Assembly (NCBI GenBank): GCA_013414765.1
Contig: CP058708.1
Span: 429,553-493,552 of the forward strand
Reading direction: 5' to 3'
Source of the DNA: Candidatus Accumulibacter cognatus
Lineage (GTDB): Bacteria > Pseudomonadota > Gammaproteobacteria > Burkholderiales > Rhodocyclaceae
DNA length: 64,000 bases
Shown: positions 1-64,000 of the stretch, piece after piece
Numbering within the stretch: the first letter of the stretch is position 1
Layout of the letters: every line of letters begins with the position of its first letter
The notes under the pieces: generated by a model
Told to the model about the DNA's origin: nothing
Seen by the model: only the letters and a program-made list of their open reading frames with translations
The model's database searches: none
Program-made: the position numbers and the translations under genes

Positions 1-979
<979 letters not shown>

Positions 980-1130
980 AATTCCTAAAACTCTCGCTCG
1001 ACGTGCTATCAATCCAGATCACTCCAGATCAATAGCCTTTCTTCCATCGGTACGAGTCCTTCTCTATCCTTCTTCCATCCGCTTGCGCAGATCGCTATAG
1101 ATCAAGAACCCACACCTATCGGTTGTCCAA

Positions 1131-1146
1131 TTTTTAAAGAGCTGCC
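1131..1146 (-). promoter_or_regulatory. boxA antitermination element of the rRNA leader
   Basis: On the minus strand the leader reads GGCAGCTCTTTAAAAA, then TTGGACAACC. This is the usual boxA-type motif of betaproteobacterial 16S leaders, bound by NusB and S10 to keep polymerase processive through rRNA. It lies about 150 bp upstream of the mature 16S 5' end and downstream of both promoters. Confidence 0.8.
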
Positions 1147-1211
1147 TAACGACCCTCTGGCCGTTACTGCCTTGCTGCAATTTCTCGTCTGCCTGAGCAG
1201 CGAGAGGGCGC

Positions 1212-1239
1212 ATTATACAGGCGTTTCTGGCGACGTCAA
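1212..1239 (-). promoter_or_regulatory. rRNA promoter P1 (sigma-70)
   Basis: On the minus strand, TTGACG (1239-1234) and TATAAT (1217-1212) are separated by 16 bp. A GC-rich discriminator (GCGCCCTC) follows, as is common at stringently controlled rRNA promoters. Transcription would start near 1205, about 60 bp upstream of boxA. Confidence 0.85.
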
Positions 1240-1377
1240 TAACTGATTTCACCAACCTGTTTGCTACTTCTCCCACTTCCGGCGCCATCCTGAAAGGATT
1301 TCGCCGAAGCCCGCCAAAAATACATAACAAGCTGTTTTTAATCAGCTTTTTTTGCATCTTCGGCAACGAAGACGCGG

Positions 1378-1405
1378 ATTATACAGGGCCATGCAGCAAC
1401 GTCAA
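1378..1405 (-). promoter_or_regulatory. rRNA promoter P2, upstream tandem copy
   Basis: This is a second minus-strand promoter with the same architecture as the downstream one: TTGACG (1405-1400), 16 bp, TATAAT (1383-1378). It also has a GC-rich stretch after the -10 box. It lies 64 bp beyond the 3' end of tyrS, so the rRNA operon is read in the same direction as tyrS but has its own promoters. Confidence 0.82.
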
Positions 1406-1469
1406 CCCTCTTGTTCAACTATTTTGAGATGGACGAACTGGACGGTCGGCAGGCTATTCTTGCGATCGC

Positions 1470-2669
1470 TCAGGCAATGCTGACACGCGCGAACTTGCGC
1501 TTGCCAACCTGCACGACAAAAGAACTCTTGGCAGGGAGCATGAGGTGCTTGTCGTCGATCCGGGTACCGTCGATCCTGACTCCACCCTGCTGGATCATGC
1601 GCAAGGCCTCTGAGGTGCTAGACGTTAATCCCGCCTGCTTGAGAACCTGCGCAATGCTCAAGAACCGGTCGCTGGCCAGCAGGTTGGCTTCCGGAATATC
1701 GTCAGGGATGGCGCCCTGACGGAAACGTGCATCAAAATCGGCCTGCGCCCGCACGGCGGCCGCGGCGCCATGAAAGCGATCAACAATTTCCTGGGCCAAC
1801 AGAACCTTGACTTCACGTGGATTGCGTCCTTCCAGGACCTCGTCCTGCAAACCGGAGATGTTCTCGATGCTGCGAAATGAAAGCAGCTCGAAGTAGCGCC
1901 ACATCAGCTCATCGGAGATTGACATCAGCTTCCCGAACATCTCATCAGGCGGCTCGTTGATTCCCACGTAGTTGCCGAGAGACTTCGACATCTTGTGGAT
2001 GCCATCCAGTCCTTCGAGCAGCGGCATGGTCAGGATGCACTGCGGTGCCTGCCCGTAGTGCTTCTGCAACTCTCGTCCGACCAGGAGGTTGAATTTCTGG
2101 TCGGTGCCGCCGAGTTCCACGTCCGCTTTCATCGCCACCGAGTCATATCCCTGGCACAGCGGATACAGCAACTCGTGAATGGCGATCGGCTGTCCGTTTC
2201 GGTAGCGCTTGGCGAAATCATCGCGCTCGAGCATCCGTGCGACGGTATGCAAAGCCGCCAAGCGAATCAGACCCGACGCACCCAGCGGATCGAACCAGAT
2301 GGAATTGAAGCAGATCTCGGTCCGGCCGGGATCGAGAATCTTGAATACCTGCTCCTGGTAAGTCCTGGCGTTTTCGACGATCTGCTCTCGCGACAGAGGC
2401 GGCCGAGTCGCGTTCTTGCCGGTGGGATCACCGATCATCCCGGTAAAGTCGCCAATCAGGAACAGCACATGATGACCAAGGTCCTGACAGTGCCTGAGCT
2501 TGTTGATCAGTACGGTATGCCCGAGATGCAGATCCGGCGCTGTCGGATCAAAACCCGCCTTGATCCGGAGCGGTCGGCCGGTTTTCAGCCTTTCAAGAAG
2601 TTCGGCTTCAATCAGCAGTTCTTCTGCCCCGCGCTTGATCTGCTCGAGTTCTTCTTCAATGACGCGCAT
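1470..2669 (-). CDS. tyrS: tyrosyl-tRNA synthetase
   Basis: This enzyme charges tRNA-Tyr with tyrosine at the expense of ATP in the cytoplasm. The 399-residue protein has the class I HIGH-type signature HLGH at residues 48-51 and KMSKS at 226-230. A C-terminal S4-like RNA-binding domain occupies about 333-399. Length and motif spacing fit the shorter bacterial TyrRS type. It is the last protein gene of a minus-strand run (M16 peptidases, rsmD, coaD, ferredoxin, tyrS), with a 34 bp gap from the ferredoxin gene. The rRNA promoters begin just downstream. Confidence 0.97.
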
Positions 2670-2703
2670 GCGGCCCCCTTCTCGCCGACGTGAAGTGCTC
2701 GGC

Positions 2704-3467
<764 letters not shown>

Positions 3468-3481
<14 letters not shown>

Positions 3482-4022
3482 CCGTTTCGCCTCGCCGCAT
3501 TAAGTGATAGAACACCTGGCCGGCTCGACCATGACGCTCCGTGCGCCAATCCCCGATACCCCCCAGGAAGCTCTCTGCCTCGGCATAGATCATGCCGTCA
3601 GCCGCCATCACGCCCGGCACAAGCGGTGCCAGACGGTCGATCCAACCGTCGTGAAACGGCGGATCCAGAAACAATACGTCGAAACGCAAGTTGACGGAAG
3701 AGAGAAATGTCATCGCATCCGAACGGACGATCTTCAAACCCTGGCCCATACCCAGGATTTCTGCATTACGCGCCATTGCCGCCAGTACCTTTGGCGAATG
3801 GTCGACCATCACCACGCTGGTGGCGCCGCGCGAGACAGCTTCGAAGCCCAGGGCACCGCTACCGGTAAACAGATCGAGACAGGAAAGGCCGGTCAGATCC
3901 TGACCGAGCCAGTTGAACAGTGTCTCGCGCACACGATCCGGTGTCGGCCGTAAACCCGGCGAATCAGGAAAACGAAGCATTCTTCGCCGCCACTTACCGC
4001 CAATGATACGCAGCGAATTCAG
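3468..4022 (-). CDS. rsmD: 16S rRNA (guanine-966-N2)-methyltransferase RsmD; start codon probably non-ATG
   Basis: Methylates G966 of 16S rRNA in the assembled small subunit. Motifs: [15 protein letters not shown], the SAM-binding [14 protein letters not shown] and the catalytic LFLDPPF. The first ATG (3980) falls after the conserved N-terminal block. Upstream in the same frame the sequence encodes [13 protein letters not shown], which matches the usual RsmD beginning. No ATG, GTG or TTG occurs in this frame before a stop codon near 4050. The start is therefore placed at CTG 4022 (184 residues); ATT two codons from it is an alternative. A GGGGA stretch overlaps the end of the upstream M16 gene, suggesting coupling. 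Function is sure, the exact start is not. Confidence 0.85.
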
Positions 4023-4026
4023 AATG

Positions 4027-5322
4027 TCATTCCCCGGCCACCACCACGGTTACCCAATGCTCCGGTCGCAGATGCCGTGCAAACGCCGCCTTGATGTCGG
4101 CAGTCGTGACCTTTTCGATATTTTCCGGGTAGCGATCGAGATAATCGATCGGTAGGCCATAAAAGCCGATCATCGCCACATTCTCCAGGAGCTTTCGATT
4201 GCTGTCGAGGCGCAACGGGAAGCTGCCAATCAGATTCTGCTTTGCGGCCTGCAACTCCGTTTCAGTCGGCCCGTGCTCGAGGAAGCCGGCAAGCACCTCA
4301 CGGGCCACCTTCAGCGCGTCGTCAGCCTGCGTCTTCTTGGTCTGCAGGCCCATCTGGAACGGCCCCAACTGTTGCAACGGCATGAAATAGCTGTGCGCGC
4401 TGTAGGCAAGGCCGCGTTTATCGCGAACCTCCTTCATCAAGCGTGAGACAAAGCCACCACCGCCAAGTGAATAGTTGCCGACGGCCAGAGGAAAAAAATC
4501 CGGGTCGCCACGCTTGAGTGCCGGCAGGCCGACCAACAGATGCGCCTGCACTGCCGGATGGTCAATCCGCCGCTCGACAGCTGCCGGCAATGCCGGAACC
4601 GCGATCTCTGTAGGAACCGGTCCGGACGGCAAAGCAGCGGTCAGTGTCTCAGCCACCGACTCAGCTTCGTCGCGTGACAGGTCACCGACGATCGTCACAC
4701 GGGCTCGCTGCGCCGTGTAATTTGCGGCATGAAAAGCAACGACATCCGCACGAACCAGCGCAGCCACCGATTCCGGTGTCGCATGCCGTCCATAGGGATG
4801 CGCGCCATACATCGCCGCCCAGAAGGCTCTGCTGGCAATCGTTTCGGGACGCGTCAACGCTTCCTTGAGTGTGGCGATCGAACGTGCCTGCTCGCGATCG
4901 AAGACTGCCGCTGGGAACTGCGGCGTGCTCAGAATCGCGCGCAGCATGTCGAGAGCCGGGCCGCGCTTGTCGGTCATCGACAGCGTTCGCAGGGCAATCG
5001 TTGCACGGTCCATCTCCACCCCACCCGACAACCTGGCGCCAAGGTCGGCCATCCTGCTGGCAATCTGCATCTCGTCCATCCCCGCGACCCCCAGGTCAAC
5101 CAGGGCACGGGTCAGCGAAGCCACGCCCGCCTTACCCTCGAATTCATGCGCCGTACCGGCAGCAAAGTCGACCTGGACGTCGAGAATCGGCAAGCTATGG
5201 TTTTCGACAAATAAAATGCCGGTGCCCGACGTCGTCTGCCAACGCTCGATCTTCGGACCGGCGTGCACCAGCGGAATGGCAACCACCAGGCACACACAGA
5301 TCAGCAGCTTGCAGGGATTCAT
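4027..5322 (-). CDS. M16 family peptidase-like protein, non-catalytic partner
   Basis: A 431-residue secreted or periplasmic M16-family subunit with a signal peptide (residues 1-21, ending VHA). It has no HxxEH zinc site. It keeps the glycine-rich loop with the Arg/Tyr pair (GGGGFVSRLMKEVRDKRGLAYS split around it), which in M16B heterodimers belongs to the substrate-binding, non-catalytic subunit. The catalytic partner lies 22 bp upstream in the same operon. The pair resembles bacterial pitrilysin-like or mitochondrial-processing-peptidase-like dimers. The actual substrate is unknown. Confidence 0.92.
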   Translation of the reverse strand: MNPCKLLICVCLVVAIPLVHAGPKIERWQTTSGTGILFVENHSLPILDVQVDFAAGTAHEFEGKAGVASLTRALVDLGVAGMDEMQIASRMADLGARLSGGVEMDRATIALRTLSMTDKRGPALDMLRAILSTPQFPAAVFDREQARSIATLKEALTRPETIASRAFWAAMYGAHPYGRHATPESVAALVRADVVAFHAANYTAQRARVTIVGDLSRDEAESVAETLTAALPSGPVPTEIAVPALPAAVERRIDHPAVQAHLLVGLPALKRGDPDFFPLAVGNYSLGGGGFVSRLMKEVRDKRGLAYSAHSYFMPLQQLGPFQMGLQTKKTQADDALKVAREVLAGFLEHGPTETELQAAKQNLIGSFPLRLDSNRKLLENVAMIGFYGLPIDYLDRYPENIEKVTTADIKAAFARHLRPEHWVTVVVAGE

Positions 5323-5344
5323 CAGCGGATTCTCACATTCATCA

Positions 5345-6712
5345 TCAATGACGGGGTGTGAACGGCGAGCGCGCGCGCGGCGCTTGCGGCAACGGCTGCG
5401 GGTCTAGTTCGGCGACGGTCAGTTGCTCGTCGCGAAAGTACTTCCTCGCAACCGCCTGGATTTGCCCGGCAGTGACCGCCTGCCGTTTTTCTAGAATGAG
5501 CCGGTTCAAGTGATAGGGAATACCAACCGATTCAAGTTGCCCGATCTCCATCGCCTGCGCAAACATCGAATCCAGTTTATAGATCTGTCCGGCAATCAGC
5601 TGCGCCTTGGCGCGTGTCAGTTCATCGGCAGCCACCCCCTGTTGTTGCACCTGGACAATTTCGGCGCGCAGACCAGCCTCGAGGTCGGCGCGAGTTTTGC
5701 CGTCGCTGGGCGAGCCGGACAGGTAGAAGATGCCCGGCCCGCGCGCCGTCGAATCGTAGCTAGCCTCCACGTCCACCGCCAGACGCTGCTCACGAACGAG
5801 GTGTCTGGAGAAGCGGGCCGCTTCGTGCCCAGACAGAACGGCCGATAGCATCTCGAGTGCATAGGGATCGACGTCCTGGTCGACATCGCGGATGACCGGC
5901 ACCTTGTAAGCCATGATCAGTACCGGCAAATCTGCCGGCGCTTTCACGGTCAAGCGGCGAATGCCGGCCTGCACTGGCTCGTCCTGTGGTTTCCTGACCG
6001 GCAGCGGGCGTTCCGGCAAAGCCCCGTAATGCTGTTCGGCAAGCTGGAAAACATGCTCGTGATCGACGTCACCGACGACCACCACATAAGCATTGTTCGG
6101 CGCGTACCAGCGCTCGTACCAAAGCCGTGCGTCATTGACGGTCATGTTCTCAAGATCGTTCATCCAGCCGATGATCGGAACACGATACGGGTGCGCCTGA
6201 AAAGCAACCGCGGATAGCTGCTCGAAAAGCAGCGCCTGTGGTTGATCATCGGTGCGCAGCCGCCGCTCTTCCATGACCACCCGGATTTCCTGCGCAAACT
6301 CCTTGGGGTCCAGGTTCAGATGACGCATGCGATCGGCTTCGAGCTGCATCATCTCGGACAGTTTCCCTTTCGGTACCTGCTGGAAATAAGCAGTGTAGTC
6401 ACGACTGGTAAACGCGTTGTCACGTCCGCCAGCGGCCGCGACGCGCCGGTTGAATTCGCCGGGTCCGGCGCTCGGAGTACCCTTGAACATCATGTGTTCA
6501 AGGACATGCGCGACACCGGTGCTGCCATTCGTCTCGTCCATGCTGCCGGCCCGGTACCAGACCATATGTGCAACCGTGGGAGCTCGCCGATCCTCCTTGA
6601 CGATAATCCGCAAGCCGTTCGCCAACTGCTGCTCATAAGGATTGGCCAGCACCGAGACGGGTGCGGCCAGCACCAGCAAGCATCGAATCAATCGCGCGTG
6701 ACGCATGGGCAT
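5345..6712 (-). CDS. M16 family zinc metallopeptidase, catalytic subunit
   Basis: A 455-residue exported peptidase with a signal peptide (about residues 1-23, ending VLA). The inverted zinc motif HVLEH is at 69-73 and is followed by MMFKGT. The third ligand region is EERR at about 150. These are the features of active M16 subunits. It is the first gene of the minus-strand operon and diverges from ftsY over 97 bp. Together with the downstream HxxEH-less protein it should form a clamshell heterodimer that degrades peptides in the periplasm. Confidence 0.93.
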   Translation of the reverse strand: MPMRHARLIRCLLVLAAPVSVLANPYEQQLANGLRIIVKEDRRAPTVAHMVWYRAGSMDETNGSTGVAHVLEHMMFKGTPSAGPGEFNRRVAAAGGRDNAFTSRDYTAYFQQVPKGKLSEMMQLEADRMRHLNLDPKEFAQEIRVVMEERRLRTDDQPQALLFEQLSAVAFQAHPYRVPIIGWMNDLENMTVNDARLWYERWYAPNNAYVVVVGDVDHEHVFQLAEQHYGALPERPLPVRKPQDEPVQAGIRRLTVKAPADLPVLIMAYKVPVIRDVDQDVDPYALEMLSAVLSGHEAARFSRHLVREQRLAVDVEASYDSTARGPGIFYLSGSPSDGKTRADLEAGLRAEIVQVQQQGVAADELTRAKAQLIAGQIYKLDSMFAQAMEIGQLESVGIPYHLNRLILEKRQAVTAGQIQAVARKYFRDEQLTVAELDPQPLPQAPRARSPFTPRH

Positions 6713-6809
6713 GAGTCGCTTCTGATAGAATTTGGGAAGGTGTCGGGAAATTTGACCGGCATCTTACCACCGCCAACGAACCCGAGCGCCCCTGAGACAC
6801 GAAAGCACC

Positions 6810-7796
6810 ATGTTTGGTTTCCTCAAGAAGTCCACTGGCCAGCCGTCCGCGCCAACCAGTCCAGTCGTCATCGAAGGCGCAGCGCCCGTGGTTCCGTGGC
6901 GGCAGCGACTCAAGGCCGGTCTCGCGCGCACGCGCGCGCAATTCAGCGGCAGGTTGAAATCACTGTTCTCGCGCGGCAAGGTCGACGATGAATTGCTCGA
7001 AGATCTGGAAAGCCTGCTATTGAGCAGCGACGTCGGCCTCGATGCAACCCAGCATCTGCTCTATCAGCTGAAAATGCGCGCCAAACGCGACCGGCTCGAC
7101 ACCCCGGAGGAGATTCAGCGCGCGCTGTCCGAGATTTTCCACGAACTCCTGCGGCCGCTCGAAGAACCGCTCGACCTGACCGCGCACCGCCCGTTCATCA
7201 TCATGATTGCCGGCGTCAACGGCGCCGGCAAGACGACCTCGATCGGCAAGCTGGCCAAGCATTTTCAGGCACAGGGCCGATCGGTCCTGCTGGCAGCCGG
7301 CGACACCTTCCGCGCCGCCGCGCGCGAGCAGTTGCAGACCTGGGGCGAACGCAACCATGTGACGGTAATCTCTCAGCAGTCCGGCGACCCGGCGGCGGTG
7401 ATCTTTGACGCCATCGCCGCCGCCAGGGCGCGCGGCATCGACATCGTCCTGGCGGATACGGCTGGCCGCCTGCCGACACAATTGCACCTGATGGAGGAAA
7501 TCGCCAAGGTCCGGCGCGTCATCCGGAAGGCCGACCCGTCCGGACCGCACGAGACGCTGCTAGTCCTCGACGCAACCTTCGGCCAGAACACGCTGCAGCA
7601 GGTCATGGCCTTCGACAAGGCGATCCAGGTCACCGGTCTGATCCTGACCAAGCTCGACGGTTCGGCGAAAGGCGGCGTCGTCGCCGCCATCGCCCGCCAG
7701 TGCCCGAAACCAGTTCGCTTTATCGGTGTCGGCGAAGGCATTGACGATCTCCGGCCCTTCACTGCCCGCGATTTCGTAGACGCGCTATTCGAGTGA
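6810..7796 (+). CDS. ftsY: signal recognition particle receptor FtsY
   Basis: SRP-family GTPase that receives ribosome-nascent-chain complexes bound to Ffh/4.5S RNA and hands them to SecYEG. The protein is 328 residues. It has a short basic N-terminal A region, a helical N domain (about 55-115), and the G domain with Walker A GVNGAGKT at 135-142, DTAGRLP and the specificity motif [10 protein letters not shown]. The acidic A domain seen in E. coli is nearly absent, as in many betaproteobacteria. It overlaps ftsE by 4 bp. Confidence 0.97.
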
Positions 7797-8479
7797 TTAC
7801 CGCCAGCAACGTCACCAAACGCTATCCGGAAGGCCGAGAAGCCCTGCGCAACGTGAGTTTCGGGATCACCGCAGGAGAAATGGTCTTCCTAACCGGACAC
7901 TCCGGCGCCGGGAAATCGACGCTGTTCAAATTGCTGGCGGCGATCGAGCGCCCGACCTCGGGCAGTATCGTGATCAACGGCCAGAATCTCGCTACGCTGC
8001 GCAAGAACGCCGTTCCTTACCTGCGCCGCAAACTCGGACTGATCTTTCAGGATCGTAAACTCCTGTTCGATCGCAACGTCCTCGACAATGTGCTGCTGCC
8101 CCTGGCGATCGTCGGCCACCCGGCCAAGGAAGCGTTGCGCCGGGCCCAGGCGGCGCTGGCCAAGGTGGGTCTGCCGAATCGCGAGAAGACTTTCCCGATT
8201 GCGCTCTCTGGCGGCGAGCAACAACGTCTGGCGATTGCCCGCGCCGTCGTCAATCGGCCAGCAATCATTCTCGCTGACGAGCCGACCGCCAACCTCGACG
8301 CGGCGTCGGCAAGCGAGATTCTCGAAATCTTCCGTTCCTTCCAGCAGGTTGGCGTGACCGTGCTCATTGCCACTCATGACCCCTTGCTGCTGCCCCACCT
8401 GCAACCGCGCGTTCTCCGCCTCGCCCAAGGCGCGATGAGCGAAGAGCGCGAACCAGCCAGCTGCGGTGTCACGCCGTGA
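7793..8479 (+). CDS. ftsE: cell division ATP-binding protein FtsE
   Basis: ABC ATPase that with FtsX drives periplasmic septal cell-wall hydrolase activation. The 228 residues carry Walker [10 protein letters not shown], signature LSGGEQQR and Walker B IILADEP. Translation starts at GTG 7793 overlapping the ftsY stop (GTGA), and the stop overlaps the ftsX GTG the same way. This is the conserved ftsY-ftsE-ftsX operon. Confidence 0.97.
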
Positions 8480-9375
8480 GATCCTGGCTCGCCCAGCACC
8501 TGGCGGCGCTGCGCGATGCCTTGCGACGGCTGAGCGCGGCACCGCTCAATTCGCTGCTGTCGCTGCTGGTGATCGGCGTCGCGCTGACCCTGCCGACCGC
8601 TGGCTGGCTGACCCTCGACAACCTCCGCAAGCTCACCGGCGACACCCCCAACGTACAACAGATCAGCATTTTCCTGGCCCTCGACGCCGGCAAACGCGAG
8701 ATCAGCGACATCGAGTCGCGCCTGCAGGAAAACCGATCCGGAGGCTGGCGTTTCGTGCCGCGCGAGGAGGCTTTGAAGCGCCTGCAGGCGGCTGAAGGGA
8801 TGACCGAGATCATCGCCAGTCTGCCACGGAATCCGCTGCCTGACGCTTTTGTCGTCACCCCGGGAGACACCCGACCGGAGGCCCTCGAAGACTTGGCCAG
8901 AACCTTTGCCTCCTGGCCAAAAGTTGCGCATGTCCAGCTCGACTCGGCCTGGGTCAAGCGTTTCGATGCGCTGCTCCGCCTCGGCGAGCGGGTCGTCATG
9001 ATGCTTGGCGCGCTGTTTGCTGGCGCCTTGGTGACCATCACTTTCAACACCATTCGCCTGCAAATCCTCGCTCAGGCTGCGGAGATCGAGGTGGCCAAAC
9101 TGATCGGGGCCACCGATACCTACATCCAGCGCCCGCTCCACTATTTCGGCATGCTGCAGGGCGCTCTCGGCGGACTCTGCGCCGCCCTGCTGGTGAGCGC
9201 CGGTCTACGCCTGCTGTCGCCACCGGTGGCCGAACTGACGCGGCTCTATGGCGCCAGCTTCGCCCTGCAAGGCCTGTCGGCCGGCGATGTCGTCGCCCTA
9301 GCCGCGATCGGCGCTGCGCTCGGCTGGCTGGGGGCCAAGATCTCGGCGCTGATTCATCTGCACCGCATCGCTTGA
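8476..9375 (+). CDS. ftsX: cell division protein FtsX
   Basis: Inner-membrane partner of FtsE, 299 residues. A cytoplasmic N terminus leads to a first membrane helix (about 28-48, LLSLLVIGVALTLPTAGWL). A periplasmic domain of about 120 residues follows, then three C-terminal helices typical of the FtsX permease domain. It starts at GTG in a 4 bp overlap with ftsE. The FtsEX complex transmits ATP hydrolysis to murein hydrolase regulators. Confidence 0.95.
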   Translation: MRSWLAQHLAALRDALRRLSAAPLNSLLSLLVIGVALTLPTAGWLTLDNLRKLTGDTPNVQQISIFLALDAGKREISDIESRLQENRSGGWRFVPREEALKRLQAAEGMTEIIASLPRNPLPDAFVVTPGDTRPEALEDLARTFASWPKVAHVQLDSAWVKRFDALLRLGERVVMMLGALFAGALVTITFNTIRLQILAQAAEIEVAKLIGATDTYIQRPLHYFGMLQGALGGLCAALLVSAGLRLLSPPVAELTRLYGASFALQGLSAGDVVALAAIGAALGWLGAKISALIHLHRIA

Positions 9376-9426
9376 GACCGGTGGAGGCAACGCCCCTAGC
9401 AAGTGCGGTACCCCCCGGCACCCGAC

Positions 9427-9801
9427 TCACCCAAACAAGACGCAAGCCCAGATGACCGGAACGTTGAGCAAGGCCAGCAGCACCGCTGCGCTGCCGATGT
9501 CCTTGGCACGCTTGGCCAGCGGGTGCCGATCCAGCGAAATCCGGTCGACCGTCGCCTCGATCGCTGAATTGAGCAATTCGACGATCAGCACCAGCAGCAA
9601 ACTGCCGATCATCAGTGCCAGCCCGAGCCCGTTCGGCGACAGGAGGAAAGCCAGCGGGACCAGCAACGTGGCGAGCAGTACCTCCTGCCGAAAGGCGTTT
9701 TCTGAACAATAGGCCGCGTACAGACCTGCCCGCGAATAGTGGAATGCGTTCCAAATCCGCCGCCAGCCGGTCTGTCCCTTGAACGGGCTTTCTTCAGCCA
9801 C
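9427..9801 (-). CDS. dgkA: diacylglycerol kinase (prokaryotic, membrane)
   Basis: Small integral-membrane kinase that phosphorylates diacylglycerol to phosphatidic acid. The 124-residue protein has the family motif ENAFRQE, three predicted membrane helices and ELLNSAIEATVDRIS followed by KRAKDIGSAAV. A GTG start at 9801 is chosen because AAGGAG lies 7 bp upstream and the protein then has normal DgkA length; the longer open frame adds 27 residues of unrelated sequence overlapping the hisC end. It is convergent with ftsX and just downstream of hisC. Confidence 0.93.
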   Translation of the reverse strand: MAEESPFKGQTGWRRIWNAFHYSRAGLYAAYCSENAFRQEVLLATLLVPLAFLLSPNGLGLALMIGSLLLVLIVELLNSAIEATVDRISLDRHPLAKRAKDIGSAAVLLALLNVPVIWACVLFG

Positions 9802-9821
9802 CTGGCTCTCCTTGCGACAGC

Positions 9822-10916
9822 TCAAGCAATCAGGATTGATTCGCCCACGATCTCGGCCAGAGCCTTGACCAATAGTGCGCATTGTGCGTCGGTGCCGATC
9901 GTGATCCGCAGATACTGGTCGATCCGCGGCAGCCTGAAATGACGAACGATGATGCCTCGTTGGCGCAGTGCCGCGGCGAGCTGACCGGCGTCATGCTGCG
10001 GGTGACGGGCAAAAATGAAATTGGCTGCCGAAGGCTGGACTTCGAAACCCAGCCGCAGCAAGGTACTGCGCAGGGCCTCGCGACTGCTGATGACGGCCTG
10101 CCGGGTGATTTCAAAGTGCTCCTGATCGCCGATGGCAGCGACTGCACCGGCAATCGCCAGCCGATCGAGCGGGTAGGAATTGAAACTGTTCTTGACTCTT
10201 TCGAGCGCCTCGATCAGGTCGTGATGGCCGACCGCGTAGCCGACGCGCAGCCCGGCCAGCGAACGCGACTTCGAAAGGGTGTGCACGACCAGCAGATTCG
10301 GGTGCTGATTGACCAGCGCAAGCGCCGACTCGCCGCCGAAGTCGATGTAAGCCTCATCGATGACGACGACCGATCGGTGATGCGTCAGGAGCAGACGCTC
10401 GATGGCCGAGAGTGGCAGCAGACGACCCGTCGGCGCATTCGGGTTCGGGAAAATGATGCCGCCGTTTGCTGCCGCGTAATCTTCGCAGCGGATTTCGAAA
10501 TTCTCGTCGAGCGGGACGGCCACATGGGCGATTTCGTACAGGCCACAGTAGACCGGGTAGAAGCTGTAAGTGATATCCGGGAAGAAAATCGGCAACTCGT
10601 GTTTGAGCAACGCCATGAAGACATGCGCCAGTACTTCGTCGGAACCGTTACCGACGAAGATCTGTTGCGGTGTGATGCCGAACTGCATGTAGCGGATCGC
10701 AATCGCCGCCTTGAGGCGCTCGGCGCCGGGATCCGGGTAGAGCCGCAGCGACTCGCCGCCATTCGCCATTTCTTCGGCAATCGCAGCATCGACACGCGGC
10801 GAGGGCGGATAAGGGTTTTCGTTGGTGTTCAGCTTGACAAGGTTTGGCAGCCTGGGCTGCTCGCCCGGAACATAGGGCATCAGGCGGTGAACGAGAGAAC
10901 TCCAGTAGCGACTCAT
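9822..10916 (-). CDS. hisC: histidinol-phosphate aminotransferase
   Basis: PLP enzyme converting imidazole-acetol phosphate to L-histidinol phosphate in histidine synthesis. The 364 residues include [13 protein letters not shown], the PLP region [17 protein letters not shown] with the Schiff-base lysine, and the C-terminal QYLRITIG. The ATG at 10916 starts the family-typical sequence [12 protein letters not shown]; an upstream ATG would add 20 residues encoded by the adjacent repeat. It diverges from hisB across a 267 bp region containing a repeat copy, so the his genes form two divergent units here. Confidence 0.95.
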
Positions 10917-10930
10917 GAAAGGCTGCCCGG

Positions 10931-11055
10931 TTAATGTGAAAGTCGCGTATGCGACCACGAATCCTCCCCTCTCCACTCGCGGGAGAGGGGAAGGGAGTAG
11001 AAAAGGCCATGACTACCTAACTATTCAGGGAATGCCCGGAAAAGTCATGACCGTT
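10931..11055 (+). repeat. three-hairpin intergenic repeat, copy A
   Basis: A near full-length copy beginning TTAATGTGAAAGTCGC. Hairpin 1 is GTCGC/GCGAC. Hairpin 2 is a perfect 9 bp stem CCCCTCTCC/GGAGAGGGG. The distal hairpin pairs CATGACT with AGTCATG and ends at ACCGTT. It lies between the divergent hisC and hisB. The same unit recurs at 28801, 31768, 33973, 43964, 50090 and 57936. Confidence 0.85.
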
Positions 11056-11183
11056 CGGGATGCATGCGAAGCGTGAAATGGTATCATGCGTACCGGTCGA
11101 TCGAAGCTGATGATCGGCCTGCGGTTCGCAGCAGCAGGCTGAACCTTTTCCAGACCCGAACTGCCACCCGGCAATGGTACCCG

Positions 11184-11771
11184 ATGCGGCAAGCAGAAGT
11201 TTCCAGGAATACGCTCGAAACCCGGATCACCGTTCGACTGAACCTTGACGGCAGTGGCCGCGGCAGCTTCGCGACCGGAGTGCCTTTCCTCGACCACATG
11301 CTTGAACAGATTTCCCGTCACGGGCTGATCGACCTCGAAGTTGCGGCCGCCGGCGACCTGCATATCGACGCCCACCACACCGTCGAGGATATCGGCATCA
11401 CGATCGGGCAGGCACTGGCCAGTGCCCTCGGCGACAAGAAGGGCCTGCGCCGTTATGGGCACGCCTATGTACCGCTCGACGAAGCGCTGTCTCGAGTCGT
11501 GGTCGATCTCTCCGGCCGACCGGGCCTCGAGTTCCATGTCGATTTTCGGAGGGCCATGATTGGCGCTTTTGACGTCGATCTGGTACACGAATTTTTCCAG
11601 GGCCTGGTCAATCACGCCTTGCTGACACTACATATCGACAATCTGCGCGGCGACAACGCGCACCACCAGGCGGAAACGGTGTTCAAGGCTTTCGGTCGCG
11701 CGCTGCGTATGGCCGTTGAGGAAGACCCGCGCGCCGGCGGTATCATTCCCTCGACCAAGGGCTCACTGTAA
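11184..11771 (+). CDS. hisB: imidazoleglycerol-phosphate dehydratase
   Basis: Dehydrates imidazole glycerol phosphate in histidine synthesis. It is the monofunctional 195-residue form without the phosphatase domain. Metal-binding motifs are [12 protein letters not shown], and H-E-F plus DNAHHQAE further on; FLDHML near residue 37 is also conserved. The ATG at 11184 gives the typical N terminus; the frame is open further upstream but reaches into the repeat. The stop overlaps the hisH ATG by one base. Confidence 0.96.
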
Positions 11772-12442
11772 TGTTGGCCGACAATACAGCCAAGGATGAT
11801 GGCCAGGGTGCGATCGTTGTGGTCGATTACGGCATGGGTAACCTGCGCTCGGTCTGGCAAGCGCTGGTGCATGTCGCCGACGGACGTGCAGTGCTGGTCT
11901 CGGCTGACCCGGCGGTAGTCAGCAACGCCGAGCGCGTGGTCTTCCCCGGTCAGGGGGCAATGCCCGACTGCATGCGCGAGATCGAGGCGCGTGGATTGCG
12001 GTCGGCGGTGATCGAAGCTGCACGCAACAAGCCCTTTCTCGGCATCTGCATTGGCCAGCAGATGCTCTTTGAGCACAGCGAGGAAGGCGATGTGCCAGGA
12101 CTTGGCGTGATCGCTGGCAAGGTTCGCCGCTTTCCTGCCGAGCACATGGTCGATGCAGCCGGCAACCGCCTCAAGGTACCGCACATGGGCTGGAATCAGG
12201 TCCGACAGGTCAGGGGGCATCCCCTGTGGAAGGGCATTGCCAATGGCACACGCTTCTATTTCGTCCACAGCTATTTCGTTGCCCCGGCCGACGACGCCTG
12301 CGTTGTTGGGAGCACCGATTATGGCCTCCCCTTTACCAGTGCAGTGGCGCAGGATAATATCTTCGCCATTCAGTGCCACCCGGAAAAAAGTGCCCTGGCG
12401 GGCCTCGCCATGCTGGCCAACTTCGTCGCCTGGAAACCCTGA
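11771..12442 (+). CDS. hisH: imidazole glycerol phosphate synthase, glutaminase subunit
   Basis: Class I glutamine amidotransferase that supplies ammonia to HisF. The 223 residues contain the nucleophile Cys93 in GICIGQQ and the His203/Glu205 pair in CHPEKS, so the catalytic triad is complete. The usual GICLGMQ reads GICIGQQ here. About 12 extra residues precede the normal VVDYGMGN start. It overlaps hisB (TAATG) and is followed after 54 bp by hisA. Confidence 0.96.
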   Translation: MLADNTAKDDGQGAIVVVDYGMGNLRSVWQALVHVADGRAVLVSADPAVVSNAERVVFPGQGAMPDCMREIEARGLRSAVIEAARNKPFLGICIGQQMLFEHSEEGDVPGLGVIAGKVRRFPAEHMVDAAGNRLKVPHMGWNQVRQVRGHPLWKGIANGTRFYFVHSYFVAPADDACVVGSTDYGLPFTSAVAQDNIFAIQCHPEKSALAGLAMLANFVAWKP

Positions 12443-12496
12443 TCAACTGCAGACGATTTACTTACTTGTCTCAACCCACCTTTATCTTCTTTCAAG

Positions 12497-13240
12497 ATGC
12501 TGATCATTCCCGCGATTGACCTGAAACAGGGACAGTGCGTCCGTCTCAAGCAAGGCCTGATGAACCAGGTTACGGTCTTCTCCGATTCCCCTGGCGAACA
12601 GGCTCGCCACTGGCTGGCGCAGGGCGCGCGCCGCCTGCACGTGGTGGACCTCGACGGCGCTTTTGCCGGCAAGCCGAAAAACGAGAAAGCGATCAAGGAA
12701 ATCGTGCAGGCCGTCGGTGATGACATTCCCGTGCAACTCGGCGGCGGCATCCGCGATCTCGACACCATCGAGCGTTGCCTGGACGACGGTGTCAGTTACG
12801 TGATCATCGGTACTGCCGCGGTGAAGAATCCTGGCTTTCTGCACGACGCCTGCGGCGCCTTTCCCGGCCACATCATCGTCGGTCTCGATGCCAGAGACGG
12901 CAAGGTGGCGGTTGATGGCTGGTCAAAAATGACCGGTCACGATGTCATCGACCTGGCGAAGAAGTACGAGGACTATGGGGTCGAGGCCATCATCTATACC
13001 GACATCGGCCGTGACGGCATGCTTTCGGGAATCAATATTGCGGCTACGGTGAAGCTCGCTCAGGCCCTGTTGATTCCGGTCATCGCCAGTGGCGGTCTGT
13101 CTAGCCTCGACGACATCCAACGGCTTTGCGCGGTCGAAGAGGAAGGCATTAGCGCCGCCATCGCCGGTCGCGCGATCTACGATGGATCGCTTGATTTTGC
13201 TGTGGCACAGGCCACCGCAGACCGTGCCGCAAAGCCATGA
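12497..13240 (+). CDS. hisA: ProFAR isomerase (phosphoribosylformimino-5-aminoimidazole carboxamide ribotide isomerase)
   Basis: A (beta/alpha)8 barrel enzyme that isomerises the ribose of ProFAR by an Amadori rearrangement. The 247 residues show the phosphate loops LGGGIR and the catalytic aspartates in IPAIDLK and in YTDIGRDGM. It lies between hisH and hisF in the his operon. Confidence 0.96.
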
Positions 13241-13280
13241 CCGTCTTCTCCTCCTGGCAAGCTCGGGGCGGTAGCTGACC

Positions 13281-14042
13281 TTGGGCCTCGCCAAACGCAT
13301 CATCCCCTGTCTTGACGTCACTGCCGGCCGGGTCGTCAAGGGCACCAACTTCGTTGACTTGCGTGATGCCGGTGATCCCGTCGAAATCGCACGCCGTTAC
13401 GACGAGCAGGGCGCCGACGAAGTCACCTTCCTCGATATCACCGCTTCCTCGGACCAGCGCGACATTATCCTGCACATCGTCGAAGCCTGTGCGGCACAGG
13501 TATTCATTCCATTGACGGTGGGCGGCGGCGTCCGTTCGGTTGCCGATGTACGGCGCCTTCTGAATGCCGGCGCCGACAAAGTCAGCATGAACACCGCAGC
13601 CGTCGAGAATCCGGATCTCATTGCCGAAGCATCTGCCAAGGTTGGGAATCAATGCATTGTCGTGGCCATCGACGCGAAGCAGTCGGCACCGGGGGTCTGG
13701 CAGGTATTCACGCACGGGGGACGCAGGAACACCGGTATCGACGCCGTCGCCTGGGCTCGCCGCGTTCAGCAACTCGGTGCCGGCGAGATCCTGCTCACCA
13801 GTATGGATCGTGACGGCACCAGGAACGGTTTCGATCTGCCGCTGACGCGCGCGGTCTCCGATGCCGTCGATCTCCCGGTGATTGCCAGCGGTGGCGTCGG
13901 CAATCTAGAGCATCTCGCGGCCGGCGTTTCTGAAGGCCGAGCCGACGCCGTCCTGGCCGCGAGCATCTTCCATTTTGGTGAATATACGGTTCACCAGGCC
14001 AAGGCATACCTGCACAAGCGGGGCATCGAGGTTCGTCTGTGA
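13281..14042 (+). CDS. hisF: imidazole glycerol phosphate synthase, cyclase subunit
   Basis: A (beta/alpha)8 barrel cyclase that works with HisH to make imidazole glycerol phosphate and AICAR. The 253 residues begin [21 protein letters not shown], exactly the family start, which fixes the initiation codon as TTG at 13281. Catalytic Asp residues lie in CLDV and in LTSMDRDGT. It follows hisA by 40 bp and overlaps hisI by 4 bp. Confidence 0.96.
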
Positions 14043-14443
14043 GTGATCTCGATCCCGGCCTGCAGTGGCTCGACGCACTGAAATGGGATGAGCGGGGTAT
14101 GATTCCCACCATTGCACAAGACGCCAGCAGCGGTCGAGTCCTGATGTTTGCCTTCATGAATCGGCAATCATTGCAGGAGACGATGAACACCGGGAGCGCT
14201 GTATACTGGTCGCGTTCGCGACAGCGTCTGTGGCGCAAGGGCGAAGAGTCCGGCCATACGCAACGAGTGCGGTCGCTGCGCACCGACTGCGACGGCGATG
14301 TGTTGCTGCTGTCCATCGACCAGGCAGGCGGTATTGCCTGCCATACGGGCCGAACCAGCTGCTTTTTTTATCAACTGCAGGGTGACTCCTGGGTTGCGGT
14401 CGACCCAGTGATCAAGAACCCTGAGGACATTTACGGCAAATGA
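14039..14443 (+). CDS. hisI: phosphoribosyl-AMP cyclohydrolase
   Basis: Opens the purine ring of phosphoribosyl-AMP. The 134-residue protein has [17 protein letters not shown], the [14 protein letters not shown] region and the metal motif DCDGD followed by CHTGRTSCF. It is separate from HisE rather than fused as in enterobacteria. A GTG start overlaps the hisF stop, and the 3' end overlaps hisE by 4 bp. Confidence 0.96.
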
Positions 14444-14760
14444 ACATGGATATGTTGCACCGGATCTCGGAAACACTGCTTGAACGCCGCAAGGCCGACC
14501 CGGAAACTTCCTACACAGCGCAGTTGATGGCCAAGGGACCGGACGCGATCCTGAAGAAGATCGGCGAAGAAACTGCCGAACTGATCATGGCCGGCAAGGA
14601 GGGCAACCGCCTGCATGTGGTCTGGGAATCCGCCGACGTGCTCTATCACATGATGGTGCTGCTCGCTTTCTATGGCCTGTCGATCGAGGATGTACTGCAG
14701 GAGATGCGTCGGCGTGAGGGAATCTCGGGAATCGACGAGAAGAAATCACGAAAGGGCTGA
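14440..14760 (+). CDS. hisE: phosphoribosyl-ATP pyrophosphohydrolase
   Basis: Hydrolyses phosphoribosyl-ATP to phosphoribosyl-AMP, the second step of the pathway. The 106-residue all-helical MazG-like protein has the EETAELI and [13 protein letters not shown] motifs that carry the acidic metal ligands. It is the last his gene of the run and is only 4 bp before the HIT gene. Confidence 0.95.
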
Positions 14761-14764
14761 AAAC

Positions 14765-15115
14765 ATGGAAAACTGCTTGTTCTGCAAGATCGCAGGGGGC
14801 CAGATTCCCGCGCGCAAGGTTCATGAAGACGACGAGATTCTGGCCTTTCACGATATCAACCCGGCTCGTCCGGTACATCTGCTGGTCATCCCCAGACGTC
14901 ACATCACCTCGCTGGCGACGGCCACCGAGGCCGACGTGCCGGTGCTCGGCAGGATGCTCGCCATCGCCAATCGCCTGGCAAGCGAGCAGGGCAGCCCGGA
15001 TGGCTTCCGGGTGATCATCAATACCGGACGGATCGGCCATCAGGAAGTGCAGCATCTGCATGCACATATCGTTGGCGGACCGGAGCCAGTCGGGCCGATG
15101 CTCAAACGCATCTGA
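14765..15115 (+). CDS. HIT family purine nucleoside phosphoramidase (HinT-like)
   Basis: A 116-residue histidine-triad hydrolase. It starts CLFCKIAGGQIPA, typical of HinT, and ends with the triad HLHAHIVGG, where the middle His is the nucleophile for AMP-NH2 hydrolysis. The ATG at 14765 lies 4 bp after the hisE stop. Placement between hisE and tatA is common in betaproteobacteria and probably reflects shared transcription only. Confidence 0.94.
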   Translation: MENCLFCKIAGGQIPARKVHEDDEILAFHDINPARPVHLLVIPRRHITSLATATEADVPVLGRMLAIANRLASEQGSPDGFRVIINTGRIGHQEVQHLHAHIVGGPEPVGPMLKRI

Positions 15116-15184
15116 CCACGGCGGCGGGGGGTAGCGCCGAGCTCGCTGGCGTTGCACCCGATTTCACCTTCATGGAGGCCTGAC

Positions 15185-15463
15185 ATGGGCTCTTTCAGCA
15201 TCTGGCATTGGTTGATCGTTCTGATCATCGTTCTGTTGGTTTTTGGGACCAAGAAGCTGCGTAGCCTTGGATCCGATCTCGGTGGCGCGGTCAAGGGCTT
15301 CAAGGACGGCATCAAAGACGCGACTGCAGAGGACAAGGCCGCTGAGGCCCAGCCCGCCGCAATGCCACCTGTTTCGCCTCCCCCACCCCCTCAACAACCG
15401 CCCCAGCAGGTTGGTACGGGTCACACCATCGAAGGTGAGATCAGGGAGAAAACCAGAAGCTAG
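15185..15463 (+). CDS. tatA: Sec-independent translocase subunit TatA
   Basis: Pore-forming subunit of the twin-arginine translocase for folded proteins. The 92 residues show a short N-terminal membrane helix (about 5-20), the hinge [10 protein letters not shown] and an amphipathic helix [14 protein letters not shown] long Pro/Gln-rich tail follows. An AUG preceded by GGAGG fixes the start. It is the first gene of tatABC. Confidence 0.95.
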
Positions 15464-15469
15464 CCACCC

Positions 15470-15898
15470 ATGTTCGATATCGGCTTTTCCGAAATGATCG
15501 TCATCGCCATCGTCGCACTGGTGGTGATTGGTCCTGAAAGACTGCCCAAGGTAGCCCGTACGGCCGGGCACATGCTCGGCCGTCTGCAGCGTTACGTCAA
15601 TGACGTGAAATCCGACATCAACCGTGAAATACAGCTTGAGGAACTGAAGAAACTGCAGAGCGAACTCCAGGAGTCGGCACGCAGCGTCGAGCAGAGTCTG
15701 ACCACCGAAATGAGCGCTGCCAAGCAAGCGCTCAGCCAGACGGAGCAAACCCTCCGTGGTGACCTGCAGCCCATGGCGGCGCTCGAACAGCCGGCAGCAC
15801 CAACGGCGCCATCCCCGGCGACCAGCCATGCTCTGCCACCGGCGAGCGCTGCTGCAGTGCCTGCCGCCAACCCAGAGCAGTCGCAGCGAACGGTCTGA
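15470..15898 (+). CDS. tatB: Sec-independent translocase subunit TatB
   Basis: The 142-residue protein begins MFDIGFSEMIVI and has the TatB hinge GPERLPKVARTAG. A long amphipathic and coiled region follows (about 25-85), then an Ala/Pro-rich tail. With TatC it forms the signal-peptide receptor. It starts 6 bp after tatA. Confidence 0.95.
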   Translation: MFDIGFSEMIVIAIVALVVIGPERLPKVARTAGHMLGRLQRYVNDVKSDINREIQLEELKKLQSELQESARSVEQSLTTEMSAAKQALSQTEQTLRGDLQPMAALEQPAAPTAPSPATSHALPPASAAAVPAANPEQSQRTV

Positions 15899-15905
15899 TC
15901 GAGAG

Positions 15906-16769
15906 ATGCAGCCACCCGAAGATTCTTTCCTTTCGCACCTGATCGAGTTGCGCGACCGTCTGATCCGGGCGCTGATCGCCATCGGCATCGTCTTCATCTG
16001 CCTTTTCCCCTGGGCCAAGGAGCTCTATGCGCTATTGGCGCAGCCCTTGCTGGCAACCCTGCCGCAAGGCGGCCAGATGATTGCGACCGATGTGATCGGC
16101 ATTTTCCTGGTGCCGATGAAAGTGGCACTGATGCTTGCCTTCCTGATCGCCCTGCCCTACGTGCTCTATCAGGTTTGGGCTTTCGTCGCGCCGGGCCTGT
16201 ATGCCCATGAGAAGCGGCTGGCGCTGCCGCTGGTGACCGCAAGTGTGCTGCTGTTCTTTGTCGGCATGGCTTTCGCCTATTTCCTGGTCTTTCCCACCGT
16301 CTTCGGGTTCATGTCACAGGTAGCCCCCGAGGGTGTCGCCTGGATGACCGACATCGAGAAGTACCTCTCTTTCGTACTCACGACTTTCGTCGCTTTCGGA
16401 GTGACCTTCGAGGTCCCGGTAGTCGTGGTGGTGATGGTCTACGCCGGGATCGTCGATGTCGCCAAACTCAGGGAATGGCGTCCTTACATGATCGTCGGTG
16501 CCTTCGTCGTGGGCGCCGTGTTCACACCGCCCGACGTGATTTCACAGTTGATGATGGCGATTCCGCTCTGCCTGCTTTTCGAACTGGGGCTGTTCCTCGC
16601 GCGATTTGTCGGCCAGCGCTCGGCACACGCCACGCCGATGGATCCGCCTACCCCGAAAGCCCCGCACAGTCCTGCAGCCGACTGGACACCCCTGTCTGCC
16701 CAGGAGATGGATGCGGCGATCAAGGATCTCGGCGCGCAGCAGAACACTGACCGCAAGCCAGAGGCCTGA
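15906..16769 (+). CDS. tatC: Sec-independent translocase subunit TatC
   Basis: Six-helix membrane protein that recognises twin-arginine signal peptides. The 287 residues show the N-terminal SFLSHLIELRDRL motif and the conserved loop FVAPGLYAHEKR, with an unusually long polar C-terminal tail (from about residue 240). The ATG at 15906 is used because it gives the standard cytoplasmic N terminus. The frame is open 50 codons further upstream inside tatB, with no support there. Confidence 0.95.
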   Translation: MQPPEDSFLSHLIELRDRLIRALIAIGIVFICLFPWAKELYALLAQPLLATLPQGGQMIATDVIGIFLVPMKVALMLAFLIALPYVLYQVWAFVAPGLYAHEKRLALPLVTASVLLFFVGMAFAYFLVFPTVFGFMSQVAPEGVAWMTDIEKYLSFVLTTFVAFGVTFEVPVVVVVMVYAGIVDVAKLREWRPYMIVGAFVVGAVFTPPDVISQLMMAIPLCLLFELGLFLARFVGQRSAHATPMDPPTPKAPHSPAADWTPLSAQEMDAAIKDLGAQQNTDRKPEA

Positions 16770-16791
16770 TCCCGCTGCTGGCCGACATTGC

Positions 16792-17598
16792 TCAGGCAGG
16801 CGTTTTTGCCGGCCCGGCAATGGTCAGTTGATGCCTGACCGGCCTCCCCTCGGCAAAAAGCCACAGACTGCCGTTCGGCATTGTCGTCCAGCACTCGTTG
16901 TCGGTCAGCGGCACGGTGGCGATGACCGCGACACGATCATCGGGAGTCGTGACATCGCTGAAATCGATACTCAGATCCTGATCGCGCAGATGCGCAACGG
17001 TAAACGGCGCCTGGCGGATGATGTAGCTGAGCTGGGTGGAACAGTGGGCAAACAGACAGTCGCCATTCGACAGCAGATAGTTGCATGCGCCGCGCGCGCC
17101 GAGATCAAGGGTGAGTTGATGGAGCGCGTCGAACAGCCGGGTCTGACTCGGTGACCGGCAGCCAAAGCGCTGACGCAGGTTCTGCAGCAGCCAGCAAAAG
17201 GCACGTTCGCTATCGGTCTGGCCAACCGGAGTAAAGCTGCCATCGAGTTGCGGCGAAAAATCCGGCAGATTGCCGTTATGGGCGAAAATCCAGTAACGTC
17301 CCCACAGCTCGCGCATGAAGGGATGCGTGTTCTCTAGGGCAACCCCTCCCTGGGTCGCCTTGCGGATGTGGGCGATAACGTTTTTGGAATGAATCGGATA
17401 GCTGCGCACCAGTTCGGCAACCGGCGACACGCAGGACGGTTGCGGGTCGAGAAAAACGCGCGTGCCGCGCCCCTCGAAGAAAGCGATTCCCCATCCGTCA
17501 ACATGGACATCGGTGGCGCCGCCGCGCGCTTGAAATCCGGCAAAGGAAAAGCAGATGTCGGTCGGGACATTGCAGTTCATGGCCAGTAACTGGCACAT
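16792..17598 (-). CDS. class II glutamine amidotransferase, YafJ-like
   Basis: A 268-residue Ntn-hydrolase domain protein. After removal of Met1, Cys2 (MCQLLAMN) would be the catalytic nucleophile. HVDGWGIAFF, HIRKATQGG and FAHNGNL are the other class II GATase signatures. No synthase domain is attached, as in the YafJ family; the acceptor is unknown. The ATG at 17598 is chosen because it puts Cys at position 2. It lies on the minus strand, convergent with tatC and downstream of the DegS-type protease gene. Confidence 0.92.
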   Translation of the reverse strand: MCQLLAMNCNVPTDICFSFAGFQARGGATDVHVDGWGIAFFEGRGTRVFLDPQPSCVSPVAELVRSYPIHSKNVIAHIRKATQGGVALENTHPFMRELWGRYWIFAHNGNLPDFSPQLDGSFTPVGQTDSERAFCWLLQNLRQRFGCRSPSQTRLFDALHQLTLDLGARGACNYLLSNGDCLFAHCSTQLSYIIRQAPFTVAHLRDQDLSIDFSDVTTPDDRVAVIATVPLTDNECWTTMPNGSLWLFAEGRPVRHQLTIAGPAKTPA

Positions 17599-17610
17599 CG
17601 ACGACCCCAA

Positions 17611-18789
17611 TTACTCGCGCTCGCGGCGCGGTGGCGCCCGCTTGCCGATCTTGACAGCAGTATCGAGTACGTTGTTCTGACGGCGCAATCGGAAGGAAAT
17701 CGTTTCGCCAGGCTTCTGTGCGGCGATCAGGTCGAGCATACCCTGCGGATCCTTGACCTCCCGTCCGTCCACGGCGAGCAGGATGTCTCCCGGTTTGATC
17801 CCGCCCGCATCGGCCGGACTGCCGCGCAGGACGCCGGCAATCAGGGCGCCGTTGGTATCCGGCAGGCCGAAGGACTCTGCCAGGTCGACGCTGATTTCCT
17901 GAGCCTCGACGCCGATCCAGCCGCGGGTCACGGTACCGGTCTGGATGATCTGCTCCATGACGTTCCTGGCAATCGAGATCGGAATCGCAAAACCGATCCC
18001 CAACGAGCCGCCCGAGCGCGAGTAGATGGCCGTATTGATGCCGATCAGGTTGCCCTGGCTGTCCACCAGCGCGCCCCCCGAATTGCCGGGGTTGATCGCC
18101 GCGTCGGTCTGGATGAAGTTCTCGAAGGTATTGATTCCGAGATGCGAGCGACCCAGTGCGGAGATGATCCCCATGGTCACCGTCTGGCCCACGCCAAAAG
18201 GGTTGCCAATGGCCAGCGCAACGTCTCCCACCACAAGGTTGTCCATCTGGCCCAGGGTAATTGCCGGCAGCAGCAGTTCCTTGCCGTTGTGTTCGGTAAT
18301 CTGCAAGACTGCGAGGTCGGACTCGGGATCACTGCCCACCAAGCGAGCGTTGAGGTTGCGGCCATCGCTGAGGGCGATCTCGATCTGGTCTGCCGCTTCG
18401 ACCACATGAAAGTTCGTGAGAATATAGCCGTTAGGGCTGACAATGACCCCCGAACCCAGCCCGGAAGTCCTGGGCGCGTCACCTGCGGGGTTGTCCCCAA
18501 AAAAGTGCCGGAAGACCGGGTCGTCAAACAAGGGATTACGCCGCGTCCTGATTTTCTGAGAGGTAAAGATATGCACGACCGACGGCAGCGCCTTCTTCGC
18601 CGCGTCGCGGAACGAGGTTGGGGTGGTAGCCGGAGCATTGGTCACGACGGCCGACTCCTGCAGGGCCACGACATTCGCATTGGCCGGAGATGGTTTGTCC
18701 AGCCACTCCGGCTTGAGCGTGCTCACCACGAAGAGAACGGCGAGACTGACCGTCACCGTTTGTGCAAAAATCAACCAGAGCCTGCGCAT
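17611..18789 (-). CDS. DegS/AlgW-type serine endoprotease, membrane-anchored, one PDZ domain
   Basis: A 392-residue Do-family protease. An N-terminal membrane anchor (about 5-24) is followed by a trypsin-like domain with His128 (TNFHVVE), Asp158 (ESDLAVL) and Ser237 (GNSGGAL). A single PDZ domain spans about 290-380 (DGILLAV-type GDILLAVDGRE). One PDZ plus an anchor is the DegS/AlgW arrangement rather than DegP, which suggests a role in envelope-stress signalling by anti-sigma cleavage; that is inferred. The start at 18789 is the first ATG before the anchor. Only 21 bp separate it from the divergent Nif3 gene. Confidence 0.92.
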   Translation of the reverse strand: MRRLWLIFAQTVTVSLAVLFVVSTLKPEWLDKPSPANANVVALQESAVVTNAPATTPTSFRDAAKKALPSVVHIFTSQKIRTRRNPLFDDPVFRHFFGDNPAGDAPRTSGLGSGVIVSPNGYILTNFHVVEAADQIEIALSDGRNLNARLVGSDPESDLAVLQITEHNGKELLLPAITLGQMDNLVVGDVALAIGNPFGVGQTVTMGIISALGRSHLGINTFENFIQTDAAINPGNSGGALVDSQGNLIGINTAIYSRSGGSLGIGFAIPISIARNVMEQIIQTGTVTRGWIGVEAQEISVDLAESFGLPDTNGALIAGVLRGSPADAGGIKPGDILLAVDGREVKDPQGMLDLIAAQKPGETISFRLRRQNNVLDTAVKIGKRAPPRRERE

Positions 18790-18810
18790 GGGCGAAATCG
18801 GAGCCAGTAA

Positions 18811-19557
18811 ATGAAATGCCAAGAATTGACACGCTACCTGGAGCAATTGCTGGAACCAGGGCGTTTCCGGGATTATTGCCCAAACGGCCTGCAAGTGGAA
18901 GGACGCCCCGAAGTCAGGCGCCTGATCGCCGGCGTCACGGCCAGCCAGGCGCTGCTCGATGCAGCTGTCGAGCGTGGCGCTGACGCTCTCCTGGTCCATC
19001 ATGGCTGGTTCTGGCGCGGCGAAGAGGGTCGTGTCACCGGCCTGCGGAAAACGCGCCTGCAAACGCTGCTCCAGCACGACATCAACCTGATCGCCTATCA
19101 TCTGCCACTCGATGGCCACCCGGAATTCGGGAACAATGCACAACTGGCCAGACGACTCGGCTGGACCCCGAACGCTCGTTTTGGCGAGCAAGACGTCGGC
19201 TGGCTGGGCACCCTGGAATACCCGACCCCCATCTCGGCGATCGTCGATCGTGTTGGCCGCGAGTTGCAGCGCCCGCCGCTGCTGATCGGTGACGGCGATC
19301 GCCTGGTCAGCCGCGTCGGATGGTGTTCCGGCGCAGCACAGGGATTGTTCGAACAGGCCATCACGCTCGGCGTCGATCTCTACCTGAGCGGCGAGATCGC
19401 CGAGCAGACCGTGCATCTTGCACGCGAGTCCGGCGTCGCCTACCTTGCCGCCGGTCACCACGCCAGCGAACGCTTTGGCGTGCAGGCACTGGCCGCTCAT
19501 CTGGCCGAACGTTTCGGCCTTGACTGTCAATTCGTCGACATCGACAACCCGGTCTGA
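18811..19557 (+). CDS. Nif3-like dinuclear metal centre hexameric protein (YbgI family)
   Basis: The 248-residue protein has the family signatures CPNGLQVEG, LLVHHGWFW and the C-terminal HHASERFGVQALAAHL, whose His and Glu residues bind two metals. YbgI/Nif3 proteins form toroid hexamers. They have been linked to GTP cyclohydrolase I-like folds, but their function is unsettled. It is divergent from the DegS-type gene and followed 19 bp later by the fumarylacetoacetase-family gene. Confidence 0.93.
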   Translation: MKCQELTRYLEQLLEPGRFRDYCPNGLQVEGRPEVRRLIAGVTASQALLDAAVERGADALLVHHGWFWRGEEGRVTGLRKTRLQTLLQHDINLIAYHLPLDGHPEFGNNAQLARRLGWTPNARFGEQDVGWLGTLEYPTPISAIVDRVGRELQRPPLLIGDGDRLVSRVGWCSGAAQGLFEQAITLGVDLYLSGEIAEQTVHLARESGVAYLAAGHHASERFGVQALAAHLAERFGLDCQFVDIDNPV

Positions 19558-19576
19558 ATCACCGCAAGGAGCTGCC

Positions 19577-20260
19577 ATGAACTACGTCTTTCCACCCCCC
19601 CCTCCGGCCAGCGTTCCCGTTGCCGGCGGCAACACTCTGTTCCCGGTCCGCAGAGTCTACTGCGTCGGCCGCAATTACGCCGATCATGCCGCGGAGATGG
19701 GCGCCGATCGCCGCGAACCCCCTTTCTTCTTCAGCAAGCCCGCCGATACGCTGGTGCAGGGCGGCGGTGAGGTCGCCTATCCACCAGCCACCGACAACCT
19801 TCAGCACGAGGTCGAACTGGTCGTTGCACTGGCTGCAGGTGGCGCCAATATCGACCCGGCTCAGGCGCTTGACTGCGTCTACGGCTACGCAGTCGGTCTC
19901 GATCTGACCCGGCGCGACCTGCAGCTACTTGCCAAGAACAAGGGCCATCCCTGGGACATGGGCAAAGGGTTCGACCAGAGTGCGCCAATCACTGCGATCC
20001 ATCCCCTCGCGACCGTCGGACATCCGGCACGCGGTTCGATCTGGCTCAAGGTCAATGGCCAACTGCGACAGAATGGCGACCTCGAACAGATGTCGTGGAA
20101 AGTCGCAGAAGTCATCGCCAACCTGTCGACCTACGTGATTCTCGCCGCGGGAGACCTGATTTTCACCGGCACCCCCGCAGGCGTCTCGACGGTGCGGCGT
20201 GGCGATGTGCTGGAGGCCGGCGTCGCTGGCGTCGACGAGATCTGCGTTCGACTCATCTGA
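19577..20260 (+). CDS. fumarylacetoacetate hydrolase family protein
   Basis: A 227-residue single-domain FAH enzyme resembling acylpyruvate hydrolase/YcgM. CVGRNYADHAAEMG, FFFSKPADTL, the metal-binding HEVELVVAL and GYAVGLDLTRRDLQ, and FTGTPAGV are present. Members cleave C-C bonds of diketo acids or decarboxylate oxaloacetate, so the substrate cannot be fixed from sequence alone. An AAGGAG ribosome site precedes the ATG at 19577. Confidence 0.93.
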   Translation: MNYVFPPPPPASVPVAGGNTLFPVRRVYCVGRNYADHAAEMGADRREPPFFFSKPADTLVQGGGEVAYPPATDNLQHEVELVVALAAGGANIDPAQALDCVYGYAVGLDLTRRDLQLLAKNKGHPWDMGKGFDQSAPITAIHPLATVGHPARGSIWLKVNGQLRQNGDLEQMSWKVAEVIANLSTYVILAAGDLIFTGTPAGVSTVRRGDVLEAGVAGVDEICVRLI

Positions 20261-20348
20261 GATCTCACACCGTTCCTCTCCCCTGTCGGATGATGCCGGG
20301 TTGTACCCCGGTATCGCCGATCCGACGATCCCCTCCAAGGAGCCTGTC

Positions 20349-20870
20349 ATGAATGCCACCTCCTCGTTCTTCCGCCGCTTTACTTCTGTTGGCCGCTGCT
20401 GGCTGGCAGTCACGCTGACCCTCGCCTGCGCGATGAGCTCTGCACTCGCCGAAGGAATCGAACCACCTACCCGCGGGCAAACAGTCTACGTGCCGATCTA
20501 CTCCGAGATTCGGCATGGCAATGTGTCCTCTTCGGGCCGTCCCGACAACACCCTGTTGTCGGTCATGGTCAGCGTCCGCAATACCGACCCCAGCCACCCG
20601 ATCCGGGTCGTCGCGGCGCCTTACTACAATACCGAGGGCGCCCTGATTCGCAACTCGGTACCGACCCCCAGGGTAATTCCTCCGTTTGGTACCTTCGAAC
20701 TGTTCGTCGAACTTCGCGAGAACGCCGGCGGTTCCGGAGCCAATTATGCGATCAAGTGGGAGGCAGCCACACCCGTCTCGCCACCAACCATAGAGGCCCT
20801 GCATTCCAAGTTTCAGGCAGGCTATTCGGTCGCTTTCATCTCGCGCGGCCGCGCCATATCGGAACCTTGA
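20349..20870 (+). CDS. exported DUF3124 protein
   Basis: A 173-residue protein with a clear signal peptide (residues 1-35, ending SSALA). The mature part contains VYVPIYSEIRHG and VSVRNTDPSHPIRV, matching what I recall of DUF3124. It is probably a small periplasmic beta-sandwich protein; function unknown. The ATG at 20349 follows an AAGGAG site and gives the signal peptide. It lies between the FAH-family gene and a membrane transporter gene with no overlap. Confidence 0.8.
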   Translation: MNATSSFFRRFTSVGRCWLAVTLTLACAMSSALAEGIEPPTRGQTVYVPIYSEIRHGNVSSSGRPDNTLLSVMVSVRNTDPSHPIRVVAAPYYNTEGALIRNSVPTPRVIPPFGTFELFVELRENAGGSGANYAIKWEAATPVSPPTIEALHSKFQAGYSVAFISRGRAISEP

Positions 20871-20909
20871 GCGTGCCGCGGCACCGGACAGGCACCGTGA
20901 CGATGGCTA

Positions 20910-21461
20910 GTGATACCTGATCGCCAGCGGCTGGTCACGCTGCACACGACGCCCGAGGACCACCGCATCGCGCGGCTGGCGACGGCGGCGATCGGTCTGT
21001 CCCTGATCGACGCGGCCATTCCGATGCCCCTGCCAGGCGTCAAACCCGGTCTCGCGAATATCGTCACGCTGATCGTTCTGGCGCGCTATGGCTGGGCTGC
21101 TGCTGCCTGGGTGAGCGGCCTGCGTATCTTCGCCGGCAGCCTGCTACTGGGCTACTTTCTGTCACCCGGATTTTTCATGAGCCTTAGCGGCGCGCTGTGT
21201 AGCCTGCTGACGCTGGCGATTGCCGTGCGCCTGCCCCAGCGCTGCTTCGGGCCAGTCAGCTGGAGCATCCTGGCAGCCTTTGCCCATATCAGCGGGCAAC
21301 TGCTGCTGGCCCGGCTGTGGCTGGTTCCCCATAATGGCCTGTTCCTGCTAGTCCCTTTCTTTGCAGTGGCGGCACTCGCCTTCGGGATCATCAACGGCCT
21401 GATTGCGGCACGTCTGCTCGAAGAATTGCCAGCCCAACAACCCGAGATCGACCATGCCTGA
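20910..21461 (+). CDS. Gx transporter family membrane protein
   Basis: A 183-residue integral membrane protein with about five hydrophobic helices. The segment ALIDAAIPMPLPGVKPGLANI-like region (here LSLIDAAIPMPLPG then VKPGLANIVTL) is typical of the Gx transporter family, historically named heptaprenyl diphosphate synthase component I. Related proteins are thought to be substrate-binding components of small-molecule uptake. GTG at 20910 is the best start. Its 3' end overlaps ubiX by 8 bp, so the two are co-translated. Confidence 0.85.
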   Translation: MIPDRQRLVTLHTTPEDHRIARLATAAIGLSLIDAAIPMPLPGVKPGLANIVTLIVLARYGWAAAAWVSGLRIFAGSLLLGYFLSPGFFMSLSGALCSLLTLAIAVRLPQRCFGPVSWSILAAFAHISGQLLLARLWLVPHNGLFLLVPFFAVAALAFGIINGLIAARLLEELPAQQPEIDHA

Positions 21462-22071
21462 AACCGTCTGCCTGGCCTTCACCGGCGCCTCCGGCATGCC
21501 CTATGGCGTGCGCTTGCTCGAATGCCTGCTCGCCGCCGGCTGCCGGGTTCAGCTCCTTTACTCTCAGGTCGCGCAGATCGTCGCCCGGCAGGAGATGGGG
21601 CTCGACTTGCCGGCCCGTGCCAGCGAGGCACGGGCCGGCCTGGAGGAACGCTACCCCGGCTTGCCGGGCCAACTCGAGGTCTACGGGCGCGAAGAATGGT
21701 TCGCGCCGCTCGCCAGTGGCTCCAACCCGCCTGATGCCATGGTGATCTGTCCGTGTTCGCTGGGGACCCTCGCGGCGATCGCCCAGGGGCTGGCCAGCAA
21801 GTTGATCGAACGGGCTGCCGACGTGGTCCTCAAGGAAGGCCGCAAGCTGATTCTGGTGCCACGTGAGACACCACTGTCGGTGATACATCTCGAAAACATG
21901 TTGCGTCTGGCACGGGCGGGAGCCGTGATCCTGCCTCCCAGCCCGGGCTTTTATCACCATCCACAGCGAGTCGGGGACCTCGTCGATTTCGTGGTGGCGC
22001 GCATTCTTGACCAGCTGCAGGTACGCCATGCGCTGATGCCACGCTGGGGAGAGGCGCCGACTGCCCCATGA
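21454..22071 (+). CDS. ubiX: flavin prenyltransferase UbiX
   Basis: Joins dimethylallyl phosphate to FMN to make prenylated FMN, the cofactor of UbiD decarboxylases in ubiquinone synthesis. The 205 residues show TGASGMPYGVRLLE, the PCSLGTLAAIAQGLASKLIERAADV region and RETPLSVIHLENM. The ATG at 21454 overlaps the end of the Gx transporter gene and gives a normal length. Confidence 0.95.
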   Translation: MPETVCLAFTGASGMPYGVRLLECLLAAGCRVQLLYSQVAQIVARQEMGLDLPARASEARAGLEERYPGLPGQLEVYGREEWFAPLASGSNPPDAMVICPCSLGTLAAIAQGLASKLIERAADVVLKEGRKLILVPRETPLSVIHLENMLRLARAGAVILPPSPGFYHHPQRVGDLVDFVVARILDQLQVRHALMPRWGEAPTAP

Positions 22072-22090
22072 CCTCCCCACCTGTTGAACG

Positions 22091-23308
22091 ATGACTGGCC
22101 AACCCTCTTCGGCCGTGCTGGTCCTCACTTTCTGCATCGCCGAGGCATTGCTGATGGCCGGCTTTGCGCTGGTGCCGTCGCTCTTGCCACAACTTTCGCA
22201 ACGCTGGTCCTTGTCGGCGACCGCTGGCGGCTGGCTGGGCGGCATTTTTTTCCTCGGCTACATCCTCGCCGTCCCTGTACTGGTCAGCCTGACCGATCGC
22301 ATCGACGCGCGGCGCATCTACCTGGCCGGCGCAACCGTGAGCGCGCTCGCCCTGGCCGGCTTCGCGAGCTTCGCCGACGGTCTGGCAAGTGGCCTGTGCT
22401 GGTGGTGGCTGGCTGGTCTGGGTCTGGCCGGAACCTACATGCCGGGTCTCAAGGCGCTGACGGACCGGCTGCCGGTCGCTGTACAAGCACGGGGCACCGC
22501 GTTCTATACTGCCACGTTCGGTGTCGGCGCCGGGCTGTCGTATCTCTGGATCGGACTGCTCCAGGAACGGCTGCCATGGCCCGGGCTGTTCGCCATCGCG
22601 GCGGTTTGTGCGGCACTGTCGATGCTGCTGGTCTGGTGTGGCATCGCACCGGGCAAACCGCTGGCAGCGATGCCGGTCGGGCACAGCCACTGGCGAAGCG
22701 TCCTGGGTGATCGACGCATCCTGGCTTTCTGTGGCGGCTATTTCGGTCACAACTGGGAACTCTTCGGCTTCCGGGCCTGGCTGGTCGCCTACCTGACCTG
22801 GACGCATGCCCGAACGCCCGATTCCTGGACGGCGATGCCGGGATTGATTGCCGCGCTGGCCACCTTTCTCGCGGTCCCCGCCAGCATTCTCGGCAACGAA
22901 GGCGCGCAGCACTGGGGACGCGGTCGCTGGCTACAGGCCGTAATGCCTTTGTCCGGCGTTCTGGCGGTTGTCGTCGGCTTCTCGGGTAGCCAGTCGGGCC
23001 GCGTGTTGGTGCCCTTGCTGCTGGTTTACGCGGCGAGCATGAATCTCGATTCGGCCGCGTTGACGGCCGGCCTGCTCACCGAAACCTCACCCGAAAAACG
23101 CGGCACTGCGCTCGCCCTGTACTCGTCTATCGGCTTTGCCGGCGCCTGCATCGGACCGATCGCCTTTGGCGTCGCCCTTGATGCCTTCGGCCGCAGCCTG
23201 CAGGCCGGCTGGACGGCAGCATTCCTCACACTGGCCTGTGGCGTTGGCTTTGGACGCTGGGCGATCGGCAGGATCGGCGCCGCGCCGCCACCTACTCACG
23301 TTTCCTGA
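22091..23308 (+). CDS. major facilitator superfamily transporter
   Basis: A 405-residue permease with about 12 hydrophobic helices. The loop 2-3 motif appears as LTDRIDARRIYLAG, and the second half begins near GDRRILAFCGGYFGHNWELF. It resembles MFS efflux/uptake proteins of the CynX/NimT type. The substrate is unknown. It starts 19 bp after ubiX and ends about 90 bp before the GGDEF-EAL gene. Confidence 0.88.
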   Translation: MTGQPSSAVLVLTFCIAEALLMAGFALVPSLLPQLSQRWSLSATAGGWLGGIFFLGYILAVPVLVSLTDRIDARRIYLAGATVSALALAGFASFADGLASGLCWWWLAGLGLAGTYMPGLKALTDRLPVAVQARGTAFYTATFGVGAGLSYLWIGLLQERLPWPGLFAIAAVCAALSMLLVWCGIAPGKPLAAMPVGHSHWRSVLGDRRILAFCGGYFGHNWELFGFRAWLVAYLTWTHARTPDSWTAMPGLIAALATFLAVPASILGNEGAQHWGRGRWLQAVMPLSGVLAVVVGFSGSQSGRVLVPLLLVYAASMNLDSAALTAGLLTETSPEKRGTALALYSSIGFAGACIGPIAFGVALDAFGRSLQAGWTAAFLTLACGVGFGRWAIGRIGAAPPPTHVS

Positions 23309-23396
23309 GCGGACAGGAGATTCGCGTCCACCCGCAAACCGATCACTCCCTGGGCGCATCCTTGCCTTCAACGGCAAAGTCTTGCAGTATTCCCAG

Positions 23397-26300
23397 ATGA
23401 TCACGGAAAAAGCACCCATCACCGACCGAAGGCAGCGCCGAACGTTGCTGCTTGGCCTTGGCTTCCTTGTCTTCTGCGTCCTGCAACTGCTGGCTTACCA
23501 ACTATGGTTGAGCTACCAGGAGCAAATCGTCGATGCCGAAACCCAAACCCGCAATTACGCGGCGATCTTCGAAATGCGACTGGACGCCACGCTGCGTCGT
23601 ACCGATGCCATCCTGCAAGGATTAAGCCGTAGCCTCCCGGCGCAGGCTCTGGCCCGGCCAGTGTCAGCCAGCTACGCGGCGCAGCTGGGCGAGGCACTCG
23701 ACGCGCACCTGCTACATTTCGATGAGCTGGCCGGTCTGCGGATTTTCGACCGCAACGGCGATCTGCTGTACAGCTCGAACGGACCCCATACGCTACCCGC
23801 CAATGTCGCCGATCGGGCTTACTTTCGCTCCCTGCAAAACCGACCGCAGTCCGGCCTGCTGTTCTCCGAAGTGATCATTTCGCGCGCCACCGGACGGCCC
23901 AGCTTGATCATCGCCCGTGCACTGCAGGACCCGCAGAGTGGGTTTCTTGGCATCGTCACCGCGGTGCTCGACCTGGATCGCCAGGTGGAGATCTTTCGCT
24001 CGGTCGATGTCGGCAGCAATGGCGTCATCTCGTTTCGACGCAGCGACGACCACCGACAGGTCGTGCGCTGGCCGTCGGTGCCAGGCAGGATGAACCAGGA
24101 ACTCGATCCGGATCATCCGCTTCGACCACCGATGGCCCGCGGCGACAGGACGGGAACCTTGCACTTTGCCTCCCAGACCGACGGCATACAGCGGATTTAC
24201 AGCTTTCACCGGCTCGAACACTACCCTTTCTATTTCATCATCGGCGTCAGCTTCGACGACGTCCTCGCTGGCTGGCGAACACGTGCACTGGTGGTGGGCG
24301 CTTGCGGTTTCCTGTTGCTCGCGCTATTCGCCGCACTGCTGCTGCGTCTGTGGCGGAGCGAAACACGCGAGGCACAGGTCGTCGCCAACCTGGTCGACAG
24401 CGAACGGCAACAACGCGACAACGGCAAGCGACTCCAGATATTCGAACGCCTGGTAGAAAACGCCGGCCAGGGCATTGGCATGACGCATCCCGACGGGACC
24501 ATCACCTATGCCAACCCGGAGCTGCTCCGCTTGCTCGATCTGCCGGCGAACGCCGTGTACCACGATTATTCGTTCAATCATTTCTATACCGGAGAAAACC
24601 GCCGAAAATTACGGGAGGAAGTCCTGCCGGCAGTTCTCCAGACAGGCCAGTGGACAGGCGAGCTGGAATTGTCTTCGCTGGGCAAGCGCAGCATCCCGGC
24701 CATACACACCCTGTTTGTCGTCCACAACGCCGCCGGCGAAACGCCGATCATTGCCGTCGTGCTCGCCGACGTCTCTGAACACCGGCAGGCCGAACAGGTA
24801 TCGCGGCTTCTGCTGCAGGCGGTCGAGTATAGTCCGGTGGCCATTGTCATCACCAGTCGCAATGGCGAGATCGAGTACGTCAATCCCAGCTTTACCCAGA
24901 TGACGGGCTTTTCCCGGAGCGAAGCTATTGGCCAGAACACGCGCTTCCTGAAATCCGGTGAAACCCCTCCCGAGACCTATCAGCAACTGTGGCAAACCCT
25001 GCTCGAAGGTAAGGTATGGAACGGAATTCTGCACAACCGGCGTAAGAACGGCGAATTGTTCTGGGAACAGACGAGCATTTCACCGGTTTTTGGCGATCAC
25101 GGCGAAGTCACCCATTACCTTGCCGTGAAGGAAGACATCAGTGATCGTCACGTCACGGAAACCCGCCTGCGTCTGCTGGCCGGAGTCTTCGAACACAGCG
25201 CCGAGGCGATCATGGTCAACGACCGCGACAACCGCATCCTGGAGGTCAACAAGGCCTTCTGTCGCCTCACCGGATATGCCGCCGATGAGGTACGCGGCGA
25301 GAACCCGCGCCGGCTATCATCAGGGCTCTCGCCTCCGGAAACGTACCGCGCCATGTGGCAGTCGATCAACAGAACCGGCCACTGGCAGGGCGAGATCTGG
25401 GACCGTCGCAAGGACGGCAGCGTCTACCCGAAATGGCTGTCGATCTCGACCATCTGCGGATCCGACGGGAATATCGAACATTATATCGGCAGCTTCGTCG
25501 ATATTTCCGAACGCAAAGCGGCCGAAGAAAGGATCAGTCACCTCGCGCATTTCGATACCCTGACCGATCTGCCCAACCGCTCCAATTTGCAGGGTCGTCT
25601 TGAGCAGGCCCTGGCTGCGGCACGACGTGACAGCCAGCACCGTCCGCTGGCGGTGATGTTTCTCGATCTCGATCGTTTCAAAAATATCAACGATACCCTG
25701 GGTCACCATGTCGGCGACTCGCTGCTGCTGGAAGTTTCGAAACGGTTGATGGCGAGCGTGCGCGAAAGCGATGTGGTGGCCCGCCTGGGTGGCGACGAGT
25801 TCGTCGTCGTCCTGACCGGCGCTGACGCCATCGCCGCCGAACGAGTCGCCAGCAAAATCCTCACCACCTTGTCGCAACCCTACCACCTCGAAGGACAGAG
25901 ACTGCACACCACCTCGAGCATCGGCATCGCCGTGTTCCCCGGCGATGGGGAGAGCGTCGACATCCTCATGCGCAATGCCGATGCGGCGATGTATCACGCC
26001 AAATCAGCCGGGCGCAACAACATGCAGTTTTTTACCGCGAGTATGAACCAGGCCGCCAGCGACCGGCGACAGCTGGAAGAAGATCTGCATATGGCTTTGC
26101 AGAAAAACCAGTTCATCCTGCATTACCAGCCACAGGTCGATGAGCTGCGCCGTATTGTTGCTGCCGAGGCGCTGCTGCGCTGGCAGCACCCTGAGCACGG
26201 CCTGGTCCCACCCAACCGATTCATCCCGCTTGCCGAAGATACCGGGCTGATCGTACCGATCGGGCACTGGGTGCTGGAAACCGCCTGCGCGCAACTCCGG

Positions 26301-26834
26301 GCCTGGTCCGTCGAGGCGCGGACACGCGATTTACAGTTGGCGGTCAATGTCAGCGCACGCCAGTTCCGCCAGGCCGATTTCGTCGAGCAACTCCGAAAGG
26401 TCATCGAATACAGCGGCGCCGACCCTCTGCGCCTGAAACTCGAACTGACCGAGAGCCTGGTGCTGGACAACGTGGCCGACACGATCGCCAAAATGGACGT
26501 CATCAAGCAGCTCGGCGTCAGCTTCTCGATGGACGACTTCGGCACCGGTTATTCGTCTCTGTCTTACCTGACCCGTTTGCCGCTCGACCAACTCAAGATC
26601 GATCGTGCCTTCGTCAACAGACTCCCCGACAACCAGAGCGATGCGGTGATCGCGCAAACCATTGTCACCATGGGAAGCAGCCTCGGTCTCAAGGTGCTGG
26701 CCGAGGGGGTCGAAAACGAGGCGCAGCGCCAGTTTCTTGAAGACCATGGCTGCCACGGCTACCAGGGATTTCTCTTCAGCCGCCCCCTGCCCGTCGATGC
26801 CTTCGAACAACTCCTGAACCAGGGTGGGCGCTGA
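23397..26834 (+). CDS. membrane sensor diguanylate cyclase/phosphodiesterase (dCache-PAS-PAS-PAS-GGDEF-EAL)
   Basis: A 1,145-residue signalling protein for cyclic-di-GMP. Domains in order: membrane helix (about 18-38), periplasmic dCache-like sensor (about 45-290), second helix (about 296-318), three PAS domains (from about 352, 474 and 597), GGDEF (about 720-885) and EAL (about 900-1140). The GGDEF motif at 798-802 is intact. EAL is present at 924-926 as EALLRW, with DDFGTGYSS downstream, so both activities look possible. The ATG at 23397 precedes the first helix; the open frame continues upstream into the MFS gene without support. Confidence 0.93.
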   Translation: MITEKAPITDRRQRRTLLLGLGFLVFCVLQLLAYQLWLSYQEQIVDAETQTRNYAAIFEMRLDATLRRTDAILQGLSRSLPAQALARPVSASYAAQLGEALDAHLLHFDELAGLRIFDRNGDLLYSSNGPHTLPANVADRAYFRSLQNRPQSGLLFSEVIISRATGRPSLIIARALQDPQSGFLGIVTAVLDLDRQVEIFRSVDVGSNGVISFRRSDDHRQVVRWPSVPGRMNQELDPDHPLRPPMARGDRTGTLHFASQTDGIQRIYSFHRLEHYPFYFIIGVSFDDVLAGWRTRALVVGACGFLLLALFAALLLRLWRSETREAQVVANLVDSERQQRDNGKRLQIFERLVENAGQGIGMTHPDGTITYANPELLRLLDLPANAVYHDYSFNHFYTGENRRKLREEVLPAVLQTGQWTGELELSSLGKRSIPAIHTLFVVHNAAGETPIIAVVLADVSEHRQAEQVSRLLLQAVEYSPVAIVITSRNGEIEYVNPSFTQMTGFSRSEAIGQNTRFLKSGETPPETYQQLWQTLLEGKVWNGILHNRRKNGELFWEQTSISPVFGDHGEVTHYLAVKEDISDRHVTETRLRLLAGVFEHSAEAIMVNDRDNRILEVNKAFCRLTGYAADEVRGENPRRLSSGLSPPETYRAMWQSINRTGHWQGEIWDRRKDGSVYPKWLSISTICGSDGNIEHYIGSFVDISERKAAEERISHLAHFDTLTDLPNRSNLQGRLEQALAAARRDSQHRPLAVMFLDLDRFKNINDTLGHHVGDSLLLEVSKRLMASVRESDVVARLGGDEFVVVLTGADAIAAERVASKILTTLSQPYHLEGQRLHTTSSIGIAVFPGDGESVDILMRNADAAMYHAKSAGRNNMQFFTASMNQAASDRRQLEEDLHMALQKNQFILHYQPQVDELRRIVAAEALLRWQHPEHGLVPPNRFIPLAEDTGLIVPIGHWVLETACAQLRAWSVEARTRDLQLAVNVSARQFRQADFVEQLRKVIEYSGADPLRLKLELTESLVLDNVADTIAKMDVIKQLGVSFSMDDFGTGYSSLSYLTRLPLDQLKIDRAFVNRLPDNQSDAVIAQTIVTMGSSLGLKVLAEGVENEAQRQFLEDHGCHGYQGFLFSRPLPVDAFEQLLNQGGR

Positions 26835-26872
26835 CCGGCAAGGATTCGCTCAGGCAGGCGGACCGAGCCGTG

Positions 26873-27922
26873 TCAGCGACCGAGGGACAGCAGCAGCTTC
26901 TTGATCGGCGTCGGCAATGCTGCGCCAGCGAGATCGTCCAGGAGCAGCCACTCGTACCCGTGTTCCCTGACCTGCAGGCTGATCACTTCGACATCGCAGC
27001 GCAGTATCTGGAGGATCAGCCTGAAATGGGTAAACGCATGCGTCATCGGCGACAGCGCCTGCGTGCCCAGCAACCGGCAACCCTGGCGCCGGGCAAAACT
27101 TGCGGCCGACTCGCTGAGCGCTTCGGGCAGGCTCAGCAAACCTCCCCAGAGACCACTCGGTGGGCGGCGTTCGAGGAACACGCGACAGCCGTCGCTGAGC
27201 AGCAGGACGCTGCTCACCCGTTCAGGTAATACTTTTCTCGGCGCTGGCGAGGGCAGTTCGGCTTGTCGGCCCTGTCGGCGAGCAATGCAGGCGGCCTGTA
27301 GCGGACAAACGTCGCAGGCAGGATGGTGACGGCGGCAAACGGTCGCCCCGAGATCCATCATCCCTTGCGTATAGGCCTCAATGTCGTTTTCCGGGAGCAG
27401 CGTTTCGGCCAACGCCCACAGCGCGCGCTCGTCCCGCGCCGCGCCACTGGCAACCCCGAAGCAACGCGCCAGCACGCGTTTGACGTTACCATCGAGAACC
27501 GTGGCTCGACGACCAAAGGCGAAAACACTGATCGCCGCCGCGGTAGAGCGACCGATTCCCGGCAATGCTGCGGTTTCGCCGGGATCGGCGGAGAACCGAC
27601 CCGCACGCTCGGCAACGAGAATTTGCGCGCAGCGGTGCAGATTGCGTGCACGCGCGTAATAGCCGAGCCCGGACCACAATTCGAGAACACTCTCGAGAGA
27701 AGCTTCGGCAAGTGCTGCAAGCGTGGGAAAACGTGCGAGAAAGCGCGTGTAATAAGGAATCACGGTCGGCACCTGGGTTTGCTGCAACATGATTTCAGAT
27801 AACCAGATGCGGTACGGGTCAAATGTCTGTTGCCAGGGCAGATCGTGGCGGCCATGCACCCTCTGCCAGGCAATCACCCGTATCGAGAAGCCCGGCCCGG
27901 TCGCCGGCCAGGCGTCAGCCAT
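26873..27922 (-). CDS. mutY: A/G-specific adenine DNA glycosylase
   Basis: Removes adenine mispaired with 8-oxoguanine. The 349 residues have the catalytic Glu43 in SEIMLQQTQV and the helix-hairpin-helix LPGIGRSTAAA. Asp144 lies in VLDGNVKRV. The [4Fe-4S] cluster cysteines are C196, C203, C206 and C212. A C-terminal NUDIX-like domain for 8-oxoG recognition (about 230-345) completes the protein. It is convergent with the GGDEF-EAL gene. Confidence 0.96.
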   Translation of the reverse strand: MADAWPATGPGFSIRVIAWQRVHGRHDLPWQQTFDPYRIWLSEIMLQQTQVPTVIPYYTRFLARFPTLAALAEASLESVLELWSGLGYYARARNLHRCAQILVAERAGRFSADPGETAALPGIGRSTAAAISVFAFGRRATVLDGNVKRVLARCFGVASGAARDERALWALAETLLPENDIEAYTQGMMDLGATVCRRHHPACDVCPLQAACIARRQGRQAELPSPAPRKVLPERVSSVLLLSDGCRVFLERRPPSGLWGGLLSLPEALSESAASFARRQGCRLLGTQALSPMTHAFTHFRLILQILRCDVEVISLQVREHGYEWLLLDDLAGAALPTPIKKLLLSLGR

Positions 27923-28216
27923 GGACTAAGCACACCGGTGCCACCGATGTCGGCCTCAAGGTCATGCCAGCGGTGGCCGACAAGCACCGCGGATAAACCC
28001 CTGCAGCTGTCTCGGTAAATGTCCGCGCGCGAAAACAGAAATGGCACTGCATCAGAATCGTCTCGACATATGAAAGCTGCCCGGTGATAATCATGAGTTT
28101 TGTACAGTATCCGGTGGATCAGTGGCAGCGCAGAATAATTCGGGAACTCGGGAATCATTTTACCAACGTTCGACGTTGAATCTTGACACGCCTGCACAAC
28201 ACATCCGGGTCGCCTG

Positions 28217-28804
28217 ATGCGTGCCCCTCTTGACTCCTCCCCGGACAATCCGGAAGCAGCGGCGATCGACCTGCCCGGCGGGAATACCCGTCACGCACAG
28301 GCCACCAGGGATAGGGATCTGGTCTGCCGCGACTTTCGCGACGCACTCGGCAGCTTTGCCACCGGCGTCACCGTGCTGACCACACTGGCCACCGATGGCA
28401 AGCCGATCGGCCTCACCATCAGTTCCTTCAACGCCGTTTCCCTGGACCCTCCCTTGATCCTGTGGAGCCTCGCATGCGACTCCCCCCGACTCGCAGCCTT
28501 TCGTCACGCTGGCCATTACGCCGTCAATGTCCTGGCCGCCAATCAGGAAGCCATCTCGAACTGTTTCGCCAGCCGTGACGAGGATCGTTTCGATGCGCTC
28601 GTCTTCACGCCTGGGCTGGCCGGAGTACCCCTTATCGAAGGCTGCTCGGCGTGGTTTGAATGCAGTCACGAGGCGCATTATCCGGGCGGCGACCACCTTA
28701 TTTTCCTGGGTCGCGTCCAGCGCTTTGCCCGTGGCCAGGCCGCCGATCCACTGATTTTCCATGCTGGCCGCTATCGACGGCTGCACAGCAATTCGGAATG
28801 TTAA
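28217..28804 (+). CDS. flavin reductase domain protein
   Basis: A 195-residue protein of the flavin reductase/HpaC-like FMN-binding family. After a variable N terminus the domain starts FRDALGSFATGVTVLTT, then GLTISSFNAVSLDPPLILWSL and HYAVNVLAANQ, ending in FHAGRYRRL. Such proteins supply reduced FMN/FAD to monooxygenases or act as stand-alone reductases; no partner oxygenase is nearby. Its TAA stop lies inside the first bases of a repeat element. About 290 bp without a recognisable gene precede it, back to mutY. Confidence 0.9.
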   Translation: MRAPLDSSPDNPEAAAIDLPGGNTRHAQATRDRDLVCRDFRDALGSFATGVTVLTTLATDGKPIGLTISSFNAVSLDPPLILWSLACDSPRLAAFRHAGHYAVNVLAANQEAISNCFASRDEDRFDALVFTPGLAGVPLIEGCSAWFECSHEAHYPGGDHLIFLGRVQRFARGQAADPLIFHAGRYRRLHSNSEC

Positions 28805-28918
28805 TGTGAAAGTCGCGCCAGCGACTCACGACTTTACCTCTCCACTTGCCGAGGGGTCGTGGAATAAGGAAATGATCATGACTTTCATGATCGAGGCCAG
28901 TGAAAGTCATGCCCGTTA
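28801..28918 (+). repeat. three-hairpin intergenic repeat, copy B
   Basis: The cleanest copy. Stem 1 is AGTCGC/GCGACT with a 4-base loop. The distal stem is a perfect 10 bp CATGACTTTC/GAAAGTCATG. The central CT/GGGG hairpin is shorter than in copy A. It starts inside the stop codon of the flavin reductase gene (TAA 28802-28804) and ends at GCCCGTTAA. Confidence 0.87.
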
Positions 28919-29095
28919 ACTCCAACCTTATTCGGCATTATGTCCCTTGTTTCGAGGCGATAACCTCACAATGGCAGTGGTATGAAATCCGGTTTTTCTT
29001 CTAAATTAACTGAATATCTGCAGCCTCGGCGCCACGGCTTTAAATTGACCACGCGAGCAATCGGTCATTGCACTTGACAAATAACCGACAGCCTG

Positions 29096-29123
29096 TTGCA
29101 ATCATCCGGTTATGGTGTATAAG
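29096..29123 (+). promoter_or_regulatory. probable sigma-70 promoter of the H-NS-family gene
   Basis: TTGCAA (29096-29101) and TATAAG (29118-29123) with a 16 bp spacer lie 24 bp upstream of the start codon. The region from 28920 to 29147 is AT-richer than its surroundings and holds no gene. A consensus TTGACA at 29074-29079 has no matching -10 box at the right distance. Confidence 0.5.
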
Positions 29124-29147
29124 ACGATTTTCCCAAAGGAGTAGTGT

Positions 29148-29462
29148 ATGGCCAGTTATCAGGAACTACTCGCACAACGTGCGATCCTGGAAAAACAGAT
29201 AGAAGCCGCTCGGCAGGCAGAGTTGTCGGAAGTGATCGCTCGGGTTAAGCAATTGATTGCCGAGTACGGCCTGACGGCGGCAGACCTTGGCTTCAAGATG
29301 GCAGGGGCAATGGGAATGGTTGCCGGCAAGATCCGGGTACCTGTCGCCGTCAAATACCGTGGTCCCAACGGTGAAACCTGGTCGGGTCGCGGCAAGCCAC
29401 CAAACTGGCTGACCCGCCTTGAAACAGAAGAAGGACGGCACCGCGACGAGTTCCTCGTTTAA
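29148..29462 (+). CDS. H-NS family DNA-binding protein
   Basis: A 104-residue nucleoid protein. An N-terminal coiled oligomerisation region (1-45) is followed by the C-terminal DNA-binding motif YRGPNGETWSGRGKPPNWL at 70-88. That motif is the betaproteobacterial H-NS histone-like type. It probably binds AT-rich DNA and silences transcription. A strong AAAGGAG site precedes the ATG. It is monocistronic, with about 210 bp of non-coding sequence before galE in which I see nothing further. Confidence 0.93.
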   Translation: MASYQELLAQRAILEKQIEAARQAELSEVIARVKQLIAEYGLTAADLGFKMAGAMGMVAGKIRVPVAVKYRGPNGETWSGRGKPPNWLTRLETEEGRHRDEFLV

Positions 29463-29673
29463 ACTCCTGGTTTAATCGGGGATGGCGTAGAGCATTGCAC
29501 GTCCGCCATGAACAACGGTTAAACGCTCTTGAAAGAGTCTTCCGACATTCCTGCGGCCAACTGTAAGGAAAGCGCGAGTCGGAGATCGGAGAACTTATCT
29601 GGCGGCGCTTATCGACGCGCAATGCCTGCCATGACAGCGGACCTCCGGCAACGGATCCCAGGGAATTTAGCGG

Positions 29674-30675
29674 ATGAATATTTTGGTCACCGGAGGAACC
29701 GGTTATATCGGTTCGCATGCCTGCGTCGCATTGCTCGCCGCTGGTCACACCGTGACCGTCATCGATAATCTCTCGAACAGCCGGCGCGAAGTACTCGATC
29801 GGGTGGCAAAGATTGCCGGTCAACGACCGCTCTTCTTCCAAGGCGACGTTCGTGATCACCAGTTATTGCGGTCGATTTTTGCCGCGACGCCGATCGATGC
29901 CGTGATTAACTTCGCCGGTCTGAAGGCCGTCGGCGAGTCGGTCGCGCAGCCTTTACGGTATTATGACTGCAACGTCGGCGGCGCCATCGCGCTGTGCAAG
30001 GCGATGGCCGAGGCGGCTGTGAAAACCCTGATTTTCAGTTCTTCCGCCACGGTTTACGGCAACCCGGCTTCGGTACCGATCCGTGAAGACTTCCCCCGTT
30101 CGGCGACCAATCCCTACGGTGCCAGCAAGCTGATGATCGAGGACATCCTCGCCGATCTGGCGCACGCCGACACCGCATGGCGGATCGCCCGCCTGCGCTA
30201 TTTCAATCCTGTCGGCGCGCACGAAAGCGGCCTGATTGGCGAGGAACCGAATGGTGTTCCCAATAACCTCCTGCCCTACGTCGCCCAGGTGGCCGCAGGC
30301 AAACGCCCGCAGTTGAGCGTTTTCGGCAGCGATTATCCGACCCCTGACGGCACCGGAGTACGCGATTACATTCACGTGATGGATCTCGTCGAAGGTCACC
30401 TCGCGGCACTGGACTACCTGCTCGACAAGGGCGGCCTGCTGACCGTCAATCTCGGCACCGGCTGCGGCTACTCGGTCCTCGACATGGTGCGCGCCTTCGC
30501 TGCCGCCAGCGGTCGGCCAGTGCCCTACGCACGGGTGCCGCGACGGCCGGGCGACGTGGCAACCTGCTACGCTGACCCGCAGCTCGCCGCCGACCTGCTG
30601 GGATGGCAAGCCCGCCGCGGCATCGAGCAGATGTGCGCCGATGCCTGGCGCTGGCAACAACACGCGACCGTCTGA
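29674..30675 (+). CDS. galE: UDP-glucose 4-epimerase
   Basis: NAD-dependent short-chain dehydrogenase that interconverts UDP-glucose and UDP-galactose. The 333 residues show the Rossmann motif TGGTGYIGSH, SSSATVYG with the catalytic Ser/Thr, YGASK with Tyr and Lys, and LRYFNPVGAHESG. It supplies UDP-galactose for surface polysaccharide. It is followed 9 bp later by apaH. Confidence 0.95.
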   Translation: MNILVTGGTGYIGSHACVALLAAGHTVTVIDNLSNSRREVLDRVAKIAGQRPLFFQGDVRDHQLLRSIFAATPIDAVINFAGLKAVGESVAQPLRYYDCNVGGAIALCKAMAEAAVKTLIFSSSATVYGNPASVPIREDFPRSATNPYGASKLMIEDILADLAHADTAWRIARLRYFNPVGAHESGLIGEEPNGVPNNLLPYVAQVAAGKRPQLSVFGSDYPTPDGTGVRDYIHVMDLVEGHLAALDYLLDKGGLLTVNLGTGCGYSVLDMVRAFAAASGRPVPYARVPRRPGDVATCYADPQLAADLLGWQARRGIEQMCADAWRWQQHATV

Positions 30676-30684
30676 TCACCGAGC

Positions 30685-31503
30685 ATGGCGACCTACGCAA
30701 TCGGAGATGTTCAGGGCTGCTTCGAATCGCTGCTGAAACTGCTAGAAAAATGCCGTTTCGACCCCGCAGGCGACCGCCTGTGGCTGGTCGGCGACCTGGT
30801 TAACCGTGGTCCGCGCTCACTCGACACCTTGCGCTTCGTGCGCGATCTCGGCCCAGCCGCAGTCACCGTCCTCGGCAATCACGACCTCTACCTGCTAATG
30901 GTGGCCGCAGGATCCGGCAGGCGCAGCAAGGGCGATACGCTCGACGAGATCCTCAATGCCCCCGACTGTGCAGACCTGCTGGACTGGCTGCGGCATCGAC
31001 CGCTGTGCCACCGCGAAGGCGAATTCTGCATGGTGCATGCCGGACTCTTGCCACAATGGACTGTCGCCCGGGCACGGGCGCTGGCCGCAGAGGTCGAGGC
31101 AGCGCTCACCGGTCCCGCTCACCAGGATTTCCTGGCCAATCTGTGGGGCAGTGAACCGGCAGCGTGGCACGAAGATCTGCAGGGCTGGCCACGCTTGCGG
31201 GTGATTGTCAACGCGATGACCCGGATGCGTTTCTGTTCGCCCGCAGGAGTCATGGAATTCAAGACCAAGGGCGAGCTGGCCGATGCCCCGCCTGGCCAAC
31301 TGCCGTGGTTCGAAGTTCCCGGCAGGCTCAGCTCCGCTGACGTTCTCGTGATTGGCCATTGGTCGGCGCTTGGACTGCGGATCGAGCCCAACCTGCTGGC
31401 CCTCGATTCCGGTTGTTTCTGGGGTCGTCACCTGACCGCCGTGCGCCTGGATGACCGCGCACTGTTCCAGGTGGATTGCTCGACCTGCCAAGAAGGCGTT
31501 TGA
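30685..31503 (+). CDS. apaH: bis(5'-nucleosyl)-tetraphosphatase, symmetrical
   Basis: Hydrolyses Ap4A to two ADP. The 272-residue metallophosphatase has GDVQG, GDLVNRGP, GNHD and the later HAG and GHW signatures with all the metal ligands expected. It starts 9 bp after galE, suggesting co-transcription. Confidence 0.95.
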   Translation: MATYAIGDVQGCFESLLKLLEKCRFDPAGDRLWLVGDLVNRGPRSLDTLRFVRDLGPAAVTVLGNHDLYLLMVAAGSGRRSKGDTLDEILNAPDCADLLDWLRHRPLCHREGEFCMVHAGLLPQWTVARARALAAEVEAALTGPAHQDFLANLWGSEPAAWHEDLQGWPRLRVIVNAMTRMRFCSPAGVMEFKTKGELADAPPGQLPWFEVPGRLSSADVLVIGHWSALGLRIEPNLLALDSGCFWGRHLTAVRLDDRALFQVDCSTCQEGV

Positions 31504-31622
31504 ATCCTTGCCGCCTGCCCCGCGGCGAGCCACATGCGGATCGGAACAGCAGTCCAGACAGGTGAGGTCGGCGCGCCCTCGGGCTGCTTGACATCCCGCT
31601 CGAATGGCCGACCGAGTTTCGG

Positions 31623-31661
31623 TCTTGATCCGGTGTCGGACCTTTTTACACCGGATCAAGA
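31623..31661. other. 14 bp perfect inverted repeat between apaH and the PEP-CTERM gene
   Basis: TCTTGATCCGGTGT (31623-31636) and ACACCGGATCAAGA (31648-31661) are exact reverse complements around an 11-base loop. No U-tract follows on the plus strand. It is therefore not a standard terminator and could be a regulator site or an RNA hairpin. The rest of 31504-31860 holds only a diverged repeat copy. Confidence 0.7.
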
Positions 31662-31767
31662 AGCAGTTCTGTAATCGGAGACAAATACCAATTACATCAA
31701 GTCGTTATATTAACAAGCATGGAATTTGCTTTGTTTGCTGAGGGGAAACAGTCCCTTAAACCGCCCC

Positions 31768-31841
31768 TTAATGTGGAAGTCGCGTTAGCCACTCACCAAC
31801 CTCTCTTGCCAAAATGGGGAAAACACTTCGGAGAAAGTCAC
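31768..31841 (+). repeat. three-hairpin intergenic repeat, copy C (partial, diverged)
   Basis: Begins TTAATGTGGAAGTCGCG followed by an ACTCAC segment and a CCTCTCTTGCC part like copies A and B. It then breaks off around GAGAAAGTCAC. The stems have decayed and the distal hairpin is missing. It lies immediately upstream of the PEP-CTERM gene ribosome site. Confidence 0.6.
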
Positions 31842-31860
31842 TTATATAAAGGAGCACAAC

Positions 31861-33903
31861 ATGTTCCGCAGATTCCAGGTTTTGCTCGGCCACATGGCCG
31901 TTTTTGTCTTCGGTCTGTTGCCGGTTTCCCAGGCCATCGCAGCGGATTGGATGATCAACGAAGACTACTACCAAACCGATCCCCGCGCAGCCACCGATTT
32001 CGAGTTTTTACTTGCCGGTGACGTCGCAGCCCGGATTACCGGTGGCGGACAGACCTCCATCACCAACGCCTTCACCGACCCTACTCGCAGCACCAGCCTG
32101 CAACCGGGCTTCAACAACACCATCGTTCGCTTCGCCGGTTCCAACGCGATTCCCAATTCACCGACGACGAAACGGCACTTCGGCATCTACGGCACGGGCA
32201 GCAAGCCAACGGTGCTGACCAAGGCCTGGTCATTCCCCACGGCTCCGTTTCGCGTCCCGGTACCCAAGTCCAACTTCGACTTTGCCTACGATCCGCTGAA
32301 CGACGCCCTGCGGATCACGCTGGAGAATACCAGCCCATACACGGTAACTTTCCAGAACGTGGGCTACACGATCAGCTCCATCGAGTACCCCATCGACCAA
32401 CTGACGGCCAGTGGTCTGCCATTGTCGGTTTTTCAACCACTCACTGGATTCGACCACGAGTACCGGCCGGGCGAATTCAGTTCGATGCTGATCGCCCACG
32501 TTCCTCTCGAATCGTTCGCCGTCACCCATGCCACGGTTTTCTTCTCGGGCGACTCCAGCGGCATGGATTATCAAGCGACTGGCGATGAATGGGCCCAGGT
32601 TCGCGTCGCCGCCGCAGTTCCCGAACCGGGCGCCCTGTTTCTTGTGCTGATCGGCCTGGCATGCGTTGTCGGCTTCTCCCGTCGCCGATTCAATGGACTA
32701 CTCGTCCGCAACAACTCGGGCAAAGCCGCTGGCGCCTGGCTGCTGCTTGGCGTCGGCATGCTGCAGACGGGAAGTGCCGCGGCCGACGTGTTTGTCGTGC
32801 CCCTGGCCGCGCCACCTACCGCGGGTGATACGCGTCCCTTCATCGACCTGAAGGCCAAGGATACTGCCGGCAATGACATCACCATCAAGACCCTGATTGA
32901 CGGCGGCTCGACCAGTTCCGAGTTGAAAGTCACTGCCGCGGTCGGAACCCAGTTGGGCGTCAGCGGAGGAACTCCGGGAGCCGAGCGCGGGATTAACGGA
33001 GTAACGCCGACCACCACCGGAGCAAGCATTCCGGCCGGCGCCGGCGTCGGCTTCAGCAGTGCACCCGTCACCCCCGGGGGTCAGGCAGCGAGCTCGCCCC
33101 CCCTGCCCGCCACGGCCAGCGTGGGAACTCTCCCGCCCGGGCGGCAAGCCACCCTGGGTAGCGGCTATCTGGAAGCCAACTTCGACAGCAGCGGGCGACT
33201 GGATGGCTACTACTTTTTCGTGGCCAAGGGTCAGGGGGCGACGGGCGGTGTGGCAACGGCCAACGCCATCGCCAGCTTCCTGGCTTTTTCCGGGCCGGTA
33301 GCCACCAATCCCGATGGCCGTCCCAAAGGCACAAAATCCGAGGAGGTCACGCCCTTTCGCCACCCCGTGCCGCTGGGCGAGGAGGCAATCGATGGCGGCT
33401 TCCGGCTGGGCGTCGATATCAGCAGCGTTTTCTCTACGCAATCCGACATCCCCTTCATTCTCAAGAGCGGCTTTTCAAACACGGTCATTTCTTCCCCACT
33501 GGCTTTGCTGTTGGGATTGAATCCGGGCACCCTGCCGACAGCACAGGTCGAGACGAACTTTGGCACGATGGCCGTGGGGATGGCCCAACTCCAGCTCGAC
33601 CTGTTCAGCGACCCGAGCTTCCCGAGCTTCACGGTCCCGGTAGGCATCGCCTTGAACTCCGCCGACAATCCATTCGACGACAACGTGCTGGGCAGCGATG
33701 TGCTGGGTCTGCTGGCTTATTGGGACATTGATCAGACCAACCCGAGTGCGCCCATGTTTTCTGCCGCCGCCAGCCTCACGCCCGTTCCCGAGCCGGCTAC
33801 GGCGGCGCTGATCAGCGTACCAATGCTTTTCTGCCTGCTAGCCGGCGCCTGGACACGCTGCAATCGGATCCGCACAACACGCGCTCGCCGCCCCTGGAAG
33901 TAA
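31861..33903 (+). CDS. double PEP-CTERM exported protein (two exosortase substrates fused in frame)
   Basis: A 680-residue protein. Residues 1-28 are a signal peptide. The first domain (about 29-250) ends in a complete PEP-CTERM tail: VPEPG at 253-257, a hydrophobic helix, then SRRR. Directly after it comes a second signal-like helix (about 290-308, ending GSAAA) and a second domain. A second PEP-CTERM tail starts VPEP near 642 and ends with a helix and a basic cluster. PEP-CTERM tails direct proteins to exosortase for sorting to the outer surface. The second domain has the phrase TLIDGGSTSSELKV, vaguely like retropepsin folds but without the DTG triad. No exosortase gene is in the window. 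The AAAGGAG ribosome site supports the start. Confidence 0.85.
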   Translation: MFRRFQVLLGHMAVFVFGLLPVSQAIAADWMINEDYYQTDPRAATDFEFLLAGDVAARITGGGQTSITNAFTDPTRSTSLQPGFNNTIVRFAGSNAIPNSPTTKRHFGIYGTGSKPTVLTKAWSFPTAPFRVPVPKSNFDFAYDPLNDALRITLENTSPYTVTFQNVGYTISSIEYPIDQLTASGLPLSVFQPLTGFDHEYRPGEFSSMLIAHVPLESFAVTHATVFFSGDSSGMDYQATGDEWAQVRVAAAVPEPGALFLVLIGLACVVGFSRRRFNGLLVRNNSGKAAGAWLLLGVGMLQTGSAAADVFVVPLAAPPTAGDTRPFIDLKAKDTAGNDITIKTLIDGGSTSSELKVTAAVGTQLGVSGGTPGAERGINGVTPTTTGASIPAGAGVGFSSAPVTPGGQAASSPPLPATASVGTLPPGRQATLGSGYLEANFDSSGRLDGYYFFVAKGQGATGGVATANAIASFLAFSGPVATNPDGRPKGTKSEEVTPFRHPVPLGEEAIDGGFRLGVDISSVFSTQSDIPFILKSGFSNTVISSPLALLLGLNPGTLPTAQVETNFGTMAVGMAQLQLDLFSDPSFPSFTVPVGIALNSADNPFDDNVLGSDVLGLLAYWDIDQTNPSAPMFSAAASLTPVPEPATAALISVPMLFCLLAGAWTRCNRIRTTRARRPWK

Positions 33904-33972
33904 GGCGTGCACGGCAGATCCGGCGCCGGGTCAGGCCCGCCTGCTGGAATTCCTGGCGAAGAAATTCTGTCG

Positions 33973-34170
33973 TGTGAAAGTCCCCGTCAGCGACTCGCGA
34001 ATCTTTCCTCCCCCACTCGCGATGGAGGGGTCGGGGGTCGAGACGGGGGGATGCACTGAGCATGCGCCATGCCCATCGAGCGATGCCGGCGTCCCAGCCG
34101 GAATGCGCCCGGCAAGGGAGGGAAACGGTCATGACTTCCCTGATCGGGGGCTGGAAAAGTCATGGCCGTT
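33973..34170 (+). repeat. three-hairpin intergenic repeat, copy D (with internal extra segment)
   Basis: Starts TGTGAAAGTCCCCGTCAGCGACTCGC (two pieces of the shared left end) and ends at GGAAAAGTCATGGCCGTT, matching the shared right end. About 70 bp of extra sequence separates the central and distal hairpins. It lies between the convergent PEP-CTERM and acylphosphatase genes; the rest of 33904-34242 has no gene. Confidence 0.75.
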
Positions 34171-34242
34171 AGCGCAGCCGCACCGGGTGATCGAGAGCAG
34201 TTGCCGGCGGCAGGCCGGCTTGTCGTGATCAGCAGGGAAGTT

Positions 34243-34536
34243 TCAGTACGTGGCAATCTGCCGGAATCCGTCCATCGAACCGATTTCGGCGGCATTGCCC
34301 TCGTTGCAGAGAACGCGGTCGACCCTGGCCATCGATGGTCCGCGCTGTGCCCAGAGCAGCAGCGCGTCAAGCGCCTCGGCCGGACCACGGACCAGCGCTT
34401 CGACGCTGCCGTCGCGACGATTGCGGACCCAGCCGGAGAGGCCGAGTCGTTCGGCCTCGGCGCACAGCGACCAGCGGTAGCCGACACCCTGGACCCGGCC
34501 ATGTATACGCAGGTTTCGGCAGATGGTCTGACTCAT
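34243..34536 (-). CDS. acylphosphatase
   Basis: A 97-residue enzyme hydrolysing acyl phosphates such as acetyl phosphate. GRVQGVGYRW (residues 13-22) carries the phosphate-binding loop with the catalytic Arg. GWVRNRRDGSVE carries the catalytic Asn. The ATG at 34536 gives the normal length; the frame is open far upstream against the next gene without support. It is divergent from the DAB-like block. Confidence 0.93.
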   Translation of the reverse strand: MSQTICRNLRIHGRVQGVGYRWSLCAEAERLGLSGWVRNRRDGSVEALVRGPAEALDALLLWAQRGPSMARVDRVLCNEGNAAEIGSMDGFRQIATY

Positions 34537-34666
34537 CTTTCGACTCCAAAATGCTGAAACTGGGGACTGGGGCCGTGCGGCCGCAGCCAATACTGGCATA
34601 ATCGTCGTCCATGAAAAGAAGAATAGCAAGGGGAGCGGCATCGCTTTCCTGGGCTCTTGTCCGGCG

Positions 34667-36139
34667 ATGCTGAAGACGCTGTTGCTGCTGCCGCTTTTGG
34701 GTGCCGCGCTGTTGTCGCTGCTACCGAGCCGCCGCTTCGATCTGCTGCGCCATCTGGCGAGCGCCATCGCTGCCGCGACGATGTTCTGTGCCGGCCTGTT
34801 GCTGCTCGACTTCGACCCTGCCAGTGCGGATATCCAGTTTTTTGAAACCCGGCCGTGGAATCCGCGCGTCGGCTCGCATTTCGCGCTCGGGGTGGACGGT
34901 ATCTCGCTGCCGATGGTGCTGCTCGCGACGGTCCTCTGTTTCGTCGCAATCTTCTCCTCGACCAGCATCCGCAGCGGCGCCAAACTTTATTTTTCGCTGT
35001 TGCTGATCCTTGAGACCTCGCTGCTGATCGTGTTTACGGCGCGCGACTGGTCGCTGTTCTACGTCTGCTGGGAGTTGACCCTGATCCCGCTGTTCTTCCT
35101 GATCGACCGCCTGGGAGGCGTCAACCGTCATCGGGCAGCGCTCAATTTTGTCCTGTATACGCTGGGGGGGTCGGTATTCATGCTGATCGCGCTGCTGTTG
35201 CTCTACGATGTCGCCCCCGGCCACAGCTTCGCGATGGTCGATTTGGCCGCCGGTGGCGCGCAGTTGCCGGTGCGTACGCAGATTCTGGTCTTTCTCGGGC
35301 TGCTGCTCGGTTTCGGGGTGAAGATGCCGATCGTTCCGCTGCATGGCTGGTTACCGCTGGCACACGTCGAGGCACCGAGTCCGATCTCGATTCTGCTCTC
35401 CGGAATCCTGCTGAAAATGGGCGCCTACGGGCTGATCCGTGCGGCCGCAACCTTGCCGGCAGCAGCACTGGCGCTGCAGGACTGGCTGGCACTGCTGGCA
35501 CTGGTCAGTCTGATCTACGGTGCGGTATTGGCCTGGCGGCAAACCGACCTGAAAGCAATGATCGCCTACTCGTCGATCTCGCATATGGGGGTCGTCCTGC
35601 TCGGCATCGCCGCTCTCAACCCGGTTGGACTCAGCGGTGCGCTGACCCAGATGGTCGCGCATGGACTGACTGCCGGGCTGCTGTTCCTGCTCATCGGTCT
35701 GCTCTACGAGCGCACGCACAGCCGTGATCTGGCGACTTACGGTTCGCTCAACCGCTGCGCACCGCGCTTCGCCGTATGGATCGTGTTCACGCTGCTGGCC
35801 TCGGTCGGCCTGCCCGGCAGCGCCGGTTTCATCGCCGAACTGCAGGTACTGATCGGCGCTTATGGCCGCTGGGGGGGCTGGCTGGTCCTGCTGTCGATCG
35901 CGGTGCTGATTTCCGCGGCCTACGCCTTGCGCGCCATTCGCTGCCTGTCAACCGGACCCGAGCGGCCTTTCGGTGCGGCGTTGGCCGGGGTGGCGCATGT
36001 CGCCGACCTCGATCGCAAGGAATGCGCGGCCGCCTGGCTGCTGGCCGGCGGCATCGTCTGGATTGGCATCCTGCCGGCACCGCTGCTGCGCCTGATGGCC
36101 ACTTCGCTGAGCAGGCTGGCCATCCCCTTCGGCGCCTGA
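34667..36139 (+). CDS. NuoM-like proton-conducting membrane subunit of the DAB-type block (first of four)
   Basis: A 490-residue polytopic protein of the complex I/Mrp antiporter family (PF00361). It keeps the proton-path residues Glu136 (CWELTLIP), Lys219 (GFGVKMPIVPLHGWLP) and Lys250 (LLKMGAYGLIR), so it looks able to move protons. There are no other NADH dehydrogenase genes nearby, so it is not part of a normal complex I. It is followed without a gap by the DabA gene, whose GTG comes directly after its TGA. I infer it powers DabA with the three other antiporter-like subunits downstream. The ATG at 34667 has only a weak ribosome site. Confidence 0.88.
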   Translation: MLKTLLLLPLLGAALLSLLPSRRFDLLRHLASAIAAATMFCAGLLLLDFDPASADIQFFETRPWNPRVGSHFALGVDGISLPMVLLATVLCFVAIFSSTSIRSGAKLYFSLLLILETSLLIVFTARDWSLFYVCWELTLIPLFFLIDRLGGVNRHRAALNFVLYTLGGSVFMLIALLLLYDVAPGHSFAMVDLAAGGAQLPVRTQILVFLGLLLGFGVKMPIVPLHGWLPLAHVEAPSPISILLSGILLKMGAYGLIRAAATLPAAALALQDWLALLALVSLIYGAVLAWRQTDLKAMIAYSSISHMGVVLLGIAALNPVGLSGALTQMVAHGLTAGLLFLLIGLLYERTHSRDLATYGSLNRCAPRFAVWIVFTLLASVGLPGSAGFIAELQVLIGAYGRWGGWLVLLSIAVLISAAYALRAIRCLSTGPERPFGAALAGVAHVADLDRKECAAAWLLAGGIVWIGILPAPLLRLMATSLSRLAIPFGA

Positions 36140-39100
36140 GTGAGTTCGCGCATGCCGTCCCCCGTCTCGCCGAAAATTGCCGCAACCATACCCGGCTTGC
36201 AGCGCATACAGGCCGACCTACGGCAACTCGCGCACCTGCTGCCGGCACAGGCCCCCTTGCGCGACTTCGTTCATCACAATACCCTGCACGCCTTCCAGGA
36301 TCTGCCGTTCGCCGAGGCGCTCGGTGAGGCTACCCGCCTGACCGGCGCACGTCCCTGGCTCGACGAGGGCCGCTGCCGAAAACTGTTCCAGGAAGGGCGG
36401 GTGAACGCGAACGATCTTGCCGCCGCCTTGCGGCAATTGCCCGACATCCGGGCCGACGAGTGGCTGCCCGATGATGCGCTGACCGGCTTACGTCGCGGCG
36501 AGATCCTGCAGGCGGTACTGCTGCAGCCGGCGGAAACCATTTCACCGACCCGCCTGCGCTGGCAAATCGAGGAAAAATCGGCATGCAAGCGCCTGCAAGC
36601 GGATCTCGATCCGCTCGTGCGGCAGCAGCTGCTGGACGCCGCCGCTGTGGACGGCCACGATGAGGCCGCGGCCGTCACCGACCTCTGGGCAGCGGCATGC
36701 GCCTTGCACGGGCCGACCGCCCGGCCCGCCGTCGCCTGCACCGAGCCCTTGGCGGTCACTGCTGCGGCGATCTGGCAGGAACTGCTCGACCGTCTCGGCT
36801 ACGAATGGACGCTTGGCGCATTGCTCGCCCATTTGACCGGTGAGGATATCCGACCGGGACTGCAGGCGGCCTTGATCCGCCATCTTGCGGCACACCTTGA
36901 TCACGGCCTGGCCGCCTGGAGGAATCCGGCGCGAGCGCAGGGCTTTTATATGGCATGGCGACAGAGTACCGGCAGCGACTGGACCTGGGAACTCGACGAA
37001 TTCGCCGGCGCTCGCCAGGACATCGAGCAGCTCGCCGACGATCCGCTGCAGGTGATCGCCAATGAACTGCAATCGTTGGGCATCGATGATTCGCGCTACA
37101 GCGCCTATCTGCAGCGACTGGCAATGGAATTGCCGGGCTGGGCCGGCATGTATCACTGGCATGAAGCGCAGGCCGGGGCCGGTGATCCGCCGGTCAGCCT
37201 GACTGATTTTCTCGCCGTGCGCGTGGTGCTCGAACGCATCCATGCCGAGCAGTGGCTGCGCCGCATCTGGGGCCTGCGGCTCGACGAACTCGGCGGCTAC
37301 TTCATCGATCATCCGGACGAGCTGGCGGTCAGACACGCGGCCGGCAATCGCCAGTTGCCGGACGACCTGCTCCACCAGGTGCGGCCGCATCTGACGGCCG
37401 AGGCAGCGCATGGCGACTGGCCGCATTTTGCCCGCCGCCTGATGGAGACGCGCATCGCCGACGCCGCAGCGACGACCGACACCGAAACACTGGCCGCCTG
37501 GCCACTGTTCGTCCTGGCACAAAGACTGGGACTGACTGGTCGCAGGCTGCGCGAAATTGGCCGATCCGGTGTGGAGGCCTTGCTGTGTTGCGCCGCTTCC
37601 CTGACTGACGACCAGCGCGGACTGCTCTGGCTGCTGGCCTACGAACATCACTATCGGCAACAAATCTTTGCAGCCTTGCACGCCAATCATGGCCGCGCTT
37701 CGTCGCTGGCCGGCAAAGCCCAGGCGCAGTGGGTTTTCTGCATGGATGACCGCGAAGAGGGCAGTCGCCGCCACCTCGAAGAGGTCAACCCGGCTTTTGA
37801 AACCTTTGGTGCCGCCGGTTTCTTCGGTACCCCGATCTTCTGGCAGGGCCTCGACGACGAGGCGCCGACAGCCCTATGTCCGATAGTCGTACGCCCGACG
37901 AATAGCGTGCGCGAGACTCTGCCACCTGGTGCCGAAGCGGCGTACCGGCGGCATCAGCAGCGCCGCCAGCTACGCCTGGCATGGCGCGAACGCCTGCATC
38001 AGGGCAGCCGGCGCGGCTGGCTGCAGGCTGCGCTGCTGAGCGTTGCTGCCGCACCCTGGGCCTTGCTCGCGCTACTGGCGCGGACGCTGGCGCCGGGACG
38101 TGTCGGAAAACTGCTTGAGCGCACTCGCGACCGCTTCGACAAGCCGCTGCCGGGCGCGCTGGAATTGACCGCGGCTCCCGGCGAAGCCGAACGGGTCGCC
38201 AGCAGTGACGCGCCACGAATCGGCTTCAGCGAAGAAGAGCAGGTGACCCGCGTCGGTGCTTTCCTGCGCAGCATCGGCCTGACAAGCCACTTCGCACCGC
38301 TGGTGCTGATCGTCGGCCATGGTTCGGACAGCCGCAACAACCCGCATCTCGCTGCCTACGATTGCGGCGCCTGTTCCGGCCGCCACGGCGGACCGAATGC
38401 ACGCGTGTTTGCGGCCATGGCCAATCGGCCAGCGCTGCGTGCACAACTCGCACGGCAGGGGATCGTCATCCCGGAGACGACGCACTTCATCGGTGTCGAA
38501 CACAACACTTGCGACGAGAGCTTCGTCTGGTACGACCTTGAGCAACTGCCGGCCAGTCATCGAGAGGCCTTTGCCACGCTGCGCAGCGACGGTCAGGAAG
38601 CGGCTAGCCGCCATGCCGTCGAGCGTTGCCGTCGTTTTGCATCGGCGCCGCTCGACCCCTCGCCGCAGCAGGCGCAGGCACACCTGGCAAACCGGCGCCA
38701 GGACATCGCGCAGGCGCGGCCCGAACTTGGGCATGCGACCGTGGCGGCGGCTTTCATCGGCCGCCGCACGATGAGCCGCGGCGCATTTTTCGATCGACGG
38801 GTGTTCCTGATTTCCTACGATCCACTGCCGGATGCCGACGGGCGCGTGCTCGAAGCGACACTGCTAGCGGCTGGCCCGGTCGGAGCCGGGATCAACCTCG
38901 AGTATTACTTTTCGACCGTCAATAACGAAGGCTATGGCTGCGGCAGCAAGATCATGCATAACCTGACCGGGCTGTTCGGGATCATGCAGGGAGCCACTTC
39001 CGACCTGCGCACCGGCCTGCCGCTGCAGATGGTCGAGATCCATGAACCGATGCGACTGCTGGTGATCGTCGAACAGACGCTGGAAATCATCAGCGCGATC

Positions 39101-39346
39101 TACCAGCGACAGCCCCCCCTGCAGGAATTGATCGGCAAGGACTGGATCGTTCTCGCCGCCAAACACCCACAGACGGGAGCCATCCATCTCTTCGCGCCGG
39201 CGACCGGCTGGCAGCCCTGGAGTCCCCAGGCACCTGGCCAGCCGGCGCCGGACGTGCCCGAGGCCGAGCGTTCGTCCGACTGGTTCGCCGGCCAGCGCGA
39301 ACCCTTGCCGCCAGCCTTGCTGCGGCGCCCGGTGGTGACGGCATGA
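36140..39346 (+). CDS. dabA: DabA-like inorganic carbon accumulation protein (DUF2309)
   Basis: A 1,068-residue cytoplasmic protein of the DabA/DUF2309 family. It is thought to convert CO2 to bicarbonate in a one-way reaction coupled to the proton gradient through a NuoL-like partner. The four metal ligands expected from characterised DabA are visible: Cys534 and Asp536 in FCMDDREE, His727 in LIVGHGSDS and Cys742 in AYDCGACSG. The His-to-Cys spacing of 15 matches. It is longer than the roughly 800-residue DabA of Halothiobacillus, mainly on the N-terminal side. GTG start directly after the upstream stop; 4 bp overlap with the next gene. Function as a carbon pump is inferred by family. Confidence 0.88.
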   Translation: MSSRMPSPVSPKIAATIPGLQRIQADLRQLAHLLPAQAPLRDFVHHNTLHAFQDLPFAEALGEATRLTGARPWLDEGRCRKLFQEGRVNANDLAAALRQLPDIRADEWLPDDALTGLRRGEILQAVLLQPAETISPTRLRWQIEEKSACKRLQADLDPLVRQQLLDAAAVDGHDEAAAVTDLWAAACALHGPTARPAVACTEPLAVTAAAIWQELLDRLGYEWTLGALLAHLTGEDIRPGLQAALIRHLAAHLDHGLAAWRNPARAQGFYMAWRQSTGSDWTWELDEFAGARQDIEQLADDPLQVIANELQSLGIDDSRYSAYLQRLAMELPGWAGMYHWHEAQAGAGDPPVSLTDFLAVRVVLERIHAEQWLRRIWGLRLDELGGYFIDHPDELAVRHAAGNRQLPDDLLHQVRPHLTAEAAHGDWPHFARRLMETRIADAAATTDTETLAAWPLFVLAQRLGLTGRRLREIGRSGVEALLCCAASLTDDQRGLLWLLAYEHHYRQQIFAALHANHGRASSLAGKAQAQWVFCMDDREEGSRRHLEEVNPAFETFGAAGFFGTPIFWQGLDDEAPTALCPIVVRPTNSVRETLPPGAEAAYRRHQQRRQLRLAWRERLHQGSRRGWLQAALLSVAAAPWALLALLARTLAPGRVGKLLERTRDRFDKPLPGALELTAAPGEAERVASSDAPRIGFSEEEQVTRVGAFLRSIGLTSHFAPLVLIVGHGSDSRNNPHLAAYDCGACSGRHGGPNARVFAAMANRPALRAQLARQGIVIPETTHFIGVEHNTCDESFVWYDLEQLPASHREAFATLRSDGQEAASRHAVERCRRFASAPLDPSPQQAQAHLANRRQDIAQARPELGHATVAAAFIGRRTMSRGAFFDRRVFLISYDPLPDADGRVLEATLLAAGPVGAGINLEYYFSTVNNEGYGCGSKIMHNLTGLFGIMQGATSDLRTGLPLQMVEIHEPMRLLVIVEQTLEIISAIYQRQPPLQELIGKDWIVLAAKHPQTGAIHLFAPATGWQPWSPQAPGQPAPDVPEAERSSDWFAGQREPLPPALLRRPVVTA

Positions 39347-40893
39347 GCACACCCGATGGACTGTTCAACCTGTTGGCCCTGGCCAGCCACCTGTTCTGGC
39401 TGGTGCCGCTGTTGCCGCTGCTGTCAGCCGCGTTGATCGCCATTCTTTTGCTCTTGCGCCGCGGCGCTGGCGATGCCGGCGAGCCGCTGACGGCCGCCAT
39501 CGCCGGCACGGCCGCGCTCGCTGCGCTGCTGCTCCTGCTGGTTTTCGATCTGCTGGCCATCGGCGGCACCCTGCCGGAACTTCTGGAGTCCGGCGAATGG
39601 CTGCGTATCGGCACAGTAGCGATTCGCCTGTCCTTCGTGGCCGACGCCTACAGCCTGCCGGCGGCGACGCTGGTTGCCCTGATCACCTGGATTGCATTAC
39701 GTTTTTCGGCCACCTATCTGCACCGGGAGGTCGCTTTCCCGCGCTTCTTTCTCGGCATGAGCCTGTTCCTTGCCGGCATCCTGCTGATCGTCCTGGCCGG
39801 CAATGCGGTGCTGACCTTCGTCGGCTGGGAACTCGCCGGTTTCAGTTCCTGGCTGCTCATCGCTTACGCTTGGGAACGACCGGTCGCGACCGGCAACGCC
39901 TTGTTCGTCTTCCTCTGCAACCGTATCGGCGATGCCGGTTTCATGCTCGGGATCGCCCTCGCCACATGGTCGGCGGGCAGCCTCGAGTGGGCCAGACTGA
40001 CCGGTGACAGCGGCCTGGCCCAAGTCACGGCGCGCCTGCTGGCGTTCGGTTTCGTTCTGGCGGCGCTGGTCAAATCGGCGCAATTGCCGTTTACGCCATG
40101 GATCGCGCGTGCGCTCGAAGGCCCGACGCCGTCTTCGGCAATCTTCTACGGTTCGCTGATGGTGCACGCCGGCGTCTATCTGCTCTGCCGCCTGCAAGGT
40201 CTGCTCGTACAGGTGCCCGACCTGCTGGCACTGCTGGCAGTCGTCGGTCTGGCGACCGCTGCGTACGGCGCGCTCTGCGCGCTGGTGCAGAGCGATGTCA
40301 AGTCGGCGCTGGTATTCTCGACCGTAACCCAGGTCGGTCTGATGGTCTGCTGCTGCGGTCTCGGACTGTTCTGGCTGGCCGCCTGCCACGCGGGCCTGCA
40401 TGCCGCCTGGCGCGCGTATCAGTTTCTGCTCGCGCCGGCGTACATGCATCTGGTAGGCCAGCCGGCGCCACCGGTGCCACCCTGGCTGGCCAGGCAACGA
40501 TGGGGGTACACCGCGGCGCTACAGCGTTTCTGGATCGAGCCTCTGGCCAACAGCCTGCTGACGCGTCCAACGCTGGCGCTCGGCAGGGACGTGCGGGCGC
40601 TCGACGAGCGTTTCATCGACCCGCTCGTCGGTGCGCCCCGCGACGATAAACGCTCTGACACCTGTGACGCGGCCGACGAACTGATCCGTGGTCATGGCTT
40701 GGCCGGTCACGCGTTGTTCAACTTCGCGAACCGCCTGCAGCGCCTGGAAAGCGCTCTGCTGCTCAGCGGCGAAGGAGCGATGGAGAAATCCCTGCGACGC
40801 GCCGCACACTACGCGGATGCCATCGAGTCGTTGCTCGAACAACCGCGCTATCTGATGTTGATGGTCATGGCAACTTTCGTGGTGATCCTGTGA
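39343..40893 (+). CDS. NuoL/DabB-like membrane subunit (second of four)
   Basis: A 516-residue polytopic protein. GWELAGFSSW holds Glu163, and LVKSAQLPFTPWI holds Lys244, the TM5 and TM7 charged residues of NuoL-type channels. After the last central helices the C-terminal part (from about 390) is hydrophilic and helical, ending in one hydrophobic helix, which resembles the lateral helix end of NuoL or DabB. The long RxxxLDERFIDPLVG segment is typical of NuoL C termini. It overlaps DabA by 4 bp (ATGA) and the next gene by 4 bp (GTGA). This is the most likely direct DabB equivalent, by position. Confidence 0.85.
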   Translation: MSTPDGLFNLLALASHLFWLVPLLPLLSAALIAILLLLRRGAGDAGEPLTAAIAGTAALAALLLLLVFDLLAIGGTLPELLESGEWLRIGTVAIRLSFVADAYSLPAATLVALITWIALRFSATYLHREVAFPRFFLGMSLFLAGILLIVLAGNAVLTFVGWELAGFSSWLLIAYAWERPVATGNALFVFLCNRIGDAGFMLGIALATWSAGSLEWARLTGDSGLAQVTARLLAFGFVLAALVKSAQLPFTPWIARALEGPTPSSAIFYGSLMVHAGVYLLCRLQGLLVQVPDLLALLAVVGLATAAYGALCALVQSDVKSALVFSTVTQVGLMVCCCGLGLFWLAACHAGLHAAWRAYQFLLAPAYMHLVGQPAPPVPPWLARQRWGYTAALQRFWIEPLANSLLTRPTLALGRDVRALDERFIDPLVGAPRDDKRSDTCDAADELIRGHGLAGHALFNFANRLQRLESALLLSGEGAMEKSLRRAAHYADAIESLLEQPRYLMLMVMATFVVIL

Positions 40894-42389
40894 GTGAAAT
40901 TCTCTGGGCCGCGCAGGCCGGCTACCCGCCGCTGGCGTCGCTCCAATGGTTGCCGCTGGCAGCGGCCCTGCTGCTGCTGATCATGCGCGAGGCCGACCTG
41001 GCGCTGGTCATCGGCCGTATCTTTACGGTCGCAGAACTGGTCGTAGCGATTGACCTGTACGCCCGCATTGACGTGTCGACCAGCGTCCTGCAGTTCGCCG
41101 AGCGCGTCGATGTGTTCGCTTACCACGCTGCGGTCGACGGGGTGAGTGTGCTGTTCATCCTGCTCACGGCGCTGCTCGGCGTACTGCTCTCTTTCTACGG
41201 CATGGCCCGCCAGCAGATCTCGCCGGTACAGCTCCTGAGCGTGCTGTTGCTGATCGAATCGTCGCAGATGACCATGCTCACGACGATGAACCTGTTGTGG
41301 TTTGCCGGCGCTTCGGCGGTACAACTGGCGCTGGTCGGCTACCTGCTCTGGCGCTGGGCTTCGGCCCGAGAGGAAAACCTGGCTCTGTCACGCTTCCTGC
41401 AGTATCAGCTCTTCGGCTGGTGCCTGTTCATGGCCGGCTCCATCGTCCTGGTCTGGAGCCACGCCGACGTCCTTGGCGGCTACTGGAGTTTCGATCTCTT
41501 CGAATTGCTGGAAACGCCACAGATCGGCAAATACCAGTCGGCGGCCTTCTATCTGCTGTTTTATGGCCTGGCGGTACGCACCCCGCTGTTCCCCCTGCAT
41601 GGCTGGCTCCCCAACTCGGCTGGCTACGGCCTGATCGCCGTGGGTCCGGTGCTGCTGCTCGGGGTCAAGGTCGGCATCTACGGCATGGCCCGCTTCCTGC
41701 TACCGCTGACCGCCGAAGCGGTGATGATATGGCAACCCTATGTCGTGGCTTTCGCCATGGTCGGTGTCTTCTTTGCCGCGAGCATGGCTTTCCGGCAGGC
41801 TAATCTGCGCCGGTTGATGGCCTTTGCGGTCGTCAGCCATACCAGTCTGATCGTGATTGGCCTGTTTACACTGCATCCGGCCGGCCTGCAGGGCGCGCTG
41901 CTGCTGGCCGTCAACTTCGGTCTGGCGATTACGGTGATGCTGTTGATGGTCGGTTACGTGTACCGCCGTACCGGCACCACACATCTCGATCGGCTCGGCG
42001 GTCTCTTCGATCGCGTTCCCTTCATCGCCCTTGCCTTCCTGATCGGCGGCCTGGCGCTGCTCGGCATGCCCGGAACGCCCGGGTTCGACGCCGTGCACCT
42101 GGTTCTGGAAGCATCGATCGAGACCTTTGGCGCCTTGCCGACCATCGCCACGGCACTCGGCAACGTCGCTGCCGCCGGTTTCCTGCTGTGGGCTTTCCAG
42201 CGCGCCTTTCTCGCGCCGCGACCCAGGGATTTGCCGGCAGCCCGCATCGCTCGCACCGGCAAGATGGAGTATTTCGTCGGCGGCGCCACCCTGCTGGTGC
42301 TGCTGGCAGCCGGTTTCTACCCCGAGCCCTGGCTGCAGTTGACCGACACGGCAACGCAGGCGCTGTCGGCCCATTTCCACCATGATTGA
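40890..42389 (+). CDS. NuoM/NuoN-like membrane subunit with degenerate proton path (third of four)
   Basis: A 499-residue polytopic protein with the antiporter-family fold (PLFPLHGWLP at 232-241 and VKVGIYGMARF at 259-269). The WEL motif that carries the essential TM5 Glu reads FAGASAV (138-144), so the Glu is gone. The TM7 Lys is Arg230 (LAVRTPLFPL). Lys260 of TM8 is retained. The subunit may be structural, or a channel with a changed mechanism. GTG start overlapping the previous stop; 8 bp overlap with the next gene. Confidence 0.85.
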   Translation: MSEILWAAQAGYPPLASLQWLPLAAALLLLIMREADLALVIGRIFTVAELVVAIDLYARIDVSTSVLQFAERVDVFAYHAAVDGVSVLFILLTALLGVLLSFYGMARQQISPVQLLSVLLLIESSQMTMLTTMNLLWFAGASAVQLALVGYLLWRWASAREENLALSRFLQYQLFGWCLFMAGSIVLVWSHADVLGGYWSFDLFELLETPQIGKYQSAAFYLLFYGLAVRTPLFPLHGWLPNSAGYGLIAVGPVLLLGVKVGIYGMARFLLPLTAEAVMIWQPYVVAFAMVGVFFAASMAFRQANLRRLMAFAVVSHTSLIVIGLFTLHPAGLQGALLLAVNFGLAITVMLLMVGYVYRRTGTTHLDRLGGLFDRVPFIALAFLIGGLALLGMPGTPGFDAVHLVLEASIETFGALPTIATALGNVAAAGFLLWAFQRAFLAPRPRDLPAARIARTGKMEYFVGGATLLVLLAAGFYPEPWLQLTDTATQALSAHFHHD

Positions 42390-43884
42390 ACTAGCGTCCT
42401 GGCCGCTGCTGAGTACGCTGCTGTCGATGCCGCTGCTTGGCGCGCTGTTGGCCTCGCTGTGGCCGCGCAAGGTTGGTGCGCAGTGGATTGCGCTCGGCAG
42501 CGCGGTGCTGACGCTGCTCTGCTCGCTGCTGATCGTCGCCGCCTTCGATACCCAGGACTCCGACTTCCAGTTGCTGGATTCGGTGAGCTGGATCCCGGGA
42601 GTCAACATCCACTATCTGGTCGGCGTCGATGGCCTCTCGCTGCTCTTTCTGCCGGCGACGGCGCTGCTCTTCTGCGGTGCGGTGGTCGCCGGCTGGCGGC
42701 GGCATGCGCCGGCTGCGGACGCCGCCCCCCCCGGCGTGTACTTCGCCCTGCTGCTGCTGCTCGAAGCCGCCACCCTCGGGGTCTTCTGCGCACTCGACAG
42801 CATCCTGTTCTTCTGCTTCTGGGAGTTCACGCTGCTGCCGCTGTACTTCCTGGTCAGCCTGTGGGGCCTGGGCGCCGGCCGCCAGGCGGCCGCCGTACGT
42901 TATTTTCTGGTCATGCTCGCGGGCGGCGTGCCGCTGCTGTTTGGCATCCTGGTGCTGGCTTTCGGGCATGCCGAACTGAGCGGCGTGCTGCACTTCGATC
43001 TGCCAACGCTGCTGGGGACAGCGCTGCCTGAGCGGACCCAGTATCTGGTGTTCCTGCTGCTGCTCGCCGGTTTTGGCGTCAAGGTGCCGCTGCTACCGCT
43101 ACATACCTGGCTACCCGCACTGGCGATGGGTGCGCCGGCGGCGGTGACGGCCGTGCTGGTCGGGCTCAAACTTGGCGCCTACGGGCTGATCCGCTTCGCC
43201 ATTCCGCTGGCACCGCTCGCGGCGCGCGAGCTGCACTGGCTGCTCGCCGGTTGCGGTACCGTGGCCATCCTCTACGGTAGCGTTGCGGCGCTGGCGCAGA
43301 GCAATCTGCGCGCCGTACTGGCGTACGCGAGCCTGTCGCATGTCGGGTTGGTCGTGCTGGGGCTGGCATCGTTCTCGGTTTCGGCGCTGCAGGGAGCGCT
43401 ACTGCAACTACTGAACTTCAGTGTCGCCGCCGGCGGCGGCTTCCTGGTCCTTGCTTTCCTGCAGCGCCGGAGCGACTCGACCGACATCAGCCAGCTCGGT
43501 GGCGTGATCCACCGCATGCCACTCCTGTCCGGTTTCTTCCTGCTCTTCGGACTGGCCGGCATCGGTCTGCCGGGGACCAGTGGCTTCCCCGGTGAACTGC
43601 TGATCATCGTCGAAACGCTGCACAGCCATACCGGCGCCGGCCTCGCCGCGCTGTTCGCCATGGTGCTCGCTGCCGCAGCCTTCCTGTCTCCGTTTCGGCA
43701 AGCCTTTCTCGGTCCCTTGCGCAATCCCGACCTCGCCACCGCCGATGACCTGCTGCCGCGCGAGCTGGTCTTGCTGCTCTTGCCAACCCTGTTGATTCTG
43801 GCGGTCGGTTTCTATCCGCTGCCGATCCTCGAACTGCTGCGACCGAGCGCCGAGGCCTGGGTGGCGGCGCTCGCCGGACTGTAG
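42382..43884 (+). CDS. NuoM-like membrane subunit (fourth of four)
   Basis: A 500-residue polytopic protein. The proton-path residues are present: Glu148 (FCFWEFTLLPLYFL), Lys234 (FGVKVPLLPLHTWLP) and Lys263 (LKLGAYGLIRF). It is the closest in this block to classical NuoM. It overlaps the previous gene by 8 bp (ATGATTGA) and closes the overlapping five-gene unit. It is followed by about 270 bp of intergenic sequence with a repeat copy before the DUF4332 gene. Confidence 0.88.
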   Translation: MIELASWPLLSTLLSMPLLGALLASLWPRKVGAQWIALGSAVLTLLCSLLIVAAFDTQDSDFQLLDSVSWIPGVNIHYLVGVDGLSLLFLPATALLFCGAVVAGWRRHAPAADAAPPGVYFALLLLLEAATLGVFCALDSILFFCFWEFTLLPLYFLVSLWGLGAGRQAAAVRYFLVMLAGGVPLLFGILVLAFGHAELSGVLHFDLPTLLGTALPERTQYLVFLLLLAGFGVKVPLLPLHTWLPALAMGAPAAVTAVLVGLKLGAYGLIRFAIPLAPLAARELHWLLAGCGTVAILYGSVAALAQSNLRAVLAYASLSHVGLVVLGLASFSVSALQGALLQLLNFSVAAGGGFLVLAFLQRRSDSTDISQLGGVIHRMPLLSGFFLLFGLAGIGLPGTSGFPGELLIIVETLHSHTGAGLAALFAMVLAAAAFLSPFRQAFLGPLRNPDLATADDLLPRELVLLLLPTLLILAVGFYPLPILELLRPSAEAWVAALAGL

Positions 43885-43963
43885 GCGGTTCGATCCGTCG
43901 CGCGTGCATTCGGCCAAAACTCAGCGGCAACTCAGAAATAGAGGCTTGCGTGTTCAAAGGGAG

Positions 43964-44066
43964 CATGACCGTTCCAGGCATTCCGATCATTTCCACCGTC
44001 GCCCCCTGCGAGAGGAGGGAGAGAAGATTCCTGAATCGCATTCGCGACTTCCATGTTTCAATATTA
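43964..44066 (-). repeat. three-hairpin intergenic repeat, copy E (inverted)
   Basis: Read on the minus strand it starts near TAATATTGAAACATGGAAG, then GTCGCGAATGCGATTC. A CT-rich/AG-rich central part follows (TCTCTCCCTCCTCTCGC), and it ends CCTGGAACGGTCATG. It is clearly related to copy A but the distal hairpin has decayed. It lies between the fourth antiporter-like gene and the DUF4332 gene. Confidence 0.6.
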
Positions 44067-44157
44067 AAATTGTCTCTGCCGAAGACCTGCTTGACCTGGA
44101 AATTCAGGCAACATGCAAGCTTCGCTTCAGCCCACCACACCAGAGGAGAAAACCGAA

Positions 44158-44565
44158 ATGACCGTCTCAGTAAAGGACTTGCAGGGAAGCACCCCTGAGC
44201 TGATCGAAAAGCTCAAGGCAAATGGAATCATCAATAATGAACAGCTTCTCGCGGCAGCCGCTGCGCCGGCACAGAGAAAAGTCCTCGCCAGCGCCTGCGG
44301 TTGTGATGCCCGTGTCATCCTTGAGCTCGCCAACCGGGCCGATCTGGCCCGCATCAAGGGCGTCTCCGGAGTCTATTCGGACCTGCTCGAGAAAGCCGGC
44401 GTCGATACGGTCAAGGAACTGGCAACCCGCCGCGCCGACAATCTGCATGCGAAGATTGTGGAGACCAACGCCAGCCATCAGATCACCAAGCAAGCACCTT
44501 CCCTGGCCATGGTTGAGTCCTGGGTGCAGCAGGCGAAGGAACTGCCCAAAACCCTGAGCTACTGA
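44158..44565 (+). CDS. DUF4332 domain protein (helix-hairpin-helix-like)
   Basis: A 135-residue soluble protein. Two helix-hairpin-helix-like repeats (about 10-60 and 62-110) with the pattern LANRADLARIKGVSGVYS and LLEKAGVDTVKELATR resemble DUF4332. The function of this family is not established. The ATG at 44158 is preceded by GAGGAGA. It lies downstream of the DAB-like block in the same direction, separated by a repeat. A link to that system is possible but rests on position only. Confidence 0.78.
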   Translation: MTVSVKDLQGSTPELIEKLKANGIINNEQLLAAAAAPAQRKVLASACGCDARVILELANRADLARIKGVSGVYSDLLEKAGVDTVKELATRRADNLHAKIVETNASHQITKQAPSLAMVESWVQQAKELPKTLSY

Positions 44566-44657
44566 AATAGCGGCTGTTGCGCCATTCGCTTTGCCCGTAG
44601 CGACGCCAGTCCGGCGCCACTACATGCCACGCGTGACGGAGGTGCGTCGAGAACCCC

Positions 44658-46040
44658 TCATGCGAGCTCGCGCAACCGCCCGACCGCTTCCTCGACGCGC
44701 CGCACGGCGATCACTTCGAGGCCGCCGATCGCCTGCCTCGACTGGTTGGCCTCGGGAATCAGCGCGCGCGTGAAGCCGAGCTTGGCGGCCTCCCGGAGGC
44801 GTTCCTGACCACGCGGCGCCGGGCGGATCTCGCCGGCCAGGCCCACTTCTCCAAACACCACGAGTTTGGCTGGCAAGGCGCGGTTTTGCAGCGACGAGAC
44901 GATCGCCAGCAGCACCGCGAGGTCGGCCGCGGGTTCGCCGATCCTGACGCCACCGACGGCATTGACGAAAACGTCCTGATCGAAGCAGACGATACCGGCG
45001 TGGCGGTGCAGGACCGCCAGCAGCATCGCCAGTCGCTGCGCGTCGAGCCCGACCGTCAGGCGGCGCGGGTTGCCGTGCGCCTGATCGACCAGAGCCTGGA
45101 TCTCGACCAGCAGCGGTCGCGTGCCTTCCTGGGTAACCAGCACGCAGGAGCCGGGAACATCGCTGCCGTGTGGCGACAGAAAGATCGCCGAAGGGTTGCT
45201 CACCCCCTTCAGTCCACGGTCGGTCATGGCAAAGACACCGATTTCGTTGACCGCCCCGTAGCGGTTCTTGACTGCCCGGATCAGGCGGAAGCTCGAGTGC
45301 GTATCCCCCTCGAAATAGAGGACGGTATCCACGATGTGTTCAAGGACGCGCGGCCCGGCCAGAGCGCCCTCTTTGGTGACGTGGCCGACCAGGATCACCG
45401 TGATGCCGGTCTGTTTGGCCAGGCGGGTGAGCTGGGCCGCGCATTCGCGCACCTGCGCCACCGACCCCGGCGCCGAACTGAGCTGCTCCGACCACAGTGT
45501 CTGGATCGAATCGATGACCGCCACCTGCGGCTGGGCGGACTGCAGCGTGGCGAGGATCTTCTCGAGATGGATTTCCGCCAGCAATTTCAGTTTGCCGGTG
45601 TCGAGCGCCAGCCGCCGCGCGCGCATCGCCACCTGCTGGCCTGACTCCTCGCCGCTGACATAGAGCACCGGCTGTATCGCCGACAAGGCCGCCAGCGCCT
45701 GCAACAACAGCGTGCTCTTGCCGATTCCCGGATCGCCGCCGATCAGCACGACGCCACCGCTGACTAGACCGCCCCCGAGAGCCCGATCGAACTCGCCGAT
45801 GCCGGTCGGCAGCCGCTCCTCTTCGCGCGTCTCGATCTCGGAAAGCGTCTGCAGTCCGGCCGTGCCGCCGAGCACGGCAAACCGTCGCTGGCTGCCTGCG
45901 GCCACCGGCACTTCGACCATCGTCTCGAGCAGCGTATTCCAGACCCCGCAAGCGGGGCACTGGCCTTGCCACTTGCCAGTGCTGGCGCCGCACTCGCTGC
46001 AGGTGAAAACGGTTTTTGGAGTGTTCCCCGGCCGCACCAT
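44658..46040 (-). CDS. radA: DNA repair protein RadA
   Basis: A 460-residue RecA-related helicase that promotes branch migration in recombination. An N-terminal four-Cys zinc finger (CSECGASTGKWQGQCPAC) is followed by a RecA core with Walker A GGDPGIGKST, the RadA-specific KNRYG motif (VKNRYGAVNEIG) and a C-terminal Lon-protease-like domain (about 290-455). It is the third gene of the unit lysR-alr-radA, only 2 bp after alr. Confidence 0.96.
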   Translation of the reverse strand: MVRPGNTPKTVFTCSECGASTGKWQGQCPACGVWNTLLETMVEVPVAAGSQRRFAVLGGTAGLQTLSEIETREEERLPTGIGEFDRALGGGLVSGGVVLIGGDPGIGKSTLLLQALAALSAIQPVLYVSGEESGQQVAMRARRLALDTGKLKLLAEIHLEKILATLQSAQPQVAVIDSIQTLWSEQLSSAPGSVAQVRECAAQLTRLAKQTGITVILVGHVTKEGALAGPRVLEHIVDTVLYFEGDTHSSFRLIRAVKNRYGAVNEIGVFAMTDRGLKGVSNPSAIFLSPHGSDVPGSCVLVTQEGTRPLLVEIQALVDQAHGNPRRLTVGLDAQRLAMLLAVLHRHAGIVCFDQDVFVNAVGGVRIGEPAADLAVLLAIVSSLQNRALPAKLVVFGEVGLAGEIRPAPRGQERLREAAKLGFTRALIPEANQSRQAIGGLEVIAVRRVEEAVGRLRELA

Positions 46041-46042
46041 GC

Positions 46043-47143
46043 TCAGATTTCGACGACCGGAACGCGCCGTGCCAGCGCACAGAAAAGCTCGTAGCTGATG
46101 GTCTGTGCAGCGGCCGCCACCGCGTCGGCCGGTAAACCCTGACCCCAGAGGACCACCGGGCTGCCAACGCCGGTTCCCGGCAAATCGGTCAGGTCGCAGG
46201 CGAGCATGTCCATCGACACTCGGCCGAGCGTCTGCGTCTGCTCACCGGCAACGAGAATCGGCGTGCCGCTGGGCGCATGGCGTGGATAACCGTCGGCATA
46301 ACCGCAGGCGACGACGCCGACGCGCGTCGGCCGCTGCGCGACAAAGGTGCCACCGTAACCGACGCGCTCGCCGACGCCGATTTCCTGCACCGCCAGAATG
46401 TTGCTGTGCAGCGTCATCACTGGCTTGAGGCCGAGGCTCTCGGCCTCCTGATCGGCGAACGGGCTGCCACCATAGAGCATGATTCCGGGCCGTACCCAAG
46501 CATACGCGGTCTGCGGGTAACGCAGGATGGCGGCCGAGTTGGCGACCGAGATTGGCAGGCTTGTGGCCTCCGGCCAATCGGCAAGCATGCGGGCAAAGCG
46601 TTCGAGCTGCCAGTTGATGCAGCACTCACCGCCGACCGCGTCGGCTTCGGCAAAGTGCGTCATCAAGGTCACTGGGGCAGGAGCCACTGCAGTAGCCAGC
46701 GCCGTCAGTTCGCGGCGAGCGGCCGGAATTTGTTCGCAGGAGAAACCGAGGCGATGCATGCCACTGTCGAGTTTGAGGTAGATCGGCAGGGGAACCTTCA
46801 GGGCGGCGTGGCGCAGCATCTGCAACTGTTCGAGACGATGAATGACCACGCTCAGCCCATACGTCGCACAGATTTCCAAATCGGCCGCAGCAAAGAAACC
46901 CTCGAGCAGGAGAATCGGCTGACGGATACCAGCCTCGCGCAGGATAATCGCTTCATCGAGGTCGAGCAGGGCGAAACCGTCGGCGACCTCGCCGAGCGCT
47001 GCCGCCGCACGCAGCAGGCCATGCCCGTAAGCATTGGCCTTGACCACTGCCCAGGCCCTGGCCGCACCGGCATGCCTTTTCGCCACCAGGTAATTGTGAC
47101 GCAGCGCCGCCAGATCGATGCGGGCTTCAATCGGGCGCGGCAT
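46043..47143 (-). CDS. alr: alanine racemase, biosynthetic
   Basis: PLP enzyme making D-alanine for peptidoglycan. The 366 residues have the Schiff-base Lys35 in VVKANAYGHG and the catalytic Tyr in RVGYGGTF. RVSMDML is a further family motif. The ATG at 47143 overlaps the stop of the upstream LysR gene by one base (TGATG), so it is translated by coupling; the frame is open upstream inside lysR without support. Confidence 0.95.
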   Translation of the reverse strand: MPRPIEARIDLAALRHNYLVAKRHAGAARAWAVVKANAYGHGLLRAAAALGEVADGFALLDLDEAIILREAGIRQPILLLEGFFAAADLEICATYGLSVVIHRLEQLQMLRHAALKVPLPIYLKLDSGMHRLGFSCEQIPAARRELTALATAVAPAPVTLMTHFAEADAVGGECCINWQLERFARMLADWPEATSLPISVANSAAILRYPQTAYAWVRPGIMLYGGSPFADQEAESLGLKPVMTLHSNILAVQEIGVGERVGYGGTFVAQRPTRVGVVACGYADGYPRHAPSGTPILVAGEQTQTLGRVSMDMLACDLTDLPGTGVGSPVVLWGQGLPADAVAAAAQTISYELFCALARRVPVVEI

Positions 47144-48045
47144 CAGGCAGACAGCTCGCGCAGCTTGTTCCTGGCGAAGTCGACGAAGGTGAGGACCACC
47201 CTGGAGCGGAAGCGCTCTTTCGGATAGACCAGCGACAAGGTACGCTTCAGTCGCGGTCGCAACGGTACGGCGACGAGCGTTCCGAGTTGCCGTTCCTTCT
47301 CGAAACTCGCCCGCGACACGATCGAATAGCCGAGACCGGTCGCCACCACACCCTTCAAGGATTCCGGGCTCGACAACTCCATCAGCATCCTGAGTTTCTC
47401 GGGATCGACTCCACAAGCCCGAAAATAGTCGTCTGTGACTTCACGGGTGCCCGAACCCGGTTCACGCGCGATGTAGTCGTACCCCAGCAGGCTGCGCGCA
47501 TCGACATCGTCACGCTTGGACAGGGGATGATGGGGCGTGCACACCACCTGCAGTTCATCGTCGCCACAGATTTCGCACTGCAGGCTGGCATGATTGGTAT
47601 TTGATTCGATCAGGCCGATGTCGAGAGTATGAGCGGCGATGGCGTTACTGATCGATTCCGAGTTAGCAACGGTCAGCCGGGCACGCACCTGCGGATAACG
47701 GACATTGAATTCGCCAAGGATCGGTGGCAACATGAACTCGGCAATCGTGGTGCTCGCCCCGACCAGTAGACTGCCGCTCATCTGCCCGGTCATCTCGGCG
47801 ACGCGAACGTCGAGTTCCTTGGTCAGCCCAAGGATGCGCTCCGCATAATCAAGCACCAGGTCCCCGGCCGGCGTAAGCGAGATCCGCCCGCCACCGCGCT
47901 CGAACAGACGGGTGTTGAAGTGTTCCTCAAGTTGCTTGATCTGAAAGGTCACGGCCGGTTGCGTCATGTACAACGTCTCGCCAGCCTTGGTAAAGGACAG
48001 ATGTCTGGCCACCGCTTGAAATACCTGTAATCGACGATCAGCCAC
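47143..48045 (-). CDS. LysR family transcriptional regulator
   Basis: A 300-residue regulator. The N-terminal winged helix (about 1-60, FTKAGETLYMTQPAVTFQIKQLEEHFNTRLFER split) is followed by a periplasmic-binding-like effector domain (90-295). Its general look is that of the CbbR/YeiE branch, but the effector cannot be read from the sequence. The start is GTG at 48045, preceded by AAAGGAGAG. It is the first gene of an overlapping unit with alr and radA, so it is probably co-transcribed with them. It diverges from lplT. Confidence 0.92.
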   Translation of the reverse strand: MADRRLQVFQAVARHLSFTKAGETLYMTQPAVTFQIKQLEEHFNTRLFERGGGRISLTPAGDLVLDYAERILGLTKELDVRVAEMTGQMSGSLLVGASTTIAEFMLPPILGEFNVRYPQVRARLTVANSESISNAIAAHTLDIGLIESNTNHASLQCEICGDDELQVVCTPHHPLSKRDDVDARSLLGYDYIAREPGSGTREVTDDYFRACGVDPEKLRMLMELSSPESLKGVVATGLGYSIVSRASFEKERQLGTLVAVPLRPRLKRTLSLVYPKERFRSRVVLTFVDFARNKLRELSA

Positions 48046-48212
48046 CAGCCATCTCTCCTTTTTCCTTTAAACCAGATTCAAACACAAAACAGCCCGGCGA
48101 GCCAGATCTGTGCCGGTCCAATGCACAGCACCCGGCCAGCGGTACAGCTAACAAGTTGGCGCCTTTCATGGTATAAGGCCAACACCCAACCCACAGGGCA
48201 TCATAATATCCA

Positions 48213-49475
48213 ATGCCTTTCGGCTTCTACATCATCATGGCTGCGCAGTTCTTTTCAGCGCTGGCCGACAATGCCCTGCTCATCGTTGCCATCTCGCTCC
48301 TGCGCGAAATGCACGCGCCGAGCGAGTACGAACCGCTGCTCAAGACCTTCTTCACTGTCTCCTATGTCGCACTCGCGGCTTTTGTGGGGGGCTTTGCCGA
48401 CTCGATGCCGAAGTGGCGGGTCATGTTCATCAGTAACGGGATCAAGATCTTCGGCTGCGCGATGATGTTCTGGGATGCTCACCCCTTGCTGGCCTACGCC
48501 GTCGTCGGTCTCGGTGCAGCCGCTTACTCGCCGGCCAAGTATGGCATCCTCACCGAATACCTGCCGCACCGTCTGTTGGTGATCGCCAATGGCTGGATCG
48601 AGGGGCTGACGGTCGGGGCGATCATTCTCGGCGTCGTCGTCGGCGGCACCCTGATCCAGCCAGATGTCGCCTATCATCTGCTCAGCCTGGATTTCCCGGT
48701 GATCGATACCGGTGTCGATACCATCGGCGAAATGTCGCTCTGCTTTGTCGCCGCCCTCTACCTGCTCGCGGCGCTGTTCAACCTCTATATTCCCGACACC
48801 GGCGTCGATCACCGCGTGCTGCACAAGAATCCCTGGTATCTGCTGCGCGAGTTCAATCATTGCCTGGCACTCCTCTGGCGTGACCGCTTGGGCCAGGTGT
48901 CGCTGGCAGTGACCACCCTGTTCTGGGGCGCTGGTGCCACCCTCCAGTTCATCGTCATCAAATGGGCCGAAAGCGCGCTTGGCCTCGGCCTCTCGAAGTC
49001 GAGCATGCTGCAGGGCGTGGTCGCCGTGGGCGTGGCACTAGGTGCCGCCGGCGCGGCAAGAATGATTACCCTGCGCAAGTCGGTGCGCGTGATTCCGCTC
49101 GGCATCGCGATGGGGATCATCGTGCTGGTGATGAACTTCGTCCATCACCTGTGGCTCGCCATTCCCCTGCTGGTCCTGATCGGCGCGCTCTCCGGCTTCT
49201 TCGTGGTGCCGATGAATGCCCTACTACAGCACCGCGGCCACATCCTGATGGGTGCCGGACACTCGATTGCCGTTCAGAACTTCAACGAGAACCTGTCTAT
49301 CCTGGCCATGACCGGTCTTTATTTCCTGATGATGCGCGCCAACATCTCGATCTACGTGGTGATTACCCTGTTCGGCATGTTCGTCAGCGGCGCGATGTGG
49401 CTCGTCAAGGGCCGCCATGAAGCCAATCAGGAAATCCGAGATGACGTCAGCCAACTCGACGACAGCGCCCTCTGA
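48213..49475 (+). CDS. lplT: lysophospholipid transporter LplT
   Basis: A 420-residue MFS-like flippase that takes up lysophospholipids for reacylation. About 12 hydrophobic helices, with the characteristic AAYSPAKYGILTEYLP sequence and FNENLSILAMTGLYF near the C terminus. There is no adjacent acyltransferase gene (aas). It is divergent from the LysR-alr-radA unit. Confidence 0.93.
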   Translation: MPFGFYIIMAAQFFSALADNALLIVAISLLREMHAPSEYEPLLKTFFTVSYVALAAFVGGFADSMPKWRVMFISNGIKIFGCAMMFWDAHPLLAYAVVGLGAAAYSPAKYGILTEYLPHRLLVIANGWIEGLTVGAIILGVVVGGTLIQPDVAYHLLSLDFPVIDTGVDTIGEMSLCFVAALYLLAALFNLYIPDTGVDHRVLHKNPWYLLREFNHCLALLWRDRLGQVSLAVTTLFWGAGATLQFIVIKWAESALGLGLSKSSMLQGVVAVGVALGAAGAARMITLRKSVRVIPLGIAMGIIVLVMNFVHHLWLAIPLLVLIGALSGFFVVPMNALLQHRGHILMGAGHSIAVQNFNENLSILAMTGLYFLMMRANISIYVVITLFGMFVSGAMWLVKGRHEANQEIRDDVSQLDDSAL

Positions 49476-49500
49476 ACTGGCCAGAGCCATTTCCTGCTGA

Positions 49501-49528
49501 TTGATCTATAGGCAAAAGCCGCTATACT
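49501..49528 (+). promoter_or_regulatory. promoter of the Lrp/AsnC gene
   Basis: TTGATC (49501-49506) and TATACT (49523-49528) are spaced 16 bp apart. The transcription start would fall inside the palindrome that begins at the next base. Confidence 0.6.
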
Positions 49529-49545
49529 GTGCATATTTCATGCAC
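49529..49545. promoter_or_regulatory. probable autoregulatory operator (palindrome GTGCAT-N5-ATGCAC)
   Basis: GTGCATATTTCATGCAC is a perfect 6+6 palindrome with an AT-rich centre, immediately downstream of the -10 box. This arrangement suits repression by the regulator encoded 15 bp further on. Lrp/AsnC proteins bind short palindromes with AT-rich centres and commonly autoregulate. Confidence 0.55.
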
Positions 49546-49559
49546 AAAAAGTACCGATC

Positions 49560-50081
49560 ATGTCCAAAATCACCATTGACCGTTACGATCTTGCATTACT
49601 CGATGCGTTACAGCGCAAAGGCAACGCCACCAACGCAACGCTCGGTGAGCAGATCCGTCTCTCCGCATCACAGATCAGTCGCCGCATCCAGCGGCTCGAG
49701 GAAGATGGCATCATCGCCGGCTATGTCGCACTGCTTGCCCCCACGGCGCTGGGCCTGGGGGTCACCGCTTTTGCTCAGGTGATCCTCGAACGGCACAACG
49801 ATGAGGCCAGCGGAGCCTTTGAGAACGCCATCGCGGCCATGCCGGAAGTGACGGACTGCTTCTCCGTCAGTGGCGACGCCGACTACATGCTGCGAATCGT
49901 GGTTCCCGATCTGGCGGTGTTTTCCCAATTGATGATGAAGCGCCTGCTGTGCCTGCCTGGCGTTGCCCGCATCAAGACCAGCATTGCCCTGCAGACAATC
50001 AAGCAGACGCATGTCCTGCCTCTCGATCACCTCACCCAGCCGAGCAAGCCACGCCAGCGCGTGCGCTATGCCGAAAGTTGA
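49560..50081 (+). CDS. Lrp/AsnC family transcriptional regulator
   Basis: A 173-residue regulator. An N-terminal helix-turn-helix (about 5-60, LDALQRKGNATNATLGEQI then SASQISRRIQRLEEDGII) is followed by the RAM effector domain (about 70-150) with VTDCFSVSGDADYML. The closest family is Lrp; the ligand is not deducible. A promoter and palindromic operator lie just upstream. It ends where a diverged repeat begins. Confidence 0.93.
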   Translation: MSKITIDRYDLALLDALQRKGNATNATLGEQIRLSASQISRRIQRLEEDGIIAGYVALLAPTALGLGVTAFAQVILERHNDEASGAFENAIAAMPEVTDCFSVSGDADYMLRIVVPDLAVFSQLMMKRLLCLPGVARIKTSIALQTIKQTHVLPLDHLTQPSKPRQRVRYAES

Positions 50082-50089
50082 TTCCTCAC

Positions 50090-50165
50090 CCCCAAACCCT
50101 CACCCGCCTGCAGAAGAAGGGTTGACGGGTGTGTCGCTGGCGCGGCTTTCACGGTTTTTACATTA
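50090..50165 (-). repeat. three-hairpin intergenic repeat, copy F (inverted, diverged)
   Basis: Read on the minus strand: TAATGTAAAAACCGTGAAAG, then CCGCGCCAGCGACACAC and a CT-to-GGGTGAGGG hairpin. The left end TAATGT contains the TAA stop of the TPM gene (50165-50163), as in copy B. The distal hairpin is absent. Confidence 0.55.
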
Positions 50166-50660
50166 CAGCACCAGCGGAGCATTGGGTAACTCGTTGGACT
50201 TTTCGCCTGTGGCAGCGAAGTGTTCAGCCAGCGCTGCGGTGATCGTGCGCAATGCGAGCAGAGTACCGCCCTCGAAATCGCCGCTCCGGAAAGCACTTTC
50301 CATGTGGCGGCAGACACCCTCCCAGAATTCCTGCCCAACGCAGGCGTTGATGCCGCGGTCAGCAACTATCTCCACACGCCGGTCGATCAACTGCAAATAG
50401 ATCAGCACGCCGCAGTTTTCCTCGGTGTCCCACACCCGTAACTGCGAAAACAGTTCAATCGCCCGCGCCCGTGCCGACTGACCGCGCCACAGGCCGGACA
50501 GAGGCAGATTGGCCTCGACCACCACGCGTAACTCGCCACGATGCGTCGATTCCGAGGCCGCAACCGCCCGCTCGATTCGCTGCAACAATGCCTCCGGAAG
50601 CGCGCGCAACACCCACCAGTGCGGCCATACCAGATGGCGAAATATTCTCTGCAATCGCAT
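50163..50660 (-). CDS. TPM domain protein, short cytoplasmic-type
   Basis: A 165-residue TPM (YgcG-like) domain protein without a signal peptide. LRVVVEANLP, WDTEENCGVLIYLQLIDRRVEIVADRGI and the FRSGDFEGG region match the TPM fold. A hydrophobic stretch at about 8-18 is too short for a firm membrane call. Its start abuts the stop of the larger TPM gene upstream. The role of this family is unknown; the plant homologue TLP18.3 works in photosystem repair. Confidence 0.88.
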   Translation of the reverse strand: MRLQRIFRHLVWPHWWVLRALPEALLQRIERAVAASESTHRGELRVVVEANLPLSGLWRGQSARARAIELFSQLRVWDTEENCGVLIYLQLIDRRVEIVADRGINACVGQEFWEGVCRHMESAFRSGDFEGGTLLALRTITAALAEHFAATGEKSNELPNAPLVL

Positions 50661-51539
50661 TCACCAGTCTCCCGAAGCACCGCCGCCGCCGAAGCTGCCG
50701 CCGCCCCCTGAAAATCCACCGGAGCTACGCCCGCCACCACCGCCCCAGGAAATGCCCCCGGATGACCAGCCTGTCCCGCCACGCATGCCAAGAAACAGTG
50801 AAACGAGGGCGGCCGCGACACCCAGGACAGCGGCGATCAGCAGCGACGAGATCAGCATCGCAGCGATCGCCCCGGCGGCGACACCGACCATGCCAGCCGC
50901 CAGAAAACGCCCAAAGATGGCTCGCAGAACGCCGCCAACCACAAAGACCAGGACGAAACCGATCAACAGCAGCATCTCGAAATGATCGTCGACATCGGCA
51001 CGCCGAGCGCCTTCGATGCGTGCCGCAGGTGGTAGTGCTTCGCCTGCGATCACCTGCATCATCGCGGCGATCCCGGCATCGATACCACCGTAGAAATCGC
51101 CTCTCTTAAAACGCGGGGCGATCGTCTCGCTGATGATTCGCTTCGCCGTCGCATCGTTGAGCGCGCCCTCCAGACCGTAGCCCACCTCAATGCGAAGTTT
51201 CCGGTCATCCTTGGCAATCAGCAGCAGCGCACCGTCATCGACGCCGCGGCGACCCAGTTTCCAGGACTCGACGACGCGTAGCGCGTATTGCTCGACGCTT
51301 TCCGGCTGGACCGTCGGAACGATCAAAACGGCAATCTGCGATCCCTTGGCCTTCTCAAATGCAGCCAGCCTGTCATCGAGCCGCCGGCGCTGCTCGACAT
51401 CAAGCGTGCTGGTCAGGTCGGTCACCCGCGCTGCCAGCCTGGGAATCACCTGTTGTACGTCGGCACCGGCAAAACCTGCACCGACCAGCAGCCACAGGCC
51501 CATCAGCCAGACTGCAAGACGGGCTGTAAGGCTTGGCAC
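50661..51539 (-). CDS. TPM domain protein, exported and membrane-anchored with Gly-rich tail
   Basis: A 292-residue YgcG-like protein. The signal peptide (1-26, ending GFAGA) is followed by a TPM domain (about 30-170) including VLIVPTVQPESVEQYA and the LLIAKDDRKLRIEVGYGLEG motif. Two or three membrane helices follow (about 190-255), then a glycine/serine-rich C-terminal tail. It follows lemA by 6 bp. The LemA-TPM pairing is widespread and suggests a shared envelope function that is not established. Confidence 0.9.
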   Translation of the reverse strand: MPSLTARLAVWLMGLWLLVGAGFAGADVQQVIPRLAARVTDLTSTLDVEQRRRLDDRLAAFEKAKGSQIAVLIVPTVQPESVEQYALRVVESWKLGRRGVDDGALLLIAKDDRKLRIEVGYGLEGALNDATAKRIISETIAPRFKRGDFYGGIDAGIAAMMQVIAGEALPPAARIEGARRADVDDHFEMLLLIGFVLVFVVGGVLRAIFGRFLAAGMVGVAAGAIAAMLISSLLIAAVLGVAAALVSLFLGMRGGTGWSSGGISWGGGGGRSSGGFSGGGGSFGGGGASGDW

Positions 51540-51545
51540 GGCCGC

Positions 51546-52196
51546 TCAGTAACTGGCAGCCGGCGCAGGCCTGCCGGCGTCTGTCGGTGCGGCGGAGGCA
51601 GGCGCTGGTCTGGCGAAATCAACCTTCGGCGCCGTCGAAATCGACGGCTCGTTCTCGACACTGAAATTCGGCTTCACGGTGTAGCCGAAAATCATCGCCG
51701 TGAGATTGTTCGGAAAGGTACGCACCGAAACATTGTAGCCCTCGACCGCCTTGATGTAACGGTTTCGGGCCACGGCAATCCGGTTCTCGGTGCCTTCGAG
51801 CTGTGCCTGCAGGTCGCGGAAAGCGGCATCTGCCTTCAACTGGGGATAATTTTCGGAAACCACCAGCAAACGTGACAACGCGCTCTTGAGACCGGCCTGC
51901 GCCTGCTGGAACTTGGCAAAGGCCTCTGGATGATTGACCAGCTCCGGCGTCGCCTGGATCGCACCCACCCGTGCGCGCGCCTGCGTGACCTGGGTCAGCA
52001 CGTCCTTTTCGTGGCTGGCGTAGCCCTGGACCGTAGCCACCAGGTTCGGTACCAGGTCGGCTCGCCGCTGATACTGGTTGAGCACCTCTGACCAAGCCGA
52101 CTTGATCGCCTCGTCGCCGCTCTGAAAGGTATTGTACCCGCAGCCGGAAAGCAGACCGGCAAGCAGGGCCAGAAAGATCAGAATTCGCAGTCGCAT
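51546..52196 (-). CDS. LemA family lipoprotein
   Basis: A 216-residue protein. The signal ends in the lipobox LLSGC with Cys19, so it should be anchored to a membrane facing the periplasm. A long helical LemA domain (about 30-180) contains RRADLVPNLVATVQGY and NRYIKAVEGYN, and a Pro/Ala-rich tail follows. It is the first gene of lemA-TPM-TPM on the minus strand. Confidence 0.92.
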   Translation of the reverse strand: MRLRILIFLALLAGLLSGCGYNTFQSGDEAIKSAWSEVLNQYQRRADLVPNLVATVQGYASHEKDVLTQVTQARARVGAIQATPELVNHPEAFAKFQQAQAGLKSALSRLLVVSENYPQLKADAAFRDLQAQLEGTENRIAVARNRYIKAVEGYNVSVRTFPNNLTAMIFGYTVKPNFSVENEPSISTAPKVDFARPAPASAAPTDAGRPAPAASY

Positions 52197-52283
52197 GATT
52201 TTTTCCTTGATGGAGAGTGAACAGGGTACTGCCCAATTGGCGACTTTCGCTGATTTCTCAAGGGGACAAGCCGCGTCAGCAAG

Positions 52284-53144
52284 CTACGCAGGCAGCGACG
52301 GAGCGGCTTGCGCACCGGTGGCCTGGATCGTACGCATCAGTCTGTGTGCGCGGCACAAATCTTCCCAGGCTTTAGCCTTGTCCGTCAGGGTGCGCAACAG
52401 GTAAGCCGGATGGTAGGTGACCACCACCGGAATGGCATGTCCACCGGCTTGCGGTGCCGGATAAGAGAAGGTCTGGCCGCGCAGGCTGGCCAGCGAGCCA
52501 ACCTCACCGAGCAGCGCATGCGCTGCTGCGCGGCCCAGAAGAACGATCAGTCGTGGCTGGATGAGCGCGATCTGTCGCTGCAGATAGGGCGCGCAGGTCG
52601 CGATCTCGGTAGCCTCCGGCGTTCGATTGTTGGGCGGACGGCACTTCACGGCGTTGGCGATATAGACATCCTTACCCCGCTGCAGGCCGATTGCCGCGAG
52701 CATTGCATCGAGTAACTGGCCCGCCGGACCAACGAAAGGCTCGCCACGCGCATCTTCTTCAGCTCCTGGCCCCTCGCCGATGAACAGCCAGCCGGCGGCG
52801 ACATCGCCGACGCCGAGCACCGCCTGCCGCCGCTGCTGACAGAGTGCACATGCCCGACAAGCGGCGACGCTGTGCTGCAACTGCTCCCAGGACATGCCGG
52901 CGATAGCCTGCGACCGCGCAAAGGCAGGGACAGCGGTTGCGGCTGGAGGCGGCGGGAGTTCGGTGATGGCGGCGATCGCGTTTGCCATAGCGGGACACCG
53001 TTCGTCCGGGAGGGTCACCGGAACGCTCGGCGCCGCCAGCGCCACCGCGCTCTGCTCGCGCAACTGCCACTGCGGCGACAGTCCGATCTCGCGCAACAGT
53101 TGCACGCGCGTCAACGGCCCACCGCTTGGCTTCTTGGCCATCAT
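52284..53144 (-). CDS. uracil-DNA glycosylase, family 4/5 type with Fe-S cluster
   Basis: Removes uracil from DNA. The 286-residue protein has a variable N-terminal 90 residues and then the catalytic domain. It has iron-sulfur Cys residues in ACRACALC, the motif GEGPGAEEDARGEPFVGPAG, YIANAVKCRPPNNR and the C-terminal HPAYLL. The ATG at 53144 overlaps the rimI stop (ATGA), which fixes the start; the frame continues upstream without support. It is the third gene of tsaB-rimI-UDG. Confidence 0.93.
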   Translation of the reverse strand: MMAKKPSGGPLTRVQLLREIGLSPQWQLREQSAVALAAPSVPVTLPDERCPAMANAIAAITELPPPPAATAVPAFARSQAIAGMSWEQLQHSVAACRACALCQQRRQAVLGVGDVAAGWLFIGEGPGAEEDARGEPFVGPAGQLLDAMLAAIGLQRGKDVYIANAVKCRPPNNRTPEATEIATCAPYLQRQIALIQPRLIVLLGRAAAHALLGEVGSLASLRGQTFSYPAPQAGGHAIPVVVTYHPAYLLRTLTDKAKAWEDLCRAHRLMRTIQATGAQAAPSLPA

Positions 53145-53620
53145 TTCGCCCCCCCAGGCAGTAGTACCTGCCGCATTACCAGTGCATCCTCGCTCCCCTT
53201 TTCTGCCGGATAGTAGCCACGTCGCACGCCGATCTGTCGGAAACCGAAATGCTGATAGATCGCCAGCGCCTGCGCGTTCGACGGGCGGACCTCGAGCAAG
53301 ACGCTGCACGCCCCCGCCTGCCGGGCAAGGCGCATGGCGTGGCGCAGCAAGCAAGCACCAATCCCCTTTCCCTGGTGCTGCTCAGCGACACTGATGTTGA
53401 GCAAATGAGCCTCGTCCACGACCATCATCAGGACATAGTAGCCCACCAACTCGTCAGTGAGACGCCCCCCCCAGACACTGTAGCCAGCAGCGATCGAATC
53501 GACGAAATTGGCCCGCGACCAGGGAAACGGATAAACTCGATTTTCGATCTCGATGATCTCGTCAAGGTCGGCAGGGTACATCGGCAGCATCGATAGCTTC
53601 GCTGCCAGCACGGCGCTCAC
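53141..53620 (-). CDS. rimI: ribosomal protein S18 alanine N-acetyltransferase
   Basis: A 159-residue GNAT enzyme acetylating the N-terminal Ala of S18. LNISVAEQHQGKGIGACLL is the acetyl-CoA motif, with EVRPSNAQALAIYQHFGF downstream. It overlaps tsaB and the UDG gene by 4 bp on each side, the typical betaproteobacterial order. Confidence 0.95.
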   Translation of the reverse strand: MSAVLAAKLSMLPMYPADLDEIIEIENRVYPFPWSRANFVDSIAAGYSVWGGRLTDELVGYYVLMMVVDEAHLLNISVAEQHQGKGIGACLLRHAMRLARQAGACSVLLEVRPSNAQALAIYQHFGFRQIGVRRGYYPAEKGSEDALVMRQVLLPGGAK

Positions 53621-54294
53621 GCTTTGCCACCCATCGCCAGGCGCTCGGCGACCGTCAATGCGACCTTGTCACGGACGTACAGCGGCGTCGCAGCAGCCAC
53701 ATCGATCCCCTCACCACGCGCCAGGCGTGGTGCGGCAAGACTGGCGACAGCGTCGGCAACGGGCATCAGTTCGGGCTGCCAGAGGTGCACGCAGCCGGCC
53801 AGCCGTGCACGCAGCGATGGATAGGCCCTGAGGCCATTACCACAAGCCAGCCAACCCGCTGTGTCGGGCAGCGGCAAGGCCGACGGCTGGCAAACCCCGA
53901 CCGCAGCGATCGGCACCGCCGCAGAAAACCAACCGTAATAGACCTCACCCATGCGTGCGTCAAGCAGTACCAGCACCTGTTCCCCCCCACTGGCCTGTGC
54001 CATGGCATCGAGAGTGCCGATCGGAATAACCGGTAGCCGATGGGCGAAAGCCAGACCCTGAGTGACTCCGCAAGCGACACGCAGACCAGTAAATGAGCCG
54101 GGACCGGACGCAAAAGCGATCCCGTCCAGATCGGCAAAGCCAAGCCCGGCCTCGCGTAAAGTCGCGCGAATCAGTGGCAGCAGCGTTTCCGAATGCGCCA
54201 CACCAACCGGGCAGAAACGCTGCAGCACGACACCATCGCACCATAGGGCAATGGAGCCGAGATCGGTCGAGGTCTCGATGGCCAGCAGATTCAT
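53617..54294 (-). CDS. tsaB: tRNA threonylcarbamoyladenosine synthesis protein TsaB
   Basis: A 225-residue ASKHA-fold protein that with TsaD and TsaE makes t6A37 in ANN-decoding tRNAs. It starts LLAIETSTDLGSIAL and contains GIAFASGPGSFTGLRVACGVTQGLA, the family signature. It is the first gene of the tsaB-rimI-UDG unit, divergent from glgA/glgM. Confidence 0.95.
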   Translation of the reverse strand: MNLLAIETSTDLGSIALWCDGVVLQRFCPVGVAHSETLLPLIRATLREAGLGFADLDGIAFASGPGSFTGLRVACGVTQGLAFAHRLPVIPIGTLDAMAQASGGEQVLVLLDARMGEVYYGWFSAAVPIAAVGVCQPSALPLPDTAGWLACGNGLRAYPSLRARLAGCVHLWQPELMPVADAVASLAAPRLARGEGIDVAAATPLYVRDKVALTVAERLAMGGKA

Positions 54295-54430
54295 GAGTCT
54301 ATTCTACCCGTCCTGCTCGCAGCCGTCGCCATCGAACGTCAGGACACCTTCTGTGGTGTGGCCGGCAGGATGCGACTGCTGATCATTCTCCCGAGGCAAG
54401 CCAATTCGACTCCCGACCGCGCTGCCGACA

Positions 54431-54459
54431 TGGTCGGCCAAGACCTTTCCCGCTACAAT
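54431..54459 (+). promoter_or_regulatory. possible promoter of the glycogen synthase gene
   Basis: TACAAT (54454-54459) is a good -10 box 68 bp upstream of the start codon. TGGTCG (54431-54436) is a poor -35 box at a 17 bp spacing. This is a weak candidate only. Confidence 0.3.
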
Positions 54460-54526
54460 GAGAGGGCCTTCAAACGACGCGCCGAGAGCACGTCCACCTC
54501 ATAACTACAGCATAGAAAGTGCCGCA

Positions 54527-55738
54527 ATGAAAGTACTCCTATTGACGCGCGAATACCCCCCTCACGTCTACGGCGGAGCCGGGGTTCACGTTGAGTATCT
54601 GTCTGGCGAACTCGCCAAGCTGATGCATGTCGAAGTTCGCTCCTTCGGTGACCAGGATGCGGTCAGCAGTGATGGCGTGCGCATCAAAGGCTACCCTTTC
54701 GGCAAGGGAAGTTTCGCGCATGTCGACAAGAAACTGAGCGGCGCACTGGATACTTTCGAGACCAACCTGCAGACACTGAGCGATCAGGTCGACGCCGACC
54801 TGGTGCATGTACACACCTGGTACGCTCATTTGGGCGGCATCCTGGCAAAAACCCTCTATGGCATTCCGCTGGTCCATACGGTGCATTCGCTGGAACCGCT
54901 GCGCCCATGGAAACGCGAGCAGCTCGGCTGCGGCTACGACATGTCGTCATGGGTCGAACGGACTTCGCTGAGCATGGCCGACGCCGTGATCGCCGTCTCG
55001 CAGGGAACCAAGGCCGACATCCTCGAGCACTTCGACATCGACCCGGCGAAGATCACGGTGATCTACAACGGCATCAATGTCGACCAGTACCACCCGACGG
55101 ACGAAACCACTGCCCTCGAAAAGTTTGGCATCGACCCCGACAAGCCAATGGTCCTCTTCGTCGGCCGGATCACGCGTCAGAAAGGCATCGTCCACCTGGT
55201 CAATGCCATTCATTACATCAATCCCGACGCACAGGTCGTGCTCTGCGCCGGCGCTCCCGACACCCCCGAAGTCCTGGCCGAGATGAAGGCTGCAGTCAAG
55301 CGTGTTCGCCAGGAGGGTTTCAAGAACGTGGTCTGGATACAGGAAATGGTGAGCAAGGAAGAGGCGATCCAGCTCTATTCGCATGCCACGGTGTTCTGCT
55401 GTCCGTCGATCTACGAGCCGTTCGGGATCATCAACCTTGAGGCCATGGCCTGCCGTACCGCGGTCGTGGCAAGTGCCGTCGGGGGCATCAAGGAAGTCGT
55501 CGTCGATGGCGTCACCGGCTACCTGGTGCCGCTCGAGCAACTGCATGTAGCCCCTTTCGAACCGGTCAACCCGGATGTCTTTTCGCGCGATCTGGCGGCC
55601 GCGATCAACAAGATTCTCGACAACCCGGAACTCGCCGCATCGATGGCCGCAGCAGGTCAGCAGCGGGCGCGCGAAGTCTTTAGCTGGTCGAGCATCGCGC
55701 AACAAACGAAACGACTCTACGATTCGCTGGTGAAGTGA
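54527..55738 (+). CDS. GT4 glycogen synthase of the actinobacterial type (likely maltose-1-phosphate synthase GlgM)
   Basis: A 403-residue GT4 glycosyltransferase. It starts MKVLLLTREYPPHVYGGAGVH and contains VHTVHSLEPLRPWKREQLGCG, VLFVGRITRQKGI and the UDP/ADP-glucose binding end CPSIYEPFGIINLEAMA. This pattern is that of the Corynebacterium/Mycobacterium enzyme first named GlgA and later shown to make maltose-1-phosphate from ADP-glucose and glucose-1-phosphate (GlgM). It is not the GT5 GlgA of E. coli. The next gene encodes GlgE, which uses maltose-1-phosphate, so a GlgM role fits. Direct glucan elongation cannot be excluded. Confidence 0.88.
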   Translation: MKVLLLTREYPPHVYGGAGVHVEYLSGELAKLMHVEVRSFGDQDAVSSDGVRIKGYPFGKGSFAHVDKKLSGALDTFETNLQTLSDQVDADLVHVHTWYAHLGGILAKTLYGIPLVHTVHSLEPLRPWKREQLGCGYDMSSWVERTSLSMADAVIAVSQGTKADILEHFDIDPAKITVIYNGINVDQYHPTDETTALEKFGIDPDKPMVLFVGRITRQKGIVHLVNAIHYINPDAQVVLCAGAPDTPEVLAEMKAAVKRVRQEGFKNVVWIQEMVSKEEAIQLYSHATVFCCPSIYEPFGIINLEAMACRTAVVASAVGGIKEVVVDGVTGYLVPLEQLHVAPFEPVNPDVFSRDLAAAINKILDNPELAASMAAAGQQRAREVFSWSSIAQQTKRLYDSLVK

Positions 55739-55876
55739 TGTCGGCGCTTGTCGACAGCCACGGCGACGCCCGGCTCGCGACCGTCGGCCTGCATGCTGTC
55801 GGCGCGCACCGGCCAGCACCCTACAGACCCAACGCTTCCGGCCTCGCCGGTTCAGGATTCAGGATTTAGGAGCAGG

Positions 55877-57838
55877 ATGATGATTCCCAAAGAATACCCT
55901 CGTGTAGTCATCGAAGCGGTCGAGCCGCAAGTGGACAGCGGCCGTTTCCCCATCAAGCGCGTCGTCGGCGAGAAAGTCACCGTCAGTGCCGACATTTACA
56001 AGGAGGGCCACTTCAAGCTGGCGGCCGTGCTCAAGGCACGCCAGGCCGGGGACAATGAGTGGCAGGAAAGCGCGATGACGCAGGGTGACAACGACCGCTG
56101 GTTCGGCGAATTTACCGTCACCGCGATCGGTCGCTGGGAGTACACCATCGAAGCCTATGCCGAAATCTATCTGTCGTGGGTGGACGAAATCACCAAGAAA
56201 AGTGTGCCCGGTGCCGACCTCCGGAGCGAACTGCTGGAGGGTCTGGTGATTCTCAAGAAATCGGCCGCCGTGGCACAAGGCGAGGATCTCAGCCGCATGC
56301 TGGGCATCATCGCGGCCATTGAAACTGCGCTGGCTGCCGGTGAGCAGCGTGGTGCCATCGACCTCGGCATCGGCAAGGTCATGCACAGCATGATGGCCAG
56401 TTACCCTGATCGCAGCGAGGGCCATCAAATGACACCGCCCTTGACGATCATGGTCAATCGGCCCATTGCCCGTTTTGCCGCCTGGTACGAGTTCTTCCCA
56501 CGTTCGCAAAGCAATCTGCCGTACCGTCATGGCACGCTGCAGGACAGCATCCGTCGACTGCACGACATCAAGGCGATGGGCTTCGACGTCGTCTATCTGC
56601 CGCCGATCCACCCCATTGGCCATAGCTTTCGCAAGGGCAAGAACAACAGTCTGGTGGCCGTGCCGGGCGACGTTGGCAGTCCCTGGGCGATCGGCAACAA
56701 ACACGGCGGCCACATGGCGCTGGAGCAGCAACTCGGGACCTGGGACGACTGGAACCAGTTTGTCGCCACCTGCCGTGAGTTGGGAATCGAGATTGCGCTT
56801 GATTATGTGATGAACTGCTCACCCGACCATCCCTATGTCGCCGAGCATCCGGACTGGTTTTTCCATCGTCCCGATGGATCGATCAAGTACGCCGAAAACC
56901 CGCCCAAGAAGTATCAGGATGTCTACCCGCTGAATTTCGGGACCAGCGACCGCGCCGGGCTGTGGCAGGAAATGCTCGAAATTTTCCTGTTCTGGATCGG
57001 CAAGGGCGTCACTACATTCCGGGTCGACAATCCGCATACCAAACCGGTACCGTTCTGGGAATGGGTGATCGGCGAAGTGCACCGGCAGCACCCACAAGTC
57101 ATCTTCCTGGCTGAGGCCTTCACCAAACCGAAGATGATGCGCTTGTTGGCGAAAGTCGGTTTCGCCCAGTCCTACACCTACTTCACCTGGCGCGACCACA
57201 AGCATGACCTGACCGAGTACGTCAGCGAACTGACCTGTGGCGAGATGAAGGAGTACTTTACCGGCAACTTTTTTGCCAATACCCCCGACATCCTGCCACC
57301 GATCCTGCAGTTCGGCGGCCGCCCGGCATTCATCATGCGTGCCGTGCTGGCCGCGACATTGTCAAGCGTCTACGGCATCTACAGCGGCTACGAGCTGTGC
57401 GAGAACGAGGCGATTCCCGGCAAGGAAGAATACCTCGACTCGGAGAAATACGAGATCAAGATGCGCGACTGGAAAGCCCCGGGCAACATCGTCGACATCA
57501 TCACCCGGATCAACCAGATCCGCCAGGAATGCCCTGCCCTGCAGACCTATAACAATGTGCTCTTCCTGAATGCCGACAATCCCAACATCCTTGCCTATGC
57601 CAAAATGACCGAAGACCGTTCGGACATTGTCATCTGCGTGGTCAATCTCGACCCCTTCCACGCGCACCACTCGATCCTGCATGTGCCACTGGGCACCTTC
57701 GGAATTCCGGAGGACGAGCAGTACCAGGCACACGACCTGCTCTCCGGCGAGCGCTATCGCTGGCATGGTCCGACGGCCTATGTCGAGCTCGCTCCGACCA
57801 CCAAGATGGCGCACATCATCAAGGTCCGGCGCTGGTAG
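55877..57838 (+). CDS. glgE: alpha-1,4-glucan:maltose-1-phosphate maltosyltransferase
   Basis: A GH13 enzyme that adds maltosyl units from maltose-1-phosphate to alpha-1,4-glucan. The 653 residues have an N-terminal beta domain (1-190, VVIEAVEPQVDSGRFPIKR), a GH13 barrel with YEFFPRS and HPIGHSFRKGKNN, the nucleophile Asp384 (FRVDNPHTKP) and the acid/base Glu413 (LAEAFTKPKM). A C-terminal beta domain completes it. The Asp-Glu spacing of 29 is that of characterised GlgE. ATG at 55877 after a GGAGCAGG site; an ATG directly after it is an alternative. Confidence 0.95.
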   Translation: MMIPKEYPRVVIEAVEPQVDSGRFPIKRVVGEKVTVSADIYKEGHFKLAAVLKARQAGDNEWQESAMTQGDNDRWFGEFTVTAIGRWEYTIEAYAEIYLSWVDEITKKSVPGADLRSELLEGLVILKKSAAVAQGEDLSRMLGIIAAIETALAAGEQRGAIDLGIGKVMHSMMASYPDRSEGHQMTPPLTIMVNRPIARFAAWYEFFPRSQSNLPYRHGTLQDSIRRLHDIKAMGFDVVYLPPIHPIGHSFRKGKNNSLVAVPGDVGSPWAIGNKHGGHMALEQQLGTWDDWNQFVATCRELGIEIALDYVMNCSPDHPYVAEHPDWFFHRPDGSIKYAENPPKKYQDVYPLNFGTSDRAGLWQEMLEIFLFWIGKGVTTFRVDNPHTKPVPFWEWVIGEVHRQHPQVIFLAEAFTKPKMMRLLAKVGFAQSYTYFTWRDHKHDLTEYVSELTCGEMKEYFTGNFFANTPDILPPILQFGGRPAFIMRAVLAATLSSVYGIYSGYELCENEAIPGKEEYLDSEKYEIKMRDWKAPGNIVDIITRINQIRQECPALQTYNNVLFLNADNPNILAYAKMTEDRSDIVICVVNLDPFHAHHSILHVPLGTFGIPEDEQYQAHDLLSGERYRWHGPTAYVELAPTTKMAHIIKVRRW

Positions 57839-57935
57839 CCGCTGGTCGCCAATCTGCCGGCGGTCAGTCCGGCCGACGACCAGGCGCTGCTGGCGAGGGC
57901 GATGGGCACGGCTTTTTCGACCTGCACGGCAAGCA

Positions 57936-58061
57936 AACGGCCATGACTTTTCCAGGCACCCCCCGATCATGAAAGTCATGGCCGTTTCACTCTCCCCCGC
58001 CCCTCCCCACGAATGGGGGAAGAGGGAGATTAGTGCGTTGCTGACGCGGTTTTCACATTAA
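57936..58061 (-). repeat. three-hairpin intergenic repeat, copy G (inverted)
   Basis: Read on the minus strand: TTAATGTGAAAACCGCGTCAGC, then a central CCCCCATTCGTGGGG-type hairpin. A long distal stem pairs GGCCATGACTTT with AAAAGTCATGGCC, and it ends at CCGTTT. It lies between the convergent glgE and glgP. The sequence from 57839 to 57935 has no recognisable feature. Confidence 0.85.
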
Positions 58062-58098
58062 TTGCAACCGGGGCAGGCCGCCCCCCAGCTGCGATCCC

Positions 58099-60678
58099 TC
58101 AATCTGCTCCGGCAATGGCACGCGTAAACTGCATGTCTTCGTCTGACAGGTAACTGAGTTCGATACGCACTGGCTTCACCTTCCAGATCTCGTCGCAGTA
58201 CTCGCGGATCGCCCGGTCGGAAGAAAAGAAACCTGAACGTGCAACGTTGAGAATCGACATCCGCGTCCAGCGATCGACATCCAGATAGGCCTCCGAGACT
58301 CTGGCCTGACAATCAATGTACGACTGGAAGTCTGCCAATACCATGTATTCATCATGGTTGAGAAGGTGATCGATGAGGGGCCGGAAGATCTCGCGGTCTC
58401 CCTTGGTGAAGAAGCCACTGGCGATCAGGTCGATTACTTCGCGCAGGTGCGGGTTTGCGTCGTAGTAGGTCCGTGGTCGGTAGCCCGTCCTTCTGAGTTC
58501 TATGACCTCAGGCGTGCTCATCCCGAACAGGAAGAAGTTGTCGTCGCCGACTTCCTCTCGGATTTCGACGTTGGCGCCGTCGAGCGTGCCGATGGTCAGC
58601 GCACCGTTCATCTGGAACTTCATGTTGCCGGTCCCGGAAGCTTCCTTGCCGGCCAGTGAAATCTGTTCGGACAGATCGGCTGCGGGAAAGATCGACTGGG
58701 CATGCTTGACATTGTAGTTCGGAAAGAAAACCACCTGCAGTTTGCCGTGCATCGCTGGATCGCGACCGATCACGTCAGCAACGGCGTTGATCAGCCGGAT
58801 GATCAGCTTGGCCATGAAATAACCCGGCGCCGCCTTGCCCCCGAAGATCACGGTGCGGGGCGCGATCACGAGGTCGGGATTTTCCTTCAGGCGCTTGTAC
58901 AAGGAAACCACGTGCAGAATGTTGAGATGCTGCCGCTTGTACTCATGCAAACGCTTGACCTGGACGTCGAACATCGACGCCGGATCGACATCGACATGGA
59001 CAAAACGTTTGATCTCGCCGACCAGCCGGTTCTTGTTGCCGGTCTTGATCCGCCGCCAGGATTCGCGGAAGGCGGGATCGTCGGCATATGGTTCGAGTTC
59101 TCGCAGCCGTGTCATGTCGGTCACCCAGCCGGGACCGATGGTTTCCTCGATCAGCCCGGACATCGTCGGATTCGCCAGGACCACGAAGCGGCGCGGCGTA
59201 ACGCCATTGGTCTTGTTGTTGAACTTCTCCGGCCACATCTCGTAGAAATCCTTGAGGACATCCGACTTGAGCAGCTCGGAATGCAGCCTGGCCACGCCAT
59301 TCACCGCAAAGCTGCCGACGACCGCCAGATTCGCCATGCGCACGTAGTGCGCACCATCCTCGTCGATCAGTGACATTCTTCTCAGTCGCGCGTCGTCGCC
59401 CGGATAGCGAATCCGAACTTCGTCGAGGAAACGCAGGTTGATCTCGCAAATGATCTCGAAATGCCGCGGCAGCACGCGCTTGAACAAGGCCAGTCGCCAC
59501 TTTTCGAGTGCCTCCGGCAGCAGCGTGTGGTTGGTATAGGCGAAGGTCTTGCGGGTAATCGCCCAGGCCGGATCCCACTCCATCATATATTCGTCGACCA
59601 GCAGGCGCATCAGTTCCGCCACGGCGATCGACGGATGCGTATCGTTGAGCTGGATAACAAACTTCTCGTCGAAGTGATCGAGGTTCTTCTCGCGCTGCAG
59701 TTGCAGGCGGATCATGTCCTTCAGCGAGCAAGCCACGAAGAAGTACTGTTGCTCGAGCCTGAGTTCCTGGCCCGCTTCCGTTTCATCGTTCGGATACAGC
59801 ACCTTGGTGATGGTCTCGGAGCGAATCTGGGCATCGACTGCCTGATAGTAGTTACCGGCATTGAAGGCTGCGAAATCAAAACTCTCCGGCGCCTCTGCGC
59901 TCCACAGCCGGAGCCGGTTCGGAGTGTTCACTCCGTAACCCAGCACCGGCATGTCCCAGGCAGTACCACGAACCACCTTTGCCGGAATCCATTGTACGCG
60001 CAGGCGGCGTTCGCCGTTTGCCTCGAACTGAAATTCGGTATGGCCGCCGAGCTTGATATCGAAAGCGATGCTCGGACGGTGGATCAGCCAAGGGCTCCCG
60101 GCACGTAACCACTTGTCGGTCAGCTCGACCTGCTGCCCATCGCGAATCGCCTGTGTGAAGATACCGAACTCATACAAGATGCCATAACCGATGGCGGGAA
60201 TTTCGAGGGTTGCCAGCGAGTCAAGGTAACAAGCTGCCAGGCGTCCGAGACCGCCGTTGCCAAGCCCCGGCTCCTCTTCCTGGTCGAGCAGCATCTCCAG
60301 ATCAAGTCCGAATTCCTGGGTGGCCTGCCGGGCCTTGTCGAAGATCCCGAGATTGATCAGGTTGTTGCCGAGTTGCGGACCGATCAGGAATTCGGCGGAC
60401 ATGTAACAGACGGTACGGCTGCCCCGATCGCGATAGGTACGCGCAGTTTGTACCCAGCGTTGCAGCAGGCGGTCGCGTACCGCCTGCGCGAGCGCCATGA
60501 AACAGTCACGCCGCGTTGCCACCTGCGGGAAGCGCGCCTGCACATAGACCAGTTTGTCGAGGATGGCTCGTCGCAACGCATCCACACTGAGTCCGGTACG
60601 CCGTTCTTCGCGCCCCACCAGCAGATCGCCGACCGCCTCTACCGGCGGCGCATTTTCTTTTTCCATTTCAACGTTCAT
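58099..60678 (-). CDS. glgP: glycogen/alpha-glucan phosphorylase
   Basis: Releases glucose-1-phosphate from alpha-1,4-glucan using PLP. The 859 residues have the PLP-lysine motif EASGTGNMKFQMNGAL, TNHTLLPEALEKW and QEEEPGLGNGGLGRLAAC. Length is that of the large phosphorylase family. It lies convergent to glgM-glgE, so synthesis and breakdown genes are adjacent but not in one unit. In polyphosphate-accumulating organisms glycogen breakdown supplies reducing power in the anaerobic phase; a role there is inferred. Confidence 0.96.
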   Translation of the reverse strand: MNVEMEKENAPPVEAVGDLLVGREERRTGLSVDALRRAILDKLVYVQARFPQVATRRDCFMALAQAVRDRLLQRWVQTARTYRDRGSRTVCYMSAEFLIGPQLGNNLINLGIFDKARQATQEFGLDLEMLLDQEEEPGLGNGGLGRLAACYLDSLATLEIPAIGYGILYEFGIFTQAIRDGQQVELTDKWLRAGSPWLIHRPSIAFDIKLGGHTEFQFEANGERRLRVQWIPAKVVRGTAWDMPVLGYGVNTPNRLRLWSAEAPESFDFAAFNAGNYYQAVDAQIRSETITKVLYPNDETEAGQELRLEQQYFFVACSLKDMIRLQLQREKNLDHFDEKFVIQLNDTHPSIAVAELMRLLVDEYMMEWDPAWAITRKTFAYTNHTLLPEALEKWRLALFKRVLPRHFEIICEINLRFLDEVRIRYPGDDARLRRMSLIDEDGAHYVRMANLAVVGSFAVNGVARLHSELLKSDVLKDFYEMWPEKFNNKTNGVTPRRFVVLANPTMSGLIEETIGPGWVTDMTRLRELEPYADDPAFRESWRRIKTGNKNRLVGEIKRFVHVDVDPASMFDVQVKRLHEYKRQHLNILHVVSLYKRLKENPDLVIAPRTVIFGGKAAPGYFMAKLIIRLINAVADVIGRDPAMHGKLQVVFFPNYNVKHAQSIFPAADLSEQISLAGKEASGTGNMKFQMNGALTIGTLDGANVEIREEVGDDNFFLFGMSTPEVIELRRTGYRPRTYYDANPHLREVIDLIASGFFTKGDREIFRPLIDHLLNHDEYMVLADFQSYIDCQARVSEAYLDVDRWTRMSILNVARSGFFSSDRAIREYCDEIWKVKPVRIELSYLSDEDMQFTRAIAGAD

Positions 60679-60890
60679 GTCAGCCCCTTGTACCCTTCCT
60701 GTTCATCGATGTGTAAGAGATCGTGAATCCGCGTCCTCCGATCCACGCCCGTGGCCAGTCTATAACATTGCGGGCAGCCGCGCACGCTGCGCCGTGCAAA
60801 CGCAACCGTTCTCGTTCCGAGTAATGCACTGACGATTGGCCAGGGCATCCTGGTGCTCTGGAGAGCACCGGGTTGCCGCTCGCGCGGGGA

Positions 60891-61049
60891 CTAGAACCCA
60901 GGTTTCTCTTCAGTCACCCAGGCCTCGATTTCGAGAAAATCCTTCTGATTCTGGCGGAGGACCAGAAAGAAAACCAGCGCCAGGAACAGCGCGAAGAGCA
61001 GGACCGAGACCTCGTGCCAGCCCAGGTTTGCGAGCAGTTGAAGCGGCAT
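60891..61049 (-). CDS. small single-helix membrane protein (52 residues)
   Basis: A short open frame not seen as a gene by length. It starts MPLQLLANLGWHEVSVLLFA and ends in EAWVTEEKPGF. One hydrophobic helix (about 14-32) is followed by a basic and then acidic tail, so it is likely membrane-anchored with the tail in the cytoplasm. A strong GGAGGAATCC ribosome site lies before the ATG at 61049. It resembles CcoQ-type or other small oxidase-associated proteins only in general shape. A perfect 8 bp inverted repeat (60852-60869) lies 21 bp after the stop. The flanking 60679-60890 and 61050-61215 contain no other gene. Confidence 0.6.
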   Translation of the reverse strand: MPLQLLANLGWHEVSVLLFALFLALVFFLVLRQNQKDFLEIEAWVTEEKPGF

Positions 61050-61215
61050 GGATTCCTCCATTCATCGATGCGGCGGGCCGGCGGAGGCCGACGCCAAACC
61101 GCCTTGACCGGCCTATGACCCGCGTTCGATCGACCTGGTTCCAGCCACAGGGCGTGGCTGCTGTACATGAAATGCGACTGGCGAGCCGGCCCAGCTCGCC
61201 GTTTCGGGCAGAAAC

Positions 61216-62388
61216 TTAGATCACGCGTACGCGAATCACGCGTTCGACCGCCTTGATGGCGTTGATCACCTCTTCACAAGGCTTTTTCTCGACGTCCACG
61301 ATATTGAAGGCCAGTTCGCCGCGGCTCTTGTTCATCATGTCCACGACATTGACCTGGTGGTTGGCAAGAATGGACAGAACATGGCCGAGAACACCGGAAA
61401 CATTGTCGTTGGAGAAAGTGATCCGCGAGGTGCCCGGACTGCGCTCCATACTGATCTTCGGAAAGTTCACCGAGTTCACGATGTGGCCGTTTTCCAGATA
61501 GTCGACCAGTTGGTTGGCAGCCATCACCGCGCAGTTTTCCTCGGATTCCTCGGTACTGGCGCCGATGTGCGGCATGGCAATGATTCGCGGGTGTCCGAGC
61601 AGAGCGGGCTCGGGAAAATCGCAGACGTATTTGCCGAGCCGGCCGGAGTCAAGACTGCGCAGGACCGCCGCCGAGTCCACGATCGCGTCCCGTGCAAAGT
61701 TGAGCAACACGGCGCCAGGTTTGATGACTGCTAAGGTGTCGTCGTTGAGCATATGCCGGGTGGCATCGATCGCCGGCACATGCAGCGAAACGTAGTCGGA
61801 ACGGGCGAGCAGCGATTGCAGGTTTTCCATGCGGCTGACTTCGTTCGACAGGCGCCAGGCCGCATCGATCGACAACACCGGGTCAAAACCGATCACCGTC
61901 ATGCCCATCGCCAGCGCCATGTCGGCGACCATCGAGCCGATGGCTCCGAGACCGACGATACCGATCGTCTTGCCACGAATCTCGTGGCCGGCAAAGCGGG
62001 ATTTGGCCTTTTCGACGAGCGGTGACATCTCCGCCGGATCCTTCAGATCGGCGAGCGACTGCACATAATTCATGCCGTCGACGATGCCGCGCGCGCTCAG
62101 TAGCATGCCGGCCATCACCAGTTCCTTGACGGCGTTGGCATTGGCTCCCGGGGTGTTGAACACCACGATCCCCTGCTTGCTGTACTCGGCGACGGGAACA
62201 TTGTTGACCCCGGCGCCGGCGCGGGCAACGGCCAGCAGCGAGGCGGGAACGTCGATACCCTGCAACTTCTGGCTGCGCAGGAGAAAAGCGTCGGGGTGAG
62301 CGATGTCGCTACCGACTTCATAGGATTGACGCGGAAATCGATCGAGACCCTTGATCGAAATCTTGTTGTAGGTTCTGACCTTGTACAT
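61216..62388 (-). CDS. serA: D-3-phosphoglycerate dehydrogenase
   Basis: First enzyme of the phosphorylated serine pathway. The 390 residues include the NAD-binding motif GIVGLGAIGSMVADMA and the catalytic region ARDAIVD with Arg. The PHIGASTEESE region carries His, and a C-terminal ACT domain (about 315-390) is a likely site for serine feedback. The ATG at 62388 gives MYKVRTYNKISIKGL. It follows serC by 41 bp on the minus strand. Confidence 0.94.
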   Translation of the reverse strand: MYKVRTYNKISIKGLDRFPRQSYEVGSDIAHPDAFLLRSQKLQGIDVPASLLAVARAGAGVNNVPVAEYSKQGIVVFNTPGANANAVKELVMAGMLLSARGIVDGMNYVQSLADLKDPAEMSPLVEKAKSRFAGHEIRGKTIGIVGLGAIGSMVADMALAMGMTVIGFDPVLSIDAAWRLSNEVSRMENLQSLLARSDYVSLHVPAIDATRHMLNDDTLAVIKPGAVLLNFARDAIVDSAAVLRSLDSGRLGKYVCDFPEPALLGHPRIIAMPHIGASTEESEENCAVMAANQLVDYLENGHIVNSVNFPKISMERSPGTSRITFSNDNVSGVLGHVLSILANHQVNVVDMMNKSRGELAFNIVDVEKKPCEEVINAIKAVERVIRVRVI

Positions 62389-62429
62389 GGCAATGTGACC
62401 CGGATAGGTGATCGGTGGAATGACGGGAA

Positions 62430-63545
62430 TCAGGCGGCGACCTGCTGATAGGCCCAGGCCAGCCATGGCATCAGCGCCTGCAGGTCGGCAGTCTCGACGG
62501 TTGACCCACACCAGATGCGAATCCCTGCCGGGGCGTCCTTGTACGAACCGATGTCGAAAGCAACACCTTCGCTGTCGAGCAGCTTGACGAGCTTCTTCAC
62601 CTGCTCAGCGTCGAGTTGCACGCTCAGGCAGACGCTGGTGTTCGAGCGCGTTGCCGGATCCTTGGCCAGGAAGGTGATCCAGTCGTTGGCGGCGACAAAC
62701 TCGGCGATCACCGCCAAGTTGGCCTCGCTGCGCGCAATCGCCGCCGGGACACCGCCAATCGCCTCGATCCATTGCAAGGCGTCGAGATAGTCGGCAACGC
62801 AGAGCATCGACGGGGTGTTGATCGTTTCCCCGCGGAAGATGCCTTCGCTGAGCTTGCCGCCGGAGGTCAGGCGGAACACCTTGGGCAGCGGCCACGGCGG
62901 GCTATAGCTTTCCAGACGGGCAACCGCGCGTGGACCGAGGATCAGCATGCCGTGTGCGCCCTCACCACCCAAGACCTTCTGCCAGGAGAAGGTCACCACG
63001 TCGAGCTTGTCCCAGGGCAGGTCCATGGCGAAAACCGCCGAAGTGGCATCGCAGATCGTCAGGCCGGCGCGCTCATCCGGAATCCAGTCACCATTGGGCA
63101 CCTTGACGCCGGAAGTCGTACCGTTCCAGGTAAACACTACGTCATGATCGAAATTCACCTGCGCGAGATCGACGATGTCCCCATAATCGGCCTTCAGGAC
63201 GCGTGCGTCGGCAAGTTTCAGTTGCTTGACCACATCCGTCGCCCAACCCGCTCCAAAGGATTCCCAGACCAGAACGTCGACACCGCGCTGACCCAGCAGG
63301 GACCACATCGCCATTTCCACCGCACCCGTGTCCGACCCCGGCACGACGCCGACGCGATAGCCTTCCGGCAAACCGAGGATGCGAGCGGTTTCCGAGCACG
63401 CCAGCGCAAGGGCTTTCTTGCCCAGCGCCGAGCGGTGCGAGCGGCCCAGGGTGTCGAGTGCTAGGGTGCTGACATCATAGCCCGGGCGCTTGCTGCAAGG
63501 ACCTGATGAAAAATTGGGGTTTTTGGGTTTCGCTGTGGGTTGCAT
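62430..63545 (-). CDS. serC: phosphoserine aminotransferase, type 2 (alphaproteobacterial/Methanosarcina form)
   Basis: Converts 3-phosphohydroxypyruvate and glutamate to phosphoserine. The 371-residue PLP enzyme begins [15 protein letters not shown] and contains [12 protein letters not shown]. The Schiff-base lysine is Lys190 in [11 protein letters not shown]. These match the SerC form common in alphaproteobacteria and Methanosarcina rather than the E. coli form, though the reaction is the same. The ATG at 63545 gives the typical N terminus; the open frame continues about 120 codons upstream without support. Paired with serA. Confidence 0.9.
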
Positions 63546-63897
63546 GATTGCCTCTACTCTATCTAGGGAAAAGAAACCGGGGGGATCTGGCGCCTCCCCG
63601 AAGGTCCACCAGCCAGCATTGGACAAGCATGGAATTGTAACAGAGGGGCACGTCGCAGGCAGCAGGCAGCCGCTTGTCGACCGGCCTGCGCCGACAATCT
63701 GCTTGTGCACCGCGCCAAACCGTGTATAGTGCCGGCTGGAAGCGAGTTGCGTTTCATCCGGTCGGCAGTTCGCTTTTCTCGCGGTCCCCCCGGCAGGTGC
63801 CGAGCGCCTCGAATCATCCCACCCCAAAATCGTGGTATCCGCCTGAACCGGCTCTGATGGTGCCATGCCGCAGCAGGTCGTTTGCAGGAGATTTCCT
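63546..63897. other. 352 bp intergenic region between divergent serC and the helicase gene
   Basis: No convincing gene in either direction; open frames here are antisense extensions of serC. A possible plus-strand promoter for the helicase is TTGTGC (63703-63708), 16 bp, TATAGT (63725-63730), leaving a leader of about 160 bp. No riboswitch or terminator is recognised. Confidence 0.5.
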
Positions 63898-64000
63898 TGT
63901 CCCAATCGTTTGCCTTACTCGGCCTTGCGGCCGAACTCACGCGTGTTGTCGCCGAACAGGGCTACACCGAACCGACGCCAGTACAGGCGCAAGCCATTCC
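63898..64000 (+). CDS. DEAD-box RNA helicase, N-terminal fragment (RhlE-like)
   Basis: The window ends after 34 codons. The residues give [14 protein letters not shown] then [14 protein letters not shown], which is the Q motif of DEAD-box helicases and most like RhlE. Start is TTG at 63898, preceded by CAGGAGA. Function would be RNA unwinding in ribosome assembly or RNA decay; the RhlE assignment is tentative without the rest. Confidence 0.85.

Follow-up and report, generated by a model that had tools for sequence, protein, structure and literature searches.

A five-gene DabA unit with four complex I-like membrane subunits in Candidatus Accumulibacter cognatus, probably a DAB relative with a relocated ion path

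A single unit of five genes, M1-DabA-L-M2-M3, resides in the window, the 64,000-nucleotide stretch of the genome of Candidatus Accumulibacter cognatus, a wastewater bacterium, analysed here. On balance, we favour the view that the five gene products assemble into a single DAB-like membrane complex, in which conversion of cytoplasmic CO2 to bicarbonate would be made one-way by ion flow down a proton (or sodium) gradient. DabA, with its zinc site, would be seated on L, a subunit of the DabB/NuoL type; M2, a NuoM-type linker stripped of pumping residues, would be joined to L; M1 and M3, complete NuoM-type ion-translocating subunits, would supply the driving ion flow. Ions would no longer pass through the DabB/finger channel but through M1 and M3. 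We infer this change of path, the CO2 substrate and the inward direction of the flow. By analogy, the unit is probably best read as a DAB relative with a relocated ion path, resembling the cyanobacterial NDH-1MS complex minus its redox arm.

The genes form a tight block on the plus strand, from 34667 to 43884 (Table 1). M1 and DabA are separated by a gap of 0 bases, and overlaps measure 4 (DabA/L), 4 (L/M2) and 8 bases (M2/M3). Family matches of all five ORFs are far above chance level. DabA belongs to PF10070 (786 bits, 6.3e-236), and M1 (234 bits, 2.9e-69), L (119 bits), M2 (113 bits, 2.3e-32) and M3 (187 bits, 6.4e-55) to PF00361 (Proton_antipo_M); L matches PF00662 as well, and M1 matches TIGR01972 at 463.6 bits, against a cut-off of 263.8. 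The DabA block with four complex I-like subunits, proposed in an earlier note made from the sequence alone, is therefore real, as coordinates and Pfam families agree. In promoter and terminator scans of the unit the signal never exceeded the shuffled expectation.

Table 1. Coordinates of the unit and of its parts in the window
Feature	Position	Strand	Description
M1	34667..36139	+	NuoM-type antiporter-like subunit, 490 aa; complete proton-path residue set
DabA	36140..39346	+	1068-aa zinc subunit resembling beta-carbonic anhydrases; its GTG start abuts the M1 stop
DabA finger, second helix (residues 623-650)	38006..38089	+	without acidic residue
L	39343..40893	+	NuoL/DabB-type subunit, 516 aa; without membrane helices after TM11
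M2	40890..42389	+	NuoM-type subunit, 499 aa; A, R and V replace the pumping Glu/Lys/Glu set
M3	42382..43884	+	NuoM-type subunit, 500 aa; Glu/Lys/Lys/Glu retained

Fifteen ORFs around the five core genes, from 28217 to 50081 of the window, have been scanned against Pfam. Redox-arm or NuoH/J/K-type genes are missing among the 20 ORFs, and the 15 flanking ones include neither Mrp small subunits (MnhB, C, E, F, G) nor a SulP-like gene. Within these flanks the remark that no other complex I genes lie nearby holds. The remaining PF00361 genes of the genome are distant, nuoLMN about 0.32 Mb off and the mrp set about 3.2 Mb along the contig; MrpA-/MrpD-like genes are found elsewhere. The DUF4332 gene at 44113-44565 has been dropped as a sixth member, with 0 matches at E 1e-10 in 102 other loci. 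The 131-aa ORF directly upstream of M1 (34162-34557) is not claimed either; this ORF and an overlapping minus-strand ORF have no Pfam match, are kept within the genus at 13 and 10 loci, and both look in our judgement like spurious high-GC frames.

The order M1-DabA-L-M2-M3, on a single strand, is complete in 76 of 93 loci, a set which includes 4 second copies from genomes already counted. It has been found in other Accumulibacter, in Azonexus/Dechloromonas, Methylobacter, Nitrotoga, Magnetococcales and Thiotrichaceae, and the guess that such gene sets occur in other genomes was right. Three genomes (G369, G108, G239) host the unit in dispersed form and retain all five parts. The layout is M1-DabA, L and M2-M3 in G369; in G108 and G239, which belong to one genus, DabA accompanies an L-M2 fusion protein of 1045 aa, and M1 and M3 are each set apart. 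An apparent L-M2 fusion at locus L077 has not been counted: M3 is broken too, and one indel would explain both. Since all parts are kept when scattered, and L and M2 are fused in two genomes, the five proteins very likely work as one complex. Gene set, order, conservation, co-retention, fusion, residue changes and the helix loss of L are computed results; physical assembly we infer. Co-retention of the dispersed parts and the L-M2 fusion are new in this analysis. Each subunit type forms a separate clade, and Nitrotoga clusters with Methylobacter in all five trees (DabA, L, M1, M2, M3), as if the whole unit had been transferred together.

Judged by conserved residues, only M1 and M3 among the four membrane subunits carry the full predicted pumping signature. 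E144, K234 and K265 are retained in 91/91 M1 and 81/81 M3 sequences, and E407 in 90/91 M1 and in the 79/79 M3 readable at this position (2/81 are gapped). M2, in all 84 sequences, has lost E144, and carries R in place of K234 and A or V in place of E407. R175, D178, K229, K305 and H338 are each retained by at least 88 of the 89 L sequences. L clusters with DabB1, DabB2 and NuoL, and adjoins DabA in the window, as it does wherever the order is complete (76 of 93 loci); a fold search retrieved NuoL/ND5-type chains as top matches, mostly over about 350-370 columns. By hydropathy, the stretch from residue 356 to 496 of L is devoid of hydrophobic helices, and the AlphaFold model agrees with the helix loss. 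After TM11, 0-2 hydrophobic segments are present in 100/101 L proteins (the exception is an L-M2 fusion) versus 3-6 in 45/45 canonical DabB. We reject a four-channel reading, because M2 has lost residues and L has lost helices. The multi-channel inorganic-carbon pump suggested in the earlier note stands as a single DabA-based unit probably dealing with inorganic carbon, not as a set of four channels; of the four subunits, M1 and M3 alone are complete.

DabA has been aligned to DabA2 of the DAB2 system, or DAC (DabA2-DabB2, Halothiobacillus neapolitanus; cryo-EM entry PDB 9rd0). Residues C534, D536, R538, H727 and C742 correspond to C351, D353, R355, H524 and C539. In DAB2 a Cys2His set and a water molecule hold the zinc; Asp353 pairs with Arg355 and is no ligand (PMC13144422). 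Of the four metal ligands initially listed (Cys534, Asp536, His727, Cys742), all residues are present, but Asp536 aligns to the non-ligand Asp353, and the site is thus better described as three ligands plus an Asp-Arg pair. Ligands and pair are conserved in 28/28 extended-type DabAs, that of the window included. The finger, a further likeness to DAB2, is formed in the AlphaFold model (md08fb3c1995b) by helices 599-622 and 627-650. Glu444 of the DabA2 finger, essential for DAB2 activity, is replaced by Val635 in the window (alignment column 933). Leaving aside two long-branch rows, the position is acidic in 12/12 DAB2-type and 9/9 DAB1-type (Glu) DabAs, and lacks an acid in 22/28 extended and 6/6 Planctomycete-type ones; acid loss is not universal, since the other 6/28 extended DabAs carry Asp. 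Loss of the glutamate could signal a different working of DabA. A fold search with the DabA model gave a best E of 0.14, and a DAB2 chain was absent among the best 50 of 111 matches, so that the search is uninformative.

Both DAB2 and the window unit pair DabA with a NuoL-type membrane partner. The window unit differs in adding three NuoM-type subunits, in having Glu144 of L where DabB2 has Ile151, and in the shape of the partner: DabB has about 15 helices, the later ones rearranged around the finger, whereas L lacks those after TM11. In the DAB2-like loci examined DabB precedes, while L comes after DabA. In the DabA tree, DAB1-type proteins are nearer than DAB2-type ones to the extended DabA, and DabA is large in DAB1 as well (about 1040-1060 aa). 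In turn, DAB1-type loci (DabA1 - small membrane protein - DabB1) have a single DabB, with 14-15 hydrophobic segments in the two tested, and NuoM-type genes have not been seen within them. The one-DabA, one-DabB picture of known DAB systems is incomplete, because DAB1 includes a third, small membrane protein (available text of PMC13144422), and because operons containing NuoM had been described in 2017. The latter, reported in the COGNAT paper (PMC5700660), combine DUF2309, NuoL and NuoM, and its accessible part offers the guess that more subunits move more ions. Its clade C (COG3002 + COG1009 + COG1008 + COG0659) places DUF2309 upstream of a NuoL homologue, together with NuoM and, often, SulP genes. 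The window shares ybcC upstream of the nuoL homologue and COG1008, in gene order and families, and clade C operons very probably represent an identical or overlapping gene set. The same part of the paper proposes outward pumping; it does not define a five-gene set, analyse residues, assign a role in carbon metabolism or report a test. As to cyanobacterial NDH-1MS, the available sections of PMC6981117 describe a CO2-hydrating zinc subunit, CupA, on the NuoL-type NdhF3, beside NuoM-type pumps. That complex has a redox arm, of which the scanned flanks of the window show no subunit, and the CupA fold is unrelated. As the earlier note had also stated, no functional test of the enlarged form is known: the literature searched holds no functional, proteomic or structural test of the five-gene set, though an earlier description in the main DAC papers is possible.

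Planctomycete, Wallbacteria and similar DabA-L-M loci are sister to the five-gene type for both DabA and L. Their L proteins, mostly about 464 aa long, also lack the later helices. A single M-type subunit is seen alongside, with no M1/M3 next to it, and it is degenerate (E144 gone in 5/5, K234 changed to R or H). Some members thus apparently manage without M1/M3. This fits an alternative in which chemistry is that of an ordinary DAB, protons take the DAB2 route via L and DabA, and M1, M2 and M3 are non-conducting structural or regulatory passengers; the intact zinc site and the conserved residues of L favour it too. We consider it unlikely, as L has lost the helices which the canonical DabBs examined retain, the finger acid is mostly missing, and the pumping residues of M1 and M3 are retained across every lineage sampled. 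Somewhat less likely still is Na+-coupled bicarbonate uptake of the MpsAB kind, M1 and M3 being of the Na+/H+ antiporter type, a scenario which partly overlaps the favoured one, where the ion is left open. Mrp subunit D models match M1 and M3, though under cut-off, and the relative MpsAB has been argued to be Na+ driven; yet in the tree M1 and M3 side with NuoM, apart from MrpA and MrpD (both long branches), and DAB2 itself is sodium independent (for both systems, available text of PMC13144422).

The reverse machine of the accessible part of PMC5700660, in which the DabA site would host an exergonic reaction that powers outward pumping by several subunits, is very improbable. Two complete pump subunits and the analogy with complex I speak for it, but the zinc site is of the CO2-hydrating type, and CO2 hydration yields about 7-15 kJ/mol (68-157 mV, three conditions), less than one proton at 180 mV. 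An outward pump powered by CO2 hydration is rejected on this energy. That the locus simply juxtaposes a two-subunit DAB and an antiporter set unconnected with it has no observation in its favour and is hardly credible, given the conserved order, the retention of scattered parts and the L-M2 fusion in two genomes.

Returning to the DAB-like complex driven by M1 and M3, a single inward proton at 150-180 mV gives a computed trapping of about 10^2.5 to 10^3 over equilibrium. One proton already traps amply, and two conducting subunits therefore make little sense except at a low gradient. A further point against this reading is that the genome of the window also encodes a beta-CA. A bolder and doubtful possibility is that the unit represents a distinct class of ion-driven CO2-hydrating machines, where the DAB2 channel would be dismantled, the inactivated M2 would act as a joint, and M1/M3 would power the reaction using more than one ion per CO2. 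If so, a complex-I membrane arm would be run by chemistry at its tip rather than by a redox arm, and gearing would allow CO2 trapping at low gradient. It has long been asked how antiporter-like subunits transfer force along the arm of complex I. NuoL, DabB with rearranged later helices and L with those helices lost make a natural series that lacks a redox arm, and antiporter-like subunits, an inactivated one among them, accompany the same zinc enzyme in sets of one, two or four. If the proposal works, the ion/CO2 ratio would be measurable against subunit number by a growth assay.

Gene neighbourhoods suggest that inorganic carbon is the likely substrate, since several lineages have genes for a SulP transporter or a beta-carbonic anhydrase close by. 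SulP-like genes have been identified by BLAST clusters near 35/93 loci (three verified by Pfam), and beta-CA-like matches beside 5 loci (one verified by Pfam). The lone M3 of G108 and G239 is preceded by a bestrophin-like gene and followed by a beta-CA gene. In G239 an extra ORF sits between M3 and the beta-CA gene. Should the unit work as proposed, active inorganic-carbon trapping would extend to the phosphorus-storing genus Accumulibacter, to Azonexus/Dechloromonas and to Methylobacter, for which no report of it occurs in the literature searched. In the class survey, uncorrected for kinship, RuBisCO is present in 13/14 five-gene genomes versus 187/369 overall, and the link weakens once the two fusion genomes are added (13/16, p 0.011). 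Among 21 named genomes RuBisCO is found in 9, namely in 9/17 five-gene and 0/4 DabA-L-M genomes. It is missing in 4/4 Methylobacter, 1/1 Leucothrix, 1/1 Magnetococcales and 2/6 Azonexus/Dechloromonas/Rhodocyclaceae; absent from 8/17 named five-gene genomes, RuBisCO is thus not an obligate companion of the five-gene system.

DabA, the DUF2309/PF10070 zinc subunit, is encoded in the window with one NuoL/DabB-type subunit (L) and three NuoM-type subunits (M1, M2 and M3), in the order M1-DabA-L-M2-M3. M1 abuts DabA with no gap, and overlaps measure 4 bases at the DabA/L and L/M2 junctions and 8 at M2/M3; M2 is barely above the TIGR01972 cut-off of 263.8 bits. The host genome, a single contig of 5.17 Mb, contains one DabA, one mrp set and one nuoLMN set, the last about 0.32 Mb from the five-gene unit. 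Operons in which ybcC (DUF2309) lies upstream of a nuoL homologue, accompanied by NuoM and SulP genes, are described in PMC5700660 (2017), where it is proposed that extra membrane genes serve to move extra ions. Most of the novelty of the gene set itself is thereby gone. No functional test of the five-gene unit was found in the open-access literature searched, and in the portions of the literature examined we saw no earlier report of the findings on residues, helices, the fusion and co-retention described below.

Coordinates of the five-gene unit and of other features (window positions, unless a surveyed locus, L plus number, is indicated)
Feature	Location	Strand	Remarks
M1	34667-36139	+	ORF; NuoM-type, 464 bits to TIGR01972
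DabA	36140-39346	+	ORF; PF10070, 786 bits
L	39343-40893	+	ORF; NuoL-like (Pfam and NCBIfam)
M2	40890-42389	+	ORF; weaker NuoM type, 274 bits to TIGR01972
M3	42382-43884	+	ORF; NuoM-type, 424 bits to TIGR01972
16S rRNA gene	1-979	minus	cut by the left window edge
PEP-CTERM-like frame	31861-33903		680 aa, single frame
Extra antiporter-like genes	L041:1413-2870, L044:14682-16220, L046:1880-3208, L052:2362-3690		
DabA and L remnants	L042:1420-1955		genome G021; short
DabA relatives	L123:1072-4329, L231:8008-11241		within the extended clade
SulP, DabA and Mrp/MBH-type genes	L182:73-12781 (G065:C1:74000-93000)		one strand

Within the genus, 23 of 25 genomes have a DabA match, counting the host; elsewhere in the order, 4 of 16 do. 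DabA identity to named Candidatus Accumulibacter relatives is 65-92%, which places the window in that genus or very close to it. The best 80 of 153 loci of a DabA protein scan, pooled with further loci, gave 93 extended-type loci, four of which duplicate a genome already represented. The exact order on one strand is found in 76. Among the other 17, ten are apparently cut by contig ends, and two (L097, L192) reflect overlapping ORF calls. The remaining five deviate in other ways: L055 is a broken copy, L123 has an additional DabA on the opposite strand upstream of the five-gene set, L077 may be fused through an indel, L204 carries a true fusion, and the set of L220 is scattered. Hosts include Accumulibacter, Azonexus, Dechloromonas, other Rhodocyclaceae, Methylobacter, Nitrotoga, Magnetococcales, Leucothrix and Thiotrichaceae. 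DabA is present in 83 of 369 genomes sampled across the class. In the 57 of these whose neighbourhoods were inspected, so that counts by type are lower bounds, the five-gene type occurs in at least 14 (G091, G359 and G273 cut by contig ends, G369 scattered) and the fusion type in at least two (G108, G239). Other neighbourhoods are mainly DAB2-like pairs (DabB, then a DabA of about 850 aa) or DAB1-like (DabB, about 750 bases, then a DabA of about 1040 aa); three (G065, G110, G114) are odd.

That the five genes work as one unit is very likely, to judge from genomes in which they have come apart. In G369 they lie in three places, as M1-DabA, L, and M2-M3; in G108 and G239, of one genus, DabA sits beside an L-M2 fusion of 1045 aa, equal in length in two separate assemblies, and M1 and M3 are each alone elsewhere. 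Every part is retained in all three. In quick trees without bootstrap, extended DabAs fall into a single clade (SH-aLRT 99) together with two odd DabAs, with the Planctomycete-type group (DabA-L-M loci with one M subunit) adjacent. Each membrane subunit likewise forms a single clade (L 99, M1 100, M2 99, M3 99); L falls with NuoL/DabB and the M types with NuoM, M2 (with Planctomycete M) and M3 being nearest to each other. Nitrotoga pairs with Methylobacter in all five subunit trees, as expected if the unit has been passed on whole.

By E. coli NuoL/NuoM numbering, the proton-path residues E144, K234 and K265 are present in all M1 (91/91) and M3 (81/81) sequences, and E407 in 90/91 and in 79/79 readable ones, respectively. 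In all 84 M2 sequences E144 is gone, K234 is replaced by R and E407 by A or V; K265 is kept. A His directly follows the lost E407 in 21/21 aligned M2 sequences, and by pattern 82/84 have this His plus an Asp two positions before the lost E407, two being unmatched. L retains E144 and K229, with R for K342, in 89/89. Position 144 is I, V or A in canonical DabBs (6/6) and H or F in DAB1-type DabBs (5/5), in contrast to the Glu of L. In DAB2 it is Ile151, and Glu substitution there halves growth (PMC13144422). In L, Glu144 would fit another subunit lying against this side of the protein, much as NuoM docks on NuoL.

Beyond TM11, hydrophobic segments number 3-6 in canonical DabBs (45/45) and 0-2 in extended and Planctomycete-type L proteins (100/101, the exception being the fusion). 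AlphaFold models L (mean pLDDT 81, 41 sequences) with confident helices up to residue 371, then a helix at 395-429 and a poorly predicted tail. In DAB2 the probable outer half-channel is formed by later DabB helices and by the finger, a two-helix part of DabA with Glu444; E444A and E444Q mutants are inactive (PMC13144422). This column is Glu in 12/12 DAB2-type and 9/9 DAB1-type DabAs; among extended DabAs it is Asp in 6/28 and lacks an acid in 22/28 (Val635 in the window), and no Planctomycete-type DabA (0/6) has an acid. With the later L helices and the finger acid both missing, the window system is without either part of the DAB2 outer half-channel.

The unit is probably a DAB relative in which L and M2 would hold DabA, while ions flowing through M1 and M3 would drive CO2 hydration in one direction only. 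Among working systems NDH-1MS comes closest: there CupA is seated on NdhF3, whose lateral channel has non-polar residues, and the pumps are taken to be NdhD3 and NdhB (PMC6981117). Outward pumping driven by CO2 hydration is very unlikely, since the energy is too small: only 68-157 mV per CO2 under computed conditions. One inward proton at 150-180 mV already gives a computed 10^2.5 to 10^3 over equilibrium, so that multiple inward ions would be worthwhile only at low gradient.

The substrate is probably inorganic carbon. The zinc site is conserved in 28/28 aligned extended DabAs. Of the 93 extended loci, 35 have a SulP-like gene nearby, in several lineages and varying positions (BLAST cluster, three representatives Pfam-checked); some SulP proteins transport bicarbonate (BicA), others sulfate. 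Beta-CA-like matches lie near five extended loci, that of Nitrotoga, Pfam-confirmed, before M1 on the opposite strand. Bestrophin-like and beta-CA genes flank the lone M3 directly in G108, and in G239 with a putative ORF of 208 aa between M3 and beta-CA. Downstream of M3, at about 29 kb, the host genome has a RuBisCO gene; it also carries a beta-CA. Of the 14 five-gene genomes in the class sample, 13 have RuBisCO, vs 187/369 overall (one-sided p 0.0009, kinship ignored); with the fusion genomes added the figure is 13/16 (p 0.011). The association holds only in part: a tally of named five-gene genomes gave 9/17 (Methylobacter 0/4), and DabA-L-M genomes gave 0/4.

L182 apparently represents a second, separate enlarged architecture, with DabA built into an Mrp/MBH-like operon. 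A SulP gene and a 950-aa DabA, with Asp at the finger position, are accompanied by MnhE, MbhD/E, MnhB, Oxidored_q2 (MnhC-like) and three antiporter-like subunits. No close relative of this DabA was found in 84 other genomes of the order, 12 of which gave matches at 45% identity or less. Beside the DabA relative of L231, no antiporter-like gene was found in the stretch. G021 also has an intact set, its M3 about 7 kb and its DabA 12 kb away from the remnants at L042, which are perhaps a decayed second copy. In some Accumulibacter, the window not among them, an extra antiporter-like gene lies upstream of M1 at a distance of 2-4 kb; at L041 and L046 it clusters with HyfF. The PEP-CTERM-like frame has two such ends, one around residue 276 and the other close to the terminus, Pfam detecting the first only, and looks as if two sorted proteins had been fused; similar long frames occur at L057, L061 and L062, the first and last in the same genome.
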